From: Deltaproteobacteria bacterium
GTDB taxonomy: Bacteria > Desulfobacterota > Desulfobulbia > Desulfobulbales > Desulfocapsaceae
DNA: 64,000 nucleotides
Assembly (NCBI GenBank): GCA_026388715.1
Contig: JAPLJF010000010.1
Location: 62,001 to 126,000, forward strand
Direction of reading: 5' to 3'
Under the pieces are notes generated by a model, which was not told where the DNA came from, ran no database searches, and was given only the letters and a program-made list of their open reading frames with translations. Shown here piece after piece: positions 1-64,000 of the stretch; positions within the stretch are counted from its first letter, which is position 1; each line of letters opens with the position of its first letter. Position numbers and translations under genes: made by a program.

Positions 1-316
1 GGAACAGGGTTGGTATTAAGAAAGGCAACGGTCCTATCTCGATTCCTGTCATCAAAATAGGGAATAACGACCGTTTATTTTGTTTTTCTTGGCCTTAGGA
101 AAAACAAGGGGTTGCGGGCGGTGTGGTAGGAGGAGGTAAGGAAGGGGGAGAGTGAAATTGGGGCAGTTTCTGTTTGCTCTTTCCTCTTCCCTTTTTTACT
201 CGATGCCCTCATTTTTTTTTATAAAAGAAACGGCGATTTGGTGTCGACTTTTTTCAAGTATATCATAGCTCTCGCAGTGAGGTGGAACCGTTTGTTGTGC
301 TATTAATATCAAAAAA
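1..316. other. No gene recognised at left edge
   Basis: This AT-rich stretch holds no recognisable complete gene. A plus-strand frame is open from base 3 to a TAG at 96-98 (about 31 codons) and could be the tail of a gene that begins outside the window, but it resembles no family I know. The rest is T-rich intergenic DNA downstream of the minus-strand HNH gene. I see no convincing terminator. Confidence 0.3.
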
Positions 317-1300
317 TTAAACCAAAATTTGCTTGCTCACCTCTCGTGTTGTTAAGTCAAAATAATGCCCAGATTTTATTGGGTACCATATTCCGTTATA
401 GTTGGAACATAATAATACAGCGTATGTGTATGAATTAAATGGACTTACTTTGGAAACGATAGCGTCTTTATGCCACTCAACATTAATGAGATGCCCTTGG
501 GTGATTTGTGTGTTGAATTTTTGTATTTTTTGATTGTCATGCAAAATTGGTGAAACGTTTACAGAAAAATATTTTTTCAAATCTCCTTCGTCGAACCTTA
601 TAAATTGACGTATACCGTTAAACTCATCTCGCAATACAATTTTGCTTCCGGCAACATATGCCAAATAGTTGAATGCAATTTTTGATAATGCTCGAGCAAT
701 AGTTCTATCAATTATTACTTCGCTTTCAACAAGAACCGAACCTACAGGTGGATTGGGCTGAATAAGATCGTTTTTTGTTGATATGTTAATCCCTTTGTTT
801 TTGAGTATTTCAATAAGTTGAGGAAGTTCAGATTCATCGGCAAACATTTTAGCTGTCTTTAAGTCATAGCCTTCTTTTTCTAACTGCTCGGCAGACGGAA
901 TATCTTTAGGCTCATAATAGATGTACTCATTCATAAATTTATTGTAGAAGCCTGCCTGAATTGGATAGCTAATCCCAATCTCTCCGGGTTTATCAGCCTT
1001 GGCTTCTTCTACGATGGCACCCTTCCACTCTCCGTCTATAATTTTACTTTTTACTCGCCTTTTATTTTTTAGTGGCTTTTTGGGCTCAATACCATGTTTT
1101 TTCCTTTCGATACTTTCATAGCTATCTCTACCAAGAAAAATTTCTAATTTGTCGCCAAAGAACTGATTGCACTCATCACAGACGCAATTGTAAAGAATTA
1201 AATTGTCAGGAGAAAAACGTCCCAAGCATTGAGGAATTACATGCTCACGTTTTTTATATTTATTGGGTGGTTTATCTTGGAGGCAATAAAAACATTTCAT
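317..1300 (-). CDS. HNH endonuclease-family protein
   Basis: A 327-residue protein with an N-terminal zinc/HNH-type module in the first 60 residues. It has a CxxC pair (Cys3, Cys6), then EHVIPQ with a conserved His, then a second CxxC followed by an asparagine in the motif CDECNQFFG. This CxxC - HVIP - CxxCN arrangement is typical of HNH nucleases that bind one structural zinc and one catalytic metal. The remaining 250 residues have no motif I recognise and may bind DNA or a substrate. It stands alone: no methyltransferase, restriction subunit or phage gene is next to it, so a restriction or defence role is only possible, not shown. The start ATG lacks a clear Shine-Dalgarno. The gene looks AT-richer than the yrfG-mfd block, consistent with later acquisition. 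Confidence 0.7.
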   Translation of the reverse strand: MKCFYCLQDKPPNKYKKREHVIPQCLGRFSPDNLILYNCVCDECNQFFGDKLEIFLGRDSYESIERKKHGIEPKKPLKNKRRVKSKIIDGEWKGAIVEEAKADKPGEIGISYPIQAGFYNKFMNEYIYYEPKDIPSAEQLEKEGYDLKTAKMFADESELPQLIEILKNKGINISTKNDLIQPNPPVGSVLVESEVIIDRTIARALSKIAFNYLAYVAGSKIVLRDEFNGIRQFIRFDEGDLKKYFSVNVSPILHDNQKIQKFNTQITQGHLINVEWHKDAIVSKVSPFNSYTYAVLLCSNYNGIWYPIKSGHYFDLTTREVSKQILV

Positions 1301-1375
1301 CGTATTTCTGTTCTGCTTTGTCGCAAAGAAAGAAGTGAGAGAGTCGTTATTTCGTTACGGTTTATTGTATTTTAT

Positions 1376-1493
1376 CTGCCAGACGCCGCTTCAAAGAAAC
1401 AGCCGGTAGAGATTGGCTGTTTCTTTGAAGCGGCATAAGGTGCCGTTAAGGAGTTGAGCAAAAAAAGCCTTGCTCAACTCCTTAACGGCACCT
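1376..1493. repeat. Bipartite hairpin repeat, copy 1
   Basis: Two adjacent perfect inverted repeats. Hairpin A has 20-bp arms at 1385-1404 and 1415-1434 with a 10-nt loop. Hairpin B has 24-bp arms at 1438-1461 and 1470-1493 with an 8-nt loop. A conserved flank (ctgccagacgcc) precedes A. The outer arm of B overlaps the TAG stop of the minus-strand yrfG-like gene. Related copies lie at about 28328, 30589, 34238 and, half only, 37454. Confidence 0.9.
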
Positions 1494-2169
1494 AAAAAAT
1501 GAGTTCGTCAAAGGTGACAATCGAGGGAAATTCATGGGAGTAGCGCACCGGCAGGCGTGAGCTTGGCCGGGCTACAAAGATGAGAAAGCCCATCTCGTAT
1601 TCCCTGGCCGAGCGCAGGACCTTGGCGGTGTCGTCGGCGAGCAGGGTCCGTTTCCGGTCATAGTGCAGGATTCCTTCCAGTCGGTCCCAGAAGGCAGGAT
1701 GTTCCTTGGCCTCTCCCACCTCTTCGGCGCAGACATTCCGGTCAAACCACTCTCCGAGCGCGGTCTTGCGCAGCTTGATCTCCAAGGTCTTGGAGTGGGC
1801 ATTGGTGACGAGATGGATCTTCTTGCCGATCTTGCGGATGAATTGCAGGAAATCGAGGACGAAAGGGTGGACCTGGATCAGGTGATCCACCTTGCATTTC
1901 AGCTCCGGGATATCGAGTCCGAGTTGTTCCGACCAGTAGTCAAGATCCGTCCATTGCAGGGTGCTTTCCACCGCTTGGTACCGCTTCAGCAGTTCCTTCC
2001 TGGCCTGTTCAGGGGTCATCCGGTTCTGTTCCCCAAAGATCTTGGGCACATATTCTTCCCAGAAAAAATCATCAAAATATTTATCGAGGAGGGTGCCATC
2101 CATATCCAGCAGGATGGTGTCGATTGCGGACCAGGAAAAATCAGGTTTGATCTGGATGGTGGTTGGCAT
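1492..2169 (-). CDS. yrfG: HAD-family GMP/IMP nucleotidase (YrfG-like)
   Basis: A 225-residue HAD-superfamily hydrolase closely resembling E. coli YrfG (about 222 residues), which dephosphorylates GMP and IMP in the cytoplasm. Motif I is LLDMDGTLLD near residue 22, with the nucleophilic Asp and the general acid two residues on. Motif II is the Thr of LVTNAH, and the DD of LLADDT near residue 180 forms motif IV. The YrfG-type stretch LDYWSEQLGLDI in the cap region is also present. The start is supported by GGAG about 9 nt before the ATG. It lies immediately downstream of mfd on the same strand with about 70 bp between them, and its stop codon falls inside the bipartite repeat, which may act as its 3' end structure. 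The substrate is inferred from similarity only. Confidence 0.85.
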   Translation of the reverse strand: MPTTIQIKPDFSWSAIDTILLDMDGTLLDKYFDDFFWEEYVPKIFGEQNRMTPEQARKELLKRYQAVESTLQWTDLDYWSEQLGLDIPELKCKVDHLIQVHPFVLDFLQFIRKIGKKIHLVTNAHSKTLEIKLRKTALGEWFDRNVCAEEVGEAKEHPAFWDRLEGILHYDRKRTLLADDTAKVLRSAREYEMGFLIFVARPSSRLPVRYSHEFPSIVTFDELIF

Positions 2170-2242
2170 CAGTATTGCTCCATGGGTGTTATTCCATTTT
2201 TAAATCAAGCGTTAACTTTGTCGGCTACCCCGTACTGTCTCG

Positions 2243-5200
2243 TCACTGCTTGCTTGCCTTCGCATTTCCATCTTGATTGAGAAATGGAATAGGCACGAGT
2301 TGGCGCAGATCGGCCAGTGTTTTGCGGACGGTGGCAAACAGCTCTTCCGGAGAGGTGAACCGGGCCGGGACCACAAGCCTGCCGTCAGGGGTAAGCACGG
2401 GCACCAGGGACAGTGCGGCCGCGGCCGCGGGGCCGGGACGTTTCAGTGGCGCGCGAGTCCGGGCCGGAGTCATCGGTTGGATTCGCCTGCCCGGTGCAGA
2501 TACCGTCTGTGGCCCTGTCTGTTTGCCTTGATGGCCCTTGGTCTGGAGGTATTGCAGCAGCAACGCCGGATCAATGGGGGTGGTCTTGAGAAAGGAGAAG
2601 ACCAAGACGTCCTTGCCTTTTTCCAGTTTGCTGATCTTGAGGGCGATCAACTCTTTTTTCAGGCTGACCACCTGCAGGAGATTGATGGTCTCAGCAGGCA
2701 GGGTGCCATAGCGGTCAACCAGTTCATCCTGCAGATCGGCGTACTGGGTCTCGTCGGTTGTGGTCAGGGAGGAGATCCGGCGGTAGGCGATATAGCGCTG
2801 GCTGACATCAGGGATGTAGGATTCGGGGATATAGGCCGAGATCTGGAGGTTGATCTCGGGGTCGAGCTCTTCCGCGATTTCTGTACCCAAGGTGCCGGCG
2901 CGCGCAGCTTGGGCCTTGAGGTCGGCCACGGTTTTCTGCAGCAGGTCGAGGTAGAGCTCATAGCCGATGGCGGCGATATGGCCGCTCTGGGAGACACCGA
3001 GCAGGTTGCCGCCGCCCCTGATCTGCAGGTCGCTCATGGCCAGTTTGAAGCCTCCGCCCAGCTCATTGCAGTCCATGAGGGCCTGCAGGCGATCCTTGGA
3101 ATCACGACTCAGGCCATCAAGAGAGGGCACGAGCAGATAGGCATAGGACTGGGTGCTGGATCTGCCGACCCGGCCGCGCAACTGGTAGATCTCGGCCAGC
3201 CCCAGGGTGTCGGCGCGGTTGATGATAATGGTGTTGGCCGACGGGATGTCAAGGCCCGATTCGATGATGGTGGTGCAGATCAGCACATCGATCTGCTTGT
3301 TGACAAAAGCCACCATGATCGCCTCCAGATCCTTGCCGGCCATCTGGCCGTGGGCCACGGCAATACGGGCCTCGGGCACCAGGCCCTGGACGGTGGCGGC
3401 CATGCGGTGGATCGATTTCACCCGGTTGTGGACGAAGAAGACCTGACCCTGGCGGCGCATCTCCTTGCTCACCGCCTCTTTGATGACCAGCTCATCGTAG
3501 CGGGCGACAAAGGTCTTGACCGGCAGCCGGTGCTCCGGCGGACTGGAGATGACCGAGAGATCGCGGATGCCCAGGAGTGACATCTCCAGCGTTCGGGGAA
3601 TGGGGGTGGCGGTGAGGGTGAGGATGTCCACCTCCGCCTTGATCTGCTTGATCTTCTCCTTATGGCTGACCCCGAAACGGTGTTCTTCATCAACGATGAG
3701 CAGGCCCAGATTGTTATAGACCACATCTTTTGAGAGCAGGCGATGGGTGCCGATGATGATATCAATCTTGGCCGCGGCCAGATCCTTGATGATCCGCAGC
3801 TGGTCGGCGCTGCTGCGAAAGCGGTTGATGCAGTCAATGGTCACCGGAAAGCCCGCCATCCGCTCCCTGAAGGTCTTGGCATGCTGTTCCGCGAGCACCG
3901 TGGTCGGCACCAGGATGGCCACCTGAAAACCGTCTTCCACCACCTTGAAGGCGGCGCGCACCGCTATCTCAGTCTTGCCGTAGCCGACGTCGCCGCAGAT
4001 CAGCCGGTCCATGGGCTGGTCCGAGGTCAGATCGTCAATAGTCTCGGTTATGGCCTTGTCCTGGCCGGCGGTTTCGTCATAAGGGAAGGACTCTTCCAGT
4101 TCGTGATACATCTCGCCAGGCGGTGTAAAACGTCTTCCCTGGCGCATTTCCCGCCGAGCGTAGATATTCAGGAGTTCGTGGGCAATCTTCCACACCTCTT
4201 CCTTGACCCGTGCCTTGGCGCTCTGCCACGACTGGGTGCCCAGTTTATCTATCTTGGGCTCACGATCAGAGAGACCCTCATAGCGGCTGATCAGGTTGAG
4301 CCGGTCCACCGGCAGATAGAGTTTGTCGCCTCCTTTATACTCAATGAGCATGAAGTCGTTTTTAATCCCCTGAATCTCGATGGTGATCAGCCCATGGTAG
4401 ATGCCGATACCATGGTCGCGGTGCACCACCACATCAAGATCGCGGAGCTCAGTGAAACGAACGGACTCGCCTTTTGTCTGCCTTGAGGTTTTTTTGCTGC
4501 CCAGACGCATCTCGCCAAAGAGCTCACTCTCCGACAGAAAGTGGATTTTCTGCTCTGCCAGCGAGAATCCTGCACTTAAGGGATGATCGCAAAGGAACAG
4601 GGATTGCGCGGGGTTCTCGGCTGCAAGGTGGAGAGGATCCAGCGGGGCTTGCACAAAAACAATCGTATGCTGATGTTTTTCGAGAAGTTCGGCCAGGTTC
4701 CTGGCGTGACGACTTGACCGGCAACAGAGAATGACCTGATCGCCCTGTTCCTGCCAGGCATAAATCTGGTCATTCAGCGGTGTCAGGATTCCCCGTTTCT
4801 TTCGCTGGACCTCGATATCCTGTTTGAGCAGTTGATGATTGGTGGTGGTAAAGGCCACGAGTGTTTCTTCGCCGCCGCCGAAGTCGGAGCAGAACAGTTG
4901 GGGAAACCGGCCCATCTCCTGTGCCAGTTGTTCCGGCTCCAGAAAAAGCTGTGTCGGCAGCAAGGCCGGGACCTTTTTTTCTTGGGCAACAGCAAAGTTT
5001 GCCACAATCCGTTCGTGGACAATATTTGCGGTCTTGCGGTTGGCCTCGGGATCCATGGAAATGATCCGGGTATCAGGAGGCAGATATGCCAGGACGGTTG
5101 TGGGTGATTGATGAATATCCTGGTAAAAAAGGGGCAGGAAAAACTCTATCCCGGCAAACCGGTGTTGTTGTTCTATCTGTTCAGCAAGTTGCGCGGTCTG

Positions 5201-5974
5201 CTTGTTATCCCATTGCTGAGTTAGCGCCGTTTCGGCCAGGTGCTGCCGAAGGGTGATGCCGGCATCAGCGGGGGGAAAGAAAATATCGCTGACCGGCAGC
5301 AGAACAGCCTCTTGCAGATCCTGCTGGGAGCGTTGGGTGATGGGGTCAAAGGCGCGCAGGGATTCGACGGTATCGCCAAAAAAATCGAGGCGGATGGGGC
5401 CATCCTGGAGCGTTTTGCCGGTCGCTCTTGCTCCCTCCACGACAAAAGGGGGCGGATAGATGTCGATGATCCCGCCGCGCACGGAAAAATCCCCCACTGT
5501 CTGGACCAGAGACACCTGTTCATATCCCGAGTGAATGAGGGTGGCGATCAGTTCGTCCTGGGCGACCTCTTCGCCGGTCATGATCAGTTCCGCTGCGTCT
5601 GCCAGCAGCTTTTGCGGCATGATCCGCCGCATCAAGGCTTCGACAGAGACGATCAGGATAAATGGGTCGTCTGTGTTCTGTAATTGATACAGGGTGGAGA
5701 TGCGGGCGGCGGTGGAGACTCGATCAGGAGAGAGCGGGGTGTAGGGAGGGATTTCGTAGCCGGGATAGGTGAGAATCCGGACGTTGCTGAACAGTCGCAG
5801 ATCGTCTTCAAGGATGGCAACCTGATGTTCATCCGGGACGATACAGCAGCAGTTGCCGGTGGTGGCCAGCATGCTGACAAGCAAGGCCGGGCTGCTGCCG
5901 CGCAAGCCGGCAACGGTGAGTCTGGTATCGGTCTGGGCTGCTTGTTTCAGGTGGTTTGCAAGCTGGATTGACAT
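2243..5974 (-). CDS. mfd: Transcription-repair coupling factor Mfd
   Basis: An SF2 DNA translocase of about 1243 residues that removes RNA polymerase stalled at lesions and recruits UvrA. In order it has a UvrB-like N-terminal region, an RNA-polymerase-interacting region (FTELRDLDVVVHRDHGIG), and a RecG-like translocase core. The core carries Walker A GDVGYGKTE, Walker B VDEEHRFG, motif III TATPIPRTL and the motif V/VI segment RGRVGRS. The regulatory C-terminal domain is interrupted by a Pro/Ala/Arg-rich stretch of roughly 50 residues absent from E. coli Mfd (1148 residues). An in-frame ATG 48 nt upstream would place the bamA terminator hairpin inside the coding region, so I use the internal ATG at 5974 even though neither start has a good Shine-Dalgarno. 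Confidence 0.95.
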   Translation of the reverse strand: MSIQLANHLKQAAQTDTRLTVAGLRGSSPALLVSMLATTGNCCCIVPDEHQVAILEDDLRLFSNVRILTYPGYEIPPYTPLSPDRVSTAARISTLYQLQNTDDPFILIVSVEALMRRIMPQKLLADAAELIMTGEEVAQDELIATLIHSGYEQVSLVQTVGDFSVRGGIIDIYPPPFVVEGARATGKTLQDGPIRLDFFGDTVESLRAFDPITQRSQQDLQEAVLLPVSDIFFPPADAGITLRQHLAETALTQQWDNKQTAQLAEQIEQQHRFAGIEFFLPLFYQDIHQSPTTVLAYLPPDTRIISMDPEANRKTANIVHERIVANFAVAQEKKVPALLPTQLFLEPEQLAQEMGRFPQLFCSDFGGGEETLVAFTTTNHQLLKQDIEVQRKKRGILTPLNDQIYAWQEQGDQVILCCRSSRHARNLAELLEKHQHTIVFVQAPLDPLHLAAENPAQSLFLCDHPLSAGFSLAEQKIHFLSESELFGEMRLGSKKTSRQTKGESVRFTELRDLDVVVHRDHGIGIYHGLITIEIQGIKNDFMLIEYKGGDKLYLPVDRLNLISRYEGLSDREPKIDKLGTQSWQSAKARVKEEVWKIAHELLNIYARREMRQGRRFTPPGEMYHELEESFPYDETAGQDKAITETIDDLTSDQPMDRLICGDVGYGKTEIAVRAAFKVVEDGFQVAILVPTTVLAEQHAKTFRERMAGFPVTIDCINRFRSSADQLRIIKDLAAAKIDIIIGTHRLLSKDVVYNNLGLLIVDEEHRFGVSHKEKIKQIKAEVDILTLTATPIPRTLEMSLLGIRDLSVISSPPEHRLPVKTFVARYDELVIKEAVSKEMRRQGQVFFVHNRVKSIHRMAATVQGLVPEARIAVAHGQMAGKDLEAIMVAFVNKQIDVLICTTIIESGLDIPSANTIIINRADTLGLAEIYQLRGRVGRSSTQSYAYLLVPSLDGLSRDSKDRLQALMDCNELGGGFKLAMSDLQIRGGGNLLGVSQSGHIAAIGYELYLDLLQKTVADLKAQAARAGTLGTEIAEELDPEINLQISAYIPESYIPDVSQRYIAYRRISSLTTTDETQYADLQDELVDRYGTLPAETINLLQVVSLKKELIALKISKLEKGKDVLVFSFLKTTPIDPALLLQYLQTKGHQGKQTGPQTVSAPGRRIQPMTPARTRAPLKRPGPAAAAALSLVPVLTPDGRLVVPARFTSPEELFATVRKTLADLRQLVPIPFLNQDGNAKASKQ

Positions 5975-5987
5975 CTTGTGGAGGAGT

Positions 5988-6020
5988 AAAAAAAGAGCCG
6001 GCTGCACAAGTGCAGCCGGC
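5988..6020 (-). terminator. Intrinsic terminator after bamA
   Basis: The palindrome gccggctgca-caag-tgcagccggc at 5997-6020 is followed, in the minus-strand reading direction, by a run of seven T. It lies between the bamA stop and the mfd start, as expected for a terminator of bamA. Confidence 0.85.
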
Positions 6021-6058
6021 AAAAGAAAAATGAATGATGGGGAGGGGGAAGACTCTGC

Positions 6059-8758
6059 TTAAAAGCCACCGCCAATGGAGAAGTCCCAAACGGATTGGTC
6101 TTCACCTGCTTTCGGATCGAGATTATAACCCCATACCAGACGCAACGGCCCCATTGGAGAGATCCAGCGCAGCTCAAGACCGGTGGCCTTGTTGTAGTCG
6201 GAAACAGACCAGTCCATATCATCAGCCATATTCTTGCCAACATCAAAGAATATGACACCATTAAGACCGGCCTCTTTCATAAGCGGGAAGATGTATTCAA
6301 AATTGCCAAACCACATCTTATCCCCGCCGATGCGGACACCATTTATATCCATAGGGCTGACCTTGCCATATTGAAAGCCGCGAATGGAGTTCATGCCGCC
6401 CAGATAGAAGCGCTCATAGACCGGAAGTTTGTTGGTCTCATTTTCCCAGACCTCACCGGCAGAGCCTTTAACATGAAAGACGGTTGTCCAGGGCAAGGGG
6501 AAGAACCAGGAGGAGGAGGCCTCCAGTTTGGTGAACTGGGAATCTCCGGCAAAAGGGCCACCGGCATATTTAACACTGATTTGATTTTGCGACCCCGTGC
6601 TTGGTGAGGACGGACGATCCCTGGTGTCACGCACCAGGGCGAACTTGACTGCGCTGGTGACATTGAGATCCAGGGATTGGGTGATCAAGGGATTGGCAAG
6701 TGCAAAAATAGACAGATCGGAGAGCGTCGTGTTTTCATAGCTGTAGGCGCCAAAGGCCTTCCATTTTTCAAAGATAGGGTAGCCCAGACGGAGGGCCCCA
6801 CCTGTAGATTTTCTTGTGTAATCGTCGTATATGCGGGACATATCATAGAGATCCGCGCCCCAGGACAGTTTTGAATCACGAAGGTGAGGATCGGTGAAAC
6901 TCAGATTGAACTGGGTGCTCTTACCGCTGACATTTCCTGAGAGAGAGACCTTGTCGCCAGTACCCATGAAATTGTTTTCGGCAACCTCTGCCATGAACAT
7001 CAGGCTGTCAACAGAGCTGTAACCCATTCCTATGGAGAACTGTCCGGTGTTTTTTTCCTTCACATCGACAAGTATATTCATCTTAGCGGGATCAAGGGAA
7101 GGTTCCGGGTGAATATTTACTTCTTCAAAGAATTCGAGACGTTGGAGTGCTTCGCTACTGGCCCGCAAGGCCTTGGAATCAAAAACACCACCTTCCTGGG
7201 CCTCTATTTCCCGGCGGATGACATTGTCACGGGTGCGGGTGTTGCCGCTGATGGTAATCCGGTCGATATAGACCAGTTCGCCCTTTTTAATCTCAATAGA
7301 GATATCAACCCGCCCACCACCCTTGGACTTATCTATGTTGGGCCGGACATCGGCAAAGGCATAGCCGTGCTCGGCGTAATAATCCGTGATCTTGAGGATA
7401 TCGTCGCGTAATGCCTTTCTGTTGATAAATTTTTCATTCTGGACGGTGAGAAGGTTGCGCAACTCTTGTTTGTCGGTGATCAGGTCGCCTTTAATATCAA
7501 TGGTTCCGACCATATAGCGAGGGCCTTCTTCGATATTAAAGGTAATGTAGAGCCATTCACCCTCCTGTTTGACGACTGGATCGCTGACCTTGACTTCAAG
7601 AAAACCCTGATTGTTGTAGAAAGAACCAATGCTGGCGGAATCCTGGTTCAACTGCTCATTTTTTAACAGGCCGGAATCGGTAATCCAGGACAGCAATCCT
7701 TTTGTTGAGGTCTTGATGACATCAGCGAGTTTTTTGCTGTCAAAGCTTTTATTGCCGACAAAGTTGATTTCCTTGATGTAGATCTTGGGTCCTTCTTCAA
7801 TAGTGTATCTGACGACAGCCTGGTCTTTGTCAGGATAGCTTATCTTGGGAGTTACCTTAGTGTCATAATAACCCTTGGATTTATAAAGGGTCTTGATGGC
7901 TTCGCCACTCTTATTGATGGTGGCGGGGTTGACGATGGTGTTGGCGTTGACATTGGCGGCCTCTTTCACATCTTTTTCGTCGAGTGCACTGATGCCTGCA
8001 AATTCTACCTTGCTGATCAACGGTTTCTCGGTGACCTGGAAGATAATTTTTTTACCCTCAGTGCTCTCTTCGACCTTGATGTTGACATTATCAAAATACC
8101 CCATGGCAAAGATGGCTTTCAGATCCTTGCGTAACACCGTTGGCGAGTAAATGTCACCGGTCTTGGTTTGGATCTTGTGGATGATCGCCCCTGAATCGAT
8201 GCGTTTGTTCCCCTCAGCCGCAAGTGAGGTGATGATTTGACCCCGATTGGTGAAGCGAAGAATATCCTTGCTTATTTCTTCCATGACGGAGTCCAGATTC
8301 TTCAGGGACTCGCCGTGCCGGTAATAGGACTGGGGCGTGGATGCTGCCAGGAGGTCATAGACCTTATAATCAACACTGACCTGGTCGCCAATGGCCGTAA
8401 CACTGCCAATGGCCACGTAGTCCTGGCCCGTCTTCTGGGCGAGATCGTGCAGATCTTTGAGCGCGGGGGGCCAGGCACCGTTGTAATTCAGCATCTGCTT
8501 GGCCTTGTCTCGTTCAACCATGGTGAATCCCTGGTTGGTAAGGGCTGCGGCCAAGGCTTTGTCTGCCTGGCTTGTCAGGGCAGCAGTATCACCAGAGCCA
8601 TTGATCTTGGCTGGCAGAAAGGTGGTGTTCTGTTCCGCTGCTACGGCTGGCGTGACCACAACGGCACATAGTACGAGATGCAGGAGAAGCAGGGATAGCC
8701 TGGAGATGGCAGAAAAGGAAGGGCAGGCCGGAGATACGGATCTTTGTTGGCGGTTCAT
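6059..8758 (-). CDS. bamA: Outer membrane protein assembly factor BamA, with extra N-terminal domain
   Basis: An 899-residue Omp85 protein that inserts beta-barrel proteins into the outer membrane. A long signal peptide (hydrophobic core about residues 20-35, AVAA cleavage region) is followed by an extra domain at about 40-175 (containing the stretches FTMVERDKAKQML and YVAIGSVTAIGDQ). Five POTRA repeats follow from about 180, then a 16-strand barrel with the typical IRGFQYG motif and an aromatic C-terminus (FSIGGGF). E. coli BamA has about 810 residues, and the difference is mostly the extra N-terminal domain. Its fold suggests a TolB-N/CsgG-like lipoprotein module fused to the POTRAs; that is an inference. 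AAGGA sits 7 nt before the ATG. The gene ends with a strong terminator. Confidence 0.95.
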   Translation of the reverse strand: MNRQQRSVSPACPSFSAISRLSLLLLHLVLCAVVVTPAVAAEQNTTFLPAKINGSGDTAALTSQADKALAAALTNQGFTMVERDKAKQMLNYNGAWPPALKDLHDLAQKTGQDYVAIGSVTAIGDQVSVDYKVYDLLAASTPQSYYRHGESLKNLDSVMEEISKDILRFTNRGQIITSLAAEGNKRIDSGAIIHKIQTKTGDIYSPTVLRKDLKAIFAMGYFDNVNIKVEESTEGKKIIFQVTEKPLISKVEFAGISALDEKDVKEAANVNANTIVNPATINKSGEAIKTLYKSKGYYDTKVTPKISYPDKDQAVVRYTIEEGPKIYIKEINFVGNKSFDSKKLADVIKTSTKGLLSWITDSGLLKNEQLNQDSASIGSFYNNQGFLEVKVSDPVVKQEGEWLYITFNIEEGPRYMVGTIDIKGDLITDKQELRNLLTVQNEKFINRKALRDDILKITDYYAEHGYAFADVRPNIDKSKGGGRVDISIEIKKGELVYIDRITISGNTRTRDNVIRREIEAQEGGVFDSKALRASSEALQRLEFFEEVNIHPEPSLDPAKMNILVDVKEKNTGQFSIGMGYSSVDSLMFMAEVAENNFMGTGDKVSLSGNVSGKSTQFNLSFTDPHLRDSKLSWGADLYDMSRIYDDYTRKSTGGALRLGYPIFEKWKAFGAYSYENTTLSDLSIFALANPLITQSLDLNVTSAVKFALVRDTRDRPSSPSTGSQNQISVKYAGGPFAGDSQFTKLEASSSWFFPLPWTTVFHVKGSAGEVWENETNKLPVYERFYLGGMNSIRGFQYGKVSPMDINGVRIGGDKMWFGNFEYIFPLMKEAGLNGVIFFDVGKNMADDMDWSVSDYNKATGLELRWISPMGPLRLVWGYNLDPKAGEDQSVWDFSIGGGF

Positions 8759-8936
8759 AGGATTAGTCCTTTCTGAAAAACGGGGATGAGCATATCAGAA
8801 AAATATTTTTTATAGAGAAGCTCGTTCGTACACTGTAAATCTTATTCTTTTCTTGATCATACGGATTACCCTTGAATAGCGTGGGAAGCAAGGGGGAAAA
8901 TGCAAAAAAGTTGTTTTTAATAAAAATAATCAAGAC

Positions 8937-8965
8937 ACTATGCCATATTTAAATTTTTTTTGCAA
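8937..8965 (-). promoter_or_regulatory. Candidate promoter for bamA
   Basis: On the minus strand a TTGCAA (-35-like, 8965-8960) is separated by exactly 17 bp from CATAGT (-10-like, 8942-8937), about 180 nt upstream of the bamA start in a 260-bp AT-rich gap. The -10 match is imperfect, and other pairs in the same gap are possible. Confidence 0.3.
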
Positions 8966-9018
8966 AGAGGACAAAAGGATAAAAGTGAGATGTTAAAAAA
9001 ATGATTGAGAAAAAAATA

Positions 9019-9744
9019 TCAACCAGTCTGTTCAAGCAGTTCAGCGACCTTGTCATGGATGGTAATGGCCAAAGCCTGTTTGTCTTTGTTGCTGGAGCCG
9101 GAAACTGACACCGGATCGCCGACCTTGATCGTTATCGTGCCGGGACGGGGGAAGAAGACCCCTTTCGGCAGGACAGCATATGATCCCACAAAGGCGACGG
9201 GGACGATGGGCGCCCCTGCCTTGATGGCCAGGAGCATGGCGCCTCCTTTGAAGGGCTGGAGCGTCCCGTCAGGTGATCTGGTCCCTTCGGGAAAAATAAG
9301 GATAGAGGTGCCGGCTTTGATCCGTTCTGCAGCCTGTTGCAGGCTTTTTACAGCCTCTCTGCTGTGACTGCGATTGATGGCAATGGCCCCGGCATTGGTC
9401 ATGGCCCGCCCCAGAAAAGGGACTTTGAACAGTTCTTCTTTGGCCAGCCAGCGGAAGCTGAGAGGAAAGTAGCCTTGGAAACTGAAGATGTCAAACTGGC
9501 TGAGATGGTTGGCACAGTAAATATAGCCGGTCTGTGGCTGGAGTTTGTCCGCCCCTTCGATGGTCACGCGTACTCCGGCAATCAGGCAAAACAGTCTGGC
9601 CCATTGCCGGGGATAGCGTTGCAGCTTGTCTTCAGGAAGACGAAAGAGAAAAATGGCGATGACAATGACCAGGCTGTAGTAAATGGTCATAAGGGGACTA
9701 AGGAGCAGTAACGTTCCGCCACGGATAAAAGATGAGGCAGTCAT
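9019..9744 (-). CDS. plsC: 1-acyl-sn-glycerol-3-phosphate acyltransferase
   Basis: A 241-residue PlsC-family acyltransferase that adds an acyl chain to lysophosphatidate at the cytoplasmic membrane during phospholipid synthesis. A hydrophobic N-terminal segment (about residues 10-35) is followed by the catalytic block NHLSQFD near residue 77, which is the family NHX4D motif. The substrate-binding block FPEGTRSPDG (about 150) and the late block GAPIVPVAFVG follow. The start overlaps the stop of the upstream epimerase-like gene by 4 bp (ATGA), so the two are probably translationally coupled. Some members act on other lysolipids or on ornithine lipids, so the exact acceptor is inferred. Confidence 0.85.
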   Translation of the reverse strand: MTASSFIRGGTLLLLSPLMTIYYSLVIVIAIFLFRLPEDKLQRYPRQWARLFCLIAGVRVTIEGADKLQPQTGYIYCANHLSQFDIFSFQGYFPLSFRWLAKEELFKVPFLGRAMTNAGAIAINRSHSREAVKSLQQAAERIKAGTSILIFPEGTRSPDGTLQPFKGGAMLLAIKAGAPIVPVAFVGSYAVLPKGVFFPRPGTITIKVGDPVSVSGSSNKDKQALAITIHDKVAELLEQTG

Positions 9745-10868
9745 GATGAGAGGTCGCGGAGATCGGGAAATGGGCTGATGGAGTCATGATGGATGCTGTT
9801 TAACAGCGTCTGAGGTGCCTGCTGAAAATCAATATCCATAACCGTTGTCTGAATCATGGATTCGCTGAAGGTGGAGATGAGATTTTGATGGCTCCAGCGC
9901 GTCAGGTAGTAGATCACCAGGGCCGGCAGTTTGGTGTAGATGGTCTCCTCGGGCATTGGGTCATGGAAGCTTGACTGGCGCAGTTTTTCCGATGACAGGG
10001 TTTGGGTCTTGTAGAAACTTTCGAGGAACATCAACTCGGCAGGCAGACTTGCCTTCAGGCCGATCTTGGAGAAGACTTTCAGGAGAATCTCCATGGTCTT
10101 TTTGCCAATGGTGGCCACAGGATAAGGGACATAGATCTCGCGTGGTCTCTTGACCTCAAGATAGGATTTGATGGTGAGAATCAGGTGTGCCAGTTCCACA
10201 GGATCTCTGTCCACAAAATGATAGGTCTCGCCTGCAAATTCCTGACGATTGAGGAGGACATGGTGGACGAAATAGGGCAGTTTGTTGGCATTGGAATAGG
10301 AGTGCACCACCCCTTTTTTGGTAAAAAGAACCGGCATGGCCTCATCAGCAATGGAGAAGAAAAGGCGATGAAAACCCTGGATCTTATGGTCGTGTTCACC
10401 ATAGACTACGGCCAGGCGGATGCAGGTGTAGTCAAGTCCGACCGTCTGATACATATGGCGCAAGGTCTCTTCGGCCATCAGCTTCGATTTTGCATAGTTA
10501 TTCAGACTTGCGGTGAGGGGCAGGTGGTCTTCCTCTTTGAGATCCTCACCGTATGGCAGGGTGGCAGCCGAGCTGATATGGATATAGGGGATGTGCAGGG
10601 CGGCCGCGGCTCGAGCCAGGTTCAGGGTGCCAAGATAGTTGACCTCAAAGGCGAGTTGCGAGTCGGAATCAATATTGGCGATAGCGGTATTGATAACAAA
10701 ATCAGGGCGCACCCGTTTGAGGTAATCGCGGATATCGCCGGCACTTCTGATGGAGAGCTTTTTGCTGCTTGGGGCCCGGAGTTCAATGGAGTCCTGGGTT
10801 GTGGTCTTGAAATAGTTGGCAATGGTGCCACCGATGAGGCCGGAGCCGCCGATGAGAACGCCGAGCAT
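9741..10868 (-). CDS. NAD-dependent epimerase/dehydratase family protein
   Basis: An extended short-chain dehydrogenase of about 375 residues. The Rossmann dinucleotide motif GGSGLIGG lies at the N-terminus, with a downstream Ser (HISSAATLPYGED) and the catalytic pair YAKSK for Tyr and Lys. The C-terminal part (about 230-330) binds the substrate, as in sterol or sugar nucleotide dehydrogenases. The final 50 residues are unusual and unrecognised. A TTG 48 nt upstream is an alternative start; I prefer the ATG at 10868 because the Rossmann strand begins immediately after it. The 4-bp overlap with the acyltransferase downstream suggests a two-gene operon acting on lipids or lipid-linked sugars, but no substrate can be read from the sequence. 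Confidence 0.7.
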   Translation of the reverse strand: MLGVLIGGSGLIGGTIANYFKTTTQDSIELRAPSSKKLSIRSAGDIRDYLKRVRPDFVINTAIANIDSDSQLAFEVNYLGTLNLARAAAALHIPYIHISSAATLPYGEDLKEEDHLPLTASLNNYAKSKLMAEETLRHMYQTVGLDYTCIRLAVVYGEHDHKIQGFHRLFFSIADEAMPVLFTKKGVVHSYSNANKLPYFVHHVLLNRQEFAGETYHFVDRDPVELAHLILTIKSYLEVKRPREIYVPYPVATIGKKTMEILLKVFSKIGLKASLPAELMFLESFYKTQTLSSEKLRQSSFHDPMPEETIYTKLPALVIYYLTRWSHQNLISTFSESMIQTTVMDIDFQQAPQTLLNSIHHDSISPFPDLRDLSS

Positions 10869-10945
10869 TTTGTGAGGGGGTGAATATGTTGGCACGACAG
10901 CTTGCTCCACAATCAACAGGTCATGATTATGGGAACCTCAAAAAA

Positions 10946-10994
10946 TTATTTTTCGTTCAGTGGGGCCGGTTTGACCGTTCCACTGAACGAAAAT
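10946..10994 (-). terminator. Terminator-like hairpin after icd
   Basis: Arms of about 15 bp (10949-10963 and 10980-10994) are perfectly complementary around a 16-nt loop. The minus-strand 3' side continues into an A/T-rich run. It lies 110 bp downstream of the icd stop and just upstream of the epimerase gene, so it likely separates the two transcripts. Confidence 0.6.
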
Positions 10995-11106
10995 CCTAGT
11001 TTTTCAAGAGACCCTTATGACAAAGAGAGATTACGCTATCATGAATTTGCAGAAAAAACACCTTTTTTGAACTTTTTTCACCTGTTGCCCTTTTTCCGGT
11101 AGTGGA

Positions 11107-12321
11107 TTATTGCGCCAGCATCTGATCGAGCCGCTTGCGAATCTCGATGATGAAATCGCGGGTGTTGACCACTTTTGGGCTTGTAAGTTCGGTGATGAGT
11201 GCCAGATCCTTGGTCATGCAGCCCTCTTCGATCGTTGCCAGGGAGGCCGCCTCCAGCATGTCGGCAAAGCTCACCAGCTCTGGGATCTTGTCGAGCTGGC
11301 CGCGTTTTTTAAGTGCCCCGGTCCAGGCAAAGAGGGTGGCCATGCAGTTGGTCGAGGTCTCTTCGCCCTTGAGATGCCGGTAGTAGTGGCGGGTGACGGT
11401 GCCGTGGGCGGCCTCATATTCGAAACAGCCGTCCGGCGAAACCAGGACGCTGGTCATCATGGCCAGCGAGCCAAAGGCGGTGGCGACCATATCGCTCATG
11501 ACGTCGCCGTCGTAATTCTTGCAGGCCCAGATAAATCCCCCGCGCGAGCGGATGACCCTCGCCACGGCGTCATCAATCAGGGTGTAGAAGTATTCGATGC
11601 CGGCGATGCTGAATTTTTGCGCGTATTCGGCGTCATAAATCTCCTGCATGATGTCCTTAAAGGTGTGGTCGTAGATCTTGGAGATGGTGTCCTTGGTTGA
11701 GAACCACAGATCCTGTTTGATATCGAGGGCGTAGTTGAAGCAGGCATGGGCAAAACTGGCAATGGATTTGTCCTTGTTGTGTATACCTTGAATGACGCCG
11801 GCACCTTCGAAATCATAAATGGTCTCGCGCCATTCCTTGCCGTTCTCAGAAGTGAAGACCAGCTCCGCCTTGCCCTTGCCGGGGACGCGGTATTCGGTGT
11901 TGCGGTAGATATCGCCATAGGCGTGACGGGCAATGGTGATCGGTGCTTCCCAGGTACGCACCGATGGTTTGATGCAGTTTACCACCAGGGGGGCGCGAAA
12001 CACCGTGCCGTCGAGAATGGCGCGGATGGTGCCATTTGGACTTTTCCACATCTTTTTCAGCTTATATTCTTCAACACGCTGGGCATTGGGGGTGATGGTG
12101 GCGCATTTGACACCGACGCCGTATTTCTTGATTGCCTCTGCCGCGGCAATGGTGACGCTATCGCCCGTCTCATCGCGGTAGGGCAGGCCAAGGTCGTAAT
12201 ATTCAGTCTTGAGATCGATATAGGGCAGAAGCAGCTCGTTTTTGATATCGGCCCAGATGATGCGGGTCATCTCATCGCCGTCCATCTCGACAAGCGGTGT
12301 GGTCATCCTGATTTGCGTCAT
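11107..12321 (-). CDS. icd: NADP-dependent isocitrate dehydrogenase
   Basis: About 404 residues, oxidatively decarboxylating isocitrate to 2-oxoglutarate in the TCA cycle. It belongs to the dimeric, eukaryote-like IDH subfamily rather than the E. coli type. Diagnostic blocks are [14 protein letters not shown] at the N-terminus, the substrate-binding stretch [17 protein letters not shown], the metal-binding Asp residues in [13 protein letters not shown], and [13 protein letters not shown] for NADP binding. The start is chosen at the ATG preceded by GGAGGA with 7-nt spacing; two upstream in-frame starts lack a ribosome binding site. It stands alone, divergent from comF, with a hairpin terminator downstream. 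NADP preference is inferred from the subfamily. Confidence 0.95.
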
Positions 12322-12686
12322 TTGAAAATCCTCCATTCCTTCAAAAAATATAATGGTACAAGGATATTTGTTTGCCATTACACATACATATTATATGAAT
12401 CCTGTTTTGCCGTGGACGATACGTAAACCTTGTCCAATTCTTGGCGGTCATCATAGCATACGATATTGCCGCTCTGCCAGCTTTTTTATATGGCAACGGG
12501 AACTGGCAGACCCGCTCCTGGTTCGGGCTGGTCTGCGGATTAGAGTGGCAGGGTTGTTCTCTTGCCTTGACAAGATGGTGATGGGATCGATACAAGGAGT
12601 GAAGGATTCCGCTTACTCATTTGAGAAGGAGTGTCAACGGTGCATCTTTTCATGTCTTATCTTGTTTTGTCCTTCACGGTTTATCA
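12322..12686. other. Divergent intergenic region icd/comF
   Basis: 365 bp between the divergent icd and comF starts. The icd ribosome binding site is at its left edge. A plus-strand reading frame enters comF from 12621, but its first 22 codons look non-coding. No clear operator, repeat or RNA structure is visible. Confidence 0.4.
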
Positions 12687-13430
12687 ATGATTCCCTGGCG
12701 AAAATGGGGACGGGGCTGTGTGGAGCTGATCTTTCCCTTCCGCTGTTCTTTCTGCCAGATTGCTTTTACCCGGAAGGGGCAGGCGATCTGCGCCGACTGT
12801 CTTTCCCGTATTCATTATCTGCAATCCCCTCTTTGTTCCTGCTGTGGCCGGGAACTTCCTGACAGCAGCGGCGCTGATCATCTCTGCGGATCCTGTCTGC
12901 GGCAGCCGCCGGTATATAGCCGGGCTCGGGCAGTTGTCCGCTACGAGGCCCCGGTCAGTCATCTGCTCCATCGCCTGAAATATGCGGCAGATACCCGGAC
13001 GTTGCCAGTGCTGGCGGCAGTCATTGAGCCTTTTGTCTTTGCTTCCCTTCATGATTTTCAGCCAGAATCGGATCGTATTGTCCCTGTGCCGCTTTTCCCT
13101 GCCCGTTTGAAAAAGCGAGGACTCAATCAATCATTACTTTTGGCCCGGATTTTTTTCCCGGAGGCGGGAGAGTCGCTTCTTGTTGATGCCTTGATCCGGA
13201 CGCGCAATACTCCGCCGCAAACCACACTGGATGGCGCAGACCGCAGAAAGAACCTGCGGGCTGCCTTTGCAGTCAGGTATCCGGAGGCAGTTTGTGGCCG
13301 GCGGATCTTTCTTGTTGACGATGTCCTGACCACCGGCACCACAGTCGCAGAGTGCAGCAAGGCCCTGCTTGCTGCTGGCGCTGTCGAGATCTGTATAGTG
13401 ACGGTGGCCCGGGTGGCTGAATACCAGTGA
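12687..13430 (+). CDS. comF: ComF family protein (phosphoribosyltransferase-like)
   Basis: About 247 residues from the ATG at 12687. The N-terminus has a treble-clef zinc module with four CxxC-type pairs (CSFC, CADC, CSCC, CGSC). It is followed by a phosphoribosyltransferase fold with the PRPP-binding motif FLVDDVLTTGTT near the C-terminus and the ComF-typical segment KKRGLNQSLLLAR. ComF proteins support DNA uptake during natural transformation in several bacteria, where they are thought to act in the cytoplasm. Translation could begin at 12621, but the 22 extra residues are not family-like. It stands alone, divergent from icd. Confidence 0.85.
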   Translation: MIPWRKWGRGCVELIFPFRCSFCQIAFTRKGQAICADCLSRIHYLQSPLCSCCGRELPDSSGADHLCGSCLRQPPVYSRARAVVRYEAPVSHLLHRLKYAADTRTLPVLAAVIEPFVFASLHDFQPESDRIVPVPLFPARLKKRGLNQSLLLARIFFPEAGESLLVDALIRTRNTPPQTTLDGADRRKNLRAAFAVRYPEAVCGRRIFLVDDVLTTGTTVAECSKALLAAGAVEICIVTVARVAEYQ

Positions 13431-13563
13431 TGGGAAGGTTTGATTTCAGGAACTGAGACTTGGAGTTTTGTTTCAGAACATTGCGGTTTTGTCAGATCGA
13501 TTGCACGGTATGTCTTGACAGGTGGATAGGTGTACTTGCCGCATCTGCCGCCACATCCGCTCT

Positions 13564-13707
13564 TCAGTTGGTGGGGGTGATGGTAAAGCTGGTGTCTCTG
13601 GTCAGGCCCATGGCCAGCAGCCGAGCTCTGTAATTCTTGCTGTCCCTGGTGTAACCAGTAACAATGCTCCGTTTGCCGGCGGCCATGTTTCCTAAATGCA
13701 GATTCAT
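13564..13707 (-). CDS. Truncated FeoA-domain protein (47 aa)
   Basis: A short ORF with GGAG 5 nt before its ATG. The product matches the first half of FeoA: a Gly-rich start, then YRARLLAMGLTRDT, which corresponds to the conserved FeoA stretch ending in RLxxMGLTPG. FeoA proteins have about 75-80 residues and an SH3-like fold, and they regulate the ferrous iron transporter FeoB. This ORF stops about 30 residues early, and I cannot find the missing C-terminal half in another frame immediately downstream. It is either a pseudogene fragment or a minimal FeoA-like protein. No feoB is nearby. The upstream neighbour on the same strand is an outer-membrane protein. Confidence 0.6.
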   Translation of the reverse strand: MNLHLGNMAAGKRSIVTGYTRDSKNYRARLLAMGLTRDTSFTITPTN

Positions 13708-13917
13708 TTATTCTCCATTTTATTTATTGTTTCAGTTATCTGTTTGAGACATTGACGAGCTTGACCTTATGGGCCATGCCGCCGCCGAGGGCGAATCTGT
13801 TGTGCTGTTTCATGATGCTGGCCGCCAAAGTTTTTCACCAGTTGCTGTTAACGGGGCACCATCTTTTTCAGGCCCCCCACACTCTGACTATCCATGCTGG
13901 CCATACCGATATCCTCT
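13708..13917. other. Gap between FeoA-like ORF and outer-membrane protein gene
   Basis: About 210 bp. Short minus-strand reading frames (for example 25 codons at 13736-13813) occur but lack ribosome binding sites and recognisable motifs. They may be remnants of a small gene such as a second FeoA-type protein. Nothing here is well supported. Confidence 0.3.
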
Positions 13918-14718
13918 TTAAAACTTCCAGGTGATGCCGGCTAGTACGGTATAGTCAGTCTCAGAGTTATTGATCCCGTATTTGAACCCGCAATCGAGGC
14001 TGAGACCATCTGACAAGGTATAGATAAACCCGGCCAGGAAAAAGACGGGATCGGCGTCGGCGTCGGCCAAGGGATCAGGGTTGCTTTCAACCCCGAGGTC
14101 CCCAACTGCGGTAAATTGTTTGTTCAAGGTGACGGTGGAGGCAAGCGAGGCATGCCAAAGGTCCTTTTTCTCATCTATAGTGTTGTCATTTTGAATATAG
14201 CCGAGGTTGAGGTGGACGGCCCACTGGTCGATGGCCGTGGAGGTGATGAAAAAGAGGCTGTAAGCTGTCTTGCCACTGCCCAGCCCTTTTCCATCGTCCC
14301 CGATCGGCAGGGTAAGCCCTGGCTTGAGGGCAAGGTTCAGGCCATTATTTTCATAGAATCCCCACTTCACCTCAACCAAGGTGTCGGATAAGCCGTGCTC
14401 ACTCAAGAAGGCTTCCGCATCCTTTTCCCGAAAATGCAGATAGGGGAGACCGACAATAAAGTCTATCGAGTCGTTTATGCCATAAGTAAGGGCAGCCGCT
14501 CCCTCCGTGGTTGTGGTGGTAACCTCGTCTTCCTTATTATGTCCATACTCGCCGTTCAGTTCCAGTTGGGCCTTGCCCGTGCCCATGGTGCCGGCGTCGT
14601 CCGTGATAAGAGGATGGCTCGCAAAGGCGGCGGTCGCACAGCAGAGGATGCCGAAGAATGCAACAGGACCTGACAGATGCCGGCTACGCGATACAGCAAA
14701 TACAGGGATGAAATTCAT
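13918..14718 (-). CDS. Outer-membrane beta-barrel protein, MetA/phenol-degradation transporter-like
   Basis: About 266 residues with a signal peptide (hydrophobic core about residues 17-33, cleavage after AFA). After the signal comes SHPLITDDAGTMGTGKAQLELNGEY, given here as its two halves SHPLITDDAGTMG and TGKAQLELNGEY. This opening, followed by alternating hydrophobic strands and a C-terminal aromatic (ITWKF), is characteristic of the family named after the meta-pathway phenol degradation protein, thought to form outer-membrane channels. An Asp/Ala repeat (DADADP) sits near residue 220. The ATG at 14718 is preferred to an upstream GTG because it gives a normal signal peptide. A FeoA-like ORF lies downstream on the same strand, but a link to iron is speculative. 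Confidence 0.65.
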   Translation of the reverse strand: MNFIPVFAVSRSRHLSGPVAFFGILCCATAAFASHPLITDDAGTMGTGKAQLELNGEYGHNKEDEVTTTTTEGAAALTYGINDSIDFIVGLPYLHFREKDAEAFLSEHGLSDTLVEVKWGFYENNGLNLALKPGLTLPIGDDGKGLGSGKTAYSLFFITSTAIDQWAVHLNLGYIQNDNTIDEKKDLWHASLASTVTLNKQFTAVGDLGVESNPDPLADADADPVFFLAGFIYTLSDGLSLDCGFKYGINNSETDYTVLAGITWKF

Positions 14719-14935
14719 TTGTTTATTCAGTATTGGATTAATAATTATTGTCACTAATGGTTTTTGTTGTCAGCGGCAAGTCTTCAAATTCGCTGATATT
14801 GTGTGTCAGATGTTCCTTGACTGTCACTTTTCTCCCTTGCTTAATGTTCTCATCATTTTTTTAACAATGCCTGGATGAAAGAGTTTTTTGTTCACCTGCA
14901 CATCTATTGTTAGTTGCTTCTAACTTATGATTATT

Positions 14936-14976
14936 AAAAAAACCTGGTGCTTTCTTTGTGGCATCAGGTTTTTTTG
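14936..14976. terminator. Orphan intrinsic terminator
   Basis: A 13-15 bp near-perfect inverted repeat (aaacctggtgc at left, gcatcaggttt at right) is flanked by A-runs and T-runs on both sides, so it could terminate in either direction. No annotated gene ends here. It lies 220 bp upstream of the start of the outer-membrane protein gene and about 900 bp upstream of dnaA. Confidence 0.7.
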
Positions 14977-15889
14977 CAAAAAAAGGGGAGATTTTCCTGT
15001 TTTATTTTGACAATGATGGTCAATGAAACCGGATTTTTATCTGCTACTTACATCCTGCACTTGCTGGCATCCAGTCGTTGGGATGGAGCAACAGCTTTGA
15101 AGCTTATAATTGCAGGAGTGAGGTGCTGTCATGGAAGGCTGCTTAGTTAGTTGTCCCTAATTTTTTGTTATGATAGCAAAGAGGACAATGGCCGTCAAGA
15201 TTTTTTTTGCTGTTAATTTGTCAATAATACAATTGTAGTGTTGCTGTATCTTCTTTTTCAATATTTAAATAGATATTACAGTATGTTACTGTTTAAATTA
15301 AATGATCTTGTCAGGTATGCAAAAATAAAAAAAAACGGCTTGAACGGGAGTGGTTGATATAGCGATATATTCAAAATGTATTCAATGAAATATGGCGATA
15401 TTGATAGGAAATCGTTGTTTTATTAAGATATATTGAGATGTTGATTATATGATAATTGTTAATAACTTGTGAGTGCGGTGATTAACCTGCGAAGATGACA
15501 CGATAAAAAGAGTGATTTTGTTGATGCTTCAAAATCAAGGGGTCTGCGCGGGGGCGGGGCTGGAAGTCAAGTATCACGCTCTCTGGCGTGGATAGTCATA
15601 ATGGGCAGGAATGGCTTGAAAAATGGGCTTCAATCGTCTTTGACTGAATGCCGGATTTAGGTTTTAACTCGGGGCGTGATTTGGTGAAAATGATTTATTT
15701 ATTTTTTAAAAAACGTTGTTAATAAGGGGGGTGGTGTCTTTTTGTCGGAGAATATTCTGGCGAGAATTTTTATTTTTTCAAGGATCTGGCACATGGTATT
15801 TTGGTTTTTTATAGTGATAAATTGTCTCAAATAGCTTTTTATCGACTTTATACACTATCGTTAACGTCCGACGTGGGGAAGGAACTATC
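14977..15889. other. AT-rich region upstream of dnaA, candidate replication origin
   Basis: About 900 bp without a credible gene, markedly AT-rich at 15200-15470. Near-matches to the DnaA box TTATNCACA are: TTATACACT at 15848-15856 (one mismatch), and two identical inverse-strand copies of TTATTAACA, read as TGTTAATAA at 15457-15465 and 15717-15725 (one mismatch). A stretch rich in gatat motifs (15355-15450), with gcgatat twice, could be an unwinding element. No perfect consensus box is present, so origin function is inferred mainly from its position next to dnaA. Confidence 0.45.
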
Positions 15890-17212
15890 ATGGTGTGGCA
15901 GAAAATAAAAGAGAGTTTGCGTGATGTGCTGGCGGAGAATGTGTACAACCTCTGGATTGAGCCCCTTGAGTGTGTGCGCTGTGATGATAAAAATATCCGA
16001 CTTTCCTGCCCGGATCGGTTTTATCGCGCCCATCTGACTCAGCATCATCTGGGCCTGATCCAGGACAAGGTCAATGAAATTGATGGTATTGGCAGGCAGG
16101 TCATTTTATGTGAGGTGGGGCAGAAGATCCTGCCTGCCTCGCCTCAGACGGGCCAGTTACGTCTGCCGCATGTTCCTGCTGGCGGGTCATCGGTCCGGAC
16201 CCTGCATCCTCGTTATACCTTCGATGAGTTTATGGTAGGTGACAGCAATCTTTTGGCCCTGTCGGCTTGTCAATCAATCGTTACGGGTACTGATACTGTT
16301 GGTCCCTGTCTGTATATCAACAGTTCAACCGGGCTTGGCAAAAGTCATCTGACCCATGCGGTTGCCCATCAGATCCTGGCCACCTCTCCTGCGACCAGAC
16401 TTCATTACCTGACTGCTCAGCAATTTTCGGCCGAGATGGTGCGCGAGATTCAAACCAACAGTATGGATCGTTTTAAACGGAAATATCATGATCATTGTGA
16501 TATCCTGCTGGTGGAAGATGTCCATTCGCTGACCGGTAAAAAAAAGACCCAGGAGGAGATGAACGAACTCCTTGATGCCCTGATTAAAGGGGGAAAAAGG
16601 GTGATTCTGACTGCTAATAGCGCGCCTCGGGAGCTGAATGGTATTGATGATGAGTTTCGTTCCCGGATGACGTCCGGGCTTGTAACCACTATTCAGGCGC
16701 CGGATATCCTGACTCGCCAGCGGATTGTGCAGAAGAAGGCGGAAACGCAAGGGCTTGTGCTGACGGAAGAGTTTATCGCTTATCTTGCTCATCATATCAA
16801 AGGGGATGTGCGTAAGATTGAATCTGCCATTCTTGCTATTCGGGCCAAATCTGCCCTGATGGGTGGGCAGATCGAGATGGCCCTTGTTCGCGAGGTGGTA
16901 GAAGGGATTGTTGGTGCCCCTAAAAATCTCTCGGCAATTATGATTGGTGAGTTTGTCAGTACCCAGTTTAATGTCAGTGTTCAGGACATGCAGTCACGCA
17001 CCCGGAAAAAGGCGATTGTTTTTCCGCGGCAAGTGGCCATGTATCTCAGCCGGGCGCATACCCAGCAGTCACTGGCGGATATCGGCAAGGCCTTTGGTCG
17101 GGATCATGCAACCGTATTGCATGCAATCAAGGTGGTGAGTGATCGTATCTTGCGTGATGTTTCTGTCTCGGCTCAGGTGGATTTGCTGAACAAAAAAGTG
17201 AAACAGATTTAG
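15890..17212 (+). CDS. dnaA: Chromosomal replication initiator DnaA (divergent)
   Basis: A 440-residue AAA+ initiator. Domain I is at about 1-75 (VWQKIKESLRDVL...LWIEPL). A short linker is followed by the AAA+ core with Walker A SSTGLGKS (145-152), Walker B LLVEDVHSL (about 206-214), a sensor-I region (ILTANSAPRELNG) and an arginine-bearing FRSRM. The DNA-binding domain IV has FPRQVAMYLSR and a helix-turn-helix at about 385-415. The family signature near FGGRDHTTVLHA is one residue shorter here (FGRDHATVLHA), and the Walker B Asp-Asp is Glu-Asp, so the protein is divergent. AAGGA lies 7 nt before the ATG. It is not followed by dnaN, recF or gyrB but by a terminator and potABCD. Confidence 0.9.
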   Translation: MVWQKIKESLRDVLAENVYNLWIEPLECVRCDDKNIRLSCPDRFYRAHLTQHHLGLIQDKVNEIDGIGRQVILCEVGQKILPASPQTGQLRLPHVPAGGSSVRTLHPRYTFDEFMVGDSNLLALSACQSIVTGTDTVGPCLYINSSTGLGKSHLTHAVAHQILATSPATRLHYLTAQQFSAEMVREIQTNSMDRFKRKYHDHCDILLVEDVHSLTGKKKTQEEMNELLDALIKGGKRVILTANSAPRELNGIDDEFRSRMTSGLVTTIQAPDILTRQRIVQKKAETQGLVLTEEFIAYLAHHIKGDVRKIESAILAIRAKSALMGGQIEMALVREVVEGIVGAPKNLSAIMIGEFVSTQFNVSVQDMQSRTRKKAIVFPRQVAMYLSRAHTQQSLADIGKAFGRDHATVLHAIKVVSDRILRDVSVSAQVDLLNKKVKQI

Positions 17213-17255
17213 GGCGGAGCGGTGTAGGAGCGGAGCCTGGTTTTTCGTAATGTCA

Positions 17256-17292
17256 CGGCCTGTGGGGAATCCCACGGGCCGCTTGATTTTTA
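17256..17292 (+). terminator. Intrinsic terminator after dnaA
   Basis: An inverted repeat (cggcctgtggg / cccacgggccg, arms 17256-17266 and 17271-17281) with a 4-nt loop is followed by a T-rich tail. It is about 45 bp downstream of the dnaA stop. Confidence 0.65.
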
Positions 17293-17416
17293 TGCCGGTA
17301 TCTGCTATGAAAATATGCGGATGTTTGACTGCGGAGTCAGGCAGAGTGTGACTTGCCGTACTCCTTTGCATTTCTATCTTGTTTAAGAAACGGAATAATC
17401 GTTCTTCTATGCTGGA

Positions 17417-18514
17417 ATGGAGATTACCGCGTTGCTGGAAATAGTAGATGTCTCGCGCCACTTCGATACCTTTCTGGCCCTGGATAAGGTGTCTTTGCAT
17501 ATTAAGGCGGGGGAGTTCTTTACCCTGCTTGGGCCGTCTGGCTGTGGAAAGACAACGTTGTTGCGCCTTATTGCCGGATTTGATCAACTAGATGGTGGCG
17601 ATATCCTTCTTGATGGCAAAAGTATTCTTCCTGCTTCCCCCGAGCACCGTCCCCTCCATACCATCTTTCAGAATTACGCCCTGTTTCCCCATATGACGGT
17701 GGCGGAGAATGTTGCCTTTCCCTTGCGGATGGCAGGAATAGCCAAAAAAGATATCCAGGCCCGGGTGGCAGAGGCGCTCGAGGATGTGCGTCTGCCGGAT
17801 AAGGCCAGGCAGTATCCGGATGCCTTGTCTGGTGGTCAGAAACAACGGATTGCCATCGCCCGGGCCCTGGTGAACCGTCCCCGGCTGTTGCTCTTGGATG
17901 AGCCCTTGTCAGCGCTCGATGCCAAGTTGCGCGAACAGATGCAGATTGAGCTTATTAACCTGCAGAAGGATATCGGGATTACCTTTATCTATGTGACCCA
18001 TGATCAAAGCGAGGCCCTGGCCCTGTCCCACCGGATTGCGGTGATGGATTGCGGCAGGATTGCCCAGGTGGATGTCCCTTCCCGGTTGTATGGCTTTCCC
18101 AACAGTCGTTTTGTCGCTGACTTTATCGGGAAGTGTAATCTGCTTGAAGGCAAGGTCAGAGACCAGCAGGGAGATTGCGTTACCGTTGAACTGGATGGGC
18201 TGGGAATAGTGTATGTGTGCAGGTCAGAGACGAAGCCTGCTATCGGCAGTCGTTGTGCCCTGACCCTGCGCCCGGAAAAGATTCGTATCGCCCCCACCGT
18301 GCGCCCTGCAGATGATGAATCTCATTTCACCGGTCATGTGCATGATCTGTTGTATCTGGGAGATGTGACCGTGTATCTTGTCACTCTGGCCAATGGTGTC
18401 CTGCTTGAGACCCTGCTTGCCAATTCCGCGTCCGGGCGGGCTAACTTCTTTGAAGTCGGTGATCAGGTTGAGGTCGCCTGGTCGTGCGATGCCGGCCATC
18501 TGGTGCTGGACTGA
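17417..18514 (+). CDS. potA: Spermidine/putrescine ABC transporter ATPase PotA
   Basis: A 365-residue ATPase subunit of the polyamine importer. It has Walker A GPSGCGKTT (about residue 38), the Q-loop in FQNYALFP, the ABC signature LSGGQKQRIAIARAL, Walker B LLLLDEPLSALD and the switch His in YVTHDQSEAL. A C-terminal TOBE regulatory domain (about 240-365) fits the MalK/PotA subclass, and the length matches E. coli PotA (378). It is the first of four genes: potB follows after 4 bp, then potC and potD, all on the plus strand. The Shine-Dalgarno is weak. Substrate assignment rests on the full potABCD gene set and on polyamine genes elsewhere in the window. Confidence 0.93.
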   Translation: MEITALLEIVDVSRHFDTFLALDKVSLHIKAGEFFTLLGPSGCGKTTLLRLIAGFDQLDGGDILLDGKSILPASPEHRPLHTIFQNYALFPHMTVAENVAFPLRMAGIAKKDIQARVAEALEDVRLPDKARQYPDALSGGQKQRIAIARALVNRPRLLLLDEPLSALDAKLREQMQIELINLQKDIGITFIYVTHDQSEALALSHRIAVMDCGRIAQVDVPSRLYGFPNSRFVADFIGKCNLLEGKVRDQQGDCVTVELDGLGIVYVCRSETKPAIGSRCALTLRPEKIRIAPTVRPADDESHFTGHVHDLLYLGDVTVYLVTLANGVLLETLLANSASGRANFFEVGDQVEVAWSCDAGHLVLD

Positions 18515-18518
18515 CATC

Positions 18519-19397
18519 ATGCAGGGCAAGTCCTGGTACAAGTATCTGCTCTCCCTGCCGCCCATGGCATATCTGTTGATATTTTTTGCGGCGCCTACCT
18601 TGATCATGCTCTTTGCCTCGTTCCGCTATGCCGGAGAATATGGCGGACTGGCGCCCTGGTATCTTCATGAGAATGGCCGACTCACCCTTGATCTGACCCT
18701 GGAAAACTGGCAGCGGCTGCTGGGTACCGATATATATCTGCGTCTGTTCCTGAAATCGATAGGATATGCCGTGGTCACCACCCTGATCTGCATGCTCATG
18801 GGCTATCCCCTGGCCCTGATGATCGCCCGCAGTGGCCGTAAGTCTCGTGACCTCCTTCTCCTGCTGGTGATTCTGCCGTTCTGGAGTAATTTTCTGGTTC
18901 GTATCTATGCCTGGATGATCATTTTCAGCCCGGTCGGGGCCCTGACCCGGATGCTCAATGGGGTGCTCGATCTCTTTGGCGCGGGGCCAATTACCCTGAT
19001 GTTCAGTCCGACGGCGATGCTTGTCTGTCTGGTCTATGTGCACCTGCCTTTTATGGTGCTGCCTTTGTACGCCAATCTGGAAAAACACGATCTTGATCTG
19101 CTGGACGCGGCCCAGGATCTGGGCGCCGGGAAGTGGCGGCAGTTCTGGCTCATTACCTGGCCTCTCTCCCTGTCCGGTGTCATCGCCGGTTCGATTCTTG
19201 TTTTTATTCCGGTGCTGGGCATGTTCGCAATCCCTGATCTTCTTGGTGGCATCGACGGCATAATGATCGGCAATGTCATCAAGCAGCAGTTTATGGAGTC
19301 TCGTGACTGGCCCTTTGGCAGTGTTCTGTCCATGGTGCTGACCGTGACCGCAGTGGCTGTGGTCCTGCTTGGCTCCCGGCTGGGGCAACGACGTTGA
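18519..19397 (+). CDS. potB: Spermidine/putrescine ABC transporter permease PotB
   Basis: About 292 residues and six predicted transmembrane helices, the first at about residues 12-33. The permease EAA-type loop (DLLDAAQDLGAGKWRQFW) that docks on the ATPase lies near residue 195. It forms the inner-membrane channel with PotC. I start at the ATG at 18519, 4 bp after the potA stop; an upstream in-frame ATG at 18378 would lie entirely inside potA and encode a non-family leader. Gene order and spacing indicate co-transcription with potA, potC and potD. Confidence 0.93.
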   Translation: MQGKSWYKYLLSLPPMAYLLIFFAAPTLIMLFASFRYAGEYGGLAPWYLHENGRLTLDLTLENWQRLLGTDIYLRLFLKSIGYAVVTTLICMLMGYPLALMIARSGRKSRDLLLLLVILPFWSNFLVRIYAWMIIFSPVGALTRMLNGVLDLFGAGPITLMFSPTAMLVCLVYVHLPFMVLPLYANLEKHDLDLLDAAQDLGAGKWRQFWLITWPLSLSGVIAGSILVFIPVLGMFAIPDLLGGIDGIMIGNVIKQQFMESRDWPFGSVLSMVLTVTAVAVVLLGSRLGQRR

Positions 19398-19413
19398 GGC
19401 GGGAGAGGCGATA

Positions 19414-20187
19414 ATGCAGAGAAGAAACGTGTTATTATGGATCAGCGCCGCGCTGGTCTATCTTTTTCTCTATCTGCCCCTGGTGATTGTGGTGGTCTTT
19501 TCGTTTAATGACTCCAGGCTGAACGCCGAGTGGGTGGGCTTTACCTGGAAATGGTACGGGAAGCTCTTTCATAATCGCGAGATGCTGGCCGCGGCCATGA
19601 ACTCGTTGATCATTGCCAGTGTCAGCGCCGCTGTGGCCACTGTTCTCGGCACTCTAGCGGGGATTGCCATGCATCAATCCCGTTTGCGTCTTCTGCAAGT
19701 GTTGGTTCTGGCGCCCATTGCCATGCCGGAGATCCTGATGGGTGTCAGTCTGCTGGTGCTCTTTATCATGGTTAATATGACGCTTGGTCTGTTGTCCATC
19801 ATGCTGGCCCATATCACCTTCTGTATAGGATTTGTGGCCCTGGCGGTGCAGGCCCGGATATCGAGTATGGACCCATGTCTGGTCGAGGCGGCCCGGGACC
19901 TGGGGGCCTCGACCTGGTGTTGTTTCCGCGAGATCACCTTGCCTCTGTTGATGCCCGGGATCCTGGCCGGCGGCCTTATGGCCTTTACTTTGTCCATTGA
20001 TGATTTTGTGATCACCTTTTTTACCGCTGGCGTTGGCAGTTCAACCCTGCCGCTGCAGATCTATTCCATGGTCAAGATTGCAGTCACTCCTGAGGTCAAT
20101 GCGGTATCAACCTTGTTGATGCTGCTGACCCTGGTGGTGATTACCGTGGCATCACGATTGTCTCCTGCTGTTGTTCAGGGCGAATAA
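19414..20187 (+). CDS. potC: Spermidine/putrescine ABC transporter permease PotC
   Basis: About 257 residues, six transmembrane helices, second channel subunit of the polyamine importer. The N-terminal helix is at about 8-30, and the family motif VFSFNDSRL follows it. The ATPase-contact loop reads LVEAARDLGASTWCCFREI (about residue 160). Start at 19414 is supported by GGGAGAGG shortly upstream; an in-frame ATG at 19369 overlaps potB and lacks a binding site. It lies 16 bp after potB and 26 bp before potD. Confidence 0.93.
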   Translation: MQRRNVLLWISAALVYLFLYLPLVIVVVFSFNDSRLNAEWVGFTWKWYGKLFHNREMLAAAMNSLIIASVSAAVATVLGTLAGIAMHQSRLRLLQVLVLAPIAMPEILMGVSLLVLFIMVNMTLGLLSIMLAHITFCIGFVALAVQARISSMDPCLVEAARDLGASTWCCFREITLPLLMPGILAGGLMAFTLSIDDFVITFFTAGVGSSTLPLQIYSMVKIAVTPEVNAVSTLLMLLTLVVITVASRLSPAVVQGE

Positions 20188-20213
20188 GATTAAATTAATA
20201 AGAGGAAAGTGAC

Positions 20214-21284
20214 ATGAAGAGAGTATCTGTTGGGTTACTTGGCTTACTGGTGCTGTTTTTGACCTCTCCGGTCCTGGCCAGTGAGGAGTTGCACCTGTTC
20301 AACTGGAATAACTATCTTTCAAAAGAGGTGGTTGCCGGTTTTGAAAAGAGTTGTAACTGCAAGGTGGTTCAGGATTATTATTCCGGCACCGAAGAGATGA
20401 TGGCCAAACTCCTGGCTGGGGCCAGTGGCTATGATCTGGTCATTCCCACCCAGAATGCCGTGCAGGCCTTGATTCAACGAGATTTTCTGGAGAAACTGGA
20501 TAAAAGCGCCCTGGCCAATATCAAAAATCAGGATCCCTCCTTCCTCAATCGTTCGTATGATCCCGGCAACGTCTATTCACTGCCCTATGCCTATACCACC
20601 ACCCTGATTGGTTTTAATGTGCAGCGGTTGAAAGAAAAGGGGATTGAGCCAAGCAGTTGGGCGGTCATCTTCGATCCCAAGATCCTGGAGAAGATCAAGG
20701 GGAAGGTGACGGTCATGGATGATGCCGATGAACTGTTCGGCGCGGCCCTCAAGTATCTTGGCTATTCGGTCAATGATGCGGATGAGAAACATCTTCTCCA
20801 GGCGCAGCAGGTGATCATGCAGGCAAAACCGTATTGGGCCGCATTTAATTCATCAAGCTATATCAAGGAGTTGACTGTTGGTAATATCTGGGTTGCCCAT
20901 GGTTATTCCAGTGACATGGTTCAGGCCCGTAATGATGCCATGGCTGCCAAGCGTGATTTTACGGTTAATTTTATCCTGCCCAAGGAAGGGGCTGTGCTGG
21001 CCCTGGACAATATGGTTATCCCCAAGGAGGCGAAGAATAAAAAGCTGGCCCTCCAGTTTATTGATTTTCTGATGGATGGCAAGAATGCCGCCGGCCTCAG
21101 TAATGACGTGGGGGCTGGCAATCCCAATAGTGCGGCCCTGCCCTTTATCAAGCCAGAGCTCAAACAGCTTACCGCCATTTTTCCGGATCAGAAGGTCCTC
21201 GCTAATCTGGAAACCCTGGAGGCCACCAACGTCAAGGTTCGTCGCTTGAAAAACAAGCTATGGACTGAGATTAAACTGAAATAG
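20214..21284 (+). CDS. potD: Spermidine/putrescine-binding periplasmic protein PotD
   Basis: A 356-residue solute-binding protein. A signal peptide occupies about 1-22 (cleavage after VLA), followed by the PotD hallmark LHLFNWNNYLSKEV. The CVVQ-like region and the substrate-contact stretch (YSGTEEMMAKL) follow, and the later motif VAHGYSSDMVQARN corresponds to the ligand-facing wall. It delivers polyamine to PotBC in the periplasm. A good Shine-Dalgarno (AGAGGAAAG) precedes the ATG. It closes the potABCD operon, and a palindromic intergenic element starts 14 bp after its stop. Confidence 0.93.
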   Translation: MKRVSVGLLGLLVLFLTSPVLASEELHLFNWNNYLSKEVVAGFEKSCNCKVVQDYYSGTEEMMAKLLAGASGYDLVIPTQNAVQALIQRDFLEKLDKSALANIKNQDPSFLNRSYDPGNVYSLPYAYTTTLIGFNVQRLKEKGIEPSSWAVIFDPKILEKIKGKVTVMDDADELFGAALKYLGYSVNDADEKHLLQAQQVIMQAKPYWAAFNSSSYIKELTVGNIWVAHGYSSDMVQARNDAMAAKRDFTVNFILPKEGAVLALDNMVIPKEAKNKKLALQFIDFLMDGKNAAGLSNDVGAGNPNSAALPFIKPELKQLTAIFPDQKVLANLETLEATNVKVRRLKNKLWTEIKLK

Positions 21285-21297
21285 ATTTTATGGCATC

Positions 21298-21405
21298 GCA
21301 AAAAGGCCCAAATGCTCCATTGCGCTGCCCCTTTGTCACTGCGGTGTACCCAAAAGTACGCCTCATTCCTCGGTCTTTGCGCGCCTTGTTGTTGGGCCTT
21401 TTTGC
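21298..21405. repeat. Long palindromic intergenic element after potD
   Basis: Perfect 14-bp arms (21298-21311 and 21392-21405) enclose about 80 nt that has further internal pairing (for example gtacc...aaaagtac). The right arm ends in a T-run in the plus direction, so it may also terminate pot transcription. Its style resembles dispersed palindromic repeats of related bacteria, but only this copy is in the window. Confidence 0.6.
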
Positions 21406-21444
21406 TTAGCCATTCCCTTAATGATTTTTACGAGACCATCCCTT

Positions 21445-23796
21445 ATGCGATTCCTCCGTTTCTCGCCCCTCTTCCTTTTGTTCTCTGTCTTCTGCTTATT
21501 ATCTGCGGCTTATGCTGACCTACCGCCTCTGCCAGATATCCCTGTTGCCATTGAAACTCAACTGTATCAAGGAAGTAATGAAAAGGTTACCGCTTTTATT
21601 GGTAAAAGGCAGGCCCAGGTTGATGGTTTAATTACACTGATCACGACCGATATGCAGAAGGTGAAAGAGAAGAAGGAAAAGGTTGATTTTGTCGCTCTCC
21701 TGGATCTGTTTCAGGGGCTCTCCTTTCAGCTGAAAAACCTGCAGGCTGAACTGGCCCGAGCAGAAACCCCCTCTCTGCAGCTTCCATCCCCTGGTTCTCC
21801 ACCGTACAATCTGGTCGCCTTTGCTGAAATGGTCTCTTTTCAGCAGAAAGCTGCCCAGCAACTTGGGCTGTATGAGGAAGGTCTTGCACTTGGAGAGGCC
21901 AGGATTGCTGTCCTGAAGGATGAATTGCCGCCTCTGTTGCCTCTGTATGCCCAGGTGAAATCAGAGGCCGCCAGCAGGATTGAGGCCTATGAAAAGTTGG
22001 CGTATATCCTGAGTCTGCAACATGAATACGCCATCCTCCAGCTTAAAAGGCCGAAGTTGAACAAGGCGTTGACTGATATCCGTGTTGTTGTAAAGGAAGC
22101 GGCGATCCTGGTAGAGCAGGTCTTTGGGCAATTACAGATTGACAAGAAGGATATTGCGGAGCTGAAAAAAAAGTTGGACTTGCTGAACGAGAACCACGCT
22201 GGCAATCTTGCCAGATTGAATGCGGAGTATCTGGATCTGAATAAGCAAAGTGTGGTTGTTGAATCAAAACTGGATAAAGCCGTTACCGCCATGAGCTCGA
22301 AGGCAAAAGAGGACACCGCTGCAGGTGCCTTCGAGAGCGAGAAGGAACGGCTGGCGCTGGTCATGGAGGCTATCGGATTCCGGCAAAAGTCTATTATTCA
22401 GGAAAAGATGAACCTGGATCTGGCGATCAAGGGTGTGATGTTTCGACAAGAATGGCTCACTGCCTATGTTGAGATGTCCAAGGGGAAAAAGCCCTCTGAT
22501 TTTGTAGAAACGTGGCGGAAAAATGGTGAGGAACTGATTGCGAAAAAGGAAGCCCTGATGCGGGATTTATCTCTGGCCACGCAAGAAAGATCTGATCTGA
22601 CCCGGCGTCTGGTGGCTATTACCAACAAGGTAGGAGCTTCCACTGATGTGGATTTGCAGACGGTTTTTGCCAAACAGGCAGAAAAGACAACGGAAAATCT
22701 GGATGTCTATATTCTCGGGATAGATGATAATGTCCATGATCTCGCTCAGTTGCATGAGGAGGTAGAGCTGGTCTTGCGGCTTCTGCTGAACAGGATGGAT
22801 AGTGGTGAGCGTTTTCTGACCTGGGGGCTGGTCTATCTGACCAGTAAATGGGAGCAGATCAGGATCGTCCTTTTTTATCCACTGATCACCATTGGTGAAA
22901 CAGCAATCACTTTGATCAGCATCTGCAAGGTCTTGGTCCTGTTGTTGATTGGGGTGCGGCTTCTCAAGGTCATCCGCCGGAAGACGGCCAATCTTTTAGC
23001 CGAAAGAACTGCCATGACGCCGGGGGCGGTCAATTCGATGACAACCCTTGTCTATTACGCGGCGCTGGTTATCGGGATCCTTATTCTTCTCTCCACCATC
23101 GGTTTTAATGTCAGTCAGTTGGGCATAATTTTCGGGGCGCTGAGTGTGGGGCTGGGTTTTGGTCTGCAGACCATCGCCAATAATTTTATCAGTGGGATTA
23201 TCCTGCTCACGGAACAGACCATCCAGGTTGGCGACTATGTGGAGCTACAGGCAGGGACCACTGGTGAGGTCAGAAAGATCTCGATTCGAGCCACCATTGT
23301 CAGGACCTTTGACGGTGAAGATGTCATTGTTCCTAATTCTGAACTCGTTTCCAGCCGGGTCAATACCTGGAGCTATGAAGACAACTGGCGGCGGTTGAAG
23401 GTCCCTTTTGGGGTTTCCTACGATTCCGATCCAGCGGAGGTGGTTCGCCTGGCCGAAGAGGCGGCCCGGGAGGTCAGGGTTACCAAGGAAGACACCGCTC
23501 ATCCCCTGCGTATCTTGTTTGAGGGTTTTGGCAACAACAGTCTTGATTTCTCGATCCGGCCCTGGTGCTGGATGAATGAGCTCAACGCCCAGACAGGCAT
23601 GATCAGCGATTATTATTTTGTCCTCTTCAAGAAATTGAAGGAAGCAGGGATTGGCATCCCTTTTCCGCAGACGGATCTGCATCTCAAATCCATCTCGCCT
23701 GAAGTGCTGGCGATTCTGCAACAAATAGCTTTAGCGCCTGGTCAGCCGAAAGCTGGTGGAACTGGTAATAATGGTGCAGCGCAGAACGTTGTGTAA
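21445..23796 (+). CDS. Large MscS-family mechanosensitive channel
   Basis: About 783 residues. A signal peptide (about 1-24, cleavage after AYA) is followed by a long periplasmic region of about 440 residues that is largely coiled coil (Leu/Lys/Glu-rich heptads). Transmembrane helices follow at about 485-520 and 545-570, and then the MscS core. The pore-lining helix has the Gly/Ala pattern GALSVGLGFGLQTIANNFISG, here GALSVGLGFGLQ followed by TIANNFISG. The beta domain contains IRATIVRTFDGEDVIVPNS, typical of MscS. Such MscK/MscM-like channels open under membrane tension to release solutes during osmotic downshock. The ATG at 21445 gives the better signal peptide; an ATG 24 nt earlier is possible. 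It follows the pot operon but is probably separate. Confidence 0.88.
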   Translation: MRFLRFSPLFLLFSVFCLLSAAYADLPPLPDIPVAIETQLYQGSNEKVTAFIGKRQAQVDGLITLITTDMQKVKEKKEKVDFVALLDLFQGLSFQLKNLQAELARAETPSLQLPSPGSPPYNLVAFAEMVSFQQKAAQQLGLYEEGLALGEARIAVLKDELPPLLPLYAQVKSEAASRIEAYEKLAYILSLQHEYAILQLKRPKLNKALTDIRVVVKEAAILVEQVFGQLQIDKKDIAELKKKLDLLNENHAGNLARLNAEYLDLNKQSVVVESKLDKAVTAMSSKAKEDTAAGAFESEKERLALVMEAIGFRQKSIIQEKMNLDLAIKGVMFRQEWLTAYVEMSKGKKPSDFVETWRKNGEELIAKKEALMRDLSLATQERSDLTRRLVAITNKVGASTDVDLQTVFAKQAEKTTENLDVYILGIDDNVHDLAQLHEEVELVLRLLLNRMDSGERFLTWGLVYLTSKWEQIRIVLFYPLITIGETAITLISICKVLVLLLIGVRLLKVIRRKTANLLAERTAMTPGAVNSMTTLVYYAALVIGILILLSTIGFNVSQLGIIFGALSVGLGFGLQTIANNFISGIILLTEQTIQVGDYVELQAGTTGEVRKISIRATIVRTFDGEDVIVPNSELVSSRVNTWSYEDNWRRLKVPFGVSYDSDPAEVVRLAEEAAREVRVTKEDTAHPLRILFEGFGNNSLDFSIRPWCWMNELNAQTGMISDYYFVLFKKLKEAGIGIPFPQTDLHLKSISPEVLAILQQIALAPGQPKAGGTGNNGAAQNVV

Positions 23797-23865
23797 CGAA
23801 TATCGGTATCAGTCCTTTTTATTTTAACAGGGATGATATAGAATAAAATTTGTTTTGTATGCAGA

Positions 23866-23980
23866 TGTCTCTGGCAGGAAGTTGAGAAGATAATTTCCAG
23901 GGTGGCCTGAATTGTGTTGCAATGTGGCAAGCAAGGTTCCCAGAGACAGTAAACCTGCGGCAGGGGGAACTGCCGTTTTT
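23866..23980 (+). ncRNA. Candidate structured RNA with terminator upstream of agmatinase
   Basis: A 9-bp perfect closing stem (tgtctctgg at 23866-23874, ccagagaca at 23940-23948) encloses about 65 nt with smaller internal pairings. Ten nucleotides later a GC-rich hairpin (cggcag-ggggaa-ctgccg, 23958-23975) is followed by TTTTT, a standard intrinsic terminator. It ends 20 bp before the agmatinase start. This layout suits a riboswitch/attenuator or an independent small RNA. It does not match guanidine, SAM, TPP or other aptamers that I can recall. Confidence 0.4.
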
Positions 23981-24000
23981 ATGGCAATACTGGTGACTTC

Positions 24001-24846
24001 ATGGATTTTGCTGCTCTTCCCAAAAAATATACCGAATATAAAACCGCCAAGACCGTCGTCCTGCCCATCCCTTATGATGGGACCGCCACCCTGCTCAAAG
24101 GCTCTGACCTTGGGCCGCAGGCCATACTAAAGGCCTCTTCCCGTCTTACTTTGTTTGATCTTGAAACCAATTTTGAGGTCTATCGGCAGGGCATCTGCAC
24201 CTTGCCGCCCGCTTTGTCGCGGGATAATCCCATTGATATGATTGATGAGGTACGGCTGCAGGCGGCGCCCCTTTTCCGAGATGGTAAGTTGGTGGTGGGC
24301 TTGGGTGGCAAGCATCTGGTGAGTATCGGGCTCATCCAGGCGGCCGTGGAACGCCACAGTGAGTTGAGTGTCGTCCATTTTGACGCTCATGCCGATCTGC
24401 GCCCCATTTCAGCCGAGGCCGGGTATGGCAATTCCTGTGTCATGACCAGGGTAAATGAGATGTGTGAGTCCGTGCAGATTGGTGTCCGCAGCATGGATCA
24501 CGATGAGCGGGGCAAGGTCGATCTGGATCGGATGGTGTTTGCCCGTGACCTCCATTATCACGGGGTGAGTGCGGCGGGTGATGCCCTCGATATGCTCAGT
24601 GACACCGTCTATCTGACCATTGATCTTGATGTCCTTGATCCCTCCTGTATGCCCTCGGTGGAAAGGCCGGAACCAGGCGGTATCGATTGGTATATGCTCA
24701 CCAGACTTATTCGTCAGGTGGCCAGTGAAAAAAGGATTGTGGGTCTGGATGTGATAGGCCTGGTGCCGCAGCCGCACCATCCGGCAGCCGACTTTCTGGC
24801 GGCAAAACTTATTTACCGGGTTTTGAGTATGATCTTTTCACGGTAG
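24001..24846 (+). CDS. Agmatinase/ureohydrolase family protein, atypical
   Basis: A 281-residue ureohydrolase-fold protein. The three metal-binding blocks are recognisable: GGKHLVS (family GG[DE]H), HFDAHADLR, and LTIDLDVLDPS. All six manganese ligands (His; Asp-His-Asp; Asp-Asp) are present. Three positions depart from the agmatinase consensus: Lys replaces the acidic residue before the first His, the YSHASVMRR block reads YGNSCVMTR, and the late DVVELSP block reads DVIGLVPQ. A fully canonical paralogue lies at 61604. This copy may therefore hydrolyse a different guanidino compound or be regulatory. A candidate attenuator lies just upstream and the polyamine importer is 3 kb upstream. The Shine-Dalgarno is weak. 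Confidence 0.75.
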   Translation: MDFAALPKKYTEYKTAKTVVLPIPYDGTATLLKGSDLGPQAILKASSRLTLFDLETNFEVYRQGICTLPPALSRDNPIDMIDEVRLQAAPLFRDGKLVVGLGGKHLVSIGLIQAAVERHSELSVVHFDAHADLRPISAEAGYGNSCVMTRVNEMCESVQIGVRSMDHDERGKVDLDRMVFARDLHYHGVSAAGDALDMLSDTVYLTIDLDVLDPSCMPSVERPEPGGIDWYMLTRLIRQVASEKRIVGLDVIGLVPQPHHPAADFLAAKLIYRVLSMIFSR

Positions 24847-24880
24847 GAGAAGGGCACCGGCCTCTATTTTACAAGTAACA

Positions 24881-24916
24881 GGCTGAAGCCCGCCCTACAA
24901 TGAATATGCTTCAGCC
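24881..24916. repeat. Inverted repeat after the atypical agmatinase
   Basis: Nine-base arms ggctgaagc (24881-24889) and gcttcagcc (24908-24916) around an 18-nt loop, located 35 bp after the stop. No T-run follows, so it is a weak terminator at best. Similar gaaggctgaagg text appears at about 30570. Confidence 0.4.
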
Positions 24917-24959
24917 TTCAGTCTAAACACCTAAGTAGCTACCATCAGAGGAAATCACA

Positions 24960-25295
24960 ATGAGAGTGACATGTTTGCTTGTTCTTGCCCTTTTGGCCCT
25001 TGGCGGTTGTAGTCAGGAGACGCAGAATAAATTTGGCAGGGCGGTTCAGAATTGGACGGGAACAAACGGTGTCCTTGAGGTCTATGCCGGTGAAAAACTG
25101 GTAAGGCGTTTTTTGAAGATCGATAAACTCAGCACTGCCGTTGCCACCGACGGTAAGCAAGATCGGCCCTATCGTTTTGGCTATGGCATTCTCGACGAGA
25201 ATCTGAACGGCGTGGCCGATGCCAATGAAAAGAAGGTCTATTTTGAGTTCAGTGATTACTCAACATCATATATCTTCTATGAAGATCCCAGGTAG
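24960..25295 (+). CDS. Small lipoprotein of unknown function
   Basis: A 111-residue protein with a lipoprotein signal: a short positive N-terminus, a hydrophobic core and lipobox LGGC with Cys17, followed by Ser-Gln, which favours export to the outer membrane. After processing, a soluble domain of about 90 residues remains, containing a Ca-binding-like loop DENLNGVADANE near residue 80. The stretch GTNGVLEVYAGEKLVRRFL suggests a beta-sandwich. I do not recognise a specific family. AGAGGAAA lies upstream of the ATG. It is 113 bp downstream of the agmatinase and may be monocistronic. Confidence 0.75.
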   Translation: MRVTCLLVLALLALGGCSQETQNKFGRAVQNWTGTNGVLEVYAGEKLVRRFLKIDKLSTAVATDGKQDRPYRFGYGILDENLNGVADANEKKVYFEFSDYSTSYIFYEDPR

Positions 25296-25632
25296 TCTAC
25301 AGGGAGTCTCTGCACGTTTTCCGGTTCTTTGTGTCCAGGCATATCTCCAGGAGGGGACTTTTTCCCTTCTCATTAGGGTTCTGTGCATGAAGCTGACCAT
25401 AAAAAAACCGGCTGACTGTCGTCTCCCTGCTTTTTCTGTGTCTGATGGAGGCCGCTTCTTTTCCGTTCCTTAGTATGTTCAAATAGCAGCTCAAGGGAAT
25501 TATCGCCACTGAACTGTAATTGTTGTTCACCGAAGTTCCTTCCTGTGTCGAAGTGTCATTGCTCACGCTTGTCTCATCCCTGACTTGTCTTTCCTCTTTT
25601 ACTGGCGTTTTCTGCCGGGCGCACACTCTTGG
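25296..25632. other. Convergent gap, no supported gene
   Basis: 337 bp between the plus-strand lipoprotein and the minus-strand amidohydrolase. A minus-strand frame of 109 codons (25297-25626) fills it, but its predicted product is Ser/Thr/Lys-rich with no motif and no ribosome binding site, so I do not call it. No terminator is obvious. Confidence 0.4.
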
Positions 25633-27003
25633 TCATTCTCTGTGCCTGCTGATGGTGCTGGCTAATTTGCGCACCTCCTGCATGGTTGCCTGGACGTCGA
25701 AGCTCAGAATCTTTCTATCACGCATGACCATGCGGCCATCAATGATGACGGTATGGACGTCAGCGCCATTGGCAGCATAAACGAGCAGGTCCTGATTGGA
25801 ACAGGGGGTCAGGTGCGGTTGCCGCATATCGAGGAGGATGAGATCGGCCTTGTAGCCTGGAAGCAGTTGACCAATGTTGCCCAGTCCCAGCAGGGCGCCG
25901 TTGCTTACGGTCGCGCATCTCAGCGCCTGTCTGGCCGAGAGGGCAGTGGCGTCAAGGGTATAGACCTTCTGGATCTTGCTTAAAAGAGCCATCTCCTTAA
26001 ACATATCCAGGCCGTTATTGCTGGCGCTGCCGTCGGTGCCCAGTCCCACCCGGATTCCGCGTTCGATCATGGCCGATACCGGGGCCATGCCTGATGCCAG
26101 TTTCAGATGGCTCTGGGGGCAGACCACTACCCCGGCTTCACTCCTGGCGAGCAGGTCAAGATCCTCGTCATCAGGCCAGACGCAGTGGATGCATATCGTG
26201 CGTGGGTCAAGCAGGCCGAGTGCGGCCAGGTGCCTGATCGGGCTTGTCCCCTGGGGCGCCCGGATCATTCCTTGCTCCTGGCGGCTTTCCGCCACATGGA
26301 TAAAGAAGGGTGCCTGTCTTGTCGTTGCCAGCTCCTTGGCCCGTTGGAGGGTCCGGGCAGAGCAGGTATAGGGGGAATGGGCAAAGATGGCCGGGGTGAT
26401 GCGGGGATGTTTGCCTTGCCACGCGTCGAGAAACTGGGCCACGGTCTCCAGGTTCCGGGACGGGTCGGGCACGCCGGGGGCGGGAAAATCAATAATTCCC
26501 TGAGCGGCAACCGCCCGCATCCCCGTATCAACAAAGGCCTGGGCCGCCTGGCCTTCGAAAAAATAGCCATCGGCCACCGTGGTGGTGCCGGAGAGGATCA
26601 TCTCGGCTGCGGCCAGCTTGGAGCAGTGATAGACCATCTCCTGGTTCACATACCTGGCCTCGGCGGGAAAGATATGTTCGCCCAGCCAGGTGGCAAGTTC
26701 CAGATCATCGGCCAGGCCGCGGAAAAGGGTCATGGCGCAGTGGTTGTGTCCGTTGATCAGCCCCGGTGCCAGCAGCTTGCCCTGGCCATCGATGATTGTT
26801 GTCGCCTCGGGATTTTCTGGTTGCGGCAAATTGGCCGCGCTGCCGATTGCGGTTATGGTGCCGCCTTGAGTCCGCAGCCAGCCATTGGCGAGGAGAGGGG
26901 TGTCGGGCGCGGTGAGCAGGGTGCAGTTGTGGATAAGGATGGAGTCTGGCATTGTGTTGGGCATGGCAAGGGGAAGAGGGCTTGTGGTTAAAAAGAGGGG
27001 CAT
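25633..27003 (-). CDS. mtaD: 5-methylthioadenosine/S-adenosylhomocysteine deaminase
   Basis: About 456 residues, amidohydrolase superfamily. MtaD deaminates methylthioadenosine and S-adenosylhomocysteine to the inosine derivatives in purine and methionine salvage. Metal ligands appear in order: GLINGHNHCAM (HxH), FFIHVAES (His), CIHCVWPDDEDL (His), and GLGTDGSASNN (Asp), the last motif being diagnostic for MtaD/TrzA-type deaminases. The protein could start at 27003, at 26964 or at 26952; the first ATG follows AGGG closely, but the family domain begins near residue 18. Methylthioadenosine is a by-product of polyamine synthesis, which fits the polyamine genes in the window, though the gene is monocistronic here. 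Confidence 0.85.
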   Translation of the reverse strand: MPLFLTTSPLPLAMPNTMPDSILIHNCTLLTAPDTPLLANGWLRTQGGTITAIGSAANLPQPENPEATTIIDGQGKLLAPGLINGHNHCAMTLFRGLADDLELATWLGEHIFPAEARYVNQEMVYHCSKLAAAEMILSGTTTVADGYFFEGQAAQAFVDTGMRAVAAQGIIDFPAPGVPDPSRNLETVAQFLDAWQGKHPRITPAIFAHSPYTCSARTLQRAKELATTRQAPFFIHVAESRQEQGMIRAPQGTSPIRHLAALGLLDPRTICIHCVWPDDEDLDLLARSEAGVVVCPQSHLKLASGMAPVSAMIERGIRVGLGTDGSASNNGLDMFKEMALLSKIQKVYTLDATALSARQALRCATVSNGALLGLGNIGQLLPGYKADLILLDMRQPHLTPCSNQDLLVYAANGADVHTVIIDGRMVMRDRKILSFDVQATMQEVRKLASTISRHRE

Positions 27004-27056
27004 TTTCCCTAGTTGCAGGGTATAATACTTGTTTTAAGATTTTTTGTAACTGCTGG

Positions 27057-27170
27057 TAAGCCGTTGTCGCAAAATGACGTCGTCAGCTGGATGGCAAAAA
27101 CGGCAGAAGGGGCCGTAAATGAGATGGTCTGGAAGGTAATGGTTATTTCGTAACGGTTCCTAAATTTTTT
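27057..27170. repeat. Dispersed intergenic repeat, second type, copy 1
   Basis: About 80-110 bp in the mtaD/ychF gap that aligns, at roughly 70% identity by eye, with 34110-34210. Shared blocks are tggatggca, ggca-aa-g-gccgtaa and atggtc-ggaa. It has no coding potential. It ends in cgtaacgg text related to hairpin B of the bipartite repeats. Confidence 0.6.
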
Positions 27171-27229
27171 CAAGATTGAAGAGGCAAGAGTACATCCTAT
27201 TCTTCAATCCTTTCTCAGGAGTTTTTTTT

Positions 27230-28327
27230 ATGGGCTTTCGTTGTGGCATTGTTGGCTTGCCAAATGTTGGAAAATCAACAATTTTTAATGCGTTGACCGC
27301 GGCTGGTATTGAGGCGGCCAATTATCCTTTCTGTACCATTGAACCCAATGTGGGGATTGTGGCCATGCCGGATTCCCGACTGGATATCCTGGCAACTCTC
27401 GCCAGAACCAAAGTCAAGATCGGGACCCAGATGGAGTTCGTCGATATTGCCGGTCTGGTCAAAGGTGCCAGTCAGGGCGAGGGCTTGGGCAACCAGTTCC
27501 TTGGTCATATCAGGCAGGTGGATGCCATTGTCCATGTGGTCCGCTGTTTTGAGGATGAGAATATTGTCCATGTCGATGGCTCCATTGACGCCGAGCGTGA
27601 TCGTGAGGTTATCAACATGGAACTGATCCTGGCCGATCTGGATACTGTCGATAAACGGCTGAAGAAAACCCTCAGTCAGTCCAAATCAGGGGACAAGGTC
27701 TATAAGGCTCAAGGTCTGTTTCTGGAGAAATTGCATGCGGCACTCGATGCCGGGCAACCGGCGCGCAGCGTGGCGGCCGATAGTGATTTGGAGCGTGATC
27801 TCCTGCGTGACCTTTGTCTGCTGACTACCAAGCCGGTGCTCTATGTGGCCAATGTGGCGGAAGAGGACGCCTTGAGCGGCAACGCCTCTGTGCGGGCGCT
27901 GGAAGAGGCGGCCCGCCTGGAGGGGGCTTCCGTAGTCATTATTTCCGGCAATATCGAGCAGGAACTGAGTCAGTTGTCGCCTGCGGAACAGCAGGAATTT
28001 CTGGCCGATATGGGGATGAGCGAGCCGGGATTGAACCGGCTGATCAAGGCGGGATATGAACTCCTGGGTCTGATCACCTTCTTTACGGTGGGCGAGAAAG
28101 AGACCAGGGCCTGGACGATTGCCAAGGGCACCAAGGCGCCTGGGGCGGCCGGCAAGATCCATTCCGATTTTGAGCGCGGTTTTATCCGGGCCGAGACCAT
28201 TGCCTATGATGATTTTATTGCCTGCGGCAGTGAGGCGGTGGCCAAGGATAAGGGCTTGATGCGCTCTGAAGGCAAGGAATATGTCGTGGCCGATGGTGAT
28301 TGTCTCCTCTTTCGTTTTAATATTTAG
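27230..28327 (+). CDS. ychF: Ribosome-associated P-loop ATPase/GTPase YchF
   Basis: A 365-residue Obg-family protein that favours ATP. The G1 motif is GLPNVGKS at residues 8-15, then the switch region and [10 protein letters not shown] (G3). NVAEEDA stands in place of NKxD (G4), a hallmark of YchF. A coiled-coil insertion lies at about 130-200, and the C-terminal TGS domain includes [14 protein letters not shown] and ends in [10 protein letters not shown]. YchF binds ribosomes and modulates translation and stress responses. The start ATG is chosen because AGGAG precedes it with 9-nt spacing and the length equals the family norm (363); an upstream in-frame ATG at 27176 lacks support. Its stop codon touches the bipartite hairpin repeat. 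Confidence 0.95.
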
Positions 28328-28442
28328 AGGCCGTTATGAAACAAGCAAGGCCTTTTTCTTGCTTGTTTCGTTTACGGCCTCTTATGCCGCTTCACGGAAG
28401 CAGCCAATTTTTTCCGGCTGTTTCCGTGAGTGGCGTCTGCCG
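28328..28442. repeat. Bipartite hairpin repeat, copy 2 (inverted order)
   Basis: Hairpin B (arms 28328-28349 and 28358-28380, one bulge) starts right after the ychF stop. Hairpin A (28386-28405 and 28416-28434) follows. The inner stem of B and several base pairs of A differ from copy 1, but both strands changed together, so pairing is kept. The order B-A is the reverse complement of the A-B order in copies 1 and 4. Confidence 0.85.
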
Positions 28443-28481
28443 GATAACAACAATCCCTCAATAAAGTTTAGATAAGCTGCC

Positions 28482-29525
28482 ATGCACAAGACACAGTTTG
28501 TAGATCAACTCAAAGAGGGCGACCGGCTGGATGATTTCTTTGTGGTCAAGACAGCGCGTCTGGCCGAGACCCGGGCTGGCAAATCCTATCTGATCCTTGA
28601 GGTCGTGGACAAAACCGGTGAGATCGGCGGGCCGATCTGGGATCAGGTCGAGAAGCTGCAAGGAGTGTGTCAGGTTGGTCAATTTGTCCACCTGAGTGGT
28701 CAGGTTTCATTGTATCAGAACAAGTTACAACTCAAGATCGATGCCGCCCGTGCTGTTAATCGCAATGAAGTCGATCTTGCTGATTTTGTCCTGGTCTGTG
28801 ATCAGGACCGGGAGGGGTTGGCCCGGGATCTGCAGGCCCTTGTCGCCTCGGTGAAAAATCCTTTCCTGAAAAAACTATTGCAGGCCTTTTTCAAGAAAGA
28901 ACCCCTGTGGCAGCGTTTTCAGGATGCCCCAGCGGCGAAAGGGATCCATCACGCCTATGTGGGTGGCCTGCTGGAGCATTCCCTCTCTGTGGCCCGGATT
29001 GCCGACAGTCTCGCCGCCCATTATTCCGGGGTTGATCGTTCCCTGCTCTTGGCCGGAGCCCTGCTCCATGATATCGGCAAGGTGGAAGAGCTGACGATGG
29101 AGGTGGCCGTGATTGATTATACGGCCCAGGGTCGGTTGAAGGGGCATCTGGTCATGGGCAGCGAGATGGTGGCCGAGGCGGCAACGCATATCAAGGACTT
29201 TCCGTCGGAACTCCTCACCCAGCTGCAACACCTGATCCTCAGTCATCATGGCCGTCAGGAGTTCGGTTCGCCCACCGTGCCCATGACTGTTGAGGCCTTT
29301 CTCCTCAGCTTTGTTGATGACCTCGATGCCAAGATGAACCTGATGGAGCAGTTGCGCAAGAAGATGAAGGAGCCGGGCCTGCAGTGGACCGAGTATCAGC
29401 GCCCGCTGGAGCGATATCTGTATCTTGACCCTTTCGAGGCGCGGGAAACAAAAACGGCTGAGCATGTGGATGAGCAGCCGGCAGCGCCTTCGCCATCGCC
29501 ATCGCGCCAGCAGACGCTTTTTTAG
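28482..29525 (+). CDS. 3'-5' exoribonuclease YhaM-like HD-domain protein
   Basis: A 347-residue protein with an N-terminal OB-fold nucleic-acid-binding domain (about 10-95, KTGEIGGPIWDQVE) and an HD hydrolase domain. The metal-binding residues are in GGLLEHSLSVA and AGALLHDIGKVEE (the HD pair), then ILSHHG and FVDDLDAKM near residue 275. This OB-HD order is that of B. subtilis YhaM, a 3'-5' exonuclease acting on RNA and DNA. The C-terminal 25 residues are Pro/Ser/Ala-rich and probably disordered. holB starts 2 bp after the stop, so the two are co-transcribed. Catalytic specificity is inferred. Confidence 0.8.
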   Translation: MHKTQFVDQLKEGDRLDDFFVVKTARLAETRAGKSYLILEVVDKTGEIGGPIWDQVEKLQGVCQVGQFVHLSGQVSLYQNKLQLKIDAARAVNRNEVDLADFVLVCDQDREGLARDLQALVASVKNPFLKKLLQAFFKKEPLWQRFQDAPAAKGIHHAYVGGLLEHSLSVARIADSLAAHYSGVDRSLLLAGALLHDIGKVEELTMEVAVIDYTAQGRLKGHLVMGSEMVAEAATHIKDFPSELLTQLQHLILSHHGRQEFGSPTVPMTVEAFLLSFVDDLDAKMNLMEQLRKKMKEPGLQWTEYQRPLERYLYLDPFEARETKTAEHVDEQPAAPSPSPSRQQTLF

Positions 29526-29527
29526 CA

Positions 29528-30544
29528 ATGGGCACGCGGCAAAGACAGTTAACTCCTTCTTTCTCCAGCCTTTTTGGTCAGGAAAAGGCCAAATTCCTGC
29601 TGGGACGGGCCCTGGAGTCCGGGAAGTTGGCCCATGCCTATCTGTTCCGGGGGCCGGACGGGGTGGGAAAACAGCTCTTTGCCAGAAGTCTGGCCGCGGC
29701 AGTGAACTGCCGGCAACGACAAGGCCCGGATGCCTGCGGTCATTGCCCATCCTGCCGGAAATACAGCTCGGCTAATCACCCTGATTTTCTGGTGATAAGC
29801 CCGGAAAAAGGGGCGATCAGGATCGATCGCATCCGGGAGATGATCCAGGCGCTTTCCTATCCGCCCTATGAATCTTCTGTCCGGGTGGTGCTGCTGGAGG
29901 ATATCCATACCATGCGGCCGGAGGCGGCAAACAGTCTGCTGAAGACCCTGGAAGAGCCGCCGGACAATAATCTGCTTATCCTGACAGCGGCAGCGTCCCG
30001 GGACGTCTTGATTACCATAAGTTCCAGGTGTCAAGTGGTTCCTTTTTTCAGTCTGGGCCAGGAAGAGACGGCGCAGATCCTGGTGCGGGAATTGCCGGAG
30101 CTGGACCACGAAACAGCCCGTCTCCTGGCCCGTCTCTCTGAGGGCTGTCCCGGTCAGGCCTTGCTCTTGTATCGCAAAGAGATGGTTGCTATCTGGCGGG
30201 TGGTGGTGGCGCTCATCTCTGATCCTGGGCATGACGGCAGCCGCGATGTGGGGATGTTGCTGCAGGCGGCTGAAACCATGGCGTCCTTGAAGGAAGATCT
30301 TCTTCCTCTTCTGGGGCTGTTGCGGATCTGGCTGCGAGATCTTCTGGTTGCTGACTCCTTGGGTCAGGATGGGTATGAATCGGTGGCCATGGGAGAGGGC
30401 GTGCGCGGGAAGAAACTGCGACTCTGGAATTTTCGTCAGCTTTTTGATAAACTGCATGCGGTTGATCGAGCGGAAAAAGAACTTGGCCGGAACTGTAGTC
30501 GTACCCTGGTGTGCGAGGTGCTTCTGTTTCAGTTGCAACAATAA
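29528..30544 (+). CDS. holB: DNA polymerase III delta-prime subunit
   Basis: A 338-residue clamp-loader AAA+ subunit. Motifs in order: a degenerate Walker A GPDGVGKQ (about residue 40), a zinc module CGHCPSC (about 70), the Walker B region VVLLEDIHTM, LLKTLEEPPDN, and the sensor/arginine-finger motif SSRCQ. These are typical of delta-prime, which completes the gamma/tau complex that loads the beta sliding clamp. It directly follows the YhaM-like gene. A bipartite hairpin repeat then separates it from ricT and metG, the usual downstream neighbours. Confidence 0.9.
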   Translation: MGTRQRQLTPSFSSLFGQEKAKFLLGRALESGKLAHAYLFRGPDGVGKQLFARSLAAAVNCRQRQGPDACGHCPSCRKYSSANHPDFLVISPEKGAIRIDRIREMIQALSYPPYESSVRVVLLEDIHTMRPEAANSLLKTLEEPPDNNLLILTAAASRDVLITISSRCQVVPFFSLGQEETAQILVRELPELDHETARLLARLSEGCPGQALLLYRKEMVAIWRVVVALISDPGHDGSRDVGMLLQAAETMASLKEDLLPLLGLLRIWLRDLLVADSLGQDGYESVAMGEGVRGKKLRLWNFRQLFDKLHAVDRAEKELGRNCSRTLVCEVLLFQLQQ

Positions 30545-30588
30545 GTACTCAGGTAGAGAGACTGAAGGCCGAAGGCTGAAGGTTTTTT

Positions 30589-30705
30589 AGGTGCCGTTGC
30601 GAAATGAACGTGTTTTTTCGTTCATTTTGTTACGGCACCTTATGCCGCTTCAAAGAAACAGCCAATCTTTCCCGGCTGTTTCTTTGAAGCGGCGTCTGGC
30701 AGACA
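30589..30705. repeat. Bipartite hairpin repeat, copy 3
   Basis: Hairpin B (30589-30610 / 30619-30640, with two G-T wobbles and one mismatch) is followed by hairpin A (30644-30663 / 30674-30693, perfect 20 bp and identical in stem to copy 1). Flank ggcgtctggcag follows A. The inner stem of B is unlike that of the other copies yet still self-complementary. It lies between holB and ricT, both on the plus strand. Confidence 0.9.
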
Positions 30706-30782
30706 ATATACAGGGTCGGATTTTAATCCGACAATACCTAGACTAACAACCTGAGTTCATTTTAACTTAAAAGCATTATTAT

Positions 30783-31685
30783 ATGTCTATGTCGGAACAG
30801 CAGAAAGAGAAAGTGGAGCAACAGAGGCAACCCGGGGAAGAGCAGATATCCTTTTATCGGATCAGTTTTCGGGCGCAAGGGCAGGAGTTTACGGCATCGT
30901 CTGAGCTTTCTGATCTCAAGGCCCGTGAGGTGGTGATGGTCAAAACGGATCATGGCACTGAACCGGCAATACTCATCAGTCGCGCCCCTTGCTGTCATGG
31001 CTGCGGGATGAAACGCCATGCCACCTATGTCCTGTCCAGACGTGCGAATCAGGAAGAGATAGGGCGATATGCCAATATTACTTCCTGGGAGGCGACGGCT
31101 TTTCTGGTCTGCAAGGCTCTTATTGAGCAGCATAAACTGTCCATGCGGCTGGTGCGGGCCGAACGTTATTTTAATGGCAGCAAGATTGTCTTTTATTTTA
31201 CTGCCAATAATCGCATCGATTTCCGGGATCTGGTGAAAGATCTGGTGCTGGAGTTTCATACCAGGGTGGAGATGCGGCAGGTGGGGGTGCGGCATGAGAC
31301 CAAGATGATTGGCGGTCTTGGCACCTGTGGTCGGGAGTTGTGCTGTTCTGTCTTTATGGATGAGTTTGATTCCGTCTCGATCAAGATGGCCAAAGAGCAG
31401 GATTTACCCCTGAATCCTGCTAAGATATCAGGGGTCTGTAATCGTCTGCTTTGCTGTCTGACCTATGAATATTCCACCTATCGCCGGGAGCGAAAAGGGA
31501 TGCCCAAGACTGGCAAGCGGATCAGGATTGGCGAAGAAGTGTTTCTGGTCAAACGGCAGAACCCTTTGCAGCAAACTATCCAGGTCAGCGACAGCCAAGG
31601 GGAGACCCATCTATTGACTAAAGAACAGTGGCAGACCTGTGAGCCGGTAAAAGTTGAGGAGAGCGGGAAGAAGGAAAAGAAGTAA
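30783..31685 (+). CDS. ricT: RicT/YaaT-type PSP1-domain protein
   Basis: A 300-residue protein with the PSP1 C-terminal domain. A cysteine-rich set (CCHGCGMKRH near residue 77) is followed by the PSP1 core GSKIVFYFTANNRIDFRDLVKDL, noted as KIVFYFTANNRIDF and RDLVKDL. Then come GGLGTCGRELCC and NRLLCCLTYE, whose cysteines bind Fe-S clusters in B. subtilis RicT. There RicT works with RicA and RicF in RNase Y regulation, competence and sporulation. In this phylum its usual place, as here, is between holB and metG. The role here is therefore inferred to be RNA processing or phosphorelay control. Two ATGs 6 nt apart are possible starts, and neither has a good binding site. Confidence 0.85.
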   Translation: MSMSEQQKEKVEQQRQPGEEQISFYRISFRAQGQEFTASSELSDLKAREVVMVKTDHGTEPAILISRAPCCHGCGMKRHATYVLSRRANQEEIGRYANITSWEATAFLVCKALIEQHKLSMRLVRAERYFNGSKIVFYFTANNRIDFRDLVKDLVLEFHTRVEMRQVGVRHETKMIGGLGTCGRELCCSVFMDEFDSVSIKMAKEQDLPLNPAKISGVCNRLLCCLTYEYSTYRRERKGMPKTGKRIRIGEEVFLVKRQNPLQQTIQVSDSQGETHLLTKEQWQTCEPVKVEESGKKEKK

Positions 31686-31739
31686 GGGCTCCTTTCGCGC
31701 AGAGATGATAATTTTTTGTTGTACGCAACCATGTGAGTG

Positions 31740-33698
31740 ATGACAACCTATATTACGACCCCTATTTATTATGTGAATGCCCAGCCGCATCTGGGACATG
31801 CCTATACCACCATTGTCGCCGATACCTACAGCCGGTTTCGCCACTTATGCGGTGAGGAAGTCCGGTTTCAGACGGGCACTGATGAGCATGGTGACAAGAT
31901 CGCCGAGGCAGCGCTCAAAGAGCAGGTGTCGCCCATTGAATATGCGGACCGGATCAGCGCCCTGTACCGGGAGAGCTGGCCGTTGCTTGATATCATTCCT
32001 GACAACTTTATCCGGACTACCGATACGAATCATATCAAGACCGTGCAGCGCGTCCTGCAGCAGGTGTACGACCAGGGCGATATCTATTTTGGAGAATATT
32101 CAGGACTCTACTGCAAGGGTTGTGAACGTTTTCTGACTGAAAAAGAGCTGGTCGGCGGCAACTGTCCCGATCACCAGCGTCCGCCGGAGAAGATCACGGA
32201 GCAGAACTATTTCTTCCGCATGTCCAGATACCAGCAGCAGTTGCTGGATCATATCCATGTCCATCCTGAGTTTATCACCCCGGAGCGTTACCGCAACGAG
32301 GTCCTTTCCTTTCTCAGCGAGCCCCTGGAGGATCTCTGTATCTCGCGGCCCACCTCAAGGCTGACCTGGGGCATTGCCTTACCCTTTGATCAGAATTTTG
32401 TCACCTATGTCTGGTTTGATGCCCTGATCAATTACCTCACCGGGCTTGACTATCCTGATGGCAAGTTGTTTCATCAATACTGGAAGGTGGCGGAACATGT
32501 GATCGCCAAGGATATTCTCAAACCGCATGCCATCTACTGGCCGACTATGCTTCTGGCCATGGGCCTCCCCTTGTATCAGCGGCTCCATGTGCATGGCTAC
32601 TGGAATGTGGGTGAGACCAAGATGTCAAAGAGTATCGGCAATGTGGTGCGTTCGGCGGAACTGGTGGCCGAATACGGTGTCGATACGGTGCGCTATTTTC
32701 TCCTGCGCGAGATGTCCTTTGGCCTTGATGCCTCGTTTACCAGCGCCGCGATCATGACTCGCCAGAATTCGGATCTGGCCAATGATCTGGGCAATCTGTT
32801 CAGTCGCTCCCTGGCCATGCTGGAAAAATATACGGATGCCAAGGTTCCGGCCCCTGGCGCGATTGAGGACTCCGATGCGATCCTGTGCCAGACGGCTGTG
32901 CAGATGCTGTCGCAGTATCACGAGAGCATGGGGCAATTCCAGTTTCATCGGGCCTTGCAGAGTGTCTGGGATTTGATCAGTCATGCCAATAAATATATTG
33001 TTATCAATGAGCCGTGGATCTTGGCCAAGGACCCGGCCCAGCAGCCGCGCCTGCACGCAGTGCTCTATAATCTGGCTGAATGTCTGCGTGTGTTGACTCT
33101 TGTTCTGCGCCCGGTGATGCCCCAGACAAGTCAGAAGATGGCTGTGGGTTTAGGCTTGAGTGCGGACGATCCCCGGATTGCCAATTTTTTTCATGGTGCT
33201 CAGTGGGGATTGAGCACGGTCGGCACCAGGTTGCAGACAACAGCTGCCCTGTTTCCCCGGATGGACAAGCCTGGAAAAGAGGGCGGCGTCATCGAGGCCA
33301 CCGGAACAGCAGTCCAGAAAAGCTCTCCCAAAAAAGAGAAAAAAAGGGGGGCAGTTGCGGAGGTGGGGGTGATTGAATTTGCCCAGTTTCAGCAAGTTGA
33401 TCTGCGGGTGGCAGAAGTGGTTCATGCTGAGCGTATTTTAAAATCAAATAAATTACTCAAGCTGACGGTCAAGGCCCCGGAGGAACGAATCATCGTCGCC
33501 GGAATCGCTGAATATTACACCCCGGAAGAGATGGTTGGGCGGCAGGTGCTCATCGTGGCCAATCTGCAACCGGTCGAGATAATGGGGGTTCAGTCGCAGG
33601 GCATGGTTCTGGCGGCCAAGACCGAGGTGGAGAGGAAAAAGCGTCTGGTCCTGACCACCGTAAGCGGTTTGGTGGCGGCTGGCAGTAAGGTGGCGTAA
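31740..33698 (+). CDS. metG: Methionyl-tRNA synthetase
   Basis: About 652 residues, class I synthetase charging tRNA-Met. The HIGH-type motif is PHLGHAYT near residue 16. The connective-peptide zinc module has CKGCERF plus a second ligand set (NCPDHQ), and the KMSKS loop reads KMSKSIGNV near residue 300. An anticodon-binding domain follows. After a basic linker (about 525-545, Lys-rich), a C-terminal OB-fold tRNA-binding domain begins FAQFQQVDLRVAEV and ends near residue 650. The ATG at 31740 directly follows an in-frame GTG at 31737; the ATG gives the conserved start TTYITTPIYYVN. It is downstream of ricT with a 54-bp gap. Confidence 0.96.
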   Translation: MTTYITTPIYYVNAQPHLGHAYTTIVADTYSRFRHLCGEEVRFQTGTDEHGDKIAEAALKEQVSPIEYADRISALYRESWPLLDIIPDNFIRTTDTNHIKTVQRVLQQVYDQGDIYFGEYSGLYCKGCERFLTEKELVGGNCPDHQRPPEKITEQNYFFRMSRYQQQLLDHIHVHPEFITPERYRNEVLSFLSEPLEDLCISRPTSRLTWGIALPFDQNFVTYVWFDALINYLTGLDYPDGKLFHQYWKVAEHVIAKDILKPHAIYWPTMLLAMGLPLYQRLHVHGYWNVGETKMSKSIGNVVRSAELVAEYGVDTVRYFLLREMSFGLDASFTSAAIMTRQNSDLANDLGNLFSRSLAMLEKYTDAKVPAPGAIEDSDAILCQTAVQMLSQYHESMGQFQFHRALQSVWDLISHANKYIVINEPWILAKDPAQQPRLHAVLYNLAECLRVLTLVLRPVMPQTSQKMAVGLGLSADDPRIANFFHGAQWGLSTVGTRLQTTAALFPRMDKPGKEGGVIEATGTAVQKSSPKKEKKRGAVAEVGVIEFAQFQQVDLRVAEVVHAERILKSNKLLKLTVKAPEERIIVAGIAEYYTPEEMVGRQVLIVANLQPVEIMGVQSQGMVLAAKTEVERKKRLVLTTVSGLVAAGSKVA

Positions 33699-33759
33699 CC
33701 AGGCGACTATTTTAGCCGTCTGCAGACGATCCATTGTTTCATAAAGAGGAGTGCGAAAA

Positions 33760-34053
33760 ATGTTTGTGATGAATAATTTTATTATAAAACTGGTTAGTTT
33801 TATTAACTTTTTATTAACAGCCTATATGTGGATGGTTGTAGGAAGGGCGGTTATTTCCTGGGTGAATGCCGATCCTCTTAATCCTGTTGTTCGTTTTTTG
33901 TATGAAGTCACTGAACCAGTGTTGAGTCGAATTCGGCGGTGGGTTCCCATTAGTGGGGGAGGGATTGATTTTTCTCCCATGATTCTCATATTCATAATAA
34001 TATTTTTCCAAAGTGTTTTGTTGCCCACCTTAGTAGAACAGATAGCAAGGTGA
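33760..34053 (+). CDS. YggT family membrane protein
   Basis: A 97-residue integral membrane protein with two hydrophobic segments (about 8-32 and 70-90). The YggT signatures RAVISWVNADPLNPVVRFLYEVTEP (in part: RAVISWV, NPVVRFLYEVTEP) and PISGGGIDFSP are present. In many bacteria YggT members lie near divIVA or cell-division genes, as here with divIVA 330 bp downstream. Suggested roles include osmotic tolerance and division, but the function is not settled. The start ATG is preceded by AGAGGAG with 8-nt spacing; an upstream GTG at 33751 lies inside that site and is rejected. Confidence 0.85.
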   Translation: MFVMNNFIIKLVSFINFLLTAYMWMVVGRAVISWVNADPLNPVVRFLYEVTEPVLSRIRRWVPISGGGIDFSPMILIFIIIFFQSVLLPTLVEQIAR

Positions 34054-34109
34054 CGGGTTGAGGTCTGGCAACAAACAAGTGTCTGCATGTTGAATGAGTG
34101 AGCAGGCTG

Positions 34110-34210
34110 CTGTTTACGTCGTTGCCATAAAATAATGTCATCATATGGATGGCATAACCGGCATAAAGAGCCGTAACGGAATGGTCAGGAAAGCAAGAGC
34201 CCTTTTGTAG
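34110..34210. repeat. Dispersed intergenic repeat, second type, copy 2
   Basis: Counterpart of 27057-27170, sharing tggatggca, ggca-aaa-gccgtaac and aatggtc-ggaaa at roughly 70% identity. It directly precedes a bipartite hairpin repeat, so the two repeat types are neighbours here. Confidence 0.6.
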
Positions 34211-34237
34211 TGGTTTCGTAGTGGTTTCTTGTTTGTT

Positions 34238-34355
34238 ATCTGCCAGACGCCACTCAAAGAAACAGCCGGTAAAGATTAGCTGTTTCTTTGAAGCGGCATA
34301 AGGTGCCGTAATAAAATAAGCAAAAAAGCACTGCTTATTTCATAACGGCTTCTAA
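34238..34355. repeat. Bipartite hairpin repeat, copy 4
   Basis: Flank ctgccagacgcc, then hairpin A (34249-34267 / 34278-34297, slightly imperfect) and hairpin B (34305-34322 / 34332-34349). The inner stem of B is again unique to this copy and nearly self-complementary. It lies upstream of divIVA and downstream of yggT in a 327-bp gap that holds nothing else apart from the second repeat type. Confidence 0.85.
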
Positions 34356-34380
34356 TACGCACAGGATACAGAGGAGTATT

Positions 34381-35340
34381 ATGTCCACAACACCACAGAT
34401 GATTACACCACAGATTATCAAGGATCAGGAGTTTCAGACTAAATTTAGAGGATATGACCCTGTTGAGGTCAAGGCCTATCTGGATCTGATTGCCGAGGAA
34501 TTTTTTGACCTTCAGGAGCGTTGTCGGCTCCAGATTGATGATCTGCAGGCCGTTCATGAGGAAAAAGAAATCATTGAACAGCAGAAGATCTCTTTGGAGG
34601 CGAGCAACGCCGAGTCCCGAAAAATGGCGGAAGAGTTGAGGCAGGCAGAATTGCTGATGGAACAGAAGATTGCGACACAGGCAAAAGAGTCGGAAGGGTT
34701 CCGGGCCTGGATCACCAGACTTGAAGAGGAGAAGAAGGGTCTGGAGGAAGTAGTGAACAGTGCCAAGGCCAGGATCCAGAAGGCAGAAAGTGCCTTATTG
34801 CAGGAAAAGGCTGAGAAAGGGATCTTGGCGCGCAAGATTGAGTTGATGGAAGCGCAGCAGCGAGAAGCGAAAAAAGATGAGGTTGATTTCAGGTCAACAC
34901 TGACTGCGGCTCAGAAGTTTTGTGATGCGATGAAGGAGAAGAGCAAAAAGCAGGCGGAGCAGATGCTTGATGCGGCCAAGGCCGAGATAGAGCAAATTCG
35001 CCAGGCAGCGCATGCCGAGCTTGCTCATCTGCCAGGAGAGATTGAGGCGTTGCAGCAGAAACGGGAAGAGGCCCGCAAGGTTTTGCGGGCAACCCTTGAG
35101 GCCTATCTGCAGAATCTGGATATCTTTCCTGCTGCGGATGAACAGAGTTCGGAACGGGAGATCGATGATCTCTTCCAGAAGATTCAGATCCTTGAAGATG
35201 GTTCGCTCAATTCTGAAGACCTTGAGGCGCTCAATTTGGAACCCGGCATCATGTTTCATGCAGACGGAGAGAAAGAACTTCTGTCTGTCTTTGAGACCGA
35301 TGAGTCAAGTGGCGATCATGCGGATGACAAGAGAATCTGA
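34381..35340 (+). CDS. divIVA: DivIVA domain-containing coiled-coil protein
   Basis: A 319-residue protein opening with a DivIVA membrane/pole-targeting segment (TPQIIKDQEF, RGYDPVEVKAYLDLIAEEF). A long coiled coil follows from about 40 to 240 (Glu/Lys/Ala/Gln heptads), with a poorly structured acidic C-terminus. DivIVA proteins recognise curved membrane at poles and septa and recruit division or polarity factors. This one is longer than the B. subtilis protein (164). The ribosome binding site (AGAGGAG) is good. Neighbours are yggT upstream and the DUF167 and tpiA-like genes downstream, a frequent order in this phylum. Its partners cannot be deduced from sequence. Confidence 0.85.
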   Translation: MSTTPQMITPQIIKDQEFQTKFRGYDPVEVKAYLDLIAEEFFDLQERCRLQIDDLQAVHEEKEIIEQQKISLEASNAESRKMAEELRQAELLMEQKIATQAKESEGFRAWITRLEEEKKGLEEVVNSAKARIQKAESALLQEKAEKGILARKIELMEAQQREAKKDEVDFRSTLTAAQKFCDAMKEKSKKQAEQMLDAAKAEIEQIRQAAHAELAHLPGEIEALQQKREEARKVLRATLEAYLQNLDIFPAADEQSSEREIDDLFQKIQILEDGSLNSEDLEALNLEPGIMFHADGEKELLSVFETDESSGDHADDKRI

Positions 35341-35427
35341 GGGTATGGGAGTAAGTCTTGGTAACAGGATACTGTTGGCAACCGGATGGAAGAACGGCTT
35401 CTTCTTGTCAACTGCTCCCTGATACGT

Positions 35428-35719
35428 ATGCCCTTTTTGTCTTGTTTGCCGGACGGGGAGGTCACTCCTTGCCATTTACGTCCAACCTCGAGCCTCCCGT
35501 AATGGTCTGGTCTGCATCCATGACCAGGCCATCAAACTGGCCCTGACCTCGTCACCCATTGATGATGCGGCGAATAAGGCCCTCATCACTTTTTTTTCTT
35601 CTTTTTTCAAGATTGCCCGCCAGCAGGTTATTCTCCATAAAGGGCAACAGTCACGGCGAAAGCAGGTTATTATTGAGGGTTTGAGCCTAGAGGCGATCAG
35701 GGAGCGAATTATGGCGTAG
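35428..35719 (+). pseudogene. DUF167/YggU family gene with a frameshift
   Basis: The 3' part (about 35467-35719) encodes a clear YggU/DUF167 domain: LAIYVQPRASRNGLV, then SSPIDDAANKALITFF and the QSRRKQVIIEG tail. No start codon exists in that frame after a stop at about 35420. The upstream part, from the ATG at 35428 (or 35386), is in the preceding frame and reads MPFLSCLPDGEVT. Removing one C from the CC at 35467-35468 joins them into a family-like N-terminus, PDGEVTLAIYVQPRAS. It is thus a one-base frameshift: a recent pseudogene or a sequencing error. The normal protein is about 95 residues of unknown function and sits between divIVA and tpiA in many relatives. Confidence 0.75.
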
Positions 35720-35851
35720 ATGCATCGCAAAGATGTTGCTTGCAAATAAACTTGCTTGTGCATAGGTATGACGGCGCAAGGGTCTGTAAAAGGATGGGCC
35801 GGCCGATCTCTTTAACGCTCCATAAACTTCTACCGGAAAGAGGGCGCGATT

Positions 35852-36556
35852 ATGAAAAAGTATGTGATTGGCAACTGGAAGTGTAACAAGGGGAGTGACG
35901 AGGCGCAAAACTGGTTTGCCGAATTTGCCAGACGGTATCGTCCGGTGGAGGGGCTGCAGATTATCGTTGCCCCTTCCTTTATCTGTCTGCAGTCTCTGTC
36001 TCAATATGTGAAGACCCTGGGTCTTGAAAACCTGTCCCTGGCGGCCCAGGATATCTCACCTTTTCCCAAGGGTTCCTATACCGGAGCGGTGGCGGCGGAT
36101 ATGGTCAAGGATCTGGTTGACTATGTGATTATTGGCCACTCGGAAAGGAGGCGCTATTTTCATGAGACCTCACAGGATGCCGCCAGTAAGATGAGCGAGG
36201 CGGCGGATGTGGGGCTGATCCCCATTATCTGCGTGGATCAGCCCTACGCCAGGTCGCAGCTTCTTGCCCTGAATGACAGTGAGAGCAAGGAGGTGATTAT
36301 TGCCTATGGTCCGGTGGAGGCCATGACGGTCAGAATTCCCGAGTCACCAATAAAGGTCGCAGAAACGGCGCGGTTTATCTCCCAGATCCAGCCGGGCCGA
36401 CCGGTGGTCTATGGCGGCTCCCTGGATTCAGATAACGTCAAGGATTACGTGCGCGTGCCGGAGTTGGCAGGCCTCTTTGTCGGCGAGGCCAGCCTGGACG
36501 TGGGATCGTTTCTGGCTATCTGTGAGCAGATGGCAGGGGCCATGGAACGGAAATAA
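35852..36556 (+). CDS. tpiA: Triosephosphate isomerase homologue lacking the catalytic glutamate
   Basis: A 234-residue TIM-barrel protein of the triosephosphate isomerase family. Lys10 in GNWKCN and His96 in IIGHSERR correspond to two catalytic residues, and VVYGGSLDSDNVKDY and LFVGEASLD match the phosphate-binding end. The third catalytic motif, normally YEPVWAIGTG, reads AYGPVEAMTVRIPES: the glutamate is Gly153 and the flexible loop-6 sequence is lost. The preceding helix is also shorter than in E. coli TpiA (255 residues). It may therefore be non-isomerising or use another acid-base residue; if so, a second tpiA should exist elsewhere. It follows the DUF167 gene. The Shine-Dalgarno is weak. 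Confidence 0.75.
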   Translation: MKKYVIGNWKCNKGSDEAQNWFAEFARRYRPVEGLQIIVAPSFICLQSLSQYVKTLGLENLSLAAQDISPFPKGSYTGAVAADMVKDLVDYVIIGHSERRRYFHETSQDAASKMSEAADVGLIPIICVDQPYARSQLLALNDSESKEVIIAYGPVEAMTVRIPESPIKVAETARFISQIQPGRPVVYGGSLDSDNVKDYVRVPELAGLFVGEASLDVGSFLAICEQMAGAMERK

Positions 36557-36668
36557 AGGACTTTGTTGTACTCTATCTGCCGTCTCGTTGCCGCTCGCTC
36601 GTCGATGGGTCTATGCCCACCCACTGCCGTTGCGTTTTTTAATGTTGCCTTTATTTTTTGATAACGGC

Positions 36669-37388
36669 TTAGAGCTTTTTGGGGTCAAATTCCGGTTGCT
36701 GGGAAAAGGCTCTGTCCACAAGCCCTTTCAGCTTGTTGTGGATTTCCTTGGCCGGGGGGATTAGAGAGAGGACCGGCAGGAACTTTTCAACGGGCCCAGG
36801 GGGCTGAATGCGCATTTTCTGTTCCATGGTGATGGCATTATCGGTTTCAAGAGCCCCGGCCATGGGGCCAGAGCTGCCAGGGGTTGTCCCATCCATGCCG
36901 CGGAGAAAAAGCATGATGCCGCTGATGTCATTTTTTTGATAAAAGAGATTAATCTCTTCCTTGATGGTTTCCTGGTCTTCGGCCAGTTCCAGAATACGGT
37001 TTCGATAGTCGGCAACATGTTTTTCCAGAGAGTTGTAAATATCAAAAAACATATTTTGAAAGCGCCATTTCCGGGTAAGGCCATGGACCGGGAAATCTGC
37101 CAGTACACGTTTTCTGATGGTGGGTGATTTGCTTATGTATGGGTCGTAAAAAAGGGTCTCGCCTAAACCAGTGATCCGGAAAAGATCATTGATCAGGGAA
37201 TCATCCTGCAGCAGAACATAGAGACGGACAAGGTCGAATCCGATCTTTGCCTCCAGCTCCATGGCCTCCGCAATGACGTTTTTTTGATAGGCATTGGTGT
37301 CCTCTTCAATGATTTTACGAAATCCAAAATAACGATCGGCAATCTCTTTTTTGACCTCAAAGGCCAAGGTTGTATTTAGATCCAGCAT
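36669..37388 (-). CDS. Conserved-looking hypothetical protein
   Basis: A 239-residue soluble, mostly alpha-helical protein with no signal peptide or transmembrane segment. It opens LNTTLAFEVKKEIADRYFGFR, of which KKEIADRYFGFRKIIEED is strongly charged, and it carries a Pro/Gly-rich linker (about 165-190) before a C-terminal helical tail ending in PEFDPKKL. I do not recognise the family. It is convergent with the tpiA-like gene and has no operon partner: upstream lies a half repeat and the broken adaptor gene. Codon use looks like that of its neighbours. It could be a phylum-specific cytoplasmic protein. Confidence 0.65.
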   Translation of the reverse strand: MLDLNTTLAFEVKKEIADRYFGFRKIIEEDTNAYQKNVIAEAMELEAKIGFDLVRLYVLLQDDSLINDLFRITGLGETLFYDPYISKSPTIRKRVLADFPVHGLTRKWRFQNMFFDIYNSLEKHVADYRNRILELAEDQETIKEEINLFYQKNDISGIMLFLRGMDGTTPGSSGPMAGALETDNAITMEQKMRIQPPGPVEKFLPVLSLIPPAKEIHNKLKGLVDRAFSQQPEFDPKKL

Positions 37389-37453
37389 GAAGCCACCTTC
37401 TGCCTAGTGCTATTCTCTGCCAAGTAAACTCTCTTTTTATCCAGAACCATTTT

Positions 37454-37506
37454 AGAAGCCGTTACGAAATAACGTGCCTCTTTCTTTCTGTTTCGTTACG
37501 GCTTCT
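37454..37506. repeat. Half copy of bipartite repeat (hairpin B only)
   Basis: Arms agaagccgttacgaaa (37454-37469) and its near-complement at 37491-37506 with one mismatch. The text after it (tatgtcgctctgg) has the start of the B-to-A junction, but hairpin A is missing or decayed. Fragments such as gaagctgttacgaaat at about 50629 may be further relics. Confidence 0.75.
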
Positions 37507-37603
37507 TATGTCGCTCTGGCCATTCAGGTTGCCATGTTCTTTGTTCCCAACAATTCAGTATAGTGCCTTCAGTTGCCAGATGCAATAATTCCGTACTCCG
37601 TGC

Positions 37604-38233
37604 TCAGGCTGAGAGATATTTGCTTCCACGTGACAATGTGTTTTGGGGCCTCTTGTGGAGAATCAACGGAGAGTGTTGACCGGTTAAGAAATTGTAACAT
37701 TCAACCTCTAAAAAATCGCTCTTATTCGGCACGGAGCTCTCGGCTGCGTCCAAGGACTGATAGGTAAATTCCTGGGCCTCGGCCAGACTTTTTGCCTTGT
37801 CCAGCGTCTCTTCGGAAATGGCGGTAATCTGCATCAGGTGCTGGCGGCGTTTGGCCTCACGTCTGGAGTTTTCCGCCTGTACCCGGGCCGATTCCGCTTG
37901 GGCCCGGGCTGTTTAGGTCTCGCTGGCCGCCAGTTGTTTTTCGGCAATCAGGTCCTTGTTCCATAGTTCCAGCAGGAGCTGGTCTTGTTCAACCTTGTCA
38001 CCTTTTTTTACGGCCAGGATGCTGAGCTGGCCGTCGATGGCGGGAGAGAGATGGGCCTGACGGCAGGCCTTCAGAGTTCCGGCCCGGGTATTGGCGACAA
38101 CTTTTTCGACAGCGCCTCGTTCAACAGGCGCGACAATGACCTCAATTTCCTTGGGAGAAAGGCGGTACCAGAGAAGAGCGCCGATGAACAGGAGAACAGT
38201 CAGGCTGATCCAGAGGGCACGGTATTGAGACAT
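37604..38233 (-). pseudogene. Broken HlyD/RND-type efflux adaptor gene
   Basis: The first 106 codons encode a membrane-fusion-protein N-terminus: one transmembrane anchor (about 7-23), then VERGAVEKVVANTRAGTL and the lipoyl-like half PAIDGQLSILAVKKGDKVEQDQLLLELWNKDL, cited here as its parts DGQLSILAVKKGDKVEQDQ and LLLELWNKDL. A TAA stop at 37913-37915 interrupts it. The same frame then continues without pause with adaptor-like coiled-coil residues (QAQAESARVQAENSRREAKRR and EETLDKAKSLAEAQ) before similarity ends near 37700. The second half of the adaptor, and any partner ABC or RND transporter and outer-membrane gene, is absent. I read it as a nonsense-mutated, truncated remnant. Confidence 0.75.
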
Positions 38234-38378
38234 AATTTCTCAACTTCTATCATGGATGGACTTGGCAATGATTCAGGTTGTTGTGGATAAATTTTTAAAT
38301 AAACCTCTACAGGTTAGCGTAGAAGTAACCGGCATGTACAGCTTTTCGAGCAGGTCAGGTTGACTGCCGGGTTGGGCA

Positions 38379-39184
38379 TTATGGCTTTGCATCCTTCAAT
38401 GCTTTTTCGTTCCTCGCTTCTATTGCCAGCTTCTTTCCGGCAGGAAGCTGTTCGTACATCTCACGAATCGTTTTCGGATGCGAGATCATTTGCTCTGCGA
38501 TGATATTGACAAGCCCCAGAAGTCTGAGGGCCGTGTCTCGATCATCCTTTAGGTCATTACGCCAGGGTGCACTGCTTCGTTCCCGATTACGCGTACCACG
38601 TCGAGCGACTTCTGTACGAGAGGGTTTAGTCCCTTCGCGACAAGACTTGCAATGTCATCGTCAATGCTTTTTCCCTTCTCTCCTAGAAAAGCGCAGAGCT
38701 TTTGAATTGAAAACCTCAGCAGGGCCGCAGCTCCACGCGTTGAGAAATTCAGAATGCTTCGCGCTTCCTCGAAGTCTTGAACTATTTCATCTGGCAGATC
38801 AGCATTTGGTCCTTGGCCAAGTCGCTGCGGAGGAAATACAAGGCGTTGGCAAACCCATACTGCAACTTTTTTGCAGTTGTAACACTGGCTCAAAAACAGA
38901 TTGTTCACATCGTTGTAGATATAAACCCCTTGCTTGTTCTGATCGAGAAAGACCATCCCGCTATCCATTTTCCCGATCCACTCAAGAAGATTTTTCTTAT
39001 TTTCAGTGTCCTTGGATGAACGAATCCTCTCCTTCATCGCTTCATCGGGTATGGCCGGTATTCTGCGTTCTGTGTCTACACGGGCGGCGTGTAGCTTAAA
39101 CCAATGCTGAGTGGTGAATGCACCGCAGTACGGGCAATCGAAGGCTGTTTCAGTCATAGATAGTGGCGTGTTTTTTGTGGTCAT
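38379..39184 (-). pseudogene. DUF4145 domain gene with a frameshift
   Basis: The upstream frame encodes about 211 residues: an N-terminal zinc-ribbon-like CPYCG with a second pair CYNC (about 100), then the DUF4145 helix block RGAAALLRFSIQKLCAFLG and RVIGNEAVHPG. It then hits a TAA. The +1 frame immediately continues with LKDDRDTALRLLGLVNIIAE and ends ...LPAGKKLAIEARN, which is the normal end of this domain, stopping at 38379. Adding one base at about 38554-38558 would give HPGVIDLKDD and restore a single protein of about 270 residues. DUF4145 is often found with restriction or other defence genes or as a stand-alone protein; its function is unknown. Confidence 0.7.
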
Positions 39185-39246
39185 TGGTGGCCTGATCTCT
39201 TTGGTTCTGTGGGTTGCGGTGCGAAGTGTTGATGACGTCCAACAGT

Positions 39247-40629
39247 TTAAACAGCTTCAGACCCTTCTTTGATGCGTACCAGTCTGGCTCCGAAAAAACC
39301 ATCGATGGAAGGCCCGGGCCGGGGGGCGAAAAATCCATCTCTGACCAGTTCTTGTGCTGATTGCGGTAAAAATGGCGCGCAGTCTTCGGTCATAAAGTCC
39401 GGGTGTCGGTTAAGAAAGAGGGCTATAACCTCTTCGTTTTCCTCAGGTTCCAGAGAGCAGGTGGCATAGACCAGAGTCCCTCCAGGTGCGAGAAGTTTTG
39501 CCGCCTGTTCCAGCAGCGCCAGTTGGTTTTCTTGAAAGCGGGCAAGTTCATGCTCTTGCCGGTTCCAGCGGATGTCAGGATGTCGGCCGGTGACCCCGGA
39601 GCCGGAGCAGGGGGCGTCAACGAGGATGCCATCAAAGTGGGAGTCGCAGCTTTGGGCAAAGCGCTCCAGATCCATTTCATACAAGGTGACAGGCGCATCG
39701 GGATGGAGTCGCTGCCTGTTCTCGCGGAATTTCTGCTGGCGTTGCAATTCAGGTTCCACGGCGGCGATGGTGGCATGAGCGGAGGCGCAGAGCTGAACCA
39801 GACAACTCGTCTTGCCGCCAACTCCGGCGCAGGCATCCAGGTACCGGCCGTTTTGGATGATGGGGGTCAGCAGCAGCGCTATCAATTGGGCCGCTTCATC
39901 CTGGACCTGGAAGTGGCCCTGGGCGAATCCCGGCAGTCTGTTTATGGCTCCATGAAATTCAGGCAGGATCAGGGCATCCTCGCTGTATGCCCCTAGCCGC
40001 ACGACAAGCCCTTCCTGCTCAATGGCCGCCATTACCTGGACTTTGGTGGTAATACAGGTGTTGACGTGCAGGATCAAAGGCGATTGCTGGTTGTTGATCG
40101 CACAGATCCGCCGCATCTCTTCCTGGCCGTATCTTTCCTGCCAGCGTCTGACCAGCCAGTCCGGGTGATTGAGGAAAGGGGTTCCAGAGCTGCCCTCGTG
40201 GTGAAGCCGGGCCGTTAGTGCTTGCTTCTGGCGCAGGCTTTCCCGGAGGACCCCATTGACAAAGCCCTGCAGGTTTTTTGGCAGGTGGGCTGTCTGCACG
40301 GCCTTGACCGACTCATTGACCGCTGCTGACTCAGGGATACGGTCCAGGAAAAAGATCTGGTACAGTCCGGTCAGCAGGGCCTGGTGAACAAAGGGTTTGA
40401 GCCTGGAGAGAGGCTGCCTGCAGAGTGATTGGAGCAGGGATTCGAGGGCGTGCCGCTGCCGCAAAACGCCGTAGATGATATTCATGGCCAGATGGCGTTC
40501 GCTGCCGACGAGCGCGCATTGCGTGGCTATCTTGTCAAAGAGTGAACCTGCCGGCAAGTGGGTGCGTTCGAGTTGACAGAGGGTCTCGATTGCCGCATAG
40601 CGAGCTGTTTTCTGTTGGATTTTAGGCAA
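39247..40629 (-). CDS. rsmB: 16S rRNA (cytosine-967-C5) methyltransferase RsmB
   Basis: A 460-residue RNA m5C methyltransferase. An N-terminal NusB-like RNA-binding domain (about 1-150, including LKPFVHQALLTGLYQIFFLDRIP, in part) precedes a Rossmann methyltransferase. The SAM site is YLDACAGVGGKT near residue 258. The two catalytic cysteines lie in VDAPCSGSG and YATCSLEPEENE, and the C-terminal FFGARLVRI is typical. It methylates C967 of 16S rRNA in E. coli. It begins 16 bp after the response-regulator gene on the same strand, so it may be co-transcribed with the two-component genes. Its downstream neighbour is the frameshifted DUF4145 gene. Confidence 0.93.
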   Translation of the reverse strand: MPKIQQKTARYAAIETLCQLERTHLPAGSLFDKIATQCALVGSERHLAMNIIYGVLRQRHALESLLQSLCRQPLSRLKPFVHQALLTGLYQIFFLDRIPESAAVNESVKAVQTAHLPKNLQGFVNGVLRESLRQKQALTARLHHEGSSGTPFLNHPDWLVRRWQERYGQEEMRRICAINNQQSPLILHVNTCITTKVQVMAAIEQEGLVVRLGAYSEDALILPEFHGAINRLPGFAQGHFQVQDEAAQLIALLLTPIIQNGRYLDACAGVGGKTSCLVQLCASAHATIAAVEPELQRQQKFRENRQRLHPDAPVTLYEMDLERFAQSCDSHFDGILVDAPCSGSGVTGRHPDIRWNRQEHELARFQENQLALLEQAAKLLAPGGTLVYATCSLEPEENEEVIALFLNRHPDFMTEDCAPFLPQSAQELVRDGFFAPRPGPSIDGFFGARLVRIKEGSEAV

Positions 40630-40644
40630 AGGCTGGTCACAGGG

Positions 40645-41025
40645 TCAGGGGGATACCAGGTTGTCAATGGCGGCGACAAGCTCGGTTATTGGCGATTGTT
40701 TGGAGACCAGGGTCTGCAGGCTGTGGCCGCCGCCAAGCTGATTTACCTCTTCCGGGCTGACCATGCCGGTGAGATAGAGAATGGGAATCCCGGCGGTCTG
40801 CGGGTCTTGTGCCAGGGTAGTTGCCAGTTCAACTCCATGGATTTCCGGCATATTGATGTCGAGAATGGCCAGATCCGGCCGTTCCGTTTTGATCAGCGCC
40901 AGGGCGGACCCGCTCTGGGAGCTGGCGGTGACCTGGAATCTGCCGGATGCCTCCAGTTCCATTTTCAGAAGATCGCAGAGATCCTGGTCGTCATCAACAA
41001 GGACAATTCTTGTGATTTTTTGCAT
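40645..41025 (-). CDS. Single-domain response regulator
   Basis: A 126-residue CheY-like receiver without an output domain. The acidic pair is in VLVDDDQD, the phosphoacceptor Asp in LAILDINMPE (about residue 52), the switch Thr in LYLTGM and the Lys in LVSKQSP. The start ATG at 41025 has AAGGA upstream; an in-frame start at 41124 adds 33 non-family residues and is rejected. It lies directly downstream of the hybrid kinase gene and just upstream of rsmB. It may accept phosphate from the HPt domain of that kinase and act through protein contacts, but this is inference. Confidence 0.88.
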   Translation of the reverse strand: MQKITRIVLVDDDQDLCDLLKMELEASGRFQVTASSQSGSALALIKTERPDLAILDINMPEIHGVELATTLAQDPQTAGIPILYLTGMVSPEEVNQLGGGHSLQTLVSKQSPITELVAAIDNLVSP

Positions 41026-41177
41026 GGTTCTTTTTTCCTTCTGTGGAGAGAATTTCAGGTTTTCTTGATAAGATGTCTCTTCTTGGCCCCCTGAGGGGAA
41101 GAGATATTGCAAGACGCAACGCATATCCAGTTTATCAATATCATTGCGAAAATCAAATGGAAAAACAGAGGCAGGGA

Positions 41178-43118
41178 TCAGCCATCGGTGTTATCTGGTT
41201 TCTGGTAGTGGATATGGACGGTGTCAAGATAGGTGATGATCTCGTCAATCAGGTGTTTCGCCTGGGTCAGGTCATGGGCTTCTGCCGATTTTTCCAGTGC
41301 CAGGCAGAGGTCGCCAAGATGCGTAAATCCATACATCCAGGAGGTGCCTTTGACGGTGTGCGCCTGTTTTTTGAGATCCTGCATTGCCCCTGTCGCCAGC
41401 GTTGCGAGCATCTTTTTCGCGTCCTGTTTTTTGTTGATCATGAAGCGGGGGATGAGTTTGGCAAGCTTCTGGTCCAGGACCAGTTTGTTGGGGTCGTCTT
41501 TCCCATCCGTGGCCCCGGCCGGCGCCATGGCAACAGGTTCCGTCTGGATCTGGTTCGTGAGCTGAAGATGGGTGGCAATGGTCTCGATCAGTTTTGATTT
41601 TTTCACGGGCTTGGTCAGAAAATCGTTGCATCCCGCGTCGAGGCACTTTTTTTTGAAACGGATAAAGGCATGGGCGGTCAGGGCGATGATAGGGACAGGA
41701 GCCCGCTTGTGTTTTTGTTCCCATTGCCTGATTTTCTGGGTGGCCTCATAGCCGTCCATGATCGGCATCTCAATATCCATAAGGATCAGGTCATAGGGCT
41801 TGGCGCAGAAGACCTTGACGGCCTCCTGGCCATTTTCTGCCGTCTTTAGTGTAAACGGGGTGCTGCGGAGGTAGAGACGAATGAGATTGCAGTTGTCTTG
41901 ATTGTCATCAACCAGGAGGATGCGGGCGGATGGCAGCAGGTCGCAGCTGGCTGATTGTAACTCACTGTTGGTATTGATTTCCGGACGGGGTGCTGTCGCT
42001 TGTGAAAAAGGAATGGTGAAGAAGAAGGTGGAACCCTTTCCCGGCTGGCTTGTCAGCCAGATATGGCCTTGCATGATGGTCAGGAGTTTCTGGCAGATGG
42101 TGAGTCCGAGGCCGGTGCCGCCGTATTTGCGGGTGGTGAGTGAATCTGCCTGGGTGAAACTTTCAAAGATTAGTTGCTGTTTGTCGGCGGGGATGCCAAT
42201 GCCATTGTCTTTGATGGTAAAAAGCAGTTCCTGGTCAGGGCCAGGTAGAGACTTTGTAGAGACGGTGATCTCAACCTGGCCTTTTTCAGTGAATTTTACG
42301 GCGTTTCCGACCAGGTTGAGCAGGATCTGGCGCAGGCGGGTGGGATCGCCTTTGAGGTAGAATGGGACGTCACTGTCAATATGGGTGCTGATCGTGGTTT
42401 CCTGTTCATCGGCCCGCAGGGAGACAATGGTGGTGACCGATTCGAGCAGGGTGGGGAGATCAAAGTCGATGGTCTCAAGCTCGGTCTGGCCCGCCTCTAT
42501 CTTTGACAGACCAAGGATGTCATTGATGATTTCGAGCAGGCTTTCGCCGGCAGAGCGGAAGATGCGGACATATTCGTGCTGTTCTTCAGAGAGAGTGGTT
42601 TCCGCCAGGACTTCGGCCATGCCGATGATGGAGTTGAGGGGGGTTCTGATCTCATGACTCATGGAGGCCAGGAATTCACTCTTGGAGCGGCTGGCATCGA
42701 GGGCCAGCTGACTGAGCCGCTTGTTTTCCAGGAGGGTGTCGTGCAGATGGATGTGGGTCCTGACTCTGGCCAGCAGTTCCTGCTGGTTGAAGGGTTTGAT
42801 GATATAGTCCTGGCCACCGGCATCAAAACCCTTGACAATATCGGTCTGCTGGGACAAAGAGGTGAGAAAAATGACCGGGATGTCCTGATATCTTTTGTTT
42901 TTTTTGAGTTTGCGGCAAAAAGAGAAGCCATTGATGCCGGGCATCATGACATCGAGAAGAATGATATCAGGCATCAGGGTACGCAGCAGTTTCATGGCCT
43001 CTTCCGCGTTGCCTCCGAGCACGACTTTATAATCAGCCTGTTCCAGGACGGTGACAAGCGGCGTCCGGGTGACCTTGTTGTCATCAATGAGAAGAACGGT
43101 GTGCGCGGGTATTGGCAT
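41178..43118 (-). CDS. Hybrid sensor histidine kinase (REC-HK-REC-HPt)
   Basis: A 646-residue soluble kinase with a complete internal phosphorelay. An N-terminal receiver (about 5-125) has phosphoacceptor Asp56 in LLDVMMPG. The HisKA domain has His155 in SMSHEIRTPLNSI, and the HATPase domain has N box NLVGNAVKFTEKG, G1 KDNGIGIP and G2 GGTGLGLT. A second receiver (about 398-515) has Asp448 in LMDIEMPIMDG. A C-terminal HPt domain has His587 in AHTVKGTSWMYGF. It has no transmembrane or sensory input domain, so its input probably comes by phosphorylation or binding at the first receiver. A lone receiver gene follows downstream and rsmB after that. It is divergent from the glutamine amidotransferase. 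Confidence 0.92.
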   Translation of the reverse strand: MPIPAHTVLLIDDNKVTRTPLVTVLEQADYKVVLGGNAEEAMKLLRTLMPDIILLDVMMPGINGFSFCRKLKKNKRYQDIPVIFLTSLSQQTDIVKGFDAGGQDYIIKPFNQQELLARVRTHIHLHDTLLENKRLSQLALDASRSKSEFLASMSHEIRTPLNSIIGMAEVLAETTLSEEQHEYVRIFRSAGESLLEIINDILGLSKIEAGQTELETIDFDLPTLLESVTTIVSLRADEQETTISTHIDSDVPFYLKGDPTRLRQILLNLVGNAVKFTEKGQVEITVSTKSLPGPDQELLFTIKDNGIGIPADKQQLIFESFTQADSLTTRKYGGTGLGLTICQKLLTIMQGHIWLTSQPGKGSTFFFTIPFSQATAPRPEINTNSELQSASCDLLPSARILLVDDNQDNCNLIRLYLRSTPFTLKTAENGQEAVKVFCAKPYDLILMDIEMPIMDGYEATQKIRQWEQKHKRAPVPIIALTAHAFIRFKKKCLDAGCNDFLTKPVKKSKLIETIATHLQLTNQIQTEPVAMAPAGATDGKDDPNKLVLDQKLAKLIPRFMINKKQDAKKMLATLATGAMQDLKKQAHTVKGTSWMYGFTHLGDLCLALEKSAEAHDLTQAKHLIDEIITYLDTVHIHYQKPDNTDG

Positions 43119-43292
43119 GGCCGGAACAGGAGGTGAATGTTAATGGGTATTTACGATAATTTATGCTATTTTGTGAGTCATTGGTTTATTTCTTGAATGA
43201 TAGTATAAAAGTGTACCATAAGAAAAGAGAGAATGAAATCTCTCTTTGAGAGAAAGGTGAACAGCAAGATAGTGTGAGAGGCGGAGAGAGGC

Positions 43293-44003
43293 ATGAAGAT
43301 TCACTGGTTGCAGCATGTGACTTTTGAAGGGCTTGGCAGTATCGAGAAGTGGGCGCAGGAGAAGGGGCATGTGCTGAGCTGTACCCGGCTTTATGCCGGC
43401 GAGCTGGTACCGGCCTTGGAGGCATTTGACCTGCTCATTGTCATGGGTGGACCCATGGGTGTCCATGATCAGGATAAATATCCCTGGCTCCGGGAGGAGA
43501 AGACCTTTTTGCGCCGGGTGATTGCGGCAGGCAAACCGGTGCTCGGTGTATGCCTGGGGGCGCAGCTGCTAGCCGATGTCCTGGAGGCGCAGGTGATGGA
43601 CAATACGGAAAAAGAGATCGGCTGGTTTCCGGTTGAGCGGGCCAGCGGTGTTTCTGCATGCGTCGTTCCCGAACAGTTGGAGCGGGTGCTGCCCTTGCGG
43701 CAGACCGTGTTTCACTGGCACGGCGACACCTTTACCCTGCCGGAAAAGGCAATGCGGCTCTACTCCAGCGCCGCCTGTGTCAACCAGGCATTTGTTTATG
43801 AAGACCGGGTCATAGGACTGCAGTTTCATCTGGAGACCACCCCGGCCAGCGTCACGGCCCTTGTTGAAAACTGCCGTGCGGAGCTTGGGCCCGCACCCTG
43901 GATCCAGAAAGAAGAGGAGATACTTGCCGCTGCCGGCGATTTCTTTGCGGAAATCAATAGCTGGATGGGTGCCCTGCTGGATTATCTTGCCCAACAAGTA
44001 TGA
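43293..44003 (+). CDS. Class I glutamine amidotransferase-like protein
   Basis: A 236-residue stand-alone class I glutamine amidotransferase. The nucleophile elbow is GVCLGAQLLA with Cys about residue 90, the oxyanion segment is VMGGPMGVHD, and the His-Glu pair is in GLQFHLETT. The motif order HDQDKYPWLREEK and FHWHGDTF matches the YfeJ/GuaA-like group often annotated as GMP synthase (glutamine-hydrolysing) domain proteins. It lacks a synthetase domain, so the amination acceptor is unknown; some relatives are gamma-glutamyl hydrolases. GGAGAGAGG precedes the ATG. A TPR-methyltransferase gene follows after a 77-bp gap. Confidence 0.85.
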   Translation: MKIHWLQHVTFEGLGSIEKWAQEKGHVLSCTRLYAGELVPALEAFDLLIVMGGPMGVHDQDKYPWLREEKTFLRRVIAAGKPVLGVCLGAQLLADVLEAQVMDNTEKEIGWFPVERASGVSACVVPEQLERVLPLRQTVFHWHGDTFTLPEKAMRLYSSAACVNQAFVYEDRVIGLQFHLETTPASVTALVENCRAELGPAPWIQKEEEILAAAGDFFAEINSWMGALLDYLAQQV

Positions 44004-44080
44004 GACGTATGAGTACCCTTGACAACCCTAAGACAGCAGACGAGCTCACTGACTCTCTGGCCACAATCAAGTAGGATGCT

Positions 44081-45346
44081 ATGGATCTCTTTGCCCAGAC
44101 CCAAAAATATCACCAGACCGGAGATTTCGAGCAGGCCCTGGCCGGTTATCAGGCCCTGCTTGCTGACGACCAGGACAACCCGCAGCTCAGCTATCTCCTG
44201 GCCCTGCTCTTTTTCGAAAATGGAAAACTGGACGAGGCGGCCCACTGGTTTACCCGTGTTGTAACCCTGGCCCCGGAGGCGGCCCCGGCCCATTATAATC
44301 TGGGAATCATCTTCTTTGAACAGGGCGACTACCCCAGGGCGGCCCAAGCTTATGAGGAGGCGGCCAAACTCTGTCCTGATGATGCTGATATCTTCTTTAA
44401 CCTTGGCCTGACCAGGAAAAAACTGGGGCAATTCGACAAGGCCTTCAGCTGTTACCAGAAAGTGTTGACCCTCACCCCTGACGCCGAGGACGTTCTGTAT
44501 AACTTAGGGGTCCTGTGCAAAGATCTGCATCACCATGCCGACAGCATCTGTTTTTTTGAAAAAGTGGTCAGGAATAATCCCGACCACGTCCAGGCCCTCA
44601 ACAACCTCGGCTATCTCTATCATCTGGAAGGAGAAGTCGACAAGGCTATCGCCACCTACCAGAAACTGATCGCCCTTGACCACAATGCTGTCATGGCCGG
44701 TCATATGCTGGCCGCGCTCACCGGCCAGACTACGGCCACGGCCCCTGATACCTATATCCGCACGGTCTTTGACAGTTTTTCGGAACATTATGACGAGAGC
44801 CTGGTGGACAAACTGGGCTATACCGTCCCTGCCCAGCTCAGGGCCATGCTCACCGGCAGGGACAGCCACCGTTTTTCCGACACCCTCGATATGGGCTGCG
44901 GCACCGGGCTGTCCGGTGAGGCCTTTCAGGGTCTGACCGAAAAACTGATCGGCCTTGACCTCTCTTCTAAAATGCTTGAGGTCGCAGGCAAAAAAGGGCT
45001 GTACGACAGCCTCCATGAAACAGACATCTGCTCATTTTTAAGGGAGGGCGAGACCCCTTTTGAGCTCTTTCTGGCCGCCGATGTTTTTGTCTATATTGGT
45101 GATCTCAGCGAGATTTTCACCCTGGTGAAAAAGAGGGCTGCGGCGGGCAGCATCTTCCTCTTCTCAACAGAGCTTGCCGCCCAGGGTTTCTGCCTGAAGC
45201 CCATGGGCCGGTATGGTCACGCCGAATCCTACATCAGGGGTCTGGCCCAGGAGAGCGGCTTCACCGTGCTCAAGGTTACGGCGGCCAATATTCGCAAGGA
45301 AAAAGATGAGTGGATTGCCGGCAACCTCTATATGCTGCGGGCCTGA
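44081..45346 (+). CDS. TPR-repeat SAM-dependent methyltransferase
   Basis: A 421-residue fusion. The first 210 residues contain about six tetratricopeptide repeats (for example AHYNLGIIFFEQGDYPRAAQ and VLYNLGVLCKDLHHHADSI). A class I methyltransferase follows: the linker FDSFSEHYDESLVDKLGY, SAM-binding LDMGCGTGLSGEA near residue 268, then IGLDLSSKMLEVA and FLAADVFVYIGDL. This linker-plus-GCGTG pattern resembles methyltransferases that work on small molecules or proteins; the target is unknown. AGGA precedes the ATG. It is the last gene before the AT-richer accessory insert. Confidence 0.85.
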   Translation: MDLFAQTQKYHQTGDFEQALAGYQALLADDQDNPQLSYLLALLFFENGKLDEAAHWFTRVVTLAPEAAPAHYNLGIIFFEQGDYPRAAQAYEEAAKLCPDDADIFFNLGLTRKKLGQFDKAFSCYQKVLTLTPDAEDVLYNLGVLCKDLHHHADSICFFEKVVRNNPDHVQALNNLGYLYHLEGEVDKAIATYQKLIALDHNAVMAGHMLAALTGQTTATAPDTYIRTVFDSFSEHYDESLVDKLGYTVPAQLRAMLTGRDSHRFSDTLDMGCGTGLSGEAFQGLTEKLIGLDLSSKMLEVAGKKGLYDSLHETDICSFLREGETPFELFLAADVFVYIGDLSEIFTLVKKRAAAGSIFLFSTELAAQGFCLKPMGRYGHAESYIRGLAQESGFTVLKVTAANIRKEKDEWIAGNLYMLRA

Positions 45347-45457
45347 ACAATAAAGTGCAGGAAATAACGGTGGCCTGACCCCGATTTCGTGTCCTTGGAC
45401 ATCACCCGGAACTTTTGAAAGAGATAAAAGCTGCGTAGCCCGTTTCAGGGGGAGGAA

Positions 45458-45534
45458 TCGGGGAGTGTCCCGAATGGCCAGATAGGTGTAACTGGGGTCT
45501 GATGCCGATTTTCTGCTCGGGGAGTGTCCCGAAT
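45458..45534. repeat. Two identical 18-nt repeats left of the accessory insert
   Basis: The sequence tcggggagtgtcccgaat occurs at 45458-45475 and 45517-45534, each containing the small palindrome cggg-agtgt-cccg. Nearby text (cctgaccccgattt, ggggtctgatgccgattt) is also partly repeated. These lie between the methyltransferase and an AT-rich orphan gene. They resemble palindromic sequences often found near REP-associated transposases, which is knowledge-based inference. Confidence 0.7.
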
Positions 45535-45554
45535 TTTCTCTCAAGGTAAGCTCG

Positions 45555-46559
45555 ATGATTATGACGCTACTCAATAGTTTCTTGGAAGAATTCCCCAATT
45601 ACTTTGGTACTCAGGATTATATCCGAGGTGTCTTAGTTGAAATGACTGGGATAACCATTGAAGTTATCCTTCTTTCGATTTTGGTGCCTGGGGTTTTGTT
45701 AATCCATCACCATTTTCGGACGCGACCTCTACGTGTCCACGCCCAATTCTATTTCATGCGTGTGTATAACAGGATCGCTGCTATTTTTCTCGATCTCAGC
45801 TCATTTGTGACTTTCAAAGATATATTGCCGATTCTTCTGGATGAGCTTGAGAAGAATCCAAAATCTAAAATTCTTAGGCATGGATTTACCTACAGCCTGG
45901 GAGAAAAATTGCTCGTTTTATCCAGACTCCTTTCGGATGAGAATGCATATCTGAAGCATATTCAGAGCAAGCGTGCGGGAGATTTTGAACGGTACAGCTC
46001 TATCTGTAAAGAATGCGATGTGGATATTGCCCAGTTAATAGTACTGAGCGCCTTGCCACGAATTCAAGAGGAATTATTTCGGGTACAACAACTACTCTCA
46101 GCGATTAGGGAATTTATGGACGATAGTGCAAAACGAACTGAGAACGAGGGGCTTGATCTTTACACTTCGAGAGAGATTGTGAAAATGGTTGGGGTAATTA
46201 CGCGGATTATTGAGAAAGATTACCGTGAACGAGAAAAATTGATTGCTTCCGTAAGGCACTTCCAGGAATTTAAGTCGCTAATACCTCTATTATTGAAAGT
46301 CCCTTATGTGCTGGCTCGCCGGTTTTTTGGGATAGCGGTGTGCCGAATGCAGAAAAAACCTTATCGTGACATCATGTCCGCTTCATCTTTCCCAGAGAAA
46401 CTAAAGGAGTGGAGGGAAAAACATAATCTTACTCCAAATGAATTGGCCATCGAATTTGGCATCTCGCTAAAAGAATACATCGCCTTTGAAAACGGATACA
46501 AACAGCCGAAAGGTGAATTGTACGTTAAGCTTTGCAATCGGATTTATCGAAAAAATTGA
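45555..46559 (+). CDS. Unrecognised protein with N-terminal membrane helix and C-terminal helix-turn-helix
   Basis: 334 residues. A single strong hydrophobic segment lies at about 32-53 (ITIEVILLSILVPGVLLI). A helical central region (about 60-270) has several heptad-like stretches. The last 50 residues (EKLKEWREKHNLTPNELAIEFGI to KLCNRIYRKN) form an XRE/Cro-type helix-turn-helix with the pattern LxxWRxxHxLTxxELAxxFGIS-xxYIxxxENG. A membrane-anchored protein with a DNA-binding-like tail is uncommon. I do not recognise the family. AAGG lies upstream of the ATG. The gene is AT-richer than both neighbours and is bracketed by repeats at 45458-45534 and 46572-46605, suggesting recent insertion. It could be a membrane-linked regulator or part of a defence or signalling module, but no partner is present. 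Confidence 0.7.
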   Translation: MIMTLLNSFLEEFPNYFGTQDYIRGVLVEMTGITIEVILLSILVPGVLLIHHHFRTRPLRVHAQFYFMRVYNRIAAIFLDLSSFVTFKDILPILLDELEKNPKSKILRHGFTYSLGEKLLVLSRLLSDENAYLKHIQSKRAGDFERYSSICKECDVDIAQLIVLSALPRIQEELFRVQQLLSAIREFMDDSAKRTENEGLDLYTSREIVKMVGVITRIIEKDYREREKLIASVRHFQEFKSLIPLLLKVPYVLARRFFGIAVCRMQKKPYRDIMSASSFPEKLKEWREKHNLTPNELAIEFGISLKEYIAFENGYKQPKGELYVKLCNRIYRKN

Positions 46560-46571
46560 CATGGGAGGGAT

Positions 46572-46605
46572 GAATTGGGGGCAGACCACGGTTTGTCCCC
46601 AATTC
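46572..46605. repeat. Palindrome at right end of the accessory insert
   Basis: Nine-base outer arms gaattgggg / ccccaattc enclose an inner gacc-ac-ggtt pairing. It lies 12 bp after the orphan gene stop and resembles palindromes flanking REP-associated transposases; it may also act as a terminator. Confidence 0.65.
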
Positions 46606-46655
46606 CTTCGATTCCTTTTTCTGTCTTTATTATTCCTTCTGAATGAGAAAGAGAA

Positions 46656-47504
46656 TCAACGCAATCTGTTCTTCAGCCCCTTGCCGACAATAACGGTCAG
46701 ATAAAAAAAGCCGGCCAGCATGACAATTGTTGGGCCAGTGGGCAGATCCAGGCCATAGCTGAGGGACAGGCCGCCGCCAACCGAAATCAGGCCAAGAAGG
46801 GTGGCCAGGAGCATCATCTGCCATATGCGGGTGCTGAAGTGGGAGGCGGTGGCTGCCGGCAGGGTAAAGAGGGCGATCACCATCACAATCCCCACCACCC
46901 TGACCATCAAGACTATGGTCAGGGCGGTCAGGCAGAGCAGGAGCAGGGTGTAGAGCTCGGTCCTGATCCCACGCAGACGGGCGAATTCCTCATCAAAACA
47001 GACGGCGATCATCCGGTTGTAGCTGAGAAGGCCAAGGCCGATGACGATCACATCGAGCACACCAATGGTCAGCAGATCACGACCGGTAATCATCAGGATA
47101 TTGCCGAAGAGATAGCTCATGGGGTCAATGTAGCCAGGGGTCTTGGCAATAAAGATGATACCCGCGGCCATGCCGAGCACCCAGATGGCGCCAATCACCG
47201 AATCCACCCGTTCACGGGAACGCAGGCTAACCAGACCAATGACGATGGCGGCGGCGATGGCGGTGACAATGGCGCCCAGCATCGGGGTCAGCCAGGCCAG
47301 TCCATAATGGACCTGGCAGTAGAGGGCGGCACCGATTCCTCCCAGTACGCAGTGGGCGATGGCCCCGGCCAGATAGGTCATCCTGCGTGCCACCACATAG
47401 GTGCCGATAATGCCGAAGGCCGGGGCGGCCAGGAGTCCCGCAAAAAGGGCATAGCGGAGAAAGACCATGTTGGGATCGGTAAGGGCGCTAAAGTATGTCA
47501 TCAT
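46656..47504 (-). CDS. znuB: Zinc/manganese-type ABC transporter permease
   Basis: About 282 residues with eight to nine predicted transmembrane helices, ABC-3 family permease (ZnuB/MntB/TroC type). Typical blocks are AFGIIGTYVVARRMTYLAGAIAH (in part), the ATPase-contact region ARLRGIRTELYTLL, and RVVGIVMVIALFTLPAATA near residue 215. The start is placed at one of the paired ATGs at 47504/47501, overlapping the ATPase gene by about 15 bp; an in-frame start at 47585 would run far into that gene. Metal specificity cannot be fixed from sequence. No periplasmic binding protein gene is adjacent. Confidence 0.85.
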   Translation of the reverse strand: MMTYFSALTDPNMVFLRYALFAGLLAAPAFGIIGTYVVARRMTYLAGAIAHCVLGGIGAALYCQVHYGLAWLTPMLGAIVTAIAAAIVIGLVSLRSRERVDSVIGAIWVLGMAAGIIFIAKTPGYIDPMSYLFGNILMITGRDLLTIGVLDVIVIGLGLLSYNRMIAVCFDEEFARLRGIRTELYTLLLLCLTALTIVLMVRVVGIVMVIALFTLPAATASHFSTRIWQMMLLATLLGLISVGGGLSLSYGLDLPTGPTIVMLAGFFYLTVIVGKGLKNRLR

Positions 47505-48279
47505 GGGAGTGCCCCTGTTCAGAACAGCAGTGATCGTGCCGGACCATCCGGACATCGCCGCCATACATCTCGCGAATAACCTCACCGGTCAACTCCGAGG
47601 TAGGATGGATCTTGACCTGTCGATTGACACAGAAAACCCGGCTCACCATCTGGGAGACAAAGCCGAGATCATGGGAGACCGTGAGCACCGTCACCCGGTT
47701 GGCCAGCCCCTTGAGGATTTCGAAGAACTGGAGTTCAACGCCAGGATCGACGTTGGCGGTGGGTTCATCGAGGAGCAGGATCTCCGGCTCGCAGGCCAGT
47801 GCCCTGGCAATGAGAATACGTTGCCGCTGTCCGCCTGACAGGCTGTTGAATGGGCGAGCCGCCAGGCCATCAACGGCCAGTTCGACCATGGCCTGCATGG
47901 CAATTCGCCGATCTTCGGCGCTATAGCGTCCCAGCCCGGTGGAACCGGCCCGGCCCATAAGCACTACATCCATGACCGATACCGGAAAAGAGGGATCATA
48001 CTGCAGATGCTGCGGCATATACCCGATCTTTTGCCGCGCCCGTTGCGGGGAAACGCCTAATACTTTAATGGTGCCGCTCTGCGGGGTGAGCAGCCCCAGA
48101 ATCAGTTTGAGCAGCGTTGATTTGCCGCCGCCATTGGGGCCAACCAGCGCGACGGCGTCCAGTTTCTGAATGGAAAAAGAGACATTGGTGAGGATGGGGA
48201 TCTCTCCATAGGAAAAAGAGACCTGCTCACACTGGATCGCGGGAAGGTCGGAAGGCACAGGGGATGATATTGTTTTCAA
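47488..48279 (-). CDS. znuC: Zinc/manganese-type ABC transporter ATPase
   Basis: About 263 residues. Walker A GPNGGGKST (about 48), Q-loop YMPQHLQYDPSFP, signature LSGGQRQRILIARAL, Walker B EILLLDEPTANVD and the switch His in TVSHDLGFV are all present. The C-terminus is rich in His, Cys and Asp (HDHCCSEQGHSHDDIL), a likely metal-sensing tail. The apparent start is a TTG; a GTG 21 nt downstream is an alternative. It is coupled to the permease gene by overlap. The expected binding-protein gene (znuA) is missing from both sides, so the binding protein must be encoded elsewhere. No clear Zur operator is visible upstream. Confidence 0.87.
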   Translation of the reverse strand: MKTISSPVPSDLPAIQCEQVSFSYGEIPILTNVSFSIQKLDAVALVGPNGGGKSTLLKLILGLLTPQSGTIKVLGVSPQRARQKIGYMPQHLQYDPSFPVSVMDVVLMGRAGSTGLGRYSAEDRRIAMQAMVELAVDGLAARPFNSLSGGQRQRILIARALACEPEILLLDEPTANVDPGVELQFFEILKGLANRVTVLTVSHDLGFVSQMVSRVFCVNRQVKIHPTSELTGEVIREMYGGDVRMVRHDHCCSEQGHSHDDIL

Positions 48280-48735
48280 GGGTTATAGTCTGGGAAAGGT
48301 TGTCAACTGATGATGCAACAACAGGTTGAAACTCAAGGAAATTGCCGGTATTCGTGAGTTCGTCGAACGGTCAAGCCATTCTACTCAATGAAAACCTTGA
48401 TTCCCAAGATTTTTGCAAGTCTATTCCCTTTTTCAGTCCTTTGCAATCAGAGATCCTCTCTTCTTATGCATTTTCCTGCTATTTTTTCGTAATGACTCAG
48501 GTGGGTAGATTGAAGACTGAAGGTTTTTAGAAACTAATAATGCGTGATCTTTGACATGCTACAGGCGTTCAGCCGTCAACCTGAACGACGCCTGAACGCC
48601 TGTAGCCTTCCCTCCAAGAGAAGTTCTTGACTTGTCTCTTCTATGCCGTATAACTCTTAGAGGGAGACTATGTTCCCGGTTGTTCGGGTTGAGCGGTACC
48701 TGATCTTGAATCACCAAACAAAAGGAGAAACCAGC
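48280..48735. other. Intergenic region between znuC and the coiled-coil gene
   Basis: 456 bp. It contains a short stretch similar to 30545-30590 (actcaggt...gaaggttttt) and the palindrome at 48558-48606. No gene, promoter or metal-responsive operator could be assigned. Confidence 0.4.
48558..48606. repeat. Long palindrome with internal direct repeat
   Basis: Perfect 15-bp arms (gctacaggcgttcag at 48558-48572, complement at 48592-48606) surround a 19-nt loop that carries further cctgaacg copies. No T-run follows, so it is not a standard terminator. It lies about 130 bp upstream of the coiled-coil gene. Confidence 0.7.
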
Positions 48736-48999
48736 ATGGAACAGAAAGACTTGGAGACCTTTGTGCAAAAAGTACAGCAGCAGCGGGATGAACTGTTATT
48801 GAAGATGCACCTGGCCAAGGCCGAAGCCAAAGATGAATGGGCGGTGGCAGAAAAAAAGTGGGAGCAGATGAAGGCCAAGACCCCGGCACTGGCCCGGGAG
48901 AGTGGTGAGAGCATGAAAGATCTGGGGGCGGCAGTTAAATTAGTGGGTAAGGAGATCTTGCATAGTTATGATCGCATCAAGAAAATCCTCGAAAAATAG
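48736..48999 (+). CDS. Small coiled-coil protein
   Basis: An 87-residue, highly charged protein predicted to be almost wholly helical (residues 3-60 rich in Lys, Glu, Gln, Ala; VQQQRDELLLKMHLAKAEA pattern). There is no signal peptide, cysteine or membrane segment. The ending KEILHSYDRIKKILEK suggests an amphipathic helix. I do not recognise a named family; similar short helical proteins are common as hypothetical proteins in this phylum. The ATG at 48736 is chosen because AAAGGAG precedes it with good spacing; an in-frame ATG at 48670 has no binding site. It is followed 82 bp later by the FAD dehydrogenase gene on the same strand. Confidence 0.7.
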   Translation: MEQKDLETFVQKVQQQRDELLLKMHLAKAEAKDEWAVAEKKWEQMKAKTPALARESGESMKDLGAAVKLVGKEILHSYDRIKKILEK

Positions 49000-49081
49000 T
49001 TCTGTCATCTCGACAGAACTGGCTTTGCGGTGCCGGAATCTCGTGGCGCGCATCTTTTGCGTTTGCTGATGTCTCGCGAAA

Positions 49082-50620
49082 ATGGGATATAAAGAGATCA
49101 CGGTAAAGCTGCCTCCTGATTATTCAGAAGAGCAGCTCTACGCCCAGGTGGCCAAGGCCGAGGGCCTGCAGGATTTTTCCGTTCAGGTTCTTCATAAAAG
49201 TCTGGATGCCAGGAAAAAAGCGAACATTCATTGGTTGGCGCAGCTCTTGCTTATCTCTCCTGAAATCCGGGGAGAGGCGCCGATAGCTCTTCCGCGGTTA
49301 GAAATTCCCTGCTGCACGAGAAAGGAAAAAGCCCTGGTTGTGGGCAGTGGGCCGGCCGGTTTTTTCTCGGCCTTTGTCCTGCAGAAGGCTGGTTTTGAGA
49401 CGACCCTGATTGAACGGGGGTCAGAGGTCCGGAAGAGGGAAGAGAAGATCAGGGCCTTTGAGCAAAGCGGTGTCTTTGATCCCATGGGTAATTATGCCTT
49501 TGGCGAGGGCGGGGCCGGGACATTTTCCGATGGCAAGCTGACATCGCGGACGAAAAATATCTCTCTGGAAAAGGCGTTTATTCTCGAAAGCTATATTCAG
49601 GCAGGCGCGCCGCCGGAAATACGTTATCTGGCCCACCCGCACCTTGGCAGTGACAATCTGAAAAAGATTGTCAGGGGCTTGCGTGAGGAATTTATCAGGA
49701 TTGGCGGCACCATGCGTTTTGAGGCTATGCTGACCGATCTGGAGGTCCAAAACGGCCGTGTTGCCTGCGCCCTGACCGATCAGGGCGCCATTGAGGCGGA
49801 TTATTATGTAATCGCCCCTGGTCATTCCGCCCATGAAACCTACCGCATGCTGATCGCCAACGGGGTGGGTTTCCGGCCGAAGAATTTTGCCATTGGCTGC
49901 CGGGTGGAACATTCGCAGGCCCTTATCAATCGGGCCCAATGGGGGCGGGAGGAGCTGCCGGGGGTGAAGGCGGCGGAGTATCGGCTGACCTCCAAGGGCG
50001 ATGGCAAGCTGCCGGTGTACACCTTCTGCATGTGCCCAGGCGGGGTTGTAGTCCCGGCCACCGCCTATGCCGACACCAATATTGTCAATGGCATGAGCCT
50101 CTACCAGCGGGATGGACAATTTGCCAATGCTGCCTGTGTGGCGGGGGTCAATCTGCATCATCTGCTGGGGCGTGAGGTGACTGCCCTGGAGTCCCTTGAC
50201 TGGCTGGGCGCTCTTGAACAGGATTTTTTCCGTTATGGCAATGGCTATCAGGCCCCCTTCTGCCGGATCGCGGATTTTATCTCCTGCCAGGAACCCACAG
50301 AAAATGCCCAGTCCAGTTATCCCCTGGGGTTGATAGCCGCGCCCTTGTGGAATCTGTTGCCGTCGGAGATCAGCGCTTCCATCCGGGAAGGTCTGAAGGA
50401 GTTCTGCCGGAAGATAAAAGGCTTTGAGACTGGAATCATCATGGGCCTTGAGAGCAAGACTTCCTCTCCCATCCAGGTTCTGCGGGAGGCCAGCGGTCTC
50501 TGCAGCGGTTTTGCCAATCTATACCTGGTTGGTGAAGGCAGCGGCTATGCCGGCGGAATCATCTCCAGTGGCACTAATGGCATCAAGGCGGCGATGCATA
50601 TCGCCGGGGCTTACGAATAA
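49082..50620 (+). CDS. FAD-dependent dehydrogenase (COG2509-like)
   Basis: A 512-residue flavoprotein. A small N-terminal alpha/beta domain (about 1-75) is followed by the dinucleotide motif VVGSGPAGFFSAFVL near residue 85, then the acidic TLIERG that holds the FAD ribose. The segment GNYAFGEGGAGTFSDGKL is typical of this group. A C-terminal GEGSGYAGGIISSGTNG closes the FAD site near residue 485. The family occurs widely but its substrate is unknown; it is related to geranylgeranyl reductases and BFD-like dehydrogenases. It has no secretion signal and no quinone-anchor helix. The preceding coiled-coil gene and the following stress-protein gene are on the same strand, but gaps of 60-80 bp leave operon structure open. 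Confidence 0.85.
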   Translation: MGYKEITVKLPPDYSEEQLYAQVAKAEGLQDFSVQVLHKSLDARKKANIHWLAQLLLISPEIRGEAPIALPRLEIPCCTRKEKALVVGSGPAGFFSAFVLQKAGFETTLIERGSEVRKREEKIRAFEQSGVFDPMGNYAFGEGGAGTFSDGKLTSRTKNISLEKAFILESYIQAGAPPEIRYLAHPHLGSDNLKKIVRGLREEFIRIGGTMRFEAMLTDLEVQNGRVACALTDQGAIEADYYVIAPGHSAHETYRMLIANGVGFRPKNFAIGCRVEHSQALINRAQWGREELPGVKAAEYRLTSKGDGKLPVYTFCMCPGGVVVPATAYADTNIVNGMSLYQRDGQFANAACVAGVNLHHLLGREVTALESLDWLGALEQDFFRYGNGYQAPFCRIADFISCQEPTENAQSSYPLGLIAAPLWNLLPSEISASIREGLKEFCRKIKGFETGIIMGLESKTSSPIQVLREASGLCSGFANLYLVGEGSGYAGGIISSGTNGIKAAMHIAGAYE

Positions 50621-50681
50621 TATTCTTTAGAAGCTGTTACGAAATGTCACCCCCCTTAATCACAATCAGGATGGACACTTC

Positions 50682-51509
50682 ATGAAAGTCATTGCCGCGA
50701 TGAACGGTCTTGTTTCTTCAGATGTCGCGGCGCTCTATGCCCTGCGCTACGCCGCCCTTTTTGACTACACCCTCTGTCTGCTCCATGTGCTCAACCCCTC
50801 CGACCGCCGGGAGGAGGTGGAGCTGAGTATGACCATAGCCGAAGAGGCGGCCGTTCATTACCAGGTCAAGACCGAACGGGTCTTTCTGACCGGGGAACCG
50901 GTTCTGGCCATTAGGAAATATCTTGCCGCAACCAGAACCGATACCCTTTTCTGCAGCACCAGACTCAGGACGCAAAAACGGTTTTTCCAGAACTCGCTCA
51001 GCGAAAAACTGAGTCGCTTGTCTCTGCCCGCCAATCTGGCCGTGATCCGGGTCGCCCATGTGAACGCGGTCTTCGTAACCGAGAACATTCTGCTCCCCAT
51101 CAGGGAAGACCGGCTTTCAGTAAGAAAATTCGCCTTTCTCAGCTCCCTGGCCAAGGCCTTTGCTGCCGCAACGGAGATATACAGCATTCATCCCACAGGC
51201 AGAGGCAGGCTGGCCGCCATGGATATCCACACCGCCAGAATGCTGTTCCAGAAGATCAACACCCGCCTGAGCCACTATACCAACACCATGAAGCTCCTGG
51301 ACATTCCCTTTACCATCAAACATGCCCTGACCGGCAGGGAGATTGACCAGATTCTTCACCATGTGGCCCACCATGATTTTCAGCTCATGATCATCGGCGG
51401 CAGGCGGCTTTCCCAGTTTTCCGGATTCTTCCGGGAAAACCCCATGGAACGGCTTTTCTGGCACACGCCGGTGAACACCATCGCCTTCTACGCCAGGGAC
51501 AAAAAGTGA
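50682..51509 (+). CDS. Universal stress protein-like tandem domain protein
   Basis: A 275-residue protein with two Usp-like alpha/beta domains (about 1-130 and 130-275). The first has KVIAAMNGL and YALRYAALFDYTLCLLHVLNP; the second ends LMIIGGRRLSQFSGFF...ENPMERLFWHTPVNTIAF, the usual position of the GxxGxRG nucleotide motif. Here the Gly-rich loop is only partly kept (IGGRRL), so ATP binding is uncertain. Its stop overlaps the GTG start of the P-type ATPase by 4 bp, so it is probably translated with it and may regulate ion transport. Usp domains do regulate other ion transporters such as antiporters and KdpD; a role here is inferred. Confidence 0.8.
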   Translation: MKVIAAMNGLVSSDVAALYALRYAALFDYTLCLLHVLNPSDRREEVELSMTIAEEAAVHYQVKTERVFLTGEPVLAIRKYLAATRTDTLFCSTRLRTQKRFFQNSLSEKLSRLSLPANLAVIRVAHVNAVFVTENILLPIREDRLSVRKFAFLSSLAKAFAAATEIYSIHPTGRGRLAAMDIHTARMLFQKINTRLSHYTNTMKLLDIPFTIKHALTGREIDQILHHVAHHDFQLMIIGGRRLSQFSGFFRENPMERLFWHTPVNTIAFYARDKK

Positions 51510-54211
51510 TACAGCTTTTCGCCCTCGACCGCCAGGCCCTGCTCCAGCGGCTGAAAACCTCGGAAAACGGCCTGGGCCCCGACCAGGTGGCCCGACGGCT
51601 CAAGGAGTTTGGCCCCAACGAACTGGCAACCGCAGCGAAAAAAAACTATCTTCTTGCCTATCTGGGCCAGTACAGCAATTTTTTCGCCATTCTGCTGGAG
51701 GTGGCCGCTCTCCTCTCCTTTGTCGCTGATCATTATGCGCCGGACGAGGGCAGCGATATTCTGGGCTATGCCATCCTCGTCGCGGTGATCGTCAACGCCA
51801 CCTTTACCTTCTGGCAGGAATATCGGGCGGACAAGGCCATGGAGGAGCTGCTTAAGTTGATGCCCACCAAGGTTTCCCTGCGCCGGGATGGAAAGCTTGT
51901 TGCAACCACGGCCAGCGAGATCGTCCCCGGCGATATCATGCTTCTGGAAGAGGGGGACAAGGTGGCGGCGGACGGGATTCTCATCGAGGCAAACTCGCTC
52001 TATCTTAACCTCTCCTCCCTCACCGGCGAATCGGCACCCGTGGCCCGTGATCTTCTGTCGGGCGAGGCAAAACGTCCTTTGGATGCAAAAAATATGGTCT
52101 TTGCCGGGACCACCGTGCTTTCCGGCAGCGGGGTCGTTGTGGCCAGCGCCACGGCCAATGCCACAGAGTTCGGTAAGATCGCCAGTCTCACCAAAAACGT
52201 GCGTAAGGCCATCACCCCCATGCAGCGGGAGATCATCCACATCACTCGCATCCTCACGGTCATTGCCCTGCTCATGGGCTGCTTTTTTTTCGCCCTTGGC
52301 CTGTTCTCCGGTAAGGGGGTTGTGCTCGCCTCAACCTTTGCTATTGCTCTCATTGTCGCCAATGTGCCGGAAGGATTGCTGCCGACCATTGCCCTGTCGT
52401 TGTCTCTGGCCAGCCAGCGCATGGCCCGGCGCAATGCCCTGATCAAAAACCTCGACTCCGTGGAGACCCTGGGCAGTGTCACTGTCATCTGCACCGATAA
52501 AACCGGCACCCTGACCAGAAACGAGATGACCGTCAAGCTGCTCTGGCTTGCAGGCGGCGAGCAGGTCAGCATCTCAGGAGAAGGGTATCGCGAGCCGGGC
52601 GAATTCTCTTTTGACCGGCAGAATGAAAGCACTGAGAACCGCCTCGCCGTCCTGCTCACCGCCGGCCTCCTCAACTGCCGGGCCAGCATCGACGAGGAAG
52701 GGTTGCACGGCGACCCCACCGAACTGGCTCTGGTGGCCGCGGCCCGCAAAAAGGGGATTAAGGCCCCGGAGATGAAAAAGGTGCAGGAGTTCATCTTCAC
52801 CAGCGAGCGCAAGATGATGTCCAGTATCTTTCAGGAGGGAGATGAAACCTGGCTTTTTGCCAAAGGCGCGGTGGAGGCGCTATTGCCCAAATGCATTTTT
52901 AACCTGGCCGCTGATGACTCTGTGCAGCCCTTCACCGATGTGGCAAGGGAGGCAGTCCTTGCCAAAGCCAAGGAATTTGAGAGCCAGGCCCTGCGGGTGC
53001 TGGTGATCGCCCGTAACGACAAGGCGGACGAGGAAGGCCTGACCCTGCTGGGTCTTGCCGCCATTATGGATCTGCCGCGCCATGGCGTGTCCGAGGCGGT
53101 GGCAACCTGCAAGGCCGCGGGTATCCGGGCCATGATGATCACCGGCGACAATCCGCGCACCGCCGCCGCCATTGCCAGACAGATCGGCATGGACCATGAT
53201 CGGGTTATCACCGGCCTCGAGTTGGAAGACATGGGTGATGACCGGCTGGAAGAAATCCTTGCCAAAGAAACCGTGCTCTTTGCCCGCATGGCCAGCAGCC
53301 AGAAGCTGCGCATCGCCACGGCCCTCCAGAACGCAGGCGAGGTGGTGGCCATGACCGGCGACGGGGTCAACGATGCGCCCGCCCTCAAAAAGGCGGACAT
53401 CGGCATCGCCATGGGGGTCTCCGGATCCGAGGTCGCCAAGGAAGCGGCGGACATGGTGCTGCTCGATGACAACTTCTCCTCCATCGTCATCGCCATTGAG
53501 GAAGGCCGGACCGTCTATTTCAACGTCAAGAAATTCGTTACCTATATACTGTCCCACAATGCGCCGGAGCTCGTGCCTTATATCCTGCAGTTCTTTCTGA
53601 AGATCCCCCTGCCGCTTTCAGTGATCCAGATCATCTCCATCGATCTCGGCTCGGACATGCTCCCTGGTCTGGCGCTGGGCAGCGAAAGGCCGGAAAAGAA
53701 CATCATGAACCGGCCGCCGGTGAGCAGAAAAGAAAAAATCCTTGACCGGGAGGTTTTTCTGCGCGGCTATTTCTTTCTGGGGATTATCGAGGCAAGCGCG
53801 GCCATGACCGCTTTCCTCTCCTTTCTGCTCCTGCATGGCTGGCAATACGGCACCGTCACCTTGGCTGATCCGCTACTGCACCGGCAGGCCATGACCATGA
53901 CCCTGCTGGGCGTGGTTTCCTGCCAGATGTCCAATGGCTGGACTATGCGGAGTTGGGAATTTTCTATCTTCAGCCTCAGGATTTTTTCCAATCGTCTGAT
54001 GGTGGTAGCCACGGCGGTCAATCTGGTGTGGGTCTGGATCCTCCTCAATGTGGCGGCGGTGCAGAAGGTATTCCATACCGCCCATGTGCCGTTCGGCGAC
54101 CTCTGGATCCTGCTGCCCTTTCCGGTGGCGCTTTTTCTGAGCCATGAAGGGTACAAATGGCTACGCCGCCGCCGGAACAGCCAAAACACCCCCCAACCGG
54201 ATCACGTCTGA
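51506..54211 (+). CDS. P-type cation ATPase, Na,K-ATPase-like (type II)
   Basis: A 901-residue membrane pump. The actuator motif is LTGESAPVAR (about 170), the phosphorylation motif ICTDKTGTLTRNEM (Asp about 330), then TGDNPRTA and MTGDGVNDAPALKKADIG. The M4 sequence VANVPEGLLPTI and the following RMARRNALIKNLDSVETLG, together with the M5-M6 block FVTYILSHNAPELVPYIL and IDLGSDMLPGLALGSERPE, closely follow the Na,K-/H,K-ATPase pattern rather than the heavy-metal or Kdp types. About ten helices are expected; no beta subunit gene is present. It starts with a GTG overlapping the stress-protein stop. Likely an Na+, K+ or H+ pump; the ion is not settled by sequence alone. Confidence 0.88.
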   Translation: MIQLFALDRQALLQRLKTSENGLGPDQVARRLKEFGPNELATAAKKNYLLAYLGQYSNFFAILLEVAALLSFVADHYAPDEGSDILGYAILVAVIVNATFTFWQEYRADKAMEELLKLMPTKVSLRRDGKLVATTASEIVPGDIMLLEEGDKVAADGILIEANSLYLNLSSLTGESAPVARDLLSGEAKRPLDAKNMVFAGTTVLSGSGVVVASATANATEFGKIASLTKNVRKAITPMQREIIHITRILTVIALLMGCFFFALGLFSGKGVVLASTFAIALIVANVPEGLLPTIALSLSLASQRMARRNALIKNLDSVETLGSVTVICTDKTGTLTRNEMTVKLLWLAGGEQVSISGEGYREPGEFSFDRQNESTENRLAVLLTAGLLNCRASIDEEGLHGDPTELALVAAARKKGIKAPEMKKVQEFIFTSERKMMSSIFQEGDETWLFAKGAVEALLPKCIFNLAADDSVQPFTDVAREAVLAKAKEFESQALRVLVIARNDKADEEGLTLLGLAAIMDLPRHGVSEAVATCKAAGIRAMMITGDNPRTAAAIARQIGMDHDRVITGLELEDMGDDRLEEILAKETVLFARMASSQKLRIATALQNAGEVVAMTGDGVNDAPALKKADIGIAMGVSGSEVAKEAADMVLLDDNFSSIVIAIEEGRTVYFNVKKFVTYILSHNAPELVPYILQFFLKIPLPLSVIQIISIDLGSDMLPGLALGSERPEKNIMNRPPVSRKEKILDREVFLRGYFFLGIIEASAAMTAFLSFLLLHGWQYGTVTLADPLLHRQAMTMTLLGVVSCQMSNGWTMRSWEFSIFSLRIFSNRLMVVATAVNLVWVWILLNVAAVQKVFHTAHVPFGDLWILLPFPVALFLSHEGYKWLRRRRNSQNTPQPDHV

Positions 54212-54312
54212 ACAGATCTTAGGCGTCTACGCCATCAGGCCTTGCCTCTCTTTCTTCGGAAAGCCGGGAATGTCCTGTTTTTCTCCTGCAGAAATAGGAT
54301 GAAGAGGCGCCC

Positions 54313-57300
54313 TTAACTGGTAATTTTCTCTTTTTTGTCTTCAGCTTTCTTCTTCGGGGTACTGTCCCAGAGCATCGGCTCGCTTACGATGTTCCAACCC
54401 CATTTCAGCAGTCCGAGCAGGGTAAAAGAGATCCACAGGGCCCAGGCCAGCATCGCCAGTCTGTAGGCGAGCATGGGGATGGAGACCAGCCAGGCCTGCG
54501 GCAGATGTTGGCTGCTGATATCCTGATACCAGCGAAGGATCGTGCCGTTTGAGCCGTTACCGATAATATTCATATCGGGGTGTCCCAAGAGTCCCTGGCT
54601 GATTGCCCGGACAAGGGCCACCAGGGCCAGCACGGTCAGTGCCCCGAGGCCGGTCTGGATCAGATTAAAGGCGCTTCTTCCCCTGTCTGGTCGGATTATT
54701 TTCCGGAAATGCAAGGCGATGAGCCAGCCCACTACCAGCAGACAACCGAACAGATTGCTCATGCTCATACCGATGCCAAGCAGGAAAAGCTGATAAAAAC
54801 GCAGGGGGGTCAGGTTGGTTTTACTCAGAGCAAAGGCAACCAGCGCCACTACCAGCAGTACTGACCAGTATAAAAGAGCTGGTCCCAGTAAAGGCCCCCC
54901 TAGGAAAAGCGGCCACCTGTTTGGTGGCAGGGTCACATCAATGGCGGCATTGACACTGCCGGCGCCGAGATCAATCCGGGGTGTGGTATAGAAAATACCG
55001 AGGCCGGAAGGCTCGCGCCACTCAAGAGCAACTTCCTGTTTTCCCGGGGTTATCGGCAAAGAGATCTTTGCTCCATCCTGCCGGACCTGCTGTACCGTGC
55101 CGTTAATGGTGACCCGCTGCAGTTGCGCGGCCGCAGGCAGGGTGATGGTATGCTGGCCTCCCTGGCTGCTGCGGATTGACAGGTTCAGTTTGCTCTCGGT
55201 AGCCCGCCCGCCTGGACGCACTTGCAGTGTACTCTTGTCAATGGTGAGGGTCTGGCCGGCGATGCCTTCAGGGCGTGAGATCAGCAGCTTCACTTCGTCG
55301 CCGGGCCATGGGTGCCAGGTTGGATACCAGCGGGACCCCTGTTGATGCAGGATAACCGGAATCCCTGCCGTCTCCATGTGATAGATCGGGCTGACATCAA
55401 CCCGCCAGATTTCTGTCCATTGATCGGTATCCGCATGTTTGAGTATGAGCTGGTCGCTTTTTTCAAGGACAGACTCCCAGCGCAGTTCACTGCTCTCGGC
55501 ATCCAGGTTGACATTGGCCTGCCCGTCTTGTACCCGGATACCTTCGGTGACAATCGATTCCCCCGGCAGCAGCGGGATATTCAGGATGATTGCCGATCCT
55601 TTCGGGGTTGTCCGGCTGATCCTGGTCTCAACCTTCCAGGTCAGCCCGAGCAGCAGGGTGCGGTCGATGAGGACAAAGGGCGGCAGAATACCGGTATCCA
55701 GGACCTGAGTCGCATTGTCCTGCTTGTCAACTATCCGTTTGAACTGGAGTTGATTGTCGGCGATCCCCTTATTGATTCCCTCCACAATCCAGCCCTGGGT
55801 ATCGGTAACGATATGGTGAGGATGGAGGGGGAGCGGAAGTTGGAGGGTATTCTGCTGAGGGATCTTGCCTTGCATCTGGATCTGATGGCGGCCACCAGGC
55901 ACCAGGATCCAGAGTTGTTTCTCGCTTCTCAAAAGGCCGGACGCGGGTTTGTTATCAATGCGGATCTGTTGCGGCAGCCAGTGATCACCATTGCCAGGCA
56001 GGGGAACGGCCCCGTCAATCTGGCTGTCCACATGCATGGTCACGCCGAGGGTTTCCGGGCTCAAGGTAACGGTCATGTCGGTGATAGCGGCACAGTCTGG
56101 AAAGCAGTCCGCTTTTTCCAGGAGTCTGGCGCGGAGCTGTTCAAACATCTCGGGAGAAGGAATCTCGTCTGCCTGACAGGGGGCAGGGACAGCCAGAAAT
56201 CCTGATAATAAAAACAGGAGGGGGAGAAGAAAAGAGCTCTTCCAGGCTGGCAATGCCCATCCTTGGCCGCGCCGATAGGTGATATTCAACATTCCGAGGG
56301 CCAGCAGGGCCATCAGGAGAATACGCGTGAAAGCCAGTACCAGATTGATTTTTGGACCGATAAGGGTAAAGCTGATCTGCTGATCCCGCTGCACCGGTCC
56401 CGACCAGCTCATGGCAACCTGATTCCACTGCCAGGTTGGCAGTCCTGGTCCGGTCTGCTGAATCATTTTTGGATCATACTGCGGGACCTGGCTCTGATAG
56501 GGCAAACTGGCCACTGGCATGGCCAGACTGCCCTTTAACTTAGTTGTCGGTGCGACACCGCCCGTGGCGATCTCGGCAAGCTGCGACATCTTGTCTGCGG
56601 CTGAGTCCATGACCGCAGCGTTTCGGGCCAGGGCTTTCTCCGCCGGGGCCGGGGCTGGGGCCACAGCCTGTGGTTCTTGCCTTCGTTCGGTGAAAGCGCT
56701 CATAGACTGCCAGGGTTTTTCCAGTTGCGGGTAGATTCCCACCCGGAGCTGATTGATGGTAAAGGGGACGACAATGATGATCAGCATCAGGATGGTGATT
56801 GCCTGGTATCCCTTGATGATCTGCCTGAATTTCCCCGCCGGCAGGTAGCGCAAGAGCGCCACGCCCACCAGGATTGCCAGCCAGACCCATCGTGGCGCCC
56901 CTGATTCGTGATAGCTGAGCGTATAGGAGAGAAAGGCGATGATGGTTAAGGGTGGTCGGGCATAGAGTCTGGCCACGGCCAGGGTAAAGATGATGACCAG
57001 AAAAAAATCGAGCAGGGTCCAGCGGGCAATCCAGGTGTTGGCAATGGAATCGATACCGGTGGCATTCAATAATTTCCATCCCGGCGGCAGGTGGAGGGTG
57101 GCCTGAACTTTTTGAAAATCATGATCCCAGCCGGTTGCCGGCAGGGTGGAGATGGTGGAGATCTGGTGAGGATAGCTGCTGTCGGCCGTCAGTTGCAGCT
57201 GGCCTTCCCGTACTTCGATACCGGCCTTGCTACTGCCCGCTTTTTTGGTGATGAACTGCTCCCTGTTATTGACAACCACCCGGCCAAGCTCAAGAGGAGG

Positions 57301-58455
57301 AGTCATCTCCAGCCGCCAGTCATTATTCTTCTGGCCGCTGATCTTGTCCTGGATCGTGTAACCGGAGCCGTCAAAGCGCAGCCAGAGCTCGCGTTGCAGG
57401 CTTAACTGATCAGGAGAAGGCTGGGCGGCGCCGCGTCTGGTCTCCTTGAGCTGCATGGTTTCACCGGCAGGCAGCCGGTAAGCGGGAAAGCTCCGCCATT
57501 CTTCGGGCATGGAGGTCTGCGTGGGATCAAGAGCGGCAAGCCCGGTGATCTCGACGGTGCGCAGATCAGGATGCGCCTGGAAGGACAGGATTTCTTCCGT
57601 GGTCCAGAACGGGTCATCAGGCCGAGTCCAGCGATATGTTGCCAACGGACCAATCTGTCTGGTGATGAGTTTGATCGTCCATTGTCCGGGCCGGACCTGG
57701 ACCCGTATTCGACCATCTTGCTCAAGACGTGCCGGAAGATCGCTGTTCAAAGCAAGCGGGATGGTCTGTTCAGGAGCAAAGACCGGCCCCAGCACCATTT
57801 CCCTGGCAGCCCCGGCAATATCGAGCTTGAGTAATGTTACCATCTGGGCGGGAATCGTATCATCAAGAAGCCGAAAGGTTTGCAAGTTCAGGCTGTTTTC
57901 AATTTTTTCCGTCTGCGTTCTTGAGGTCTGCAGCCAGAGTCGGCTGTTACGGTCCAGATTGGGGAAATCGATCGGCCGCTCGTTTACAGCCAGCGACACA
58001 AGACCGGTATGGGGTGGGATGGTTACATATTCAGGAAGTGCTGACCACTGGAAGCGGCCGGTGATTTCATAGGCGCCGCTCTTCACTCGTATCTTAGGCA
58101 GGCCCTCCCTGTTCATGACCAAGGCCGCCTGCCCATTCACCTTGACATCTATGGGCCAATGTTCCGTATCCCCTGGCAGTTGTAACCAGCGTTCATACTG
58201 TACCAGCCATTGTTGCCGGAACGAGCCGGCCGGCTCGGTCACCTTGAGATCAAGCTGCGATGGCCAGTCACAATGCAGGACTGATGAGTCATTAAAAGAA
58301 GGTGGACAGAGCAGTTCTGCTTCATGACCATGGAGAACCCATTCAACCCAGGGGGTTAATGGCGAAGGGATCTTGGCGGGCTGTTCGGCGCGAGAAATAT
58401 CAGGGGAAAAACAGGTGAGAAGGAAGACGAACAGGATGCTGGCGCAGAAGTTCAT
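54313..58455 (-). CDS. Giant membrane protein with internal duplication, unknown function
   Basis: 1380 residues. Signal peptide (about 1-23). Copy 1 runs from about 25 to 570: a beta-rich extracytoplasmic part (LQLPGDTEHWPIDVKVNG at 91-108; ELWLRFDGSGYTIQDKI at 356-372) ending TLHLPPGW (453-460), then transmembrane helices (about 480-500, 505-515, 522-537, 553-570). A Pro/Ala-rich linker (590-640) and two helices (703-725, 741-757; the latter signal-like, ending PCQAD) follow. Copy 2 runs from about 763 to 1345 with the same order: VPLPGNGDHWLPQQIRIDN (817-835), LIDRTLLLGLTWKVETRI (929-946), DVTLPPNRW (1173-1181), then several helices. The tail is Lys-rich (1365-1380). I do not recognise the family. 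It is monocistronic and convergent with the ATPase gene. Confidence 0.8.
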   Translation of the reverse strand: MNFCASILFVFLLTCFSPDISRAEQPAKIPSPLTPWVEWVLHGHEAELLCPPSFNDSSVLHCDWPSQLDLKVTEPAGSFRQQWLVQYERWLQLPGDTEHWPIDVKVNGQAALVMNREGLPKIRVKSGAYEITGRFQWSALPEYVTIPPHTGLVSLAVNERPIDFPNLDRNSRLWLQTSRTQTEKIENSLNLQTFRLLDDTIPAQMVTLLKLDIAGAAREMVLGPVFAPEQTIPLALNSDLPARLEQDGRIRVQVRPGQWTIKLITRQIGPLATYRWTRPDDPFWTTEEILSFQAHPDLRTVEITGLAALDPTQTSMPEEWRSFPAYRLPAGETMQLKETRRGAAQPSPDQLSLQRELWLRFDGSGYTIQDKISGQKNNDWRLEMTPPLELGRVVVNNREQFITKKAGSSKAGIEVREGQLQLTADSSYPHQISTISTLPATGWDHDFQKVQATLHLPPGWKLLNATGIDSIANTWIARWTLLDFFLVIIFTLAVARLYARPPLTIIAFLSYTLSYHESGAPRWVWLAILVGVALLRYLPAGKFRQIIKGYQAITILMLIIIVVPFTINQLRVGIYPQLEKPWQSMSAFTERRQEPQAVAPAPAPAEKALARNAAVMDSAADKMSQLAEIATGGVAPTTKLKGSLAMPVASLPYQSQVPQYDPKMIQQTGPGLPTWQWNQVAMSWSGPVQRDQQISFTLIGPKINLVLAFTRILLMALLALGMLNITYRRGQGWALPAWKSSFLLPLLFLLSGFLAVPAPCQADEIPSPEMFEQLRARLLEKADCFPDCAAITDMTVTLSPETLGVTMHVDSQIDGAVPLPGNGDHWLPQQIRIDNKPASGLLRSEKQLWILVPGGRHQIQMQGKIPQQNTLQLPLPLHPHHIVTDTQGWIVEGINKGIADNQLQFKRIVDKQDNATQVLDTGILPPFVLIDRTLLLGLTWKVETRISRTTPKGSAIILNIPLLPGESIVTEGIRVQDGQANVNLDAESSELRWESVLEKSDQLILKHADTDQWTEIWRVDVSPIYHMETAGIPVILHQQGSRWYPTWHPWPGDEVKLLISRPEGIAGQTLTIDKSTLQVRPGGRATESKLNLSIRSSQGGQHTITLPAAAQLQRVTINGTVQQVRQDGAKISLPITPGKQEVALEWREPSGLGIFYTTPRIDLGAGSVNAAIDVTLPPNRWPLFLGGPLLGPALLYWSVLLVVALVAFALSKTNLTPLRFYQLFLLGIGMSMSNLFGCLLVVGWLIALHFRKIIRPDRGRSAFNLIQTGLGALTVLALVALVRAISQGLLGHPDMNIIGNGSNGTILRWYQDISSQHLPQAWLVSIPMLAYRLAMLAWALWISFTLLGLLKWGWNIVSEPMLWDSTPKKKAEDKKEKITS

Positions 58456-58624
58456 GGATTGTTTCTCCCGGAGATGATGGCATGCAGAGTAATACTTAGG
58501 AGCCGTTCCGGCCGTTTAGATGGTCATGTTATTTGTTTCCAGCGGCTTGATGAGTAATACGTTGAAAGCACTTCATTATCTACACAATCAAACTTTTTTG
58601 CAAGACACAACCTTTTTTTAAAAA

Positions 58625-58659
58625 AAAAGGGGAGATACCAAAACGGTATCTCCCCTTTT
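58625..58659 (-). terminator. Intrinsic terminator after dsrC
   Basis: A 15-bp stem (aaaaggggagatacc at 58625-58639, complement at 58645-58659) with a 5-nt loop is flanked by a long A-run on the plus strand, which is a T-run on the minus strand. It lies 28 bp after the dsrC stop. Confidence 0.85.
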
Positions 58660-58686
58660 AAGAGGCAAACAAATCAAACAGTTGAA

Positions 58687-59004
58687 TTATACGCAACCGG
58701 TTGGTTTTGGCAGGCCAGCCATTTTACAGGCTCCTTTGCCAGGGCCAGATGGGAACAACTCATAAATTCTTTTCAATGGGAAGCCAGTGGTCTTGGAAAG
58801 GATACGGACCATTGGGGCAATACCATTTTTCGTGTAGTATTCCTGAAGAGCTGTAATTACTTTAGTATGCTCTTCGGTCATCTCGCCAATACCCTCAACA
58901 CTCTTTACATAATCAACCCAATCTGGATTGAATGCTTTGGCGTTGAGCAGGAATCCATCTTCATCCACCTCAAAACTAGATCCTTTGTGTTCTAATGTAG
59001 GCAT
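58687..59004 (-). CDS. dsrC: DsrC, sulfur-trithiol carrier of dissimilatory sulfite reduction
   Basis: A 105-residue DsrC/TusE-family protein. Both C-terminal cysteines are present: Cys93 in GKGACKMAG and Cys104, second from the end, 11 residues apart. This marks true DsrC, which carries the sulfite-derived sulfur between DsrAB and the membrane complex DsrMKJOP. The family block FEVDEDGFLLNAKAFNPDWV (FEVDEDGFLL at about 11-20) and ELFPSGPGKG are also present. The start at 59004 follows an excellent AAGGAGGG; an in-frame upstream ATG is not used. It is strongly terminated and stands alone apart from cbiK upstream. It supports a sulfate-, sulfite- or sulfur-metabolising host. Confidence 0.95.
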   Translation of the reverse strand: MPTLEHKGSSFEVDEDGFLLNAKAFNPDWVDYVKSVEGIGEMTEEHTKVITALQEYYTKNGIAPMVRILSKTTGFPLKRIYELFPSGPGKGACKMAGLPKPTGCV

Positions 59005-59192
59005 GTTACCCTCCTTACAAAAATATTGTTTATTGGTTTGCACCGTTTCTGAAGCAAAAATTGATTTCGCTTTATTACTATAGGCTTTTTAGTTTGTCAA
59101 GTGAATGGGCAATCATTTTATGCGGTATCTTTTTTTCGTAATTTTTGGACTTTCCGGCTCTTTATACTGCTTTTGATATCCAGGTAATGAAA

Positions 59193-59996
59193 TTATTTTG
59201 TGACAACGGCGCATCCATTATTTTCAGGAATTGTCGCCAGGGCTTCTTCTATATGCCCGCAGAACATTTCACCGATGGCAGGCAACGTCCCGATTCCCTG
59301 TTGAATAATCTCCACACTGATATCTGCCGCCGAGAGCAGGCTCATCCAGGAATCGCCGTGCTCTCCAGCAAGATCCCGATGAAAATGCATGCCTGTTACG
59401 AGGAGCAGGGGAATGATGCAAACCTTTTTGTAGCCGGCAGCCCTAATGTCGGCGATAACCTCGACGCTTGACGGACATCCTTCTTCAATCACGCCAATAA
59501 AAATCCGCGGCCCAAATTGTCTGTGCATGAAATATTGCAGGGCTGGGTAGGCGCACCAGGCAGGATGATCTGTGCCATGTCCCACTAGAAGGATAGCCTG
59601 ATCAGGATGGGTGTTGATTAAAGGCGACAGGCCGGCGCAGAGGGCCAGATAATCTTGTGGTGAACTGAGCAGGGGCAGGCCGATGGAGGTCCGGAGGGGG
59701 CTTTGTCTCGTCTCTTCTACTAAACGGGTGAATTCATGGCCGCCAAGGAGATGGAGTGATTGCACGACTGCCCACGAATAATGCTGGCGATACAAGGTCT
59801 CCAGTATTTCATGAGGACTGGAAATCGTATTTTGTGGCTGTCCGGCACCCCTGTTTTTGACCATGCGTGATGACCAGGCCCAGAAAACCTCATGGTCAGG
59901 GAAACGATTCTTGATTTGGGCGTCCAGATGCTCATAACTGGCCAGGGCCTTTGCTGTGGTGCCAAAAGCGACGATGACAAGAGGGATGGGGCGCAT
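59193..59996 (-). CDS. cbiK: Sirohydrochlorin chelatase, CbiK type
   Basis: A 267-residue class II chelatase inserting metal into sirohydrochlorin. Motifs: IVAFGTTAKAL at the N-terminus (substrate loop), SLHLLGGHEF with the metal-ligand His, LLVGHGTDHPAWCAYPAL, VIEEGCPSS and the block PLLLVTGMHFHRDLAGEHGDSW with two His, cited as LLLVTGMHFHRDL and AGEHGDSW. No signal peptide, so it is the cytoplasmic form. It reads towards dsrC, 189 bp downstream. Siroheme is the cofactor of DsrAB, so an iron-inserting role for sulfite reduction is attractive; cobalt insertion for cobalamin is the other option. Both metals are used in this family. Confidence 0.85.
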   Translation of the reverse strand: MRPIPLVIVAFGTTAKALASYEHLDAQIKNRFPDHEVFWAWSSRMVKNRGAGQPQNTISSPHEILETLYRQHYSWAVVQSLHLLGGHEFTRLVEETRQSPLRTSIGLPLLSSPQDYLALCAGLSPLINTHPDQAILLVGHGTDHPAWCAYPALQYFMHRQFGPRIFIGVIEEGCPSSVEVIADIRAAGYKKVCIIPLLLVTGMHFHRDLAGEHGDSWMSLLSAADISVEIIQQGIGTLPAIGEMFCGHIEEALATIPENNGCAVVTK

Positions 59997-60326
59997 GTGT
60001 TACCCTGTGAGAAGAGGGTGGATGGATTACCGGTCATTTTTGTCAGGGGTTTGCTGGAGCAGATAAAGGCAAAAAGTCACGGCGTGATTTATTTCTCTTA
60101 CGTATCGTAATTTATCTTTAAAAACGATATAAAAATGCAATGCGGTACGGTCCGGTCAGAGTTGCGGATGCTTGTGATTGCCTGGACGCCTCATAACCTT
60201 GCCAACAGGCACAAATTTTTTATTCCGTTCCCCTGATTTTCCTGTTACATTTGACTTGTTCAATAAGATCAAAGCACCTCTGTTTTTTCCCCAATATGAC
60301 ACTCTACTATGATCAGGAGTAATCCC
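59997..60326. other. Divergent intergenic region cbiK/citrate synthase
   Basis: 330 bp separating two divergent genes. It is AT-rich around 60090-60140 (tttatctttaaaaacgatataaaaatg), which may contain promoters, and holds the AGGAG of the citrate synthase gene at its right edge. No operator or RNA structure is obvious. Confidence 0.4.
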
Positions 60327-61484
60327 ATGACAACACCCGCTTGCCAGGAAGCAATCACCAAAGAGAAAGAACAAGGTCTGGCCGATATTATCGCCTGTAA
60401 CTCAGCGATCTGTTTTATTGATGGTAAGGAAGGGCGTTTGATCTATCGCGGCTATGATGTACTTGATCTGGCCCGAAACTCCACCTTTGAGGAAGTGGCA
60501 TATCTGCTCTGGTACGGCAGGTTACCCGGCCTCACCGAGTTTCAGGCCTTTCTTGACGGGTTCACCGGCGGTATGCTGCTGCCGGTGGAAACGACCATGA
60601 TCCTGCGCATGTTTCCCCGCACCGCTTCCTCCATGGAGGTCCTGCGTACCGCCGTCTCTTCTTTGGGCCATTGGGATCCTGACAGCGGCAACACCCGGTT
60701 GGATGCCTCGTTGCGTAAGGCCCAGCGGTTGACGGAACGTATCCCCCTGATTATCGCCGCCCATCAGCGCTTAAAAGATGGGCAGGAGCCCATTACCCCC
60801 ATCCCCAATCATGGCATTGCTTATAATTTTCTTTATACCCTGCAGGGAAAAGAACCTGATCCTGAGATTGAGCGCGCACTCGATGTGGCGCTCATCCTGC
60901 ATGCTGATCATGAATTGAACGCCTCGACCTTTGCTGCCCGGGTCACCGCCGCCACCATGTCCGATATCTATTCCGCGATGACCAGTGCCATCGGAGCGCT
61001 GAAAGGTCCGTTGCACGGAGGGGCCAATGCGGATGTGATGGAGATGTTTGAGACCATTGGCACGCCGGAGCAGGCGGAGTCATGGATATTGAATCGTCTG
61101 GCGGCCAAGGGCAAGATCCCTGGGTTTGGCCACCGGGTCTATAAATGTGAAGATCCACGGGTCAGCATCATGAGGGAATATGCCGAGCAGATTACCCGGA
61201 AGGCAGGGGATACCCGGTTTTACGAGATTGCCCAGGTCGTTGAAAAGACGATGCTTGCTAATTCCAAGGTCTTTCCCAATGTGGATTTCTATAGCGGCAC
61301 CCTGTATCGGGCCATGGGAATTCCAACCGAGCTTTTTACCCCCATCTTTGCCATGAGTCGGGCAGTGGGCTGGTCTGCCCACATCCTTGAGCAATGGCGC
61401 AATAACCGCTTGATCCGGCCAGGTGCTAATTATATCGGACCTTGCCTGCGGCCTTATATCCCTATTGAAACCAGAACGTTATAA
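60327..61484 (+). CDS. gltA: Citrate synthase
   Basis: About 385 residues of the short, dimeric type II-like citrate synthase group (Gram-positive/archaeal size, not the 427-residue E. coli form). Catalytic His residues lie in LHADHELNASTF and in the block GPLHGGANADVMEM, and the late FGHRVYKCEDPR and VDFYSGTLYRAMGI contain active-site Arg and Asp. It condenses acetyl-CoA and oxaloacetate. A 2-methylcitrate synthase, which is similar, cannot be excluded because no prp genes are nearby. AGGAG precedes the ATG at 60327 with 8-nt spacing; an in-frame upstream ATG at 60309 overlaps that site. Confidence 0.92.
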   Translation: MTTPACQEAITKEKEQGLADIIACNSAICFIDGKEGRLIYRGYDVLDLARNSTFEEVAYLLWYGRLPGLTEFQAFLDGFTGGMLLPVETTMILRMFPRTASSMEVLRTAVSSLGHWDPDSGNTRLDASLRKAQRLTERIPLIIAAHQRLKDGQEPITPIPNHGIAYNFLYTLQGKEPDPEIERALDVALILHADHELNASTFAARVTAATMSDIYSAMTSAIGALKGPLHGGANADVMEMFETIGTPEQAESWILNRLAAKGKIPGFGHRVYKCEDPRVSIMREYAEQITRKAGDTRFYEIAQVVEKTMLANSKVFPNVDFYSGTLYRAMGIPTELFTPIFAMSRAVGWSAHILEQWRNNRLIRPGANYIGPCLRPYIPIETRTL

Positions 61485-61603
61485 GGACCGCACGCCACCT
61501 GTGGCGGCTGATGGATTGCCGAAGCAGACCAGTTGCAAGAGGAAAAGAGTGAAAAAGGCAGCGGGTATTCCCTTTTTTCAAATCAATCAGTACGAGGTAT
61601 CCA

Positions 61604-62518
61604 ATGACTGAAGCCTTACTGCATCTACCCAAGCGTTTGTATCGAACTGCCAGACCCGCTCTGCAGCCGCAACTACATAGCCTGAACATGATCGGATTTG
61701 GCTTTGACGGCACTGCCTGTTTTCGCAAGGGAACGGCCATTGCCCCGGATGCCATCCGCATGGTGGCCTCAGATATTGAGAGCTATTCTCCTTACCTGGA
61801 GCTCGATCTGGAGGAGACCACGCCCTTTTATGACCTCGGCAATCTCATTGTGGGGCAGAGCGGAGATCCGCACCAGGATTTTCTGGCGGCTAACGCGAGG
61901 TTTTCCGCGCTTGCCGGGTCTCTTGATTTTGCGGGTGACGGCATTAAATTTCTGACCCTGGGCGGAGAACATTCGATCTCTTATCCCTTCATCACCAGGT
62001 ATCTTCAGGCATTTCCAGATCTGGTCCTGCTTCATCTCGACGCCCATGCTGATCTGCGGGATGAATATCAGGGCTATCATTACTCCCATGCCTCGATCAT
62101 CAGAAGGTGCCTGGATCATTTCGGACCGGGTCACCAACTGCTCCAGTTCGGTATCCGCTCCGGCACCAAGGATGAATACGCCTGGATGCGTGAACATCAG
62201 ACCCTGGCATCAAGCCTTGATGCGTTCGTCGCCTTCATCGAAGGGTTGCCCGCCCGATGCCCGATCTATCTCACCCTGGATCTGGATTACTTTGATCCCG
62301 CCTTTCTCCCCGGCACCGGCACCCCCGAACCGGGTGGTCAGGATTTTTTCTCCTTTGTCAGGATCGTCCAGGCCCTGCGCCATAAAAACATGGTGGCGGC
62401 TGATGTGGTGGAGCTGTCGCCGCCGGTGGATGCCACCGGCAACAGTGATGTCTTTGCCACCAAGGTGGTCAGGGAGCTGATCCTTGCCTTTCATCGGGAG
62501 AGTGGAAATGATCAATGA
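61604..62518 (+). CDS. speB: Agmatinase
   Basis: A 304-residue ureohydrolase that cleaves agmatine to putrescine and urea. All canonical blocks are present: LGGEHSISYPF with the first Mn-ligand His, LLHLDAHADLRDEYQ, YSHASIIRRCL, the SxDxD-type LTLDLDYFDPAF and ADVVELSPPVD. The start follows GAGG. Its stop overlaps the speA start by 11 bp, giving a tightly coupled speB-speA pair for arginine to agmatine to putrescine. This is the normal enzyme, whereas the paralogue at 24001 departs from consensus at several positions. Confidence 0.93.
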   Translation: MTEALLHLPKRLYRTARPALQPQLHSLNMIGFGFDGTACFRKGTAIAPDAIRMVASDIESYSPYLELDLEETTPFYDLGNLIVGQSGDPHQDFLAANARFSALAGSLDFAGDGIKFLTLGGEHSISYPFITRYLQAFPDLVLLHLDAHADLRDEYQGYHYSHASIIRRCLDHFGPGHQLLQFGIRSGTKDEYAWMREHQTLASSLDAFVAFIEGLPARCPIYLTLDLDYFDPAFLPGTGTPEPGGQDFFSFVRIVQALRHKNMVAADVVELSPPVDATGNSDVFATKVVRELILAFHRESGNDQ

Positions 62519-64000
62519 TCCTGTCAGTATAGCCGCGGAAAACTGTGATCGCTACCATGTCAGCCATTGGGGGAATGGCTATTTTTCAGTCAACAGCAAA
62601 GGGCACCTCTGCGTCTTGCCGGAAAAGCGGGAAGATGGTCCTACCATTGACTTTCTCGAGGTCATTGAGGAGATCAAGAATCTGAAGATCTCCTTTCCCG
62701 CTGTTATCCGCTTCCATGATATCCTCCGCTTCCAGGTGCGCCTCCTCAATACCACCTTTCGTGCGGTGATCGAAGAATGTGAATACCAGGGGCAATTTCT
62801 TGGGGTTTATCCGGTCAAGGTCAACCAGATGCGGGAGGTGGTCGAAGAGATCATTGACGCTGGTCAGCCCTTTGATTACGGCCTGGAGGCCGGATCCAAA
62901 CCGGAGCTGCTGGCGGCCCTGGCCCTGAACGATAACCATAATGCCCTGACCGTACTCAACGGCTACAAGGATGAGGACTATATCCGACTGGCCCTGCTCG
63001 GCCGTAAACTGGATCGCAAAATAATCATTGTGGTTGAACGGTTCTCGGAGATCTCCTTGATTATCAGGATGGCCAAGGAGTTGGGGGTCGAGCCGATGAT
63101 CGGGTTTCGCGCCAAACTGGCGGCGCATGGCACTGGCCGCTGGGCCAGTGCCAGCGGAGAGCGGGCTAAGTTTGGTCTCACCTGCAGCGAGATCCTGAGC
63201 GGGGTGGCGCTGCTGCGAGAGCAGGGGATGGCCCACTGCCTGAAGCTCCTGCACTTTCATGTGGGCAGCCAGATCCCGGACATTCGCTTTATCAAGGAGG
63301 CCATCACCGAGGCGGGCCGCATCTTTGTTGACCTGGTTGCCCTGGGGCTCCCCCTGGAATATTTTGATGTGGGCGGCGGGCTGGGCATTGATTATGACGG
63401 TTCCCGTTCCGCCAGTGAGTCATCCAGGAACTACAATCTAGAGGAGTATGCCTTTGATATCATTGATGGCCTCCAGTATATCTGTGACCTGGCCGGTGTT
63501 GCCCATCCCCACATTGTCAGTGAGAGCGGCCGTTTTGTGACCGCCCATCACTCCTGTGTGATCACCAATGTGATTGACAATATTCATCAGACCAGGAATA
63601 CACTCAGCACCGAGCAAGAGGCAGGAGAGCATAATCTGGTCTCCACCATGCGTGCATCTGCCCATGACCTGAATGCAGACAATTACCAGGAGATATTCAA
63701 CGATATCCAGCAGTGTAAGGATGACGCTATCAGTGCCTTCCGTTTTGGGGTGATCTCCATTGGCGAGCGGGCGAAGATTGAGACCTTGTACTGGAATACC
63801 CTGGCCCGTATTCAGAAAATTGCAGCAGTTCAACCCTTTATTCCCCAAGAACTGCAACGCTTGGGTGAGCTGCAGGCCAGCCAGTACCTCTGTAACTTCT
63901 CGATCTTTCAGTCGGCTGCCGACAGTTGGGCCATCAAGCAGCTCCTGCCCATCATGCCGGTGATGCGTCTTGATGAACGTCCGGATGTAAGCTGTTCACT
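62508..64000 (+). CDS. speA: Biosynthetic arginine decarboxylase SpeA (3' part outside window)
   Basis: The first 497 codons of a PLP-dependent, alanine-racemase-fold arginine decarboxylase that makes agmatine. The PLP lysine is in GVYPVKVNQMRE (about residue 100), followed by GLEAGSKPELLAAL, the HFHVGSQI motif (about 250) and the Gly-rich PLP phosphate loop DVGGGLGIDYDGS. Then comes the substrate-side segment SESGRFVTAHHS. Full-length SpeA has about 630-660 residues, so about a quarter is missing beyond base 64000. The ATG at 62508 has GGGAG upstream and overlaps the end of speB. The catalytic C-terminal Cys region lies outside the window. Confidence 0.95.
   Translation, partial: MINDPVSIAAENCDRYHVSHWGNGYFSVNSKGHLCVLPEKREDGPTIDFLEVIEEIKNLKISFPAVIRFHDILRFQVRLLNTTFRAVIEECEYQGQFLGVYPVKVNQMREVVEEIIDAGQPFDYGLEAGSKPELLAALALNDNHNALTVLNGYKDEDYIRLALLGRKLDRKIIIVVERFSEISLIIRMAKELGVEPMIGFRAKLAAHGTGRWASASGERAKFGLTCSEILSGVALLREQGMAHCLKLLHFHVGSQIPDIRFIKEAITEAGRIFVDLVALGLPLEYFDVGGGLGIDYDGSRSASESSRNYNLEEYAFDIIDGLQYICDLAGVAHPHIVSESGRFVTAHHSCVITNVIDNIHQTRNTLSTEQEAGEHNLVSTMRASAHDLNADNYQEIFNDIQQCKDDAISAFRFGVISIGERAKIETLYWNTLARIQKIAAVQPFIPQELQRLGELQASQYLCNFSIFQSAADSWAIKQLLPIMPVMRLDERPDVSCS

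Follow-up and report, generated by a model that had tools for sequence, protein, structure and literature searches.

What kind of protein is encoded on the reverse (-) strand at 54313..58455 of the window (the whole 64,000-nucleotide stretch of DNA analysed here), and what might it do in the cell envelope? An earlier note, made from the letters alone, described a 1380-residue membrane protein of two related halves that belonged to no recognised family. We found that the ORF is real and that its product, P0001, is strongly conserved. Relatives at 38 loci are 37-90% identical to it, the gene lies in a single ORF at 33 of these loci (L017, L027, L034 and L037 run off the end of their contigs, and the L031 gene is broken), and P0001's own genome yielded one match. 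In a 119-row alignment, composed of 116 distinct full-length ORFs, the query and two half genes with near-identical rows kept, 73 positions are at least 98% identical.

As the note had stated, no family could be assigned: searches of Pfam, NCBIfam, PADLOC and PDB sequences gave no credible match to P0001. A profile search of PDB chains returned 0 matches at E <=10, and four matches from a single-sequence search of the same chains (E 0.66-2.1) were taken as chance. So were several Pfam matches: an adenovirus E3 protein, which hit a membrane stretch in 3 of 16 members (best E 0.0034), a heparinase C-terminal domain in 4 of 16 (best E 0.11), and four more families in one member each. In P0001 the first two stay below the curated cut-off. 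An anti-phage defence gene was rejected, with 0 PADLOC families at E <=1. Judged by titles and the openings of abstracts, none of the publications listed by our literature searches is on the family. Large and strongly conserved as it is, this membrane protein has no family model in Pfam, NCBIfam or PADLOC.

We then compared the two halves by profile alignment (hhalign). With a profile built from the query plus the 38 loci, half aligned with half at a score of 64 (E 4.6e-7), whereas 20 column shuffles reached no more than 29.4 and the reversed profile 17.9; the 119-row profile gave 136.5 (E 4.3e-16, 410 columns), versus at most 28.4 in 100 shuffles. Residues 60-496 are paired with 786-1212, and 70 of the 410 pairs are identical in P0001. 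Single-sequence BLASTP of half against half produced no match better than E 0.18. These profile comparisons demonstrate that the two periplasmic arms are homologous and that a long beta arm is present twice by duplication. The claim that the halves are related, which the earlier note would have abandoned had they aligned no better than shuffles, is borne out for the arms. Three of the landmarks it had listed are also recovered in register: LPGDTEHW (92-101) pairs with LPGNGDHW (818-828), LPPGW (454-468) with LPPNRW (1174-1188), and C62, from the cysteine-containing start, with C788. The RELWL-type block was misplaced: 355-372 pairs with 1074-1094 and not with 929-946, which itself pairs with 192-209.

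The membrane blocks gave a different result. Compared alone (476-590 plus 661-735 against 1184-1372), they scored 14-15, and because this falls below the best shuffled control (22.7 in 30 shuffles, 26.2 in 100), their kinship is unsupported. Only the predicted order, four helices, a short beta hairpin and one helix, runs parallel in the models. The idea of one order repeated in both halves is therefore sustained as homology for the arms, whereas the membrane blocks are alike in order alone, with no detectable sequence homology.

The two-half layout itself is well supported. Each half opens with a leader helix and a cysteine pair, continues with an arm of beta-sandwich domains some 420-450 residues long, and ends with four predicted helices followed by a short beta hairpin and one final helix (all coordinates are on the (-) strand). 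P0001 begins with a signal-like helix (residues 1-23, 58387..58455), recognised by hydropathy and by a model helix at 2-15. The first periplasmic beta arm follows (residues 25-478, 57022..58383), identified by the model, by homology to the second arm and by Foldseek; both arms are presumed to be periplasmic, the first on the strength of its leader helix. Near its start, C50 and C62 (58270..58308), each a cysteine in 118 of the 118 rows with a letter there, could form a putative disulphide, in a low-confidence region of the model. The first membrane block (residues 481-575, 56731..57015) has four predicted helices in the model, versus three hydropathy stretches at the cut-off used. After a low-confidence linker (residues 585-671, 56443..56703; pLDDT <50), a short beta hairpin and the fifth helix of half one (residues 672-724, 56284..56442; model and conservation) contain a conserved LPxWxW...WSGPV.

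Half two is entered through an internal signal-like helix (residues 737-762, 56170..56247), which the earlier note had seen and which both hydropathy and the model contain. It leads into the second periplasmic beta arm (residues 765-1193, 54877..56163; model and Foldseek), where C784 and C788 (56092..56106), conserved in 113 of the 115 and 113 of the 114 rows that have a letter there, may form a second disulphide; the cysteine pair is near-invariant in both halves. The second membrane block of four predicted helices (residues 1194-1291, 54583..54876; model and hydropathy) is followed by a hairpin loop and the last helix (residues 1292-1358, 54382..54582; model and conservation), the loop carrying the motif PDMxIxGNGS...LRWYQD. 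The models contain about 11 predicted helices besides the leader, with a pTM of just 0.44-0.46.

How did the two-half form arise? The earlier note envisaged an ancient fusion of two tandem genes and suggested a search of relatives for a split form. The duplication of the arm stands, but no tandem two-gene ancestor was found. In one genome, from the family of Thioploca, the halves are two intact genes, which lie on separate contigs, and the second has its own signal-like start. Such a genome is what one would expect if the two-gene form were ancestral and P0001 a later fusion; it is, however, a single genome, and both half trees contradict that order of events. In the midpoint-rooted N-half tree the split sequence is surrounded by fused ones from the same family, in a clade of 18 tips with support 0.93, and in the midpoint-rooted C-half tree it again falls within fused ones (0.97 for a 21-tip clade, only 0.08 at the innermost node). 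Since the split halves nest inside fused relatives, the split form looks, from these trees, like a later fission, and an ancestral two-gene form is very improbable. Duplication within one gene and duplication followed by fusion are not distinguishable from the present data. The split form also suggests that no covalent link is needed for the halves to associate.

Other multi-piece or partial matches were left out of the split-gene count. Those in G585, G700, G698 and G042 reach a contig end or stop within 30 bases of one; overlapping pieces in G630 (two different frames) and in G426 and G002 (adjoining pieces) look like frameshifts; and several more are two hits within one open frame. In G785 the two pieces lie 1.08 kb apart; this match was left out, as were those in G577, G754, G781, G783 and G800.

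The family is patchily distributed. The gene was present in 29 of 395 sampled genomes of the window's phylum, in 53 of 369 from the class of a Gammaproteobacteria genome, and on one Azoarcus plasmid, and certain families have it frequently (that of Thioploca, in 32 of 40 genomes). Within Nitrospirota, one genome of eight has a match, to the N-terminal part only; because this match starts at base 1 of its contig, it is possibly a binning error. No conserved operon or neighbour emerged among the 79 loci compared, some of which are the same record twice and in 76 of which the P0001 family was recognised. The commonest flanking cluster occurs at 14 of the 79, at scattered positions and on both strands, while a cbiK-type neighbour is confined by the clustering to eight, all close relatives (two being re-fetched records). 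Upstream of the P0001 gene, between it and dsrC, lies a terminator-like 16-pair stem with a T run (58625..58659, (-)); the region 58300-59200 contains two such sites, versus a shuffle mean of 1.2 (sd 1.2), which is chance level, though the stem itself is long. No RNA family reached its gathering score in 54000-59200.

Foldseek searches with the predicted models, 50 rows per half, gave the same best fold match for both halves, searched separately: ribophorin I/Ost1, at probability 1.00. Clear homology of the halves to different known folds would have refuted the earlier note; their best fold match is shared. For half one the best row was Ost1 (E 3.9e-7), with LTA4 hydrolase at E 2.0e-4; for half two it was ribophorin I (E 5.8e-10), followed by the integrin alpha ectodomain (3fcs_A, E 1.4e-6, rmsd 15.9 A) and M1 peptidase (E 2.2e-5). 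The N-terminal saddle-like beta domain of M1 aminopeptidases, non-catalytic in its known setting, was matched at the domain level with probability 1.00, on predicted models only. These matches mostly span 156-193 columns at rmsd 4-11 A (best E 2.0e-4 for half one, 2.2e-5 for half two); further M1-family rows of half one cover more of the chain, at rmsd 17-32 A. Unlike an M1 enzyme, P0001 has a membrane block in place of a peptidase domain, and no HEXXH zinc site occurs in its 1380 residues.

Over the whole chain, the TM-scores to ribophorin I/Ost1 stay low (0.14-0.29, at rmsd 15-24 A), so that, in these models, the single-domain folds are credible and the domain arrangement is not. Integrin alpha is a eukaryotic surface receptor, has no sequence match to P0001 among PDB chains and is absent from the 50 rows of half one; we take its match as a likeness of beta-sandwich strings. 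Since its rows rank between Ost1 and M1 in half two, the ribophorin match may itself be partly generic. A weaker match of half two, 8imx_T (E 3e-5, probability 0.92), is to a chain that we take to be PIG-T, a eukaryotic protein that is part of a larger complex, GPI transamidase, with no detected sequence similarity to P0001. According to published work on Ost1 (PMC7226087), that subunit has a single helix and its domains of this type are non-catalytic in their setting. P0001, by contrast, has two arms and many helices, is bacterial, and shows no sequence similarity to Ost1 when its profile is run against PDB chains.

What, then, might P0001 do? Our preferred reading, to which we give a probability of roughly 0.35, is that P0001 stands alone in the inner membrane as a scaffold whose two arms bind and hold a periplasmic client. 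In its favour we count the arm homology, the best fold match shared by both halves, the near-invariant cysteine pairs, the lack of HEXXH, a gene with no conserved neighbour and a terminator-like site upstream of it, and the natural split nested in fused relatives; against it, the low pTM and whole-chain TM-scores, the integrin rows and the undetected homology of the membrane blocks. Each arm would be a string of ribophorin I/M1-N-domain-type domains, the halves would pack together in the inner membrane to form a pseudo-dimer, and the two arms would keep a polypeptide, a lipoprotein or a glycan-bearing chain near the membrane surface, where the conserved loops sit. If the arms hold a client at the membrane, P0001 would serve envelope assembly as a scaffold or holdase in its own right. 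What the client might be is guesswork, and confidence in the functional reading is low. Conserved polar residues in or beside the membrane (D483, H516/E517, R571, Q1267 and D1312) count against a scaffold, as they would also fit an enzyme or transporter: D483 (115 of 118 rows), Q1267 (118 of 118) and D1312 (117 of 117) are near-invariant and sit in predicted helices or membrane-edge loops. Together with the parallel predicted order of the two bundles, they favour a rival only slightly less probable than the scaffold: the work would be done in the membrane, by an enzyme or a lipid or solute transporter of two pseudo-symmetric bundles, with arms that only regulate it or bind substrate. However, Pfam gave no match to a transporter or membrane enzyme, there is no conserved operon, and the 50 Foldseek rows per half include no transporter; besides subunits of oligosaccharyltransferase and GPI-transamidase and M1 peptidases (membrane-anchored, their matched domains soluble), the one membrane-enzyme row is weak (ammonia monooxygenase, half one, E 0.014, probability 0.63).

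The shared best fold match raises the question of whether P0001 serves a bacterial oligosaccharyltransferase as an accessory subunit, as ribophorin I does in eukaryotes. STT3 (PF02516) was not found in its own genome, which is 94% complete; among 40 genomes with the gene and 40 without, it occurs in 4 of each. This distribution already largely refutes the link and led us to reject it; the lack of a profile match to PDB chains and the many helices rather than one also count against the idea, and we give it almost no credence. Exosortase/PEP-CTERM sorting systems have a similarly patchy ecology, and PF09721 is found in 21 of 40 carriers versus 13 of 40 non-carriers, all of the class of G395. Nevertheless, no match was found in 19 of the 40 carriers, and the difference, weak in itself, is uncorrected for kinship and genome size, making a role in that system quite unlikely. 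In general layout P0001 also resembles a doubled CreD, an inner-membrane protein with a signal anchor, a periplasmic beta domain and C-terminal helices, as seen in CreD sequences; CreD of Stenotrophomonas has reportedly been studied in connection with 'envelope integrity'. The P0001 family has no PF06123 match, nor was PF06123 found in P0001's own genome. Profile comparison with 6 CreD sequences and then with 15 gave no score beyond shuffle level: the 15 scored at most 29.5, about the peak reached by the shuffles of the half-versus-half test (28.4 and 29.4, which are not CreD shuffles). Kinship with CreD is not supported, and the chance that it is real is slim.

The natural fission in the family of Thioploca is a convenient means of testing whether the two halves pair, and, if the ribophorin-type arms are real, P0001 would provide a bacterial setting for learning what such arms bind. 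Some syntrophy hypotheses place sulfate reducers at eukaryotic origins. It is a distant prospect that the tandem M1-N-like arms of ribophorin I, and perhaps of PIG-T, in the membrane machines of the eukaryotic ER derive from this family of envelope proteins in sulfur-cycle bacteria, or from a close common ancestor; if they did, the P0001 family would be a bacterial forerunner of the client-holding subunits of the ER, in a sulfate-reducer lineage.

P0001 is encoded by a 1380-residue ORF on the minus strand (54313-58455), for which we found no credible family in Pfam, NCBIfam, PADLOC or sequence searches of PDB chains. Scanning one genome per species identified 38 loci, where relatives range from 37% to 90% identity and the closest come from uncultured Desulfobulbaceae and one Desulfocapsaceae MAG; the window's own genome contains one match. 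The gene is a single ORF at 33 of these loci, is cut by a contig end at four and is broken at one, in a Desulfobulbaceae MAG (L031:344-4714), where a stop separates two ORFs (query residues 7-525 and 547-1367) that represent either a pseudogene or a sequencing error.

The earlier note had proposed that P0001 consists of two related halves with four shared landmarks, derived from an ancient fusion of tandem genes. BLASTP of one half against the other as single sequences found nothing (best E 0.18), and thus the likeness seen by eye could be proved only with a profile. When an alignment of the 38 loci plus the query was used, residues 25-600 matched 765-1380 with a score of 64 (E 4.6e-7), compared with at most 29.4 in 20 column shuffles and 17.9 for a reversed profile. 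A 119-row profile gave a score of 136.5 (E 4.3e-16; 100 shuffles, at most 28.4) and aligned residues 60-496 with 786-1212, 70 of 410 pairs being identical. These data bear out the relatedness of the halves for their periplasmic arms. The same profile alignment upheld the landmark pairs C62/C788, LPGDTEHW/LPGNGDHW and LPPGW/LPPNRW, and showed the pairing of the RELWL blocks to be wrong. Compared alone by profile, the membrane blocks scored below the best shuffles.

AlphaFold2 models built separately for residues 1-765 (mean pLDDT 75.3, pTM 0.46) and 655-1380 (mean pLDDT 76.4, pTM 0.44) both predicted a long all-beta arm followed by four helices, a short beta hairpin and a final helix. In Foldseek searches of the PDB, the oligosaccharyltransferase subunit Ost1/ribophorin I was the top match for half one (E 3.9e-7) and half two (E 5.8e-10); the homology of the arms makes these two results partly dependent on each other. 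Ost1 was followed directly by M1 peptidase N-domains for half one (E 2.0e-4), and by integrin alpha chains (E 1.4e-6) ahead of M1 peptidases (E 2.2e-5) for half two, which also matched a GPI transamidase chain (E 3e-5) that we take to be PIG-T. Because whole-chain TM-scores in the Ost1 rows were low (0.14-0.29), these matches bear on domain fold only. The M1 zinc motif HEXXH is absent from the P0001 sequence.

Across the 119 aligned rows, with near-identical rows retained, 73 positions showed at least 98% identity. Both C50 and C62 are cysteine in all 118 rows having a letter; for C784 the count is 113 of 115 and for C788 it is 113 of 114. Model confidence near both pairs is low or middling.

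A natural two-gene form occurs in G430, a draft genome from the family of the Thioploca genome. Its N half (L124:1443-3584, plus strand) and C half (L123:853-2910, minus strand) are intact ORFs of 713 and 685 residues on different contigs, each clear of contig ends, and the C half has a signal-like N terminus of its own. Translations around the two ends of the halves contained no remnant of the missing partner. An ORF of 170 residues, which has no match in Pfam, ends 18 bases before the C-half gene. In the N-half tree, G430 nested among fused sequences of the Thioploca-genome family (an 18-tip clade with support 0.93, or 0.97 once its sister L070 is included), and it did so again in the C-half tree (0.97 for 21 tips, 0.80 for 19 tips and 0.08 at the innermost node). 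Since both halves nest among fused sequences, fission is the most likely origin of this form; as it comes from one draft genome, a misassembly is a less probable alternative.

The family profile, A3, matched 29 of 395 genomes in the window's phylum and 53 of 369 in the class of the L028 genome (Gammaproteobacteria by title). Within the family to which the Thioploca genome of L029 belongs it matched 32 of 40 genomes, among relatives of genome G764 33 of 61, and in the phylum that contains a 'Nitrospirae' MAG one of eight; these sets share a few genomes. One family gene came from the plasmid collection: it is carried by pAZKH of Azoarcus sp. KH32C, where its annotation reads 'hypothetical protein'. 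Irregular copies were also seen. Genome G783 (contigs C166 and C278) has six matches, among them short fragments of the protein's start (14-67) and of its end (1280-1363) beside larger pieces, which look like copies duplicated and then decayed, and G475 and G777 each have a short additional C-terminal match. In G785 (C11:798029-803355), a gap of about 1.08 kb splits the gene in two at residue ~485, perhaps because of an insertion; both pieces match profile positions 478-494.

We compared neighbourhoods at 79 loci, some of them one record fetched twice, and recognised the family in 76. No neighbour was conserved among these loci beyond close relatives: the commonest flanking cluster, which looks like an ABC-type ATPase by eye, occurred at 14 loci in scattered positions and orientations. 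In the window, dsrC (PF04358; 58687-59043) and an adjoining cbiK-type cobalt chelatase gene (PF06180; 59193-59996) lie upstream of the P0001 gene, on the same minus strand. A terminator-like hairpin of 16 pairs plus a T run (58625-58659) stands just downstream of dsrC, before the P0001 gene, in a region where such sites occur at chance level. The cbiK-type gene is found in the same position in close relatives, at 8 of the 79 loci, of which two are re-fetched records.

The Ost1 match raised the possibility of an oligosaccharyltransferase role. In co-occurrence tests on 80 hand-picked genomes each, with 40 carriers and 40 non-carriers from the same searches, the catalytic subunit STT3 was found in 4/40 carriers (20 of the 53 from the L028-class search and 20 of the 29 from the window-phylum search) and 4/40 non-carriers. 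We did not find STT3 in the window's own genome; these results therefore make such a role unlikely. Exosortase was present in 21/40 carriers (drawn from the 53 of the L028-class search) and 13/40 non-carriers, a weak difference that ignores kinship. Kinship of P0001 with CreD was not supported.

The anatomy of P0001 is well supported: a duplicated arm, with two halves per chain, forming a single-gene unit for which a two-gene form is possible. Polar residues that lie within the membrane or close to it are conserved (D483, H516/E517, R571, Q1267 and D1312). A membrane-embedded enzyme or transporter is a serious rival to the reading that we favour: from its fold, its solitude and its architecture, we infer that P0001 may act at the inner membrane as a scaffold that binds clients.
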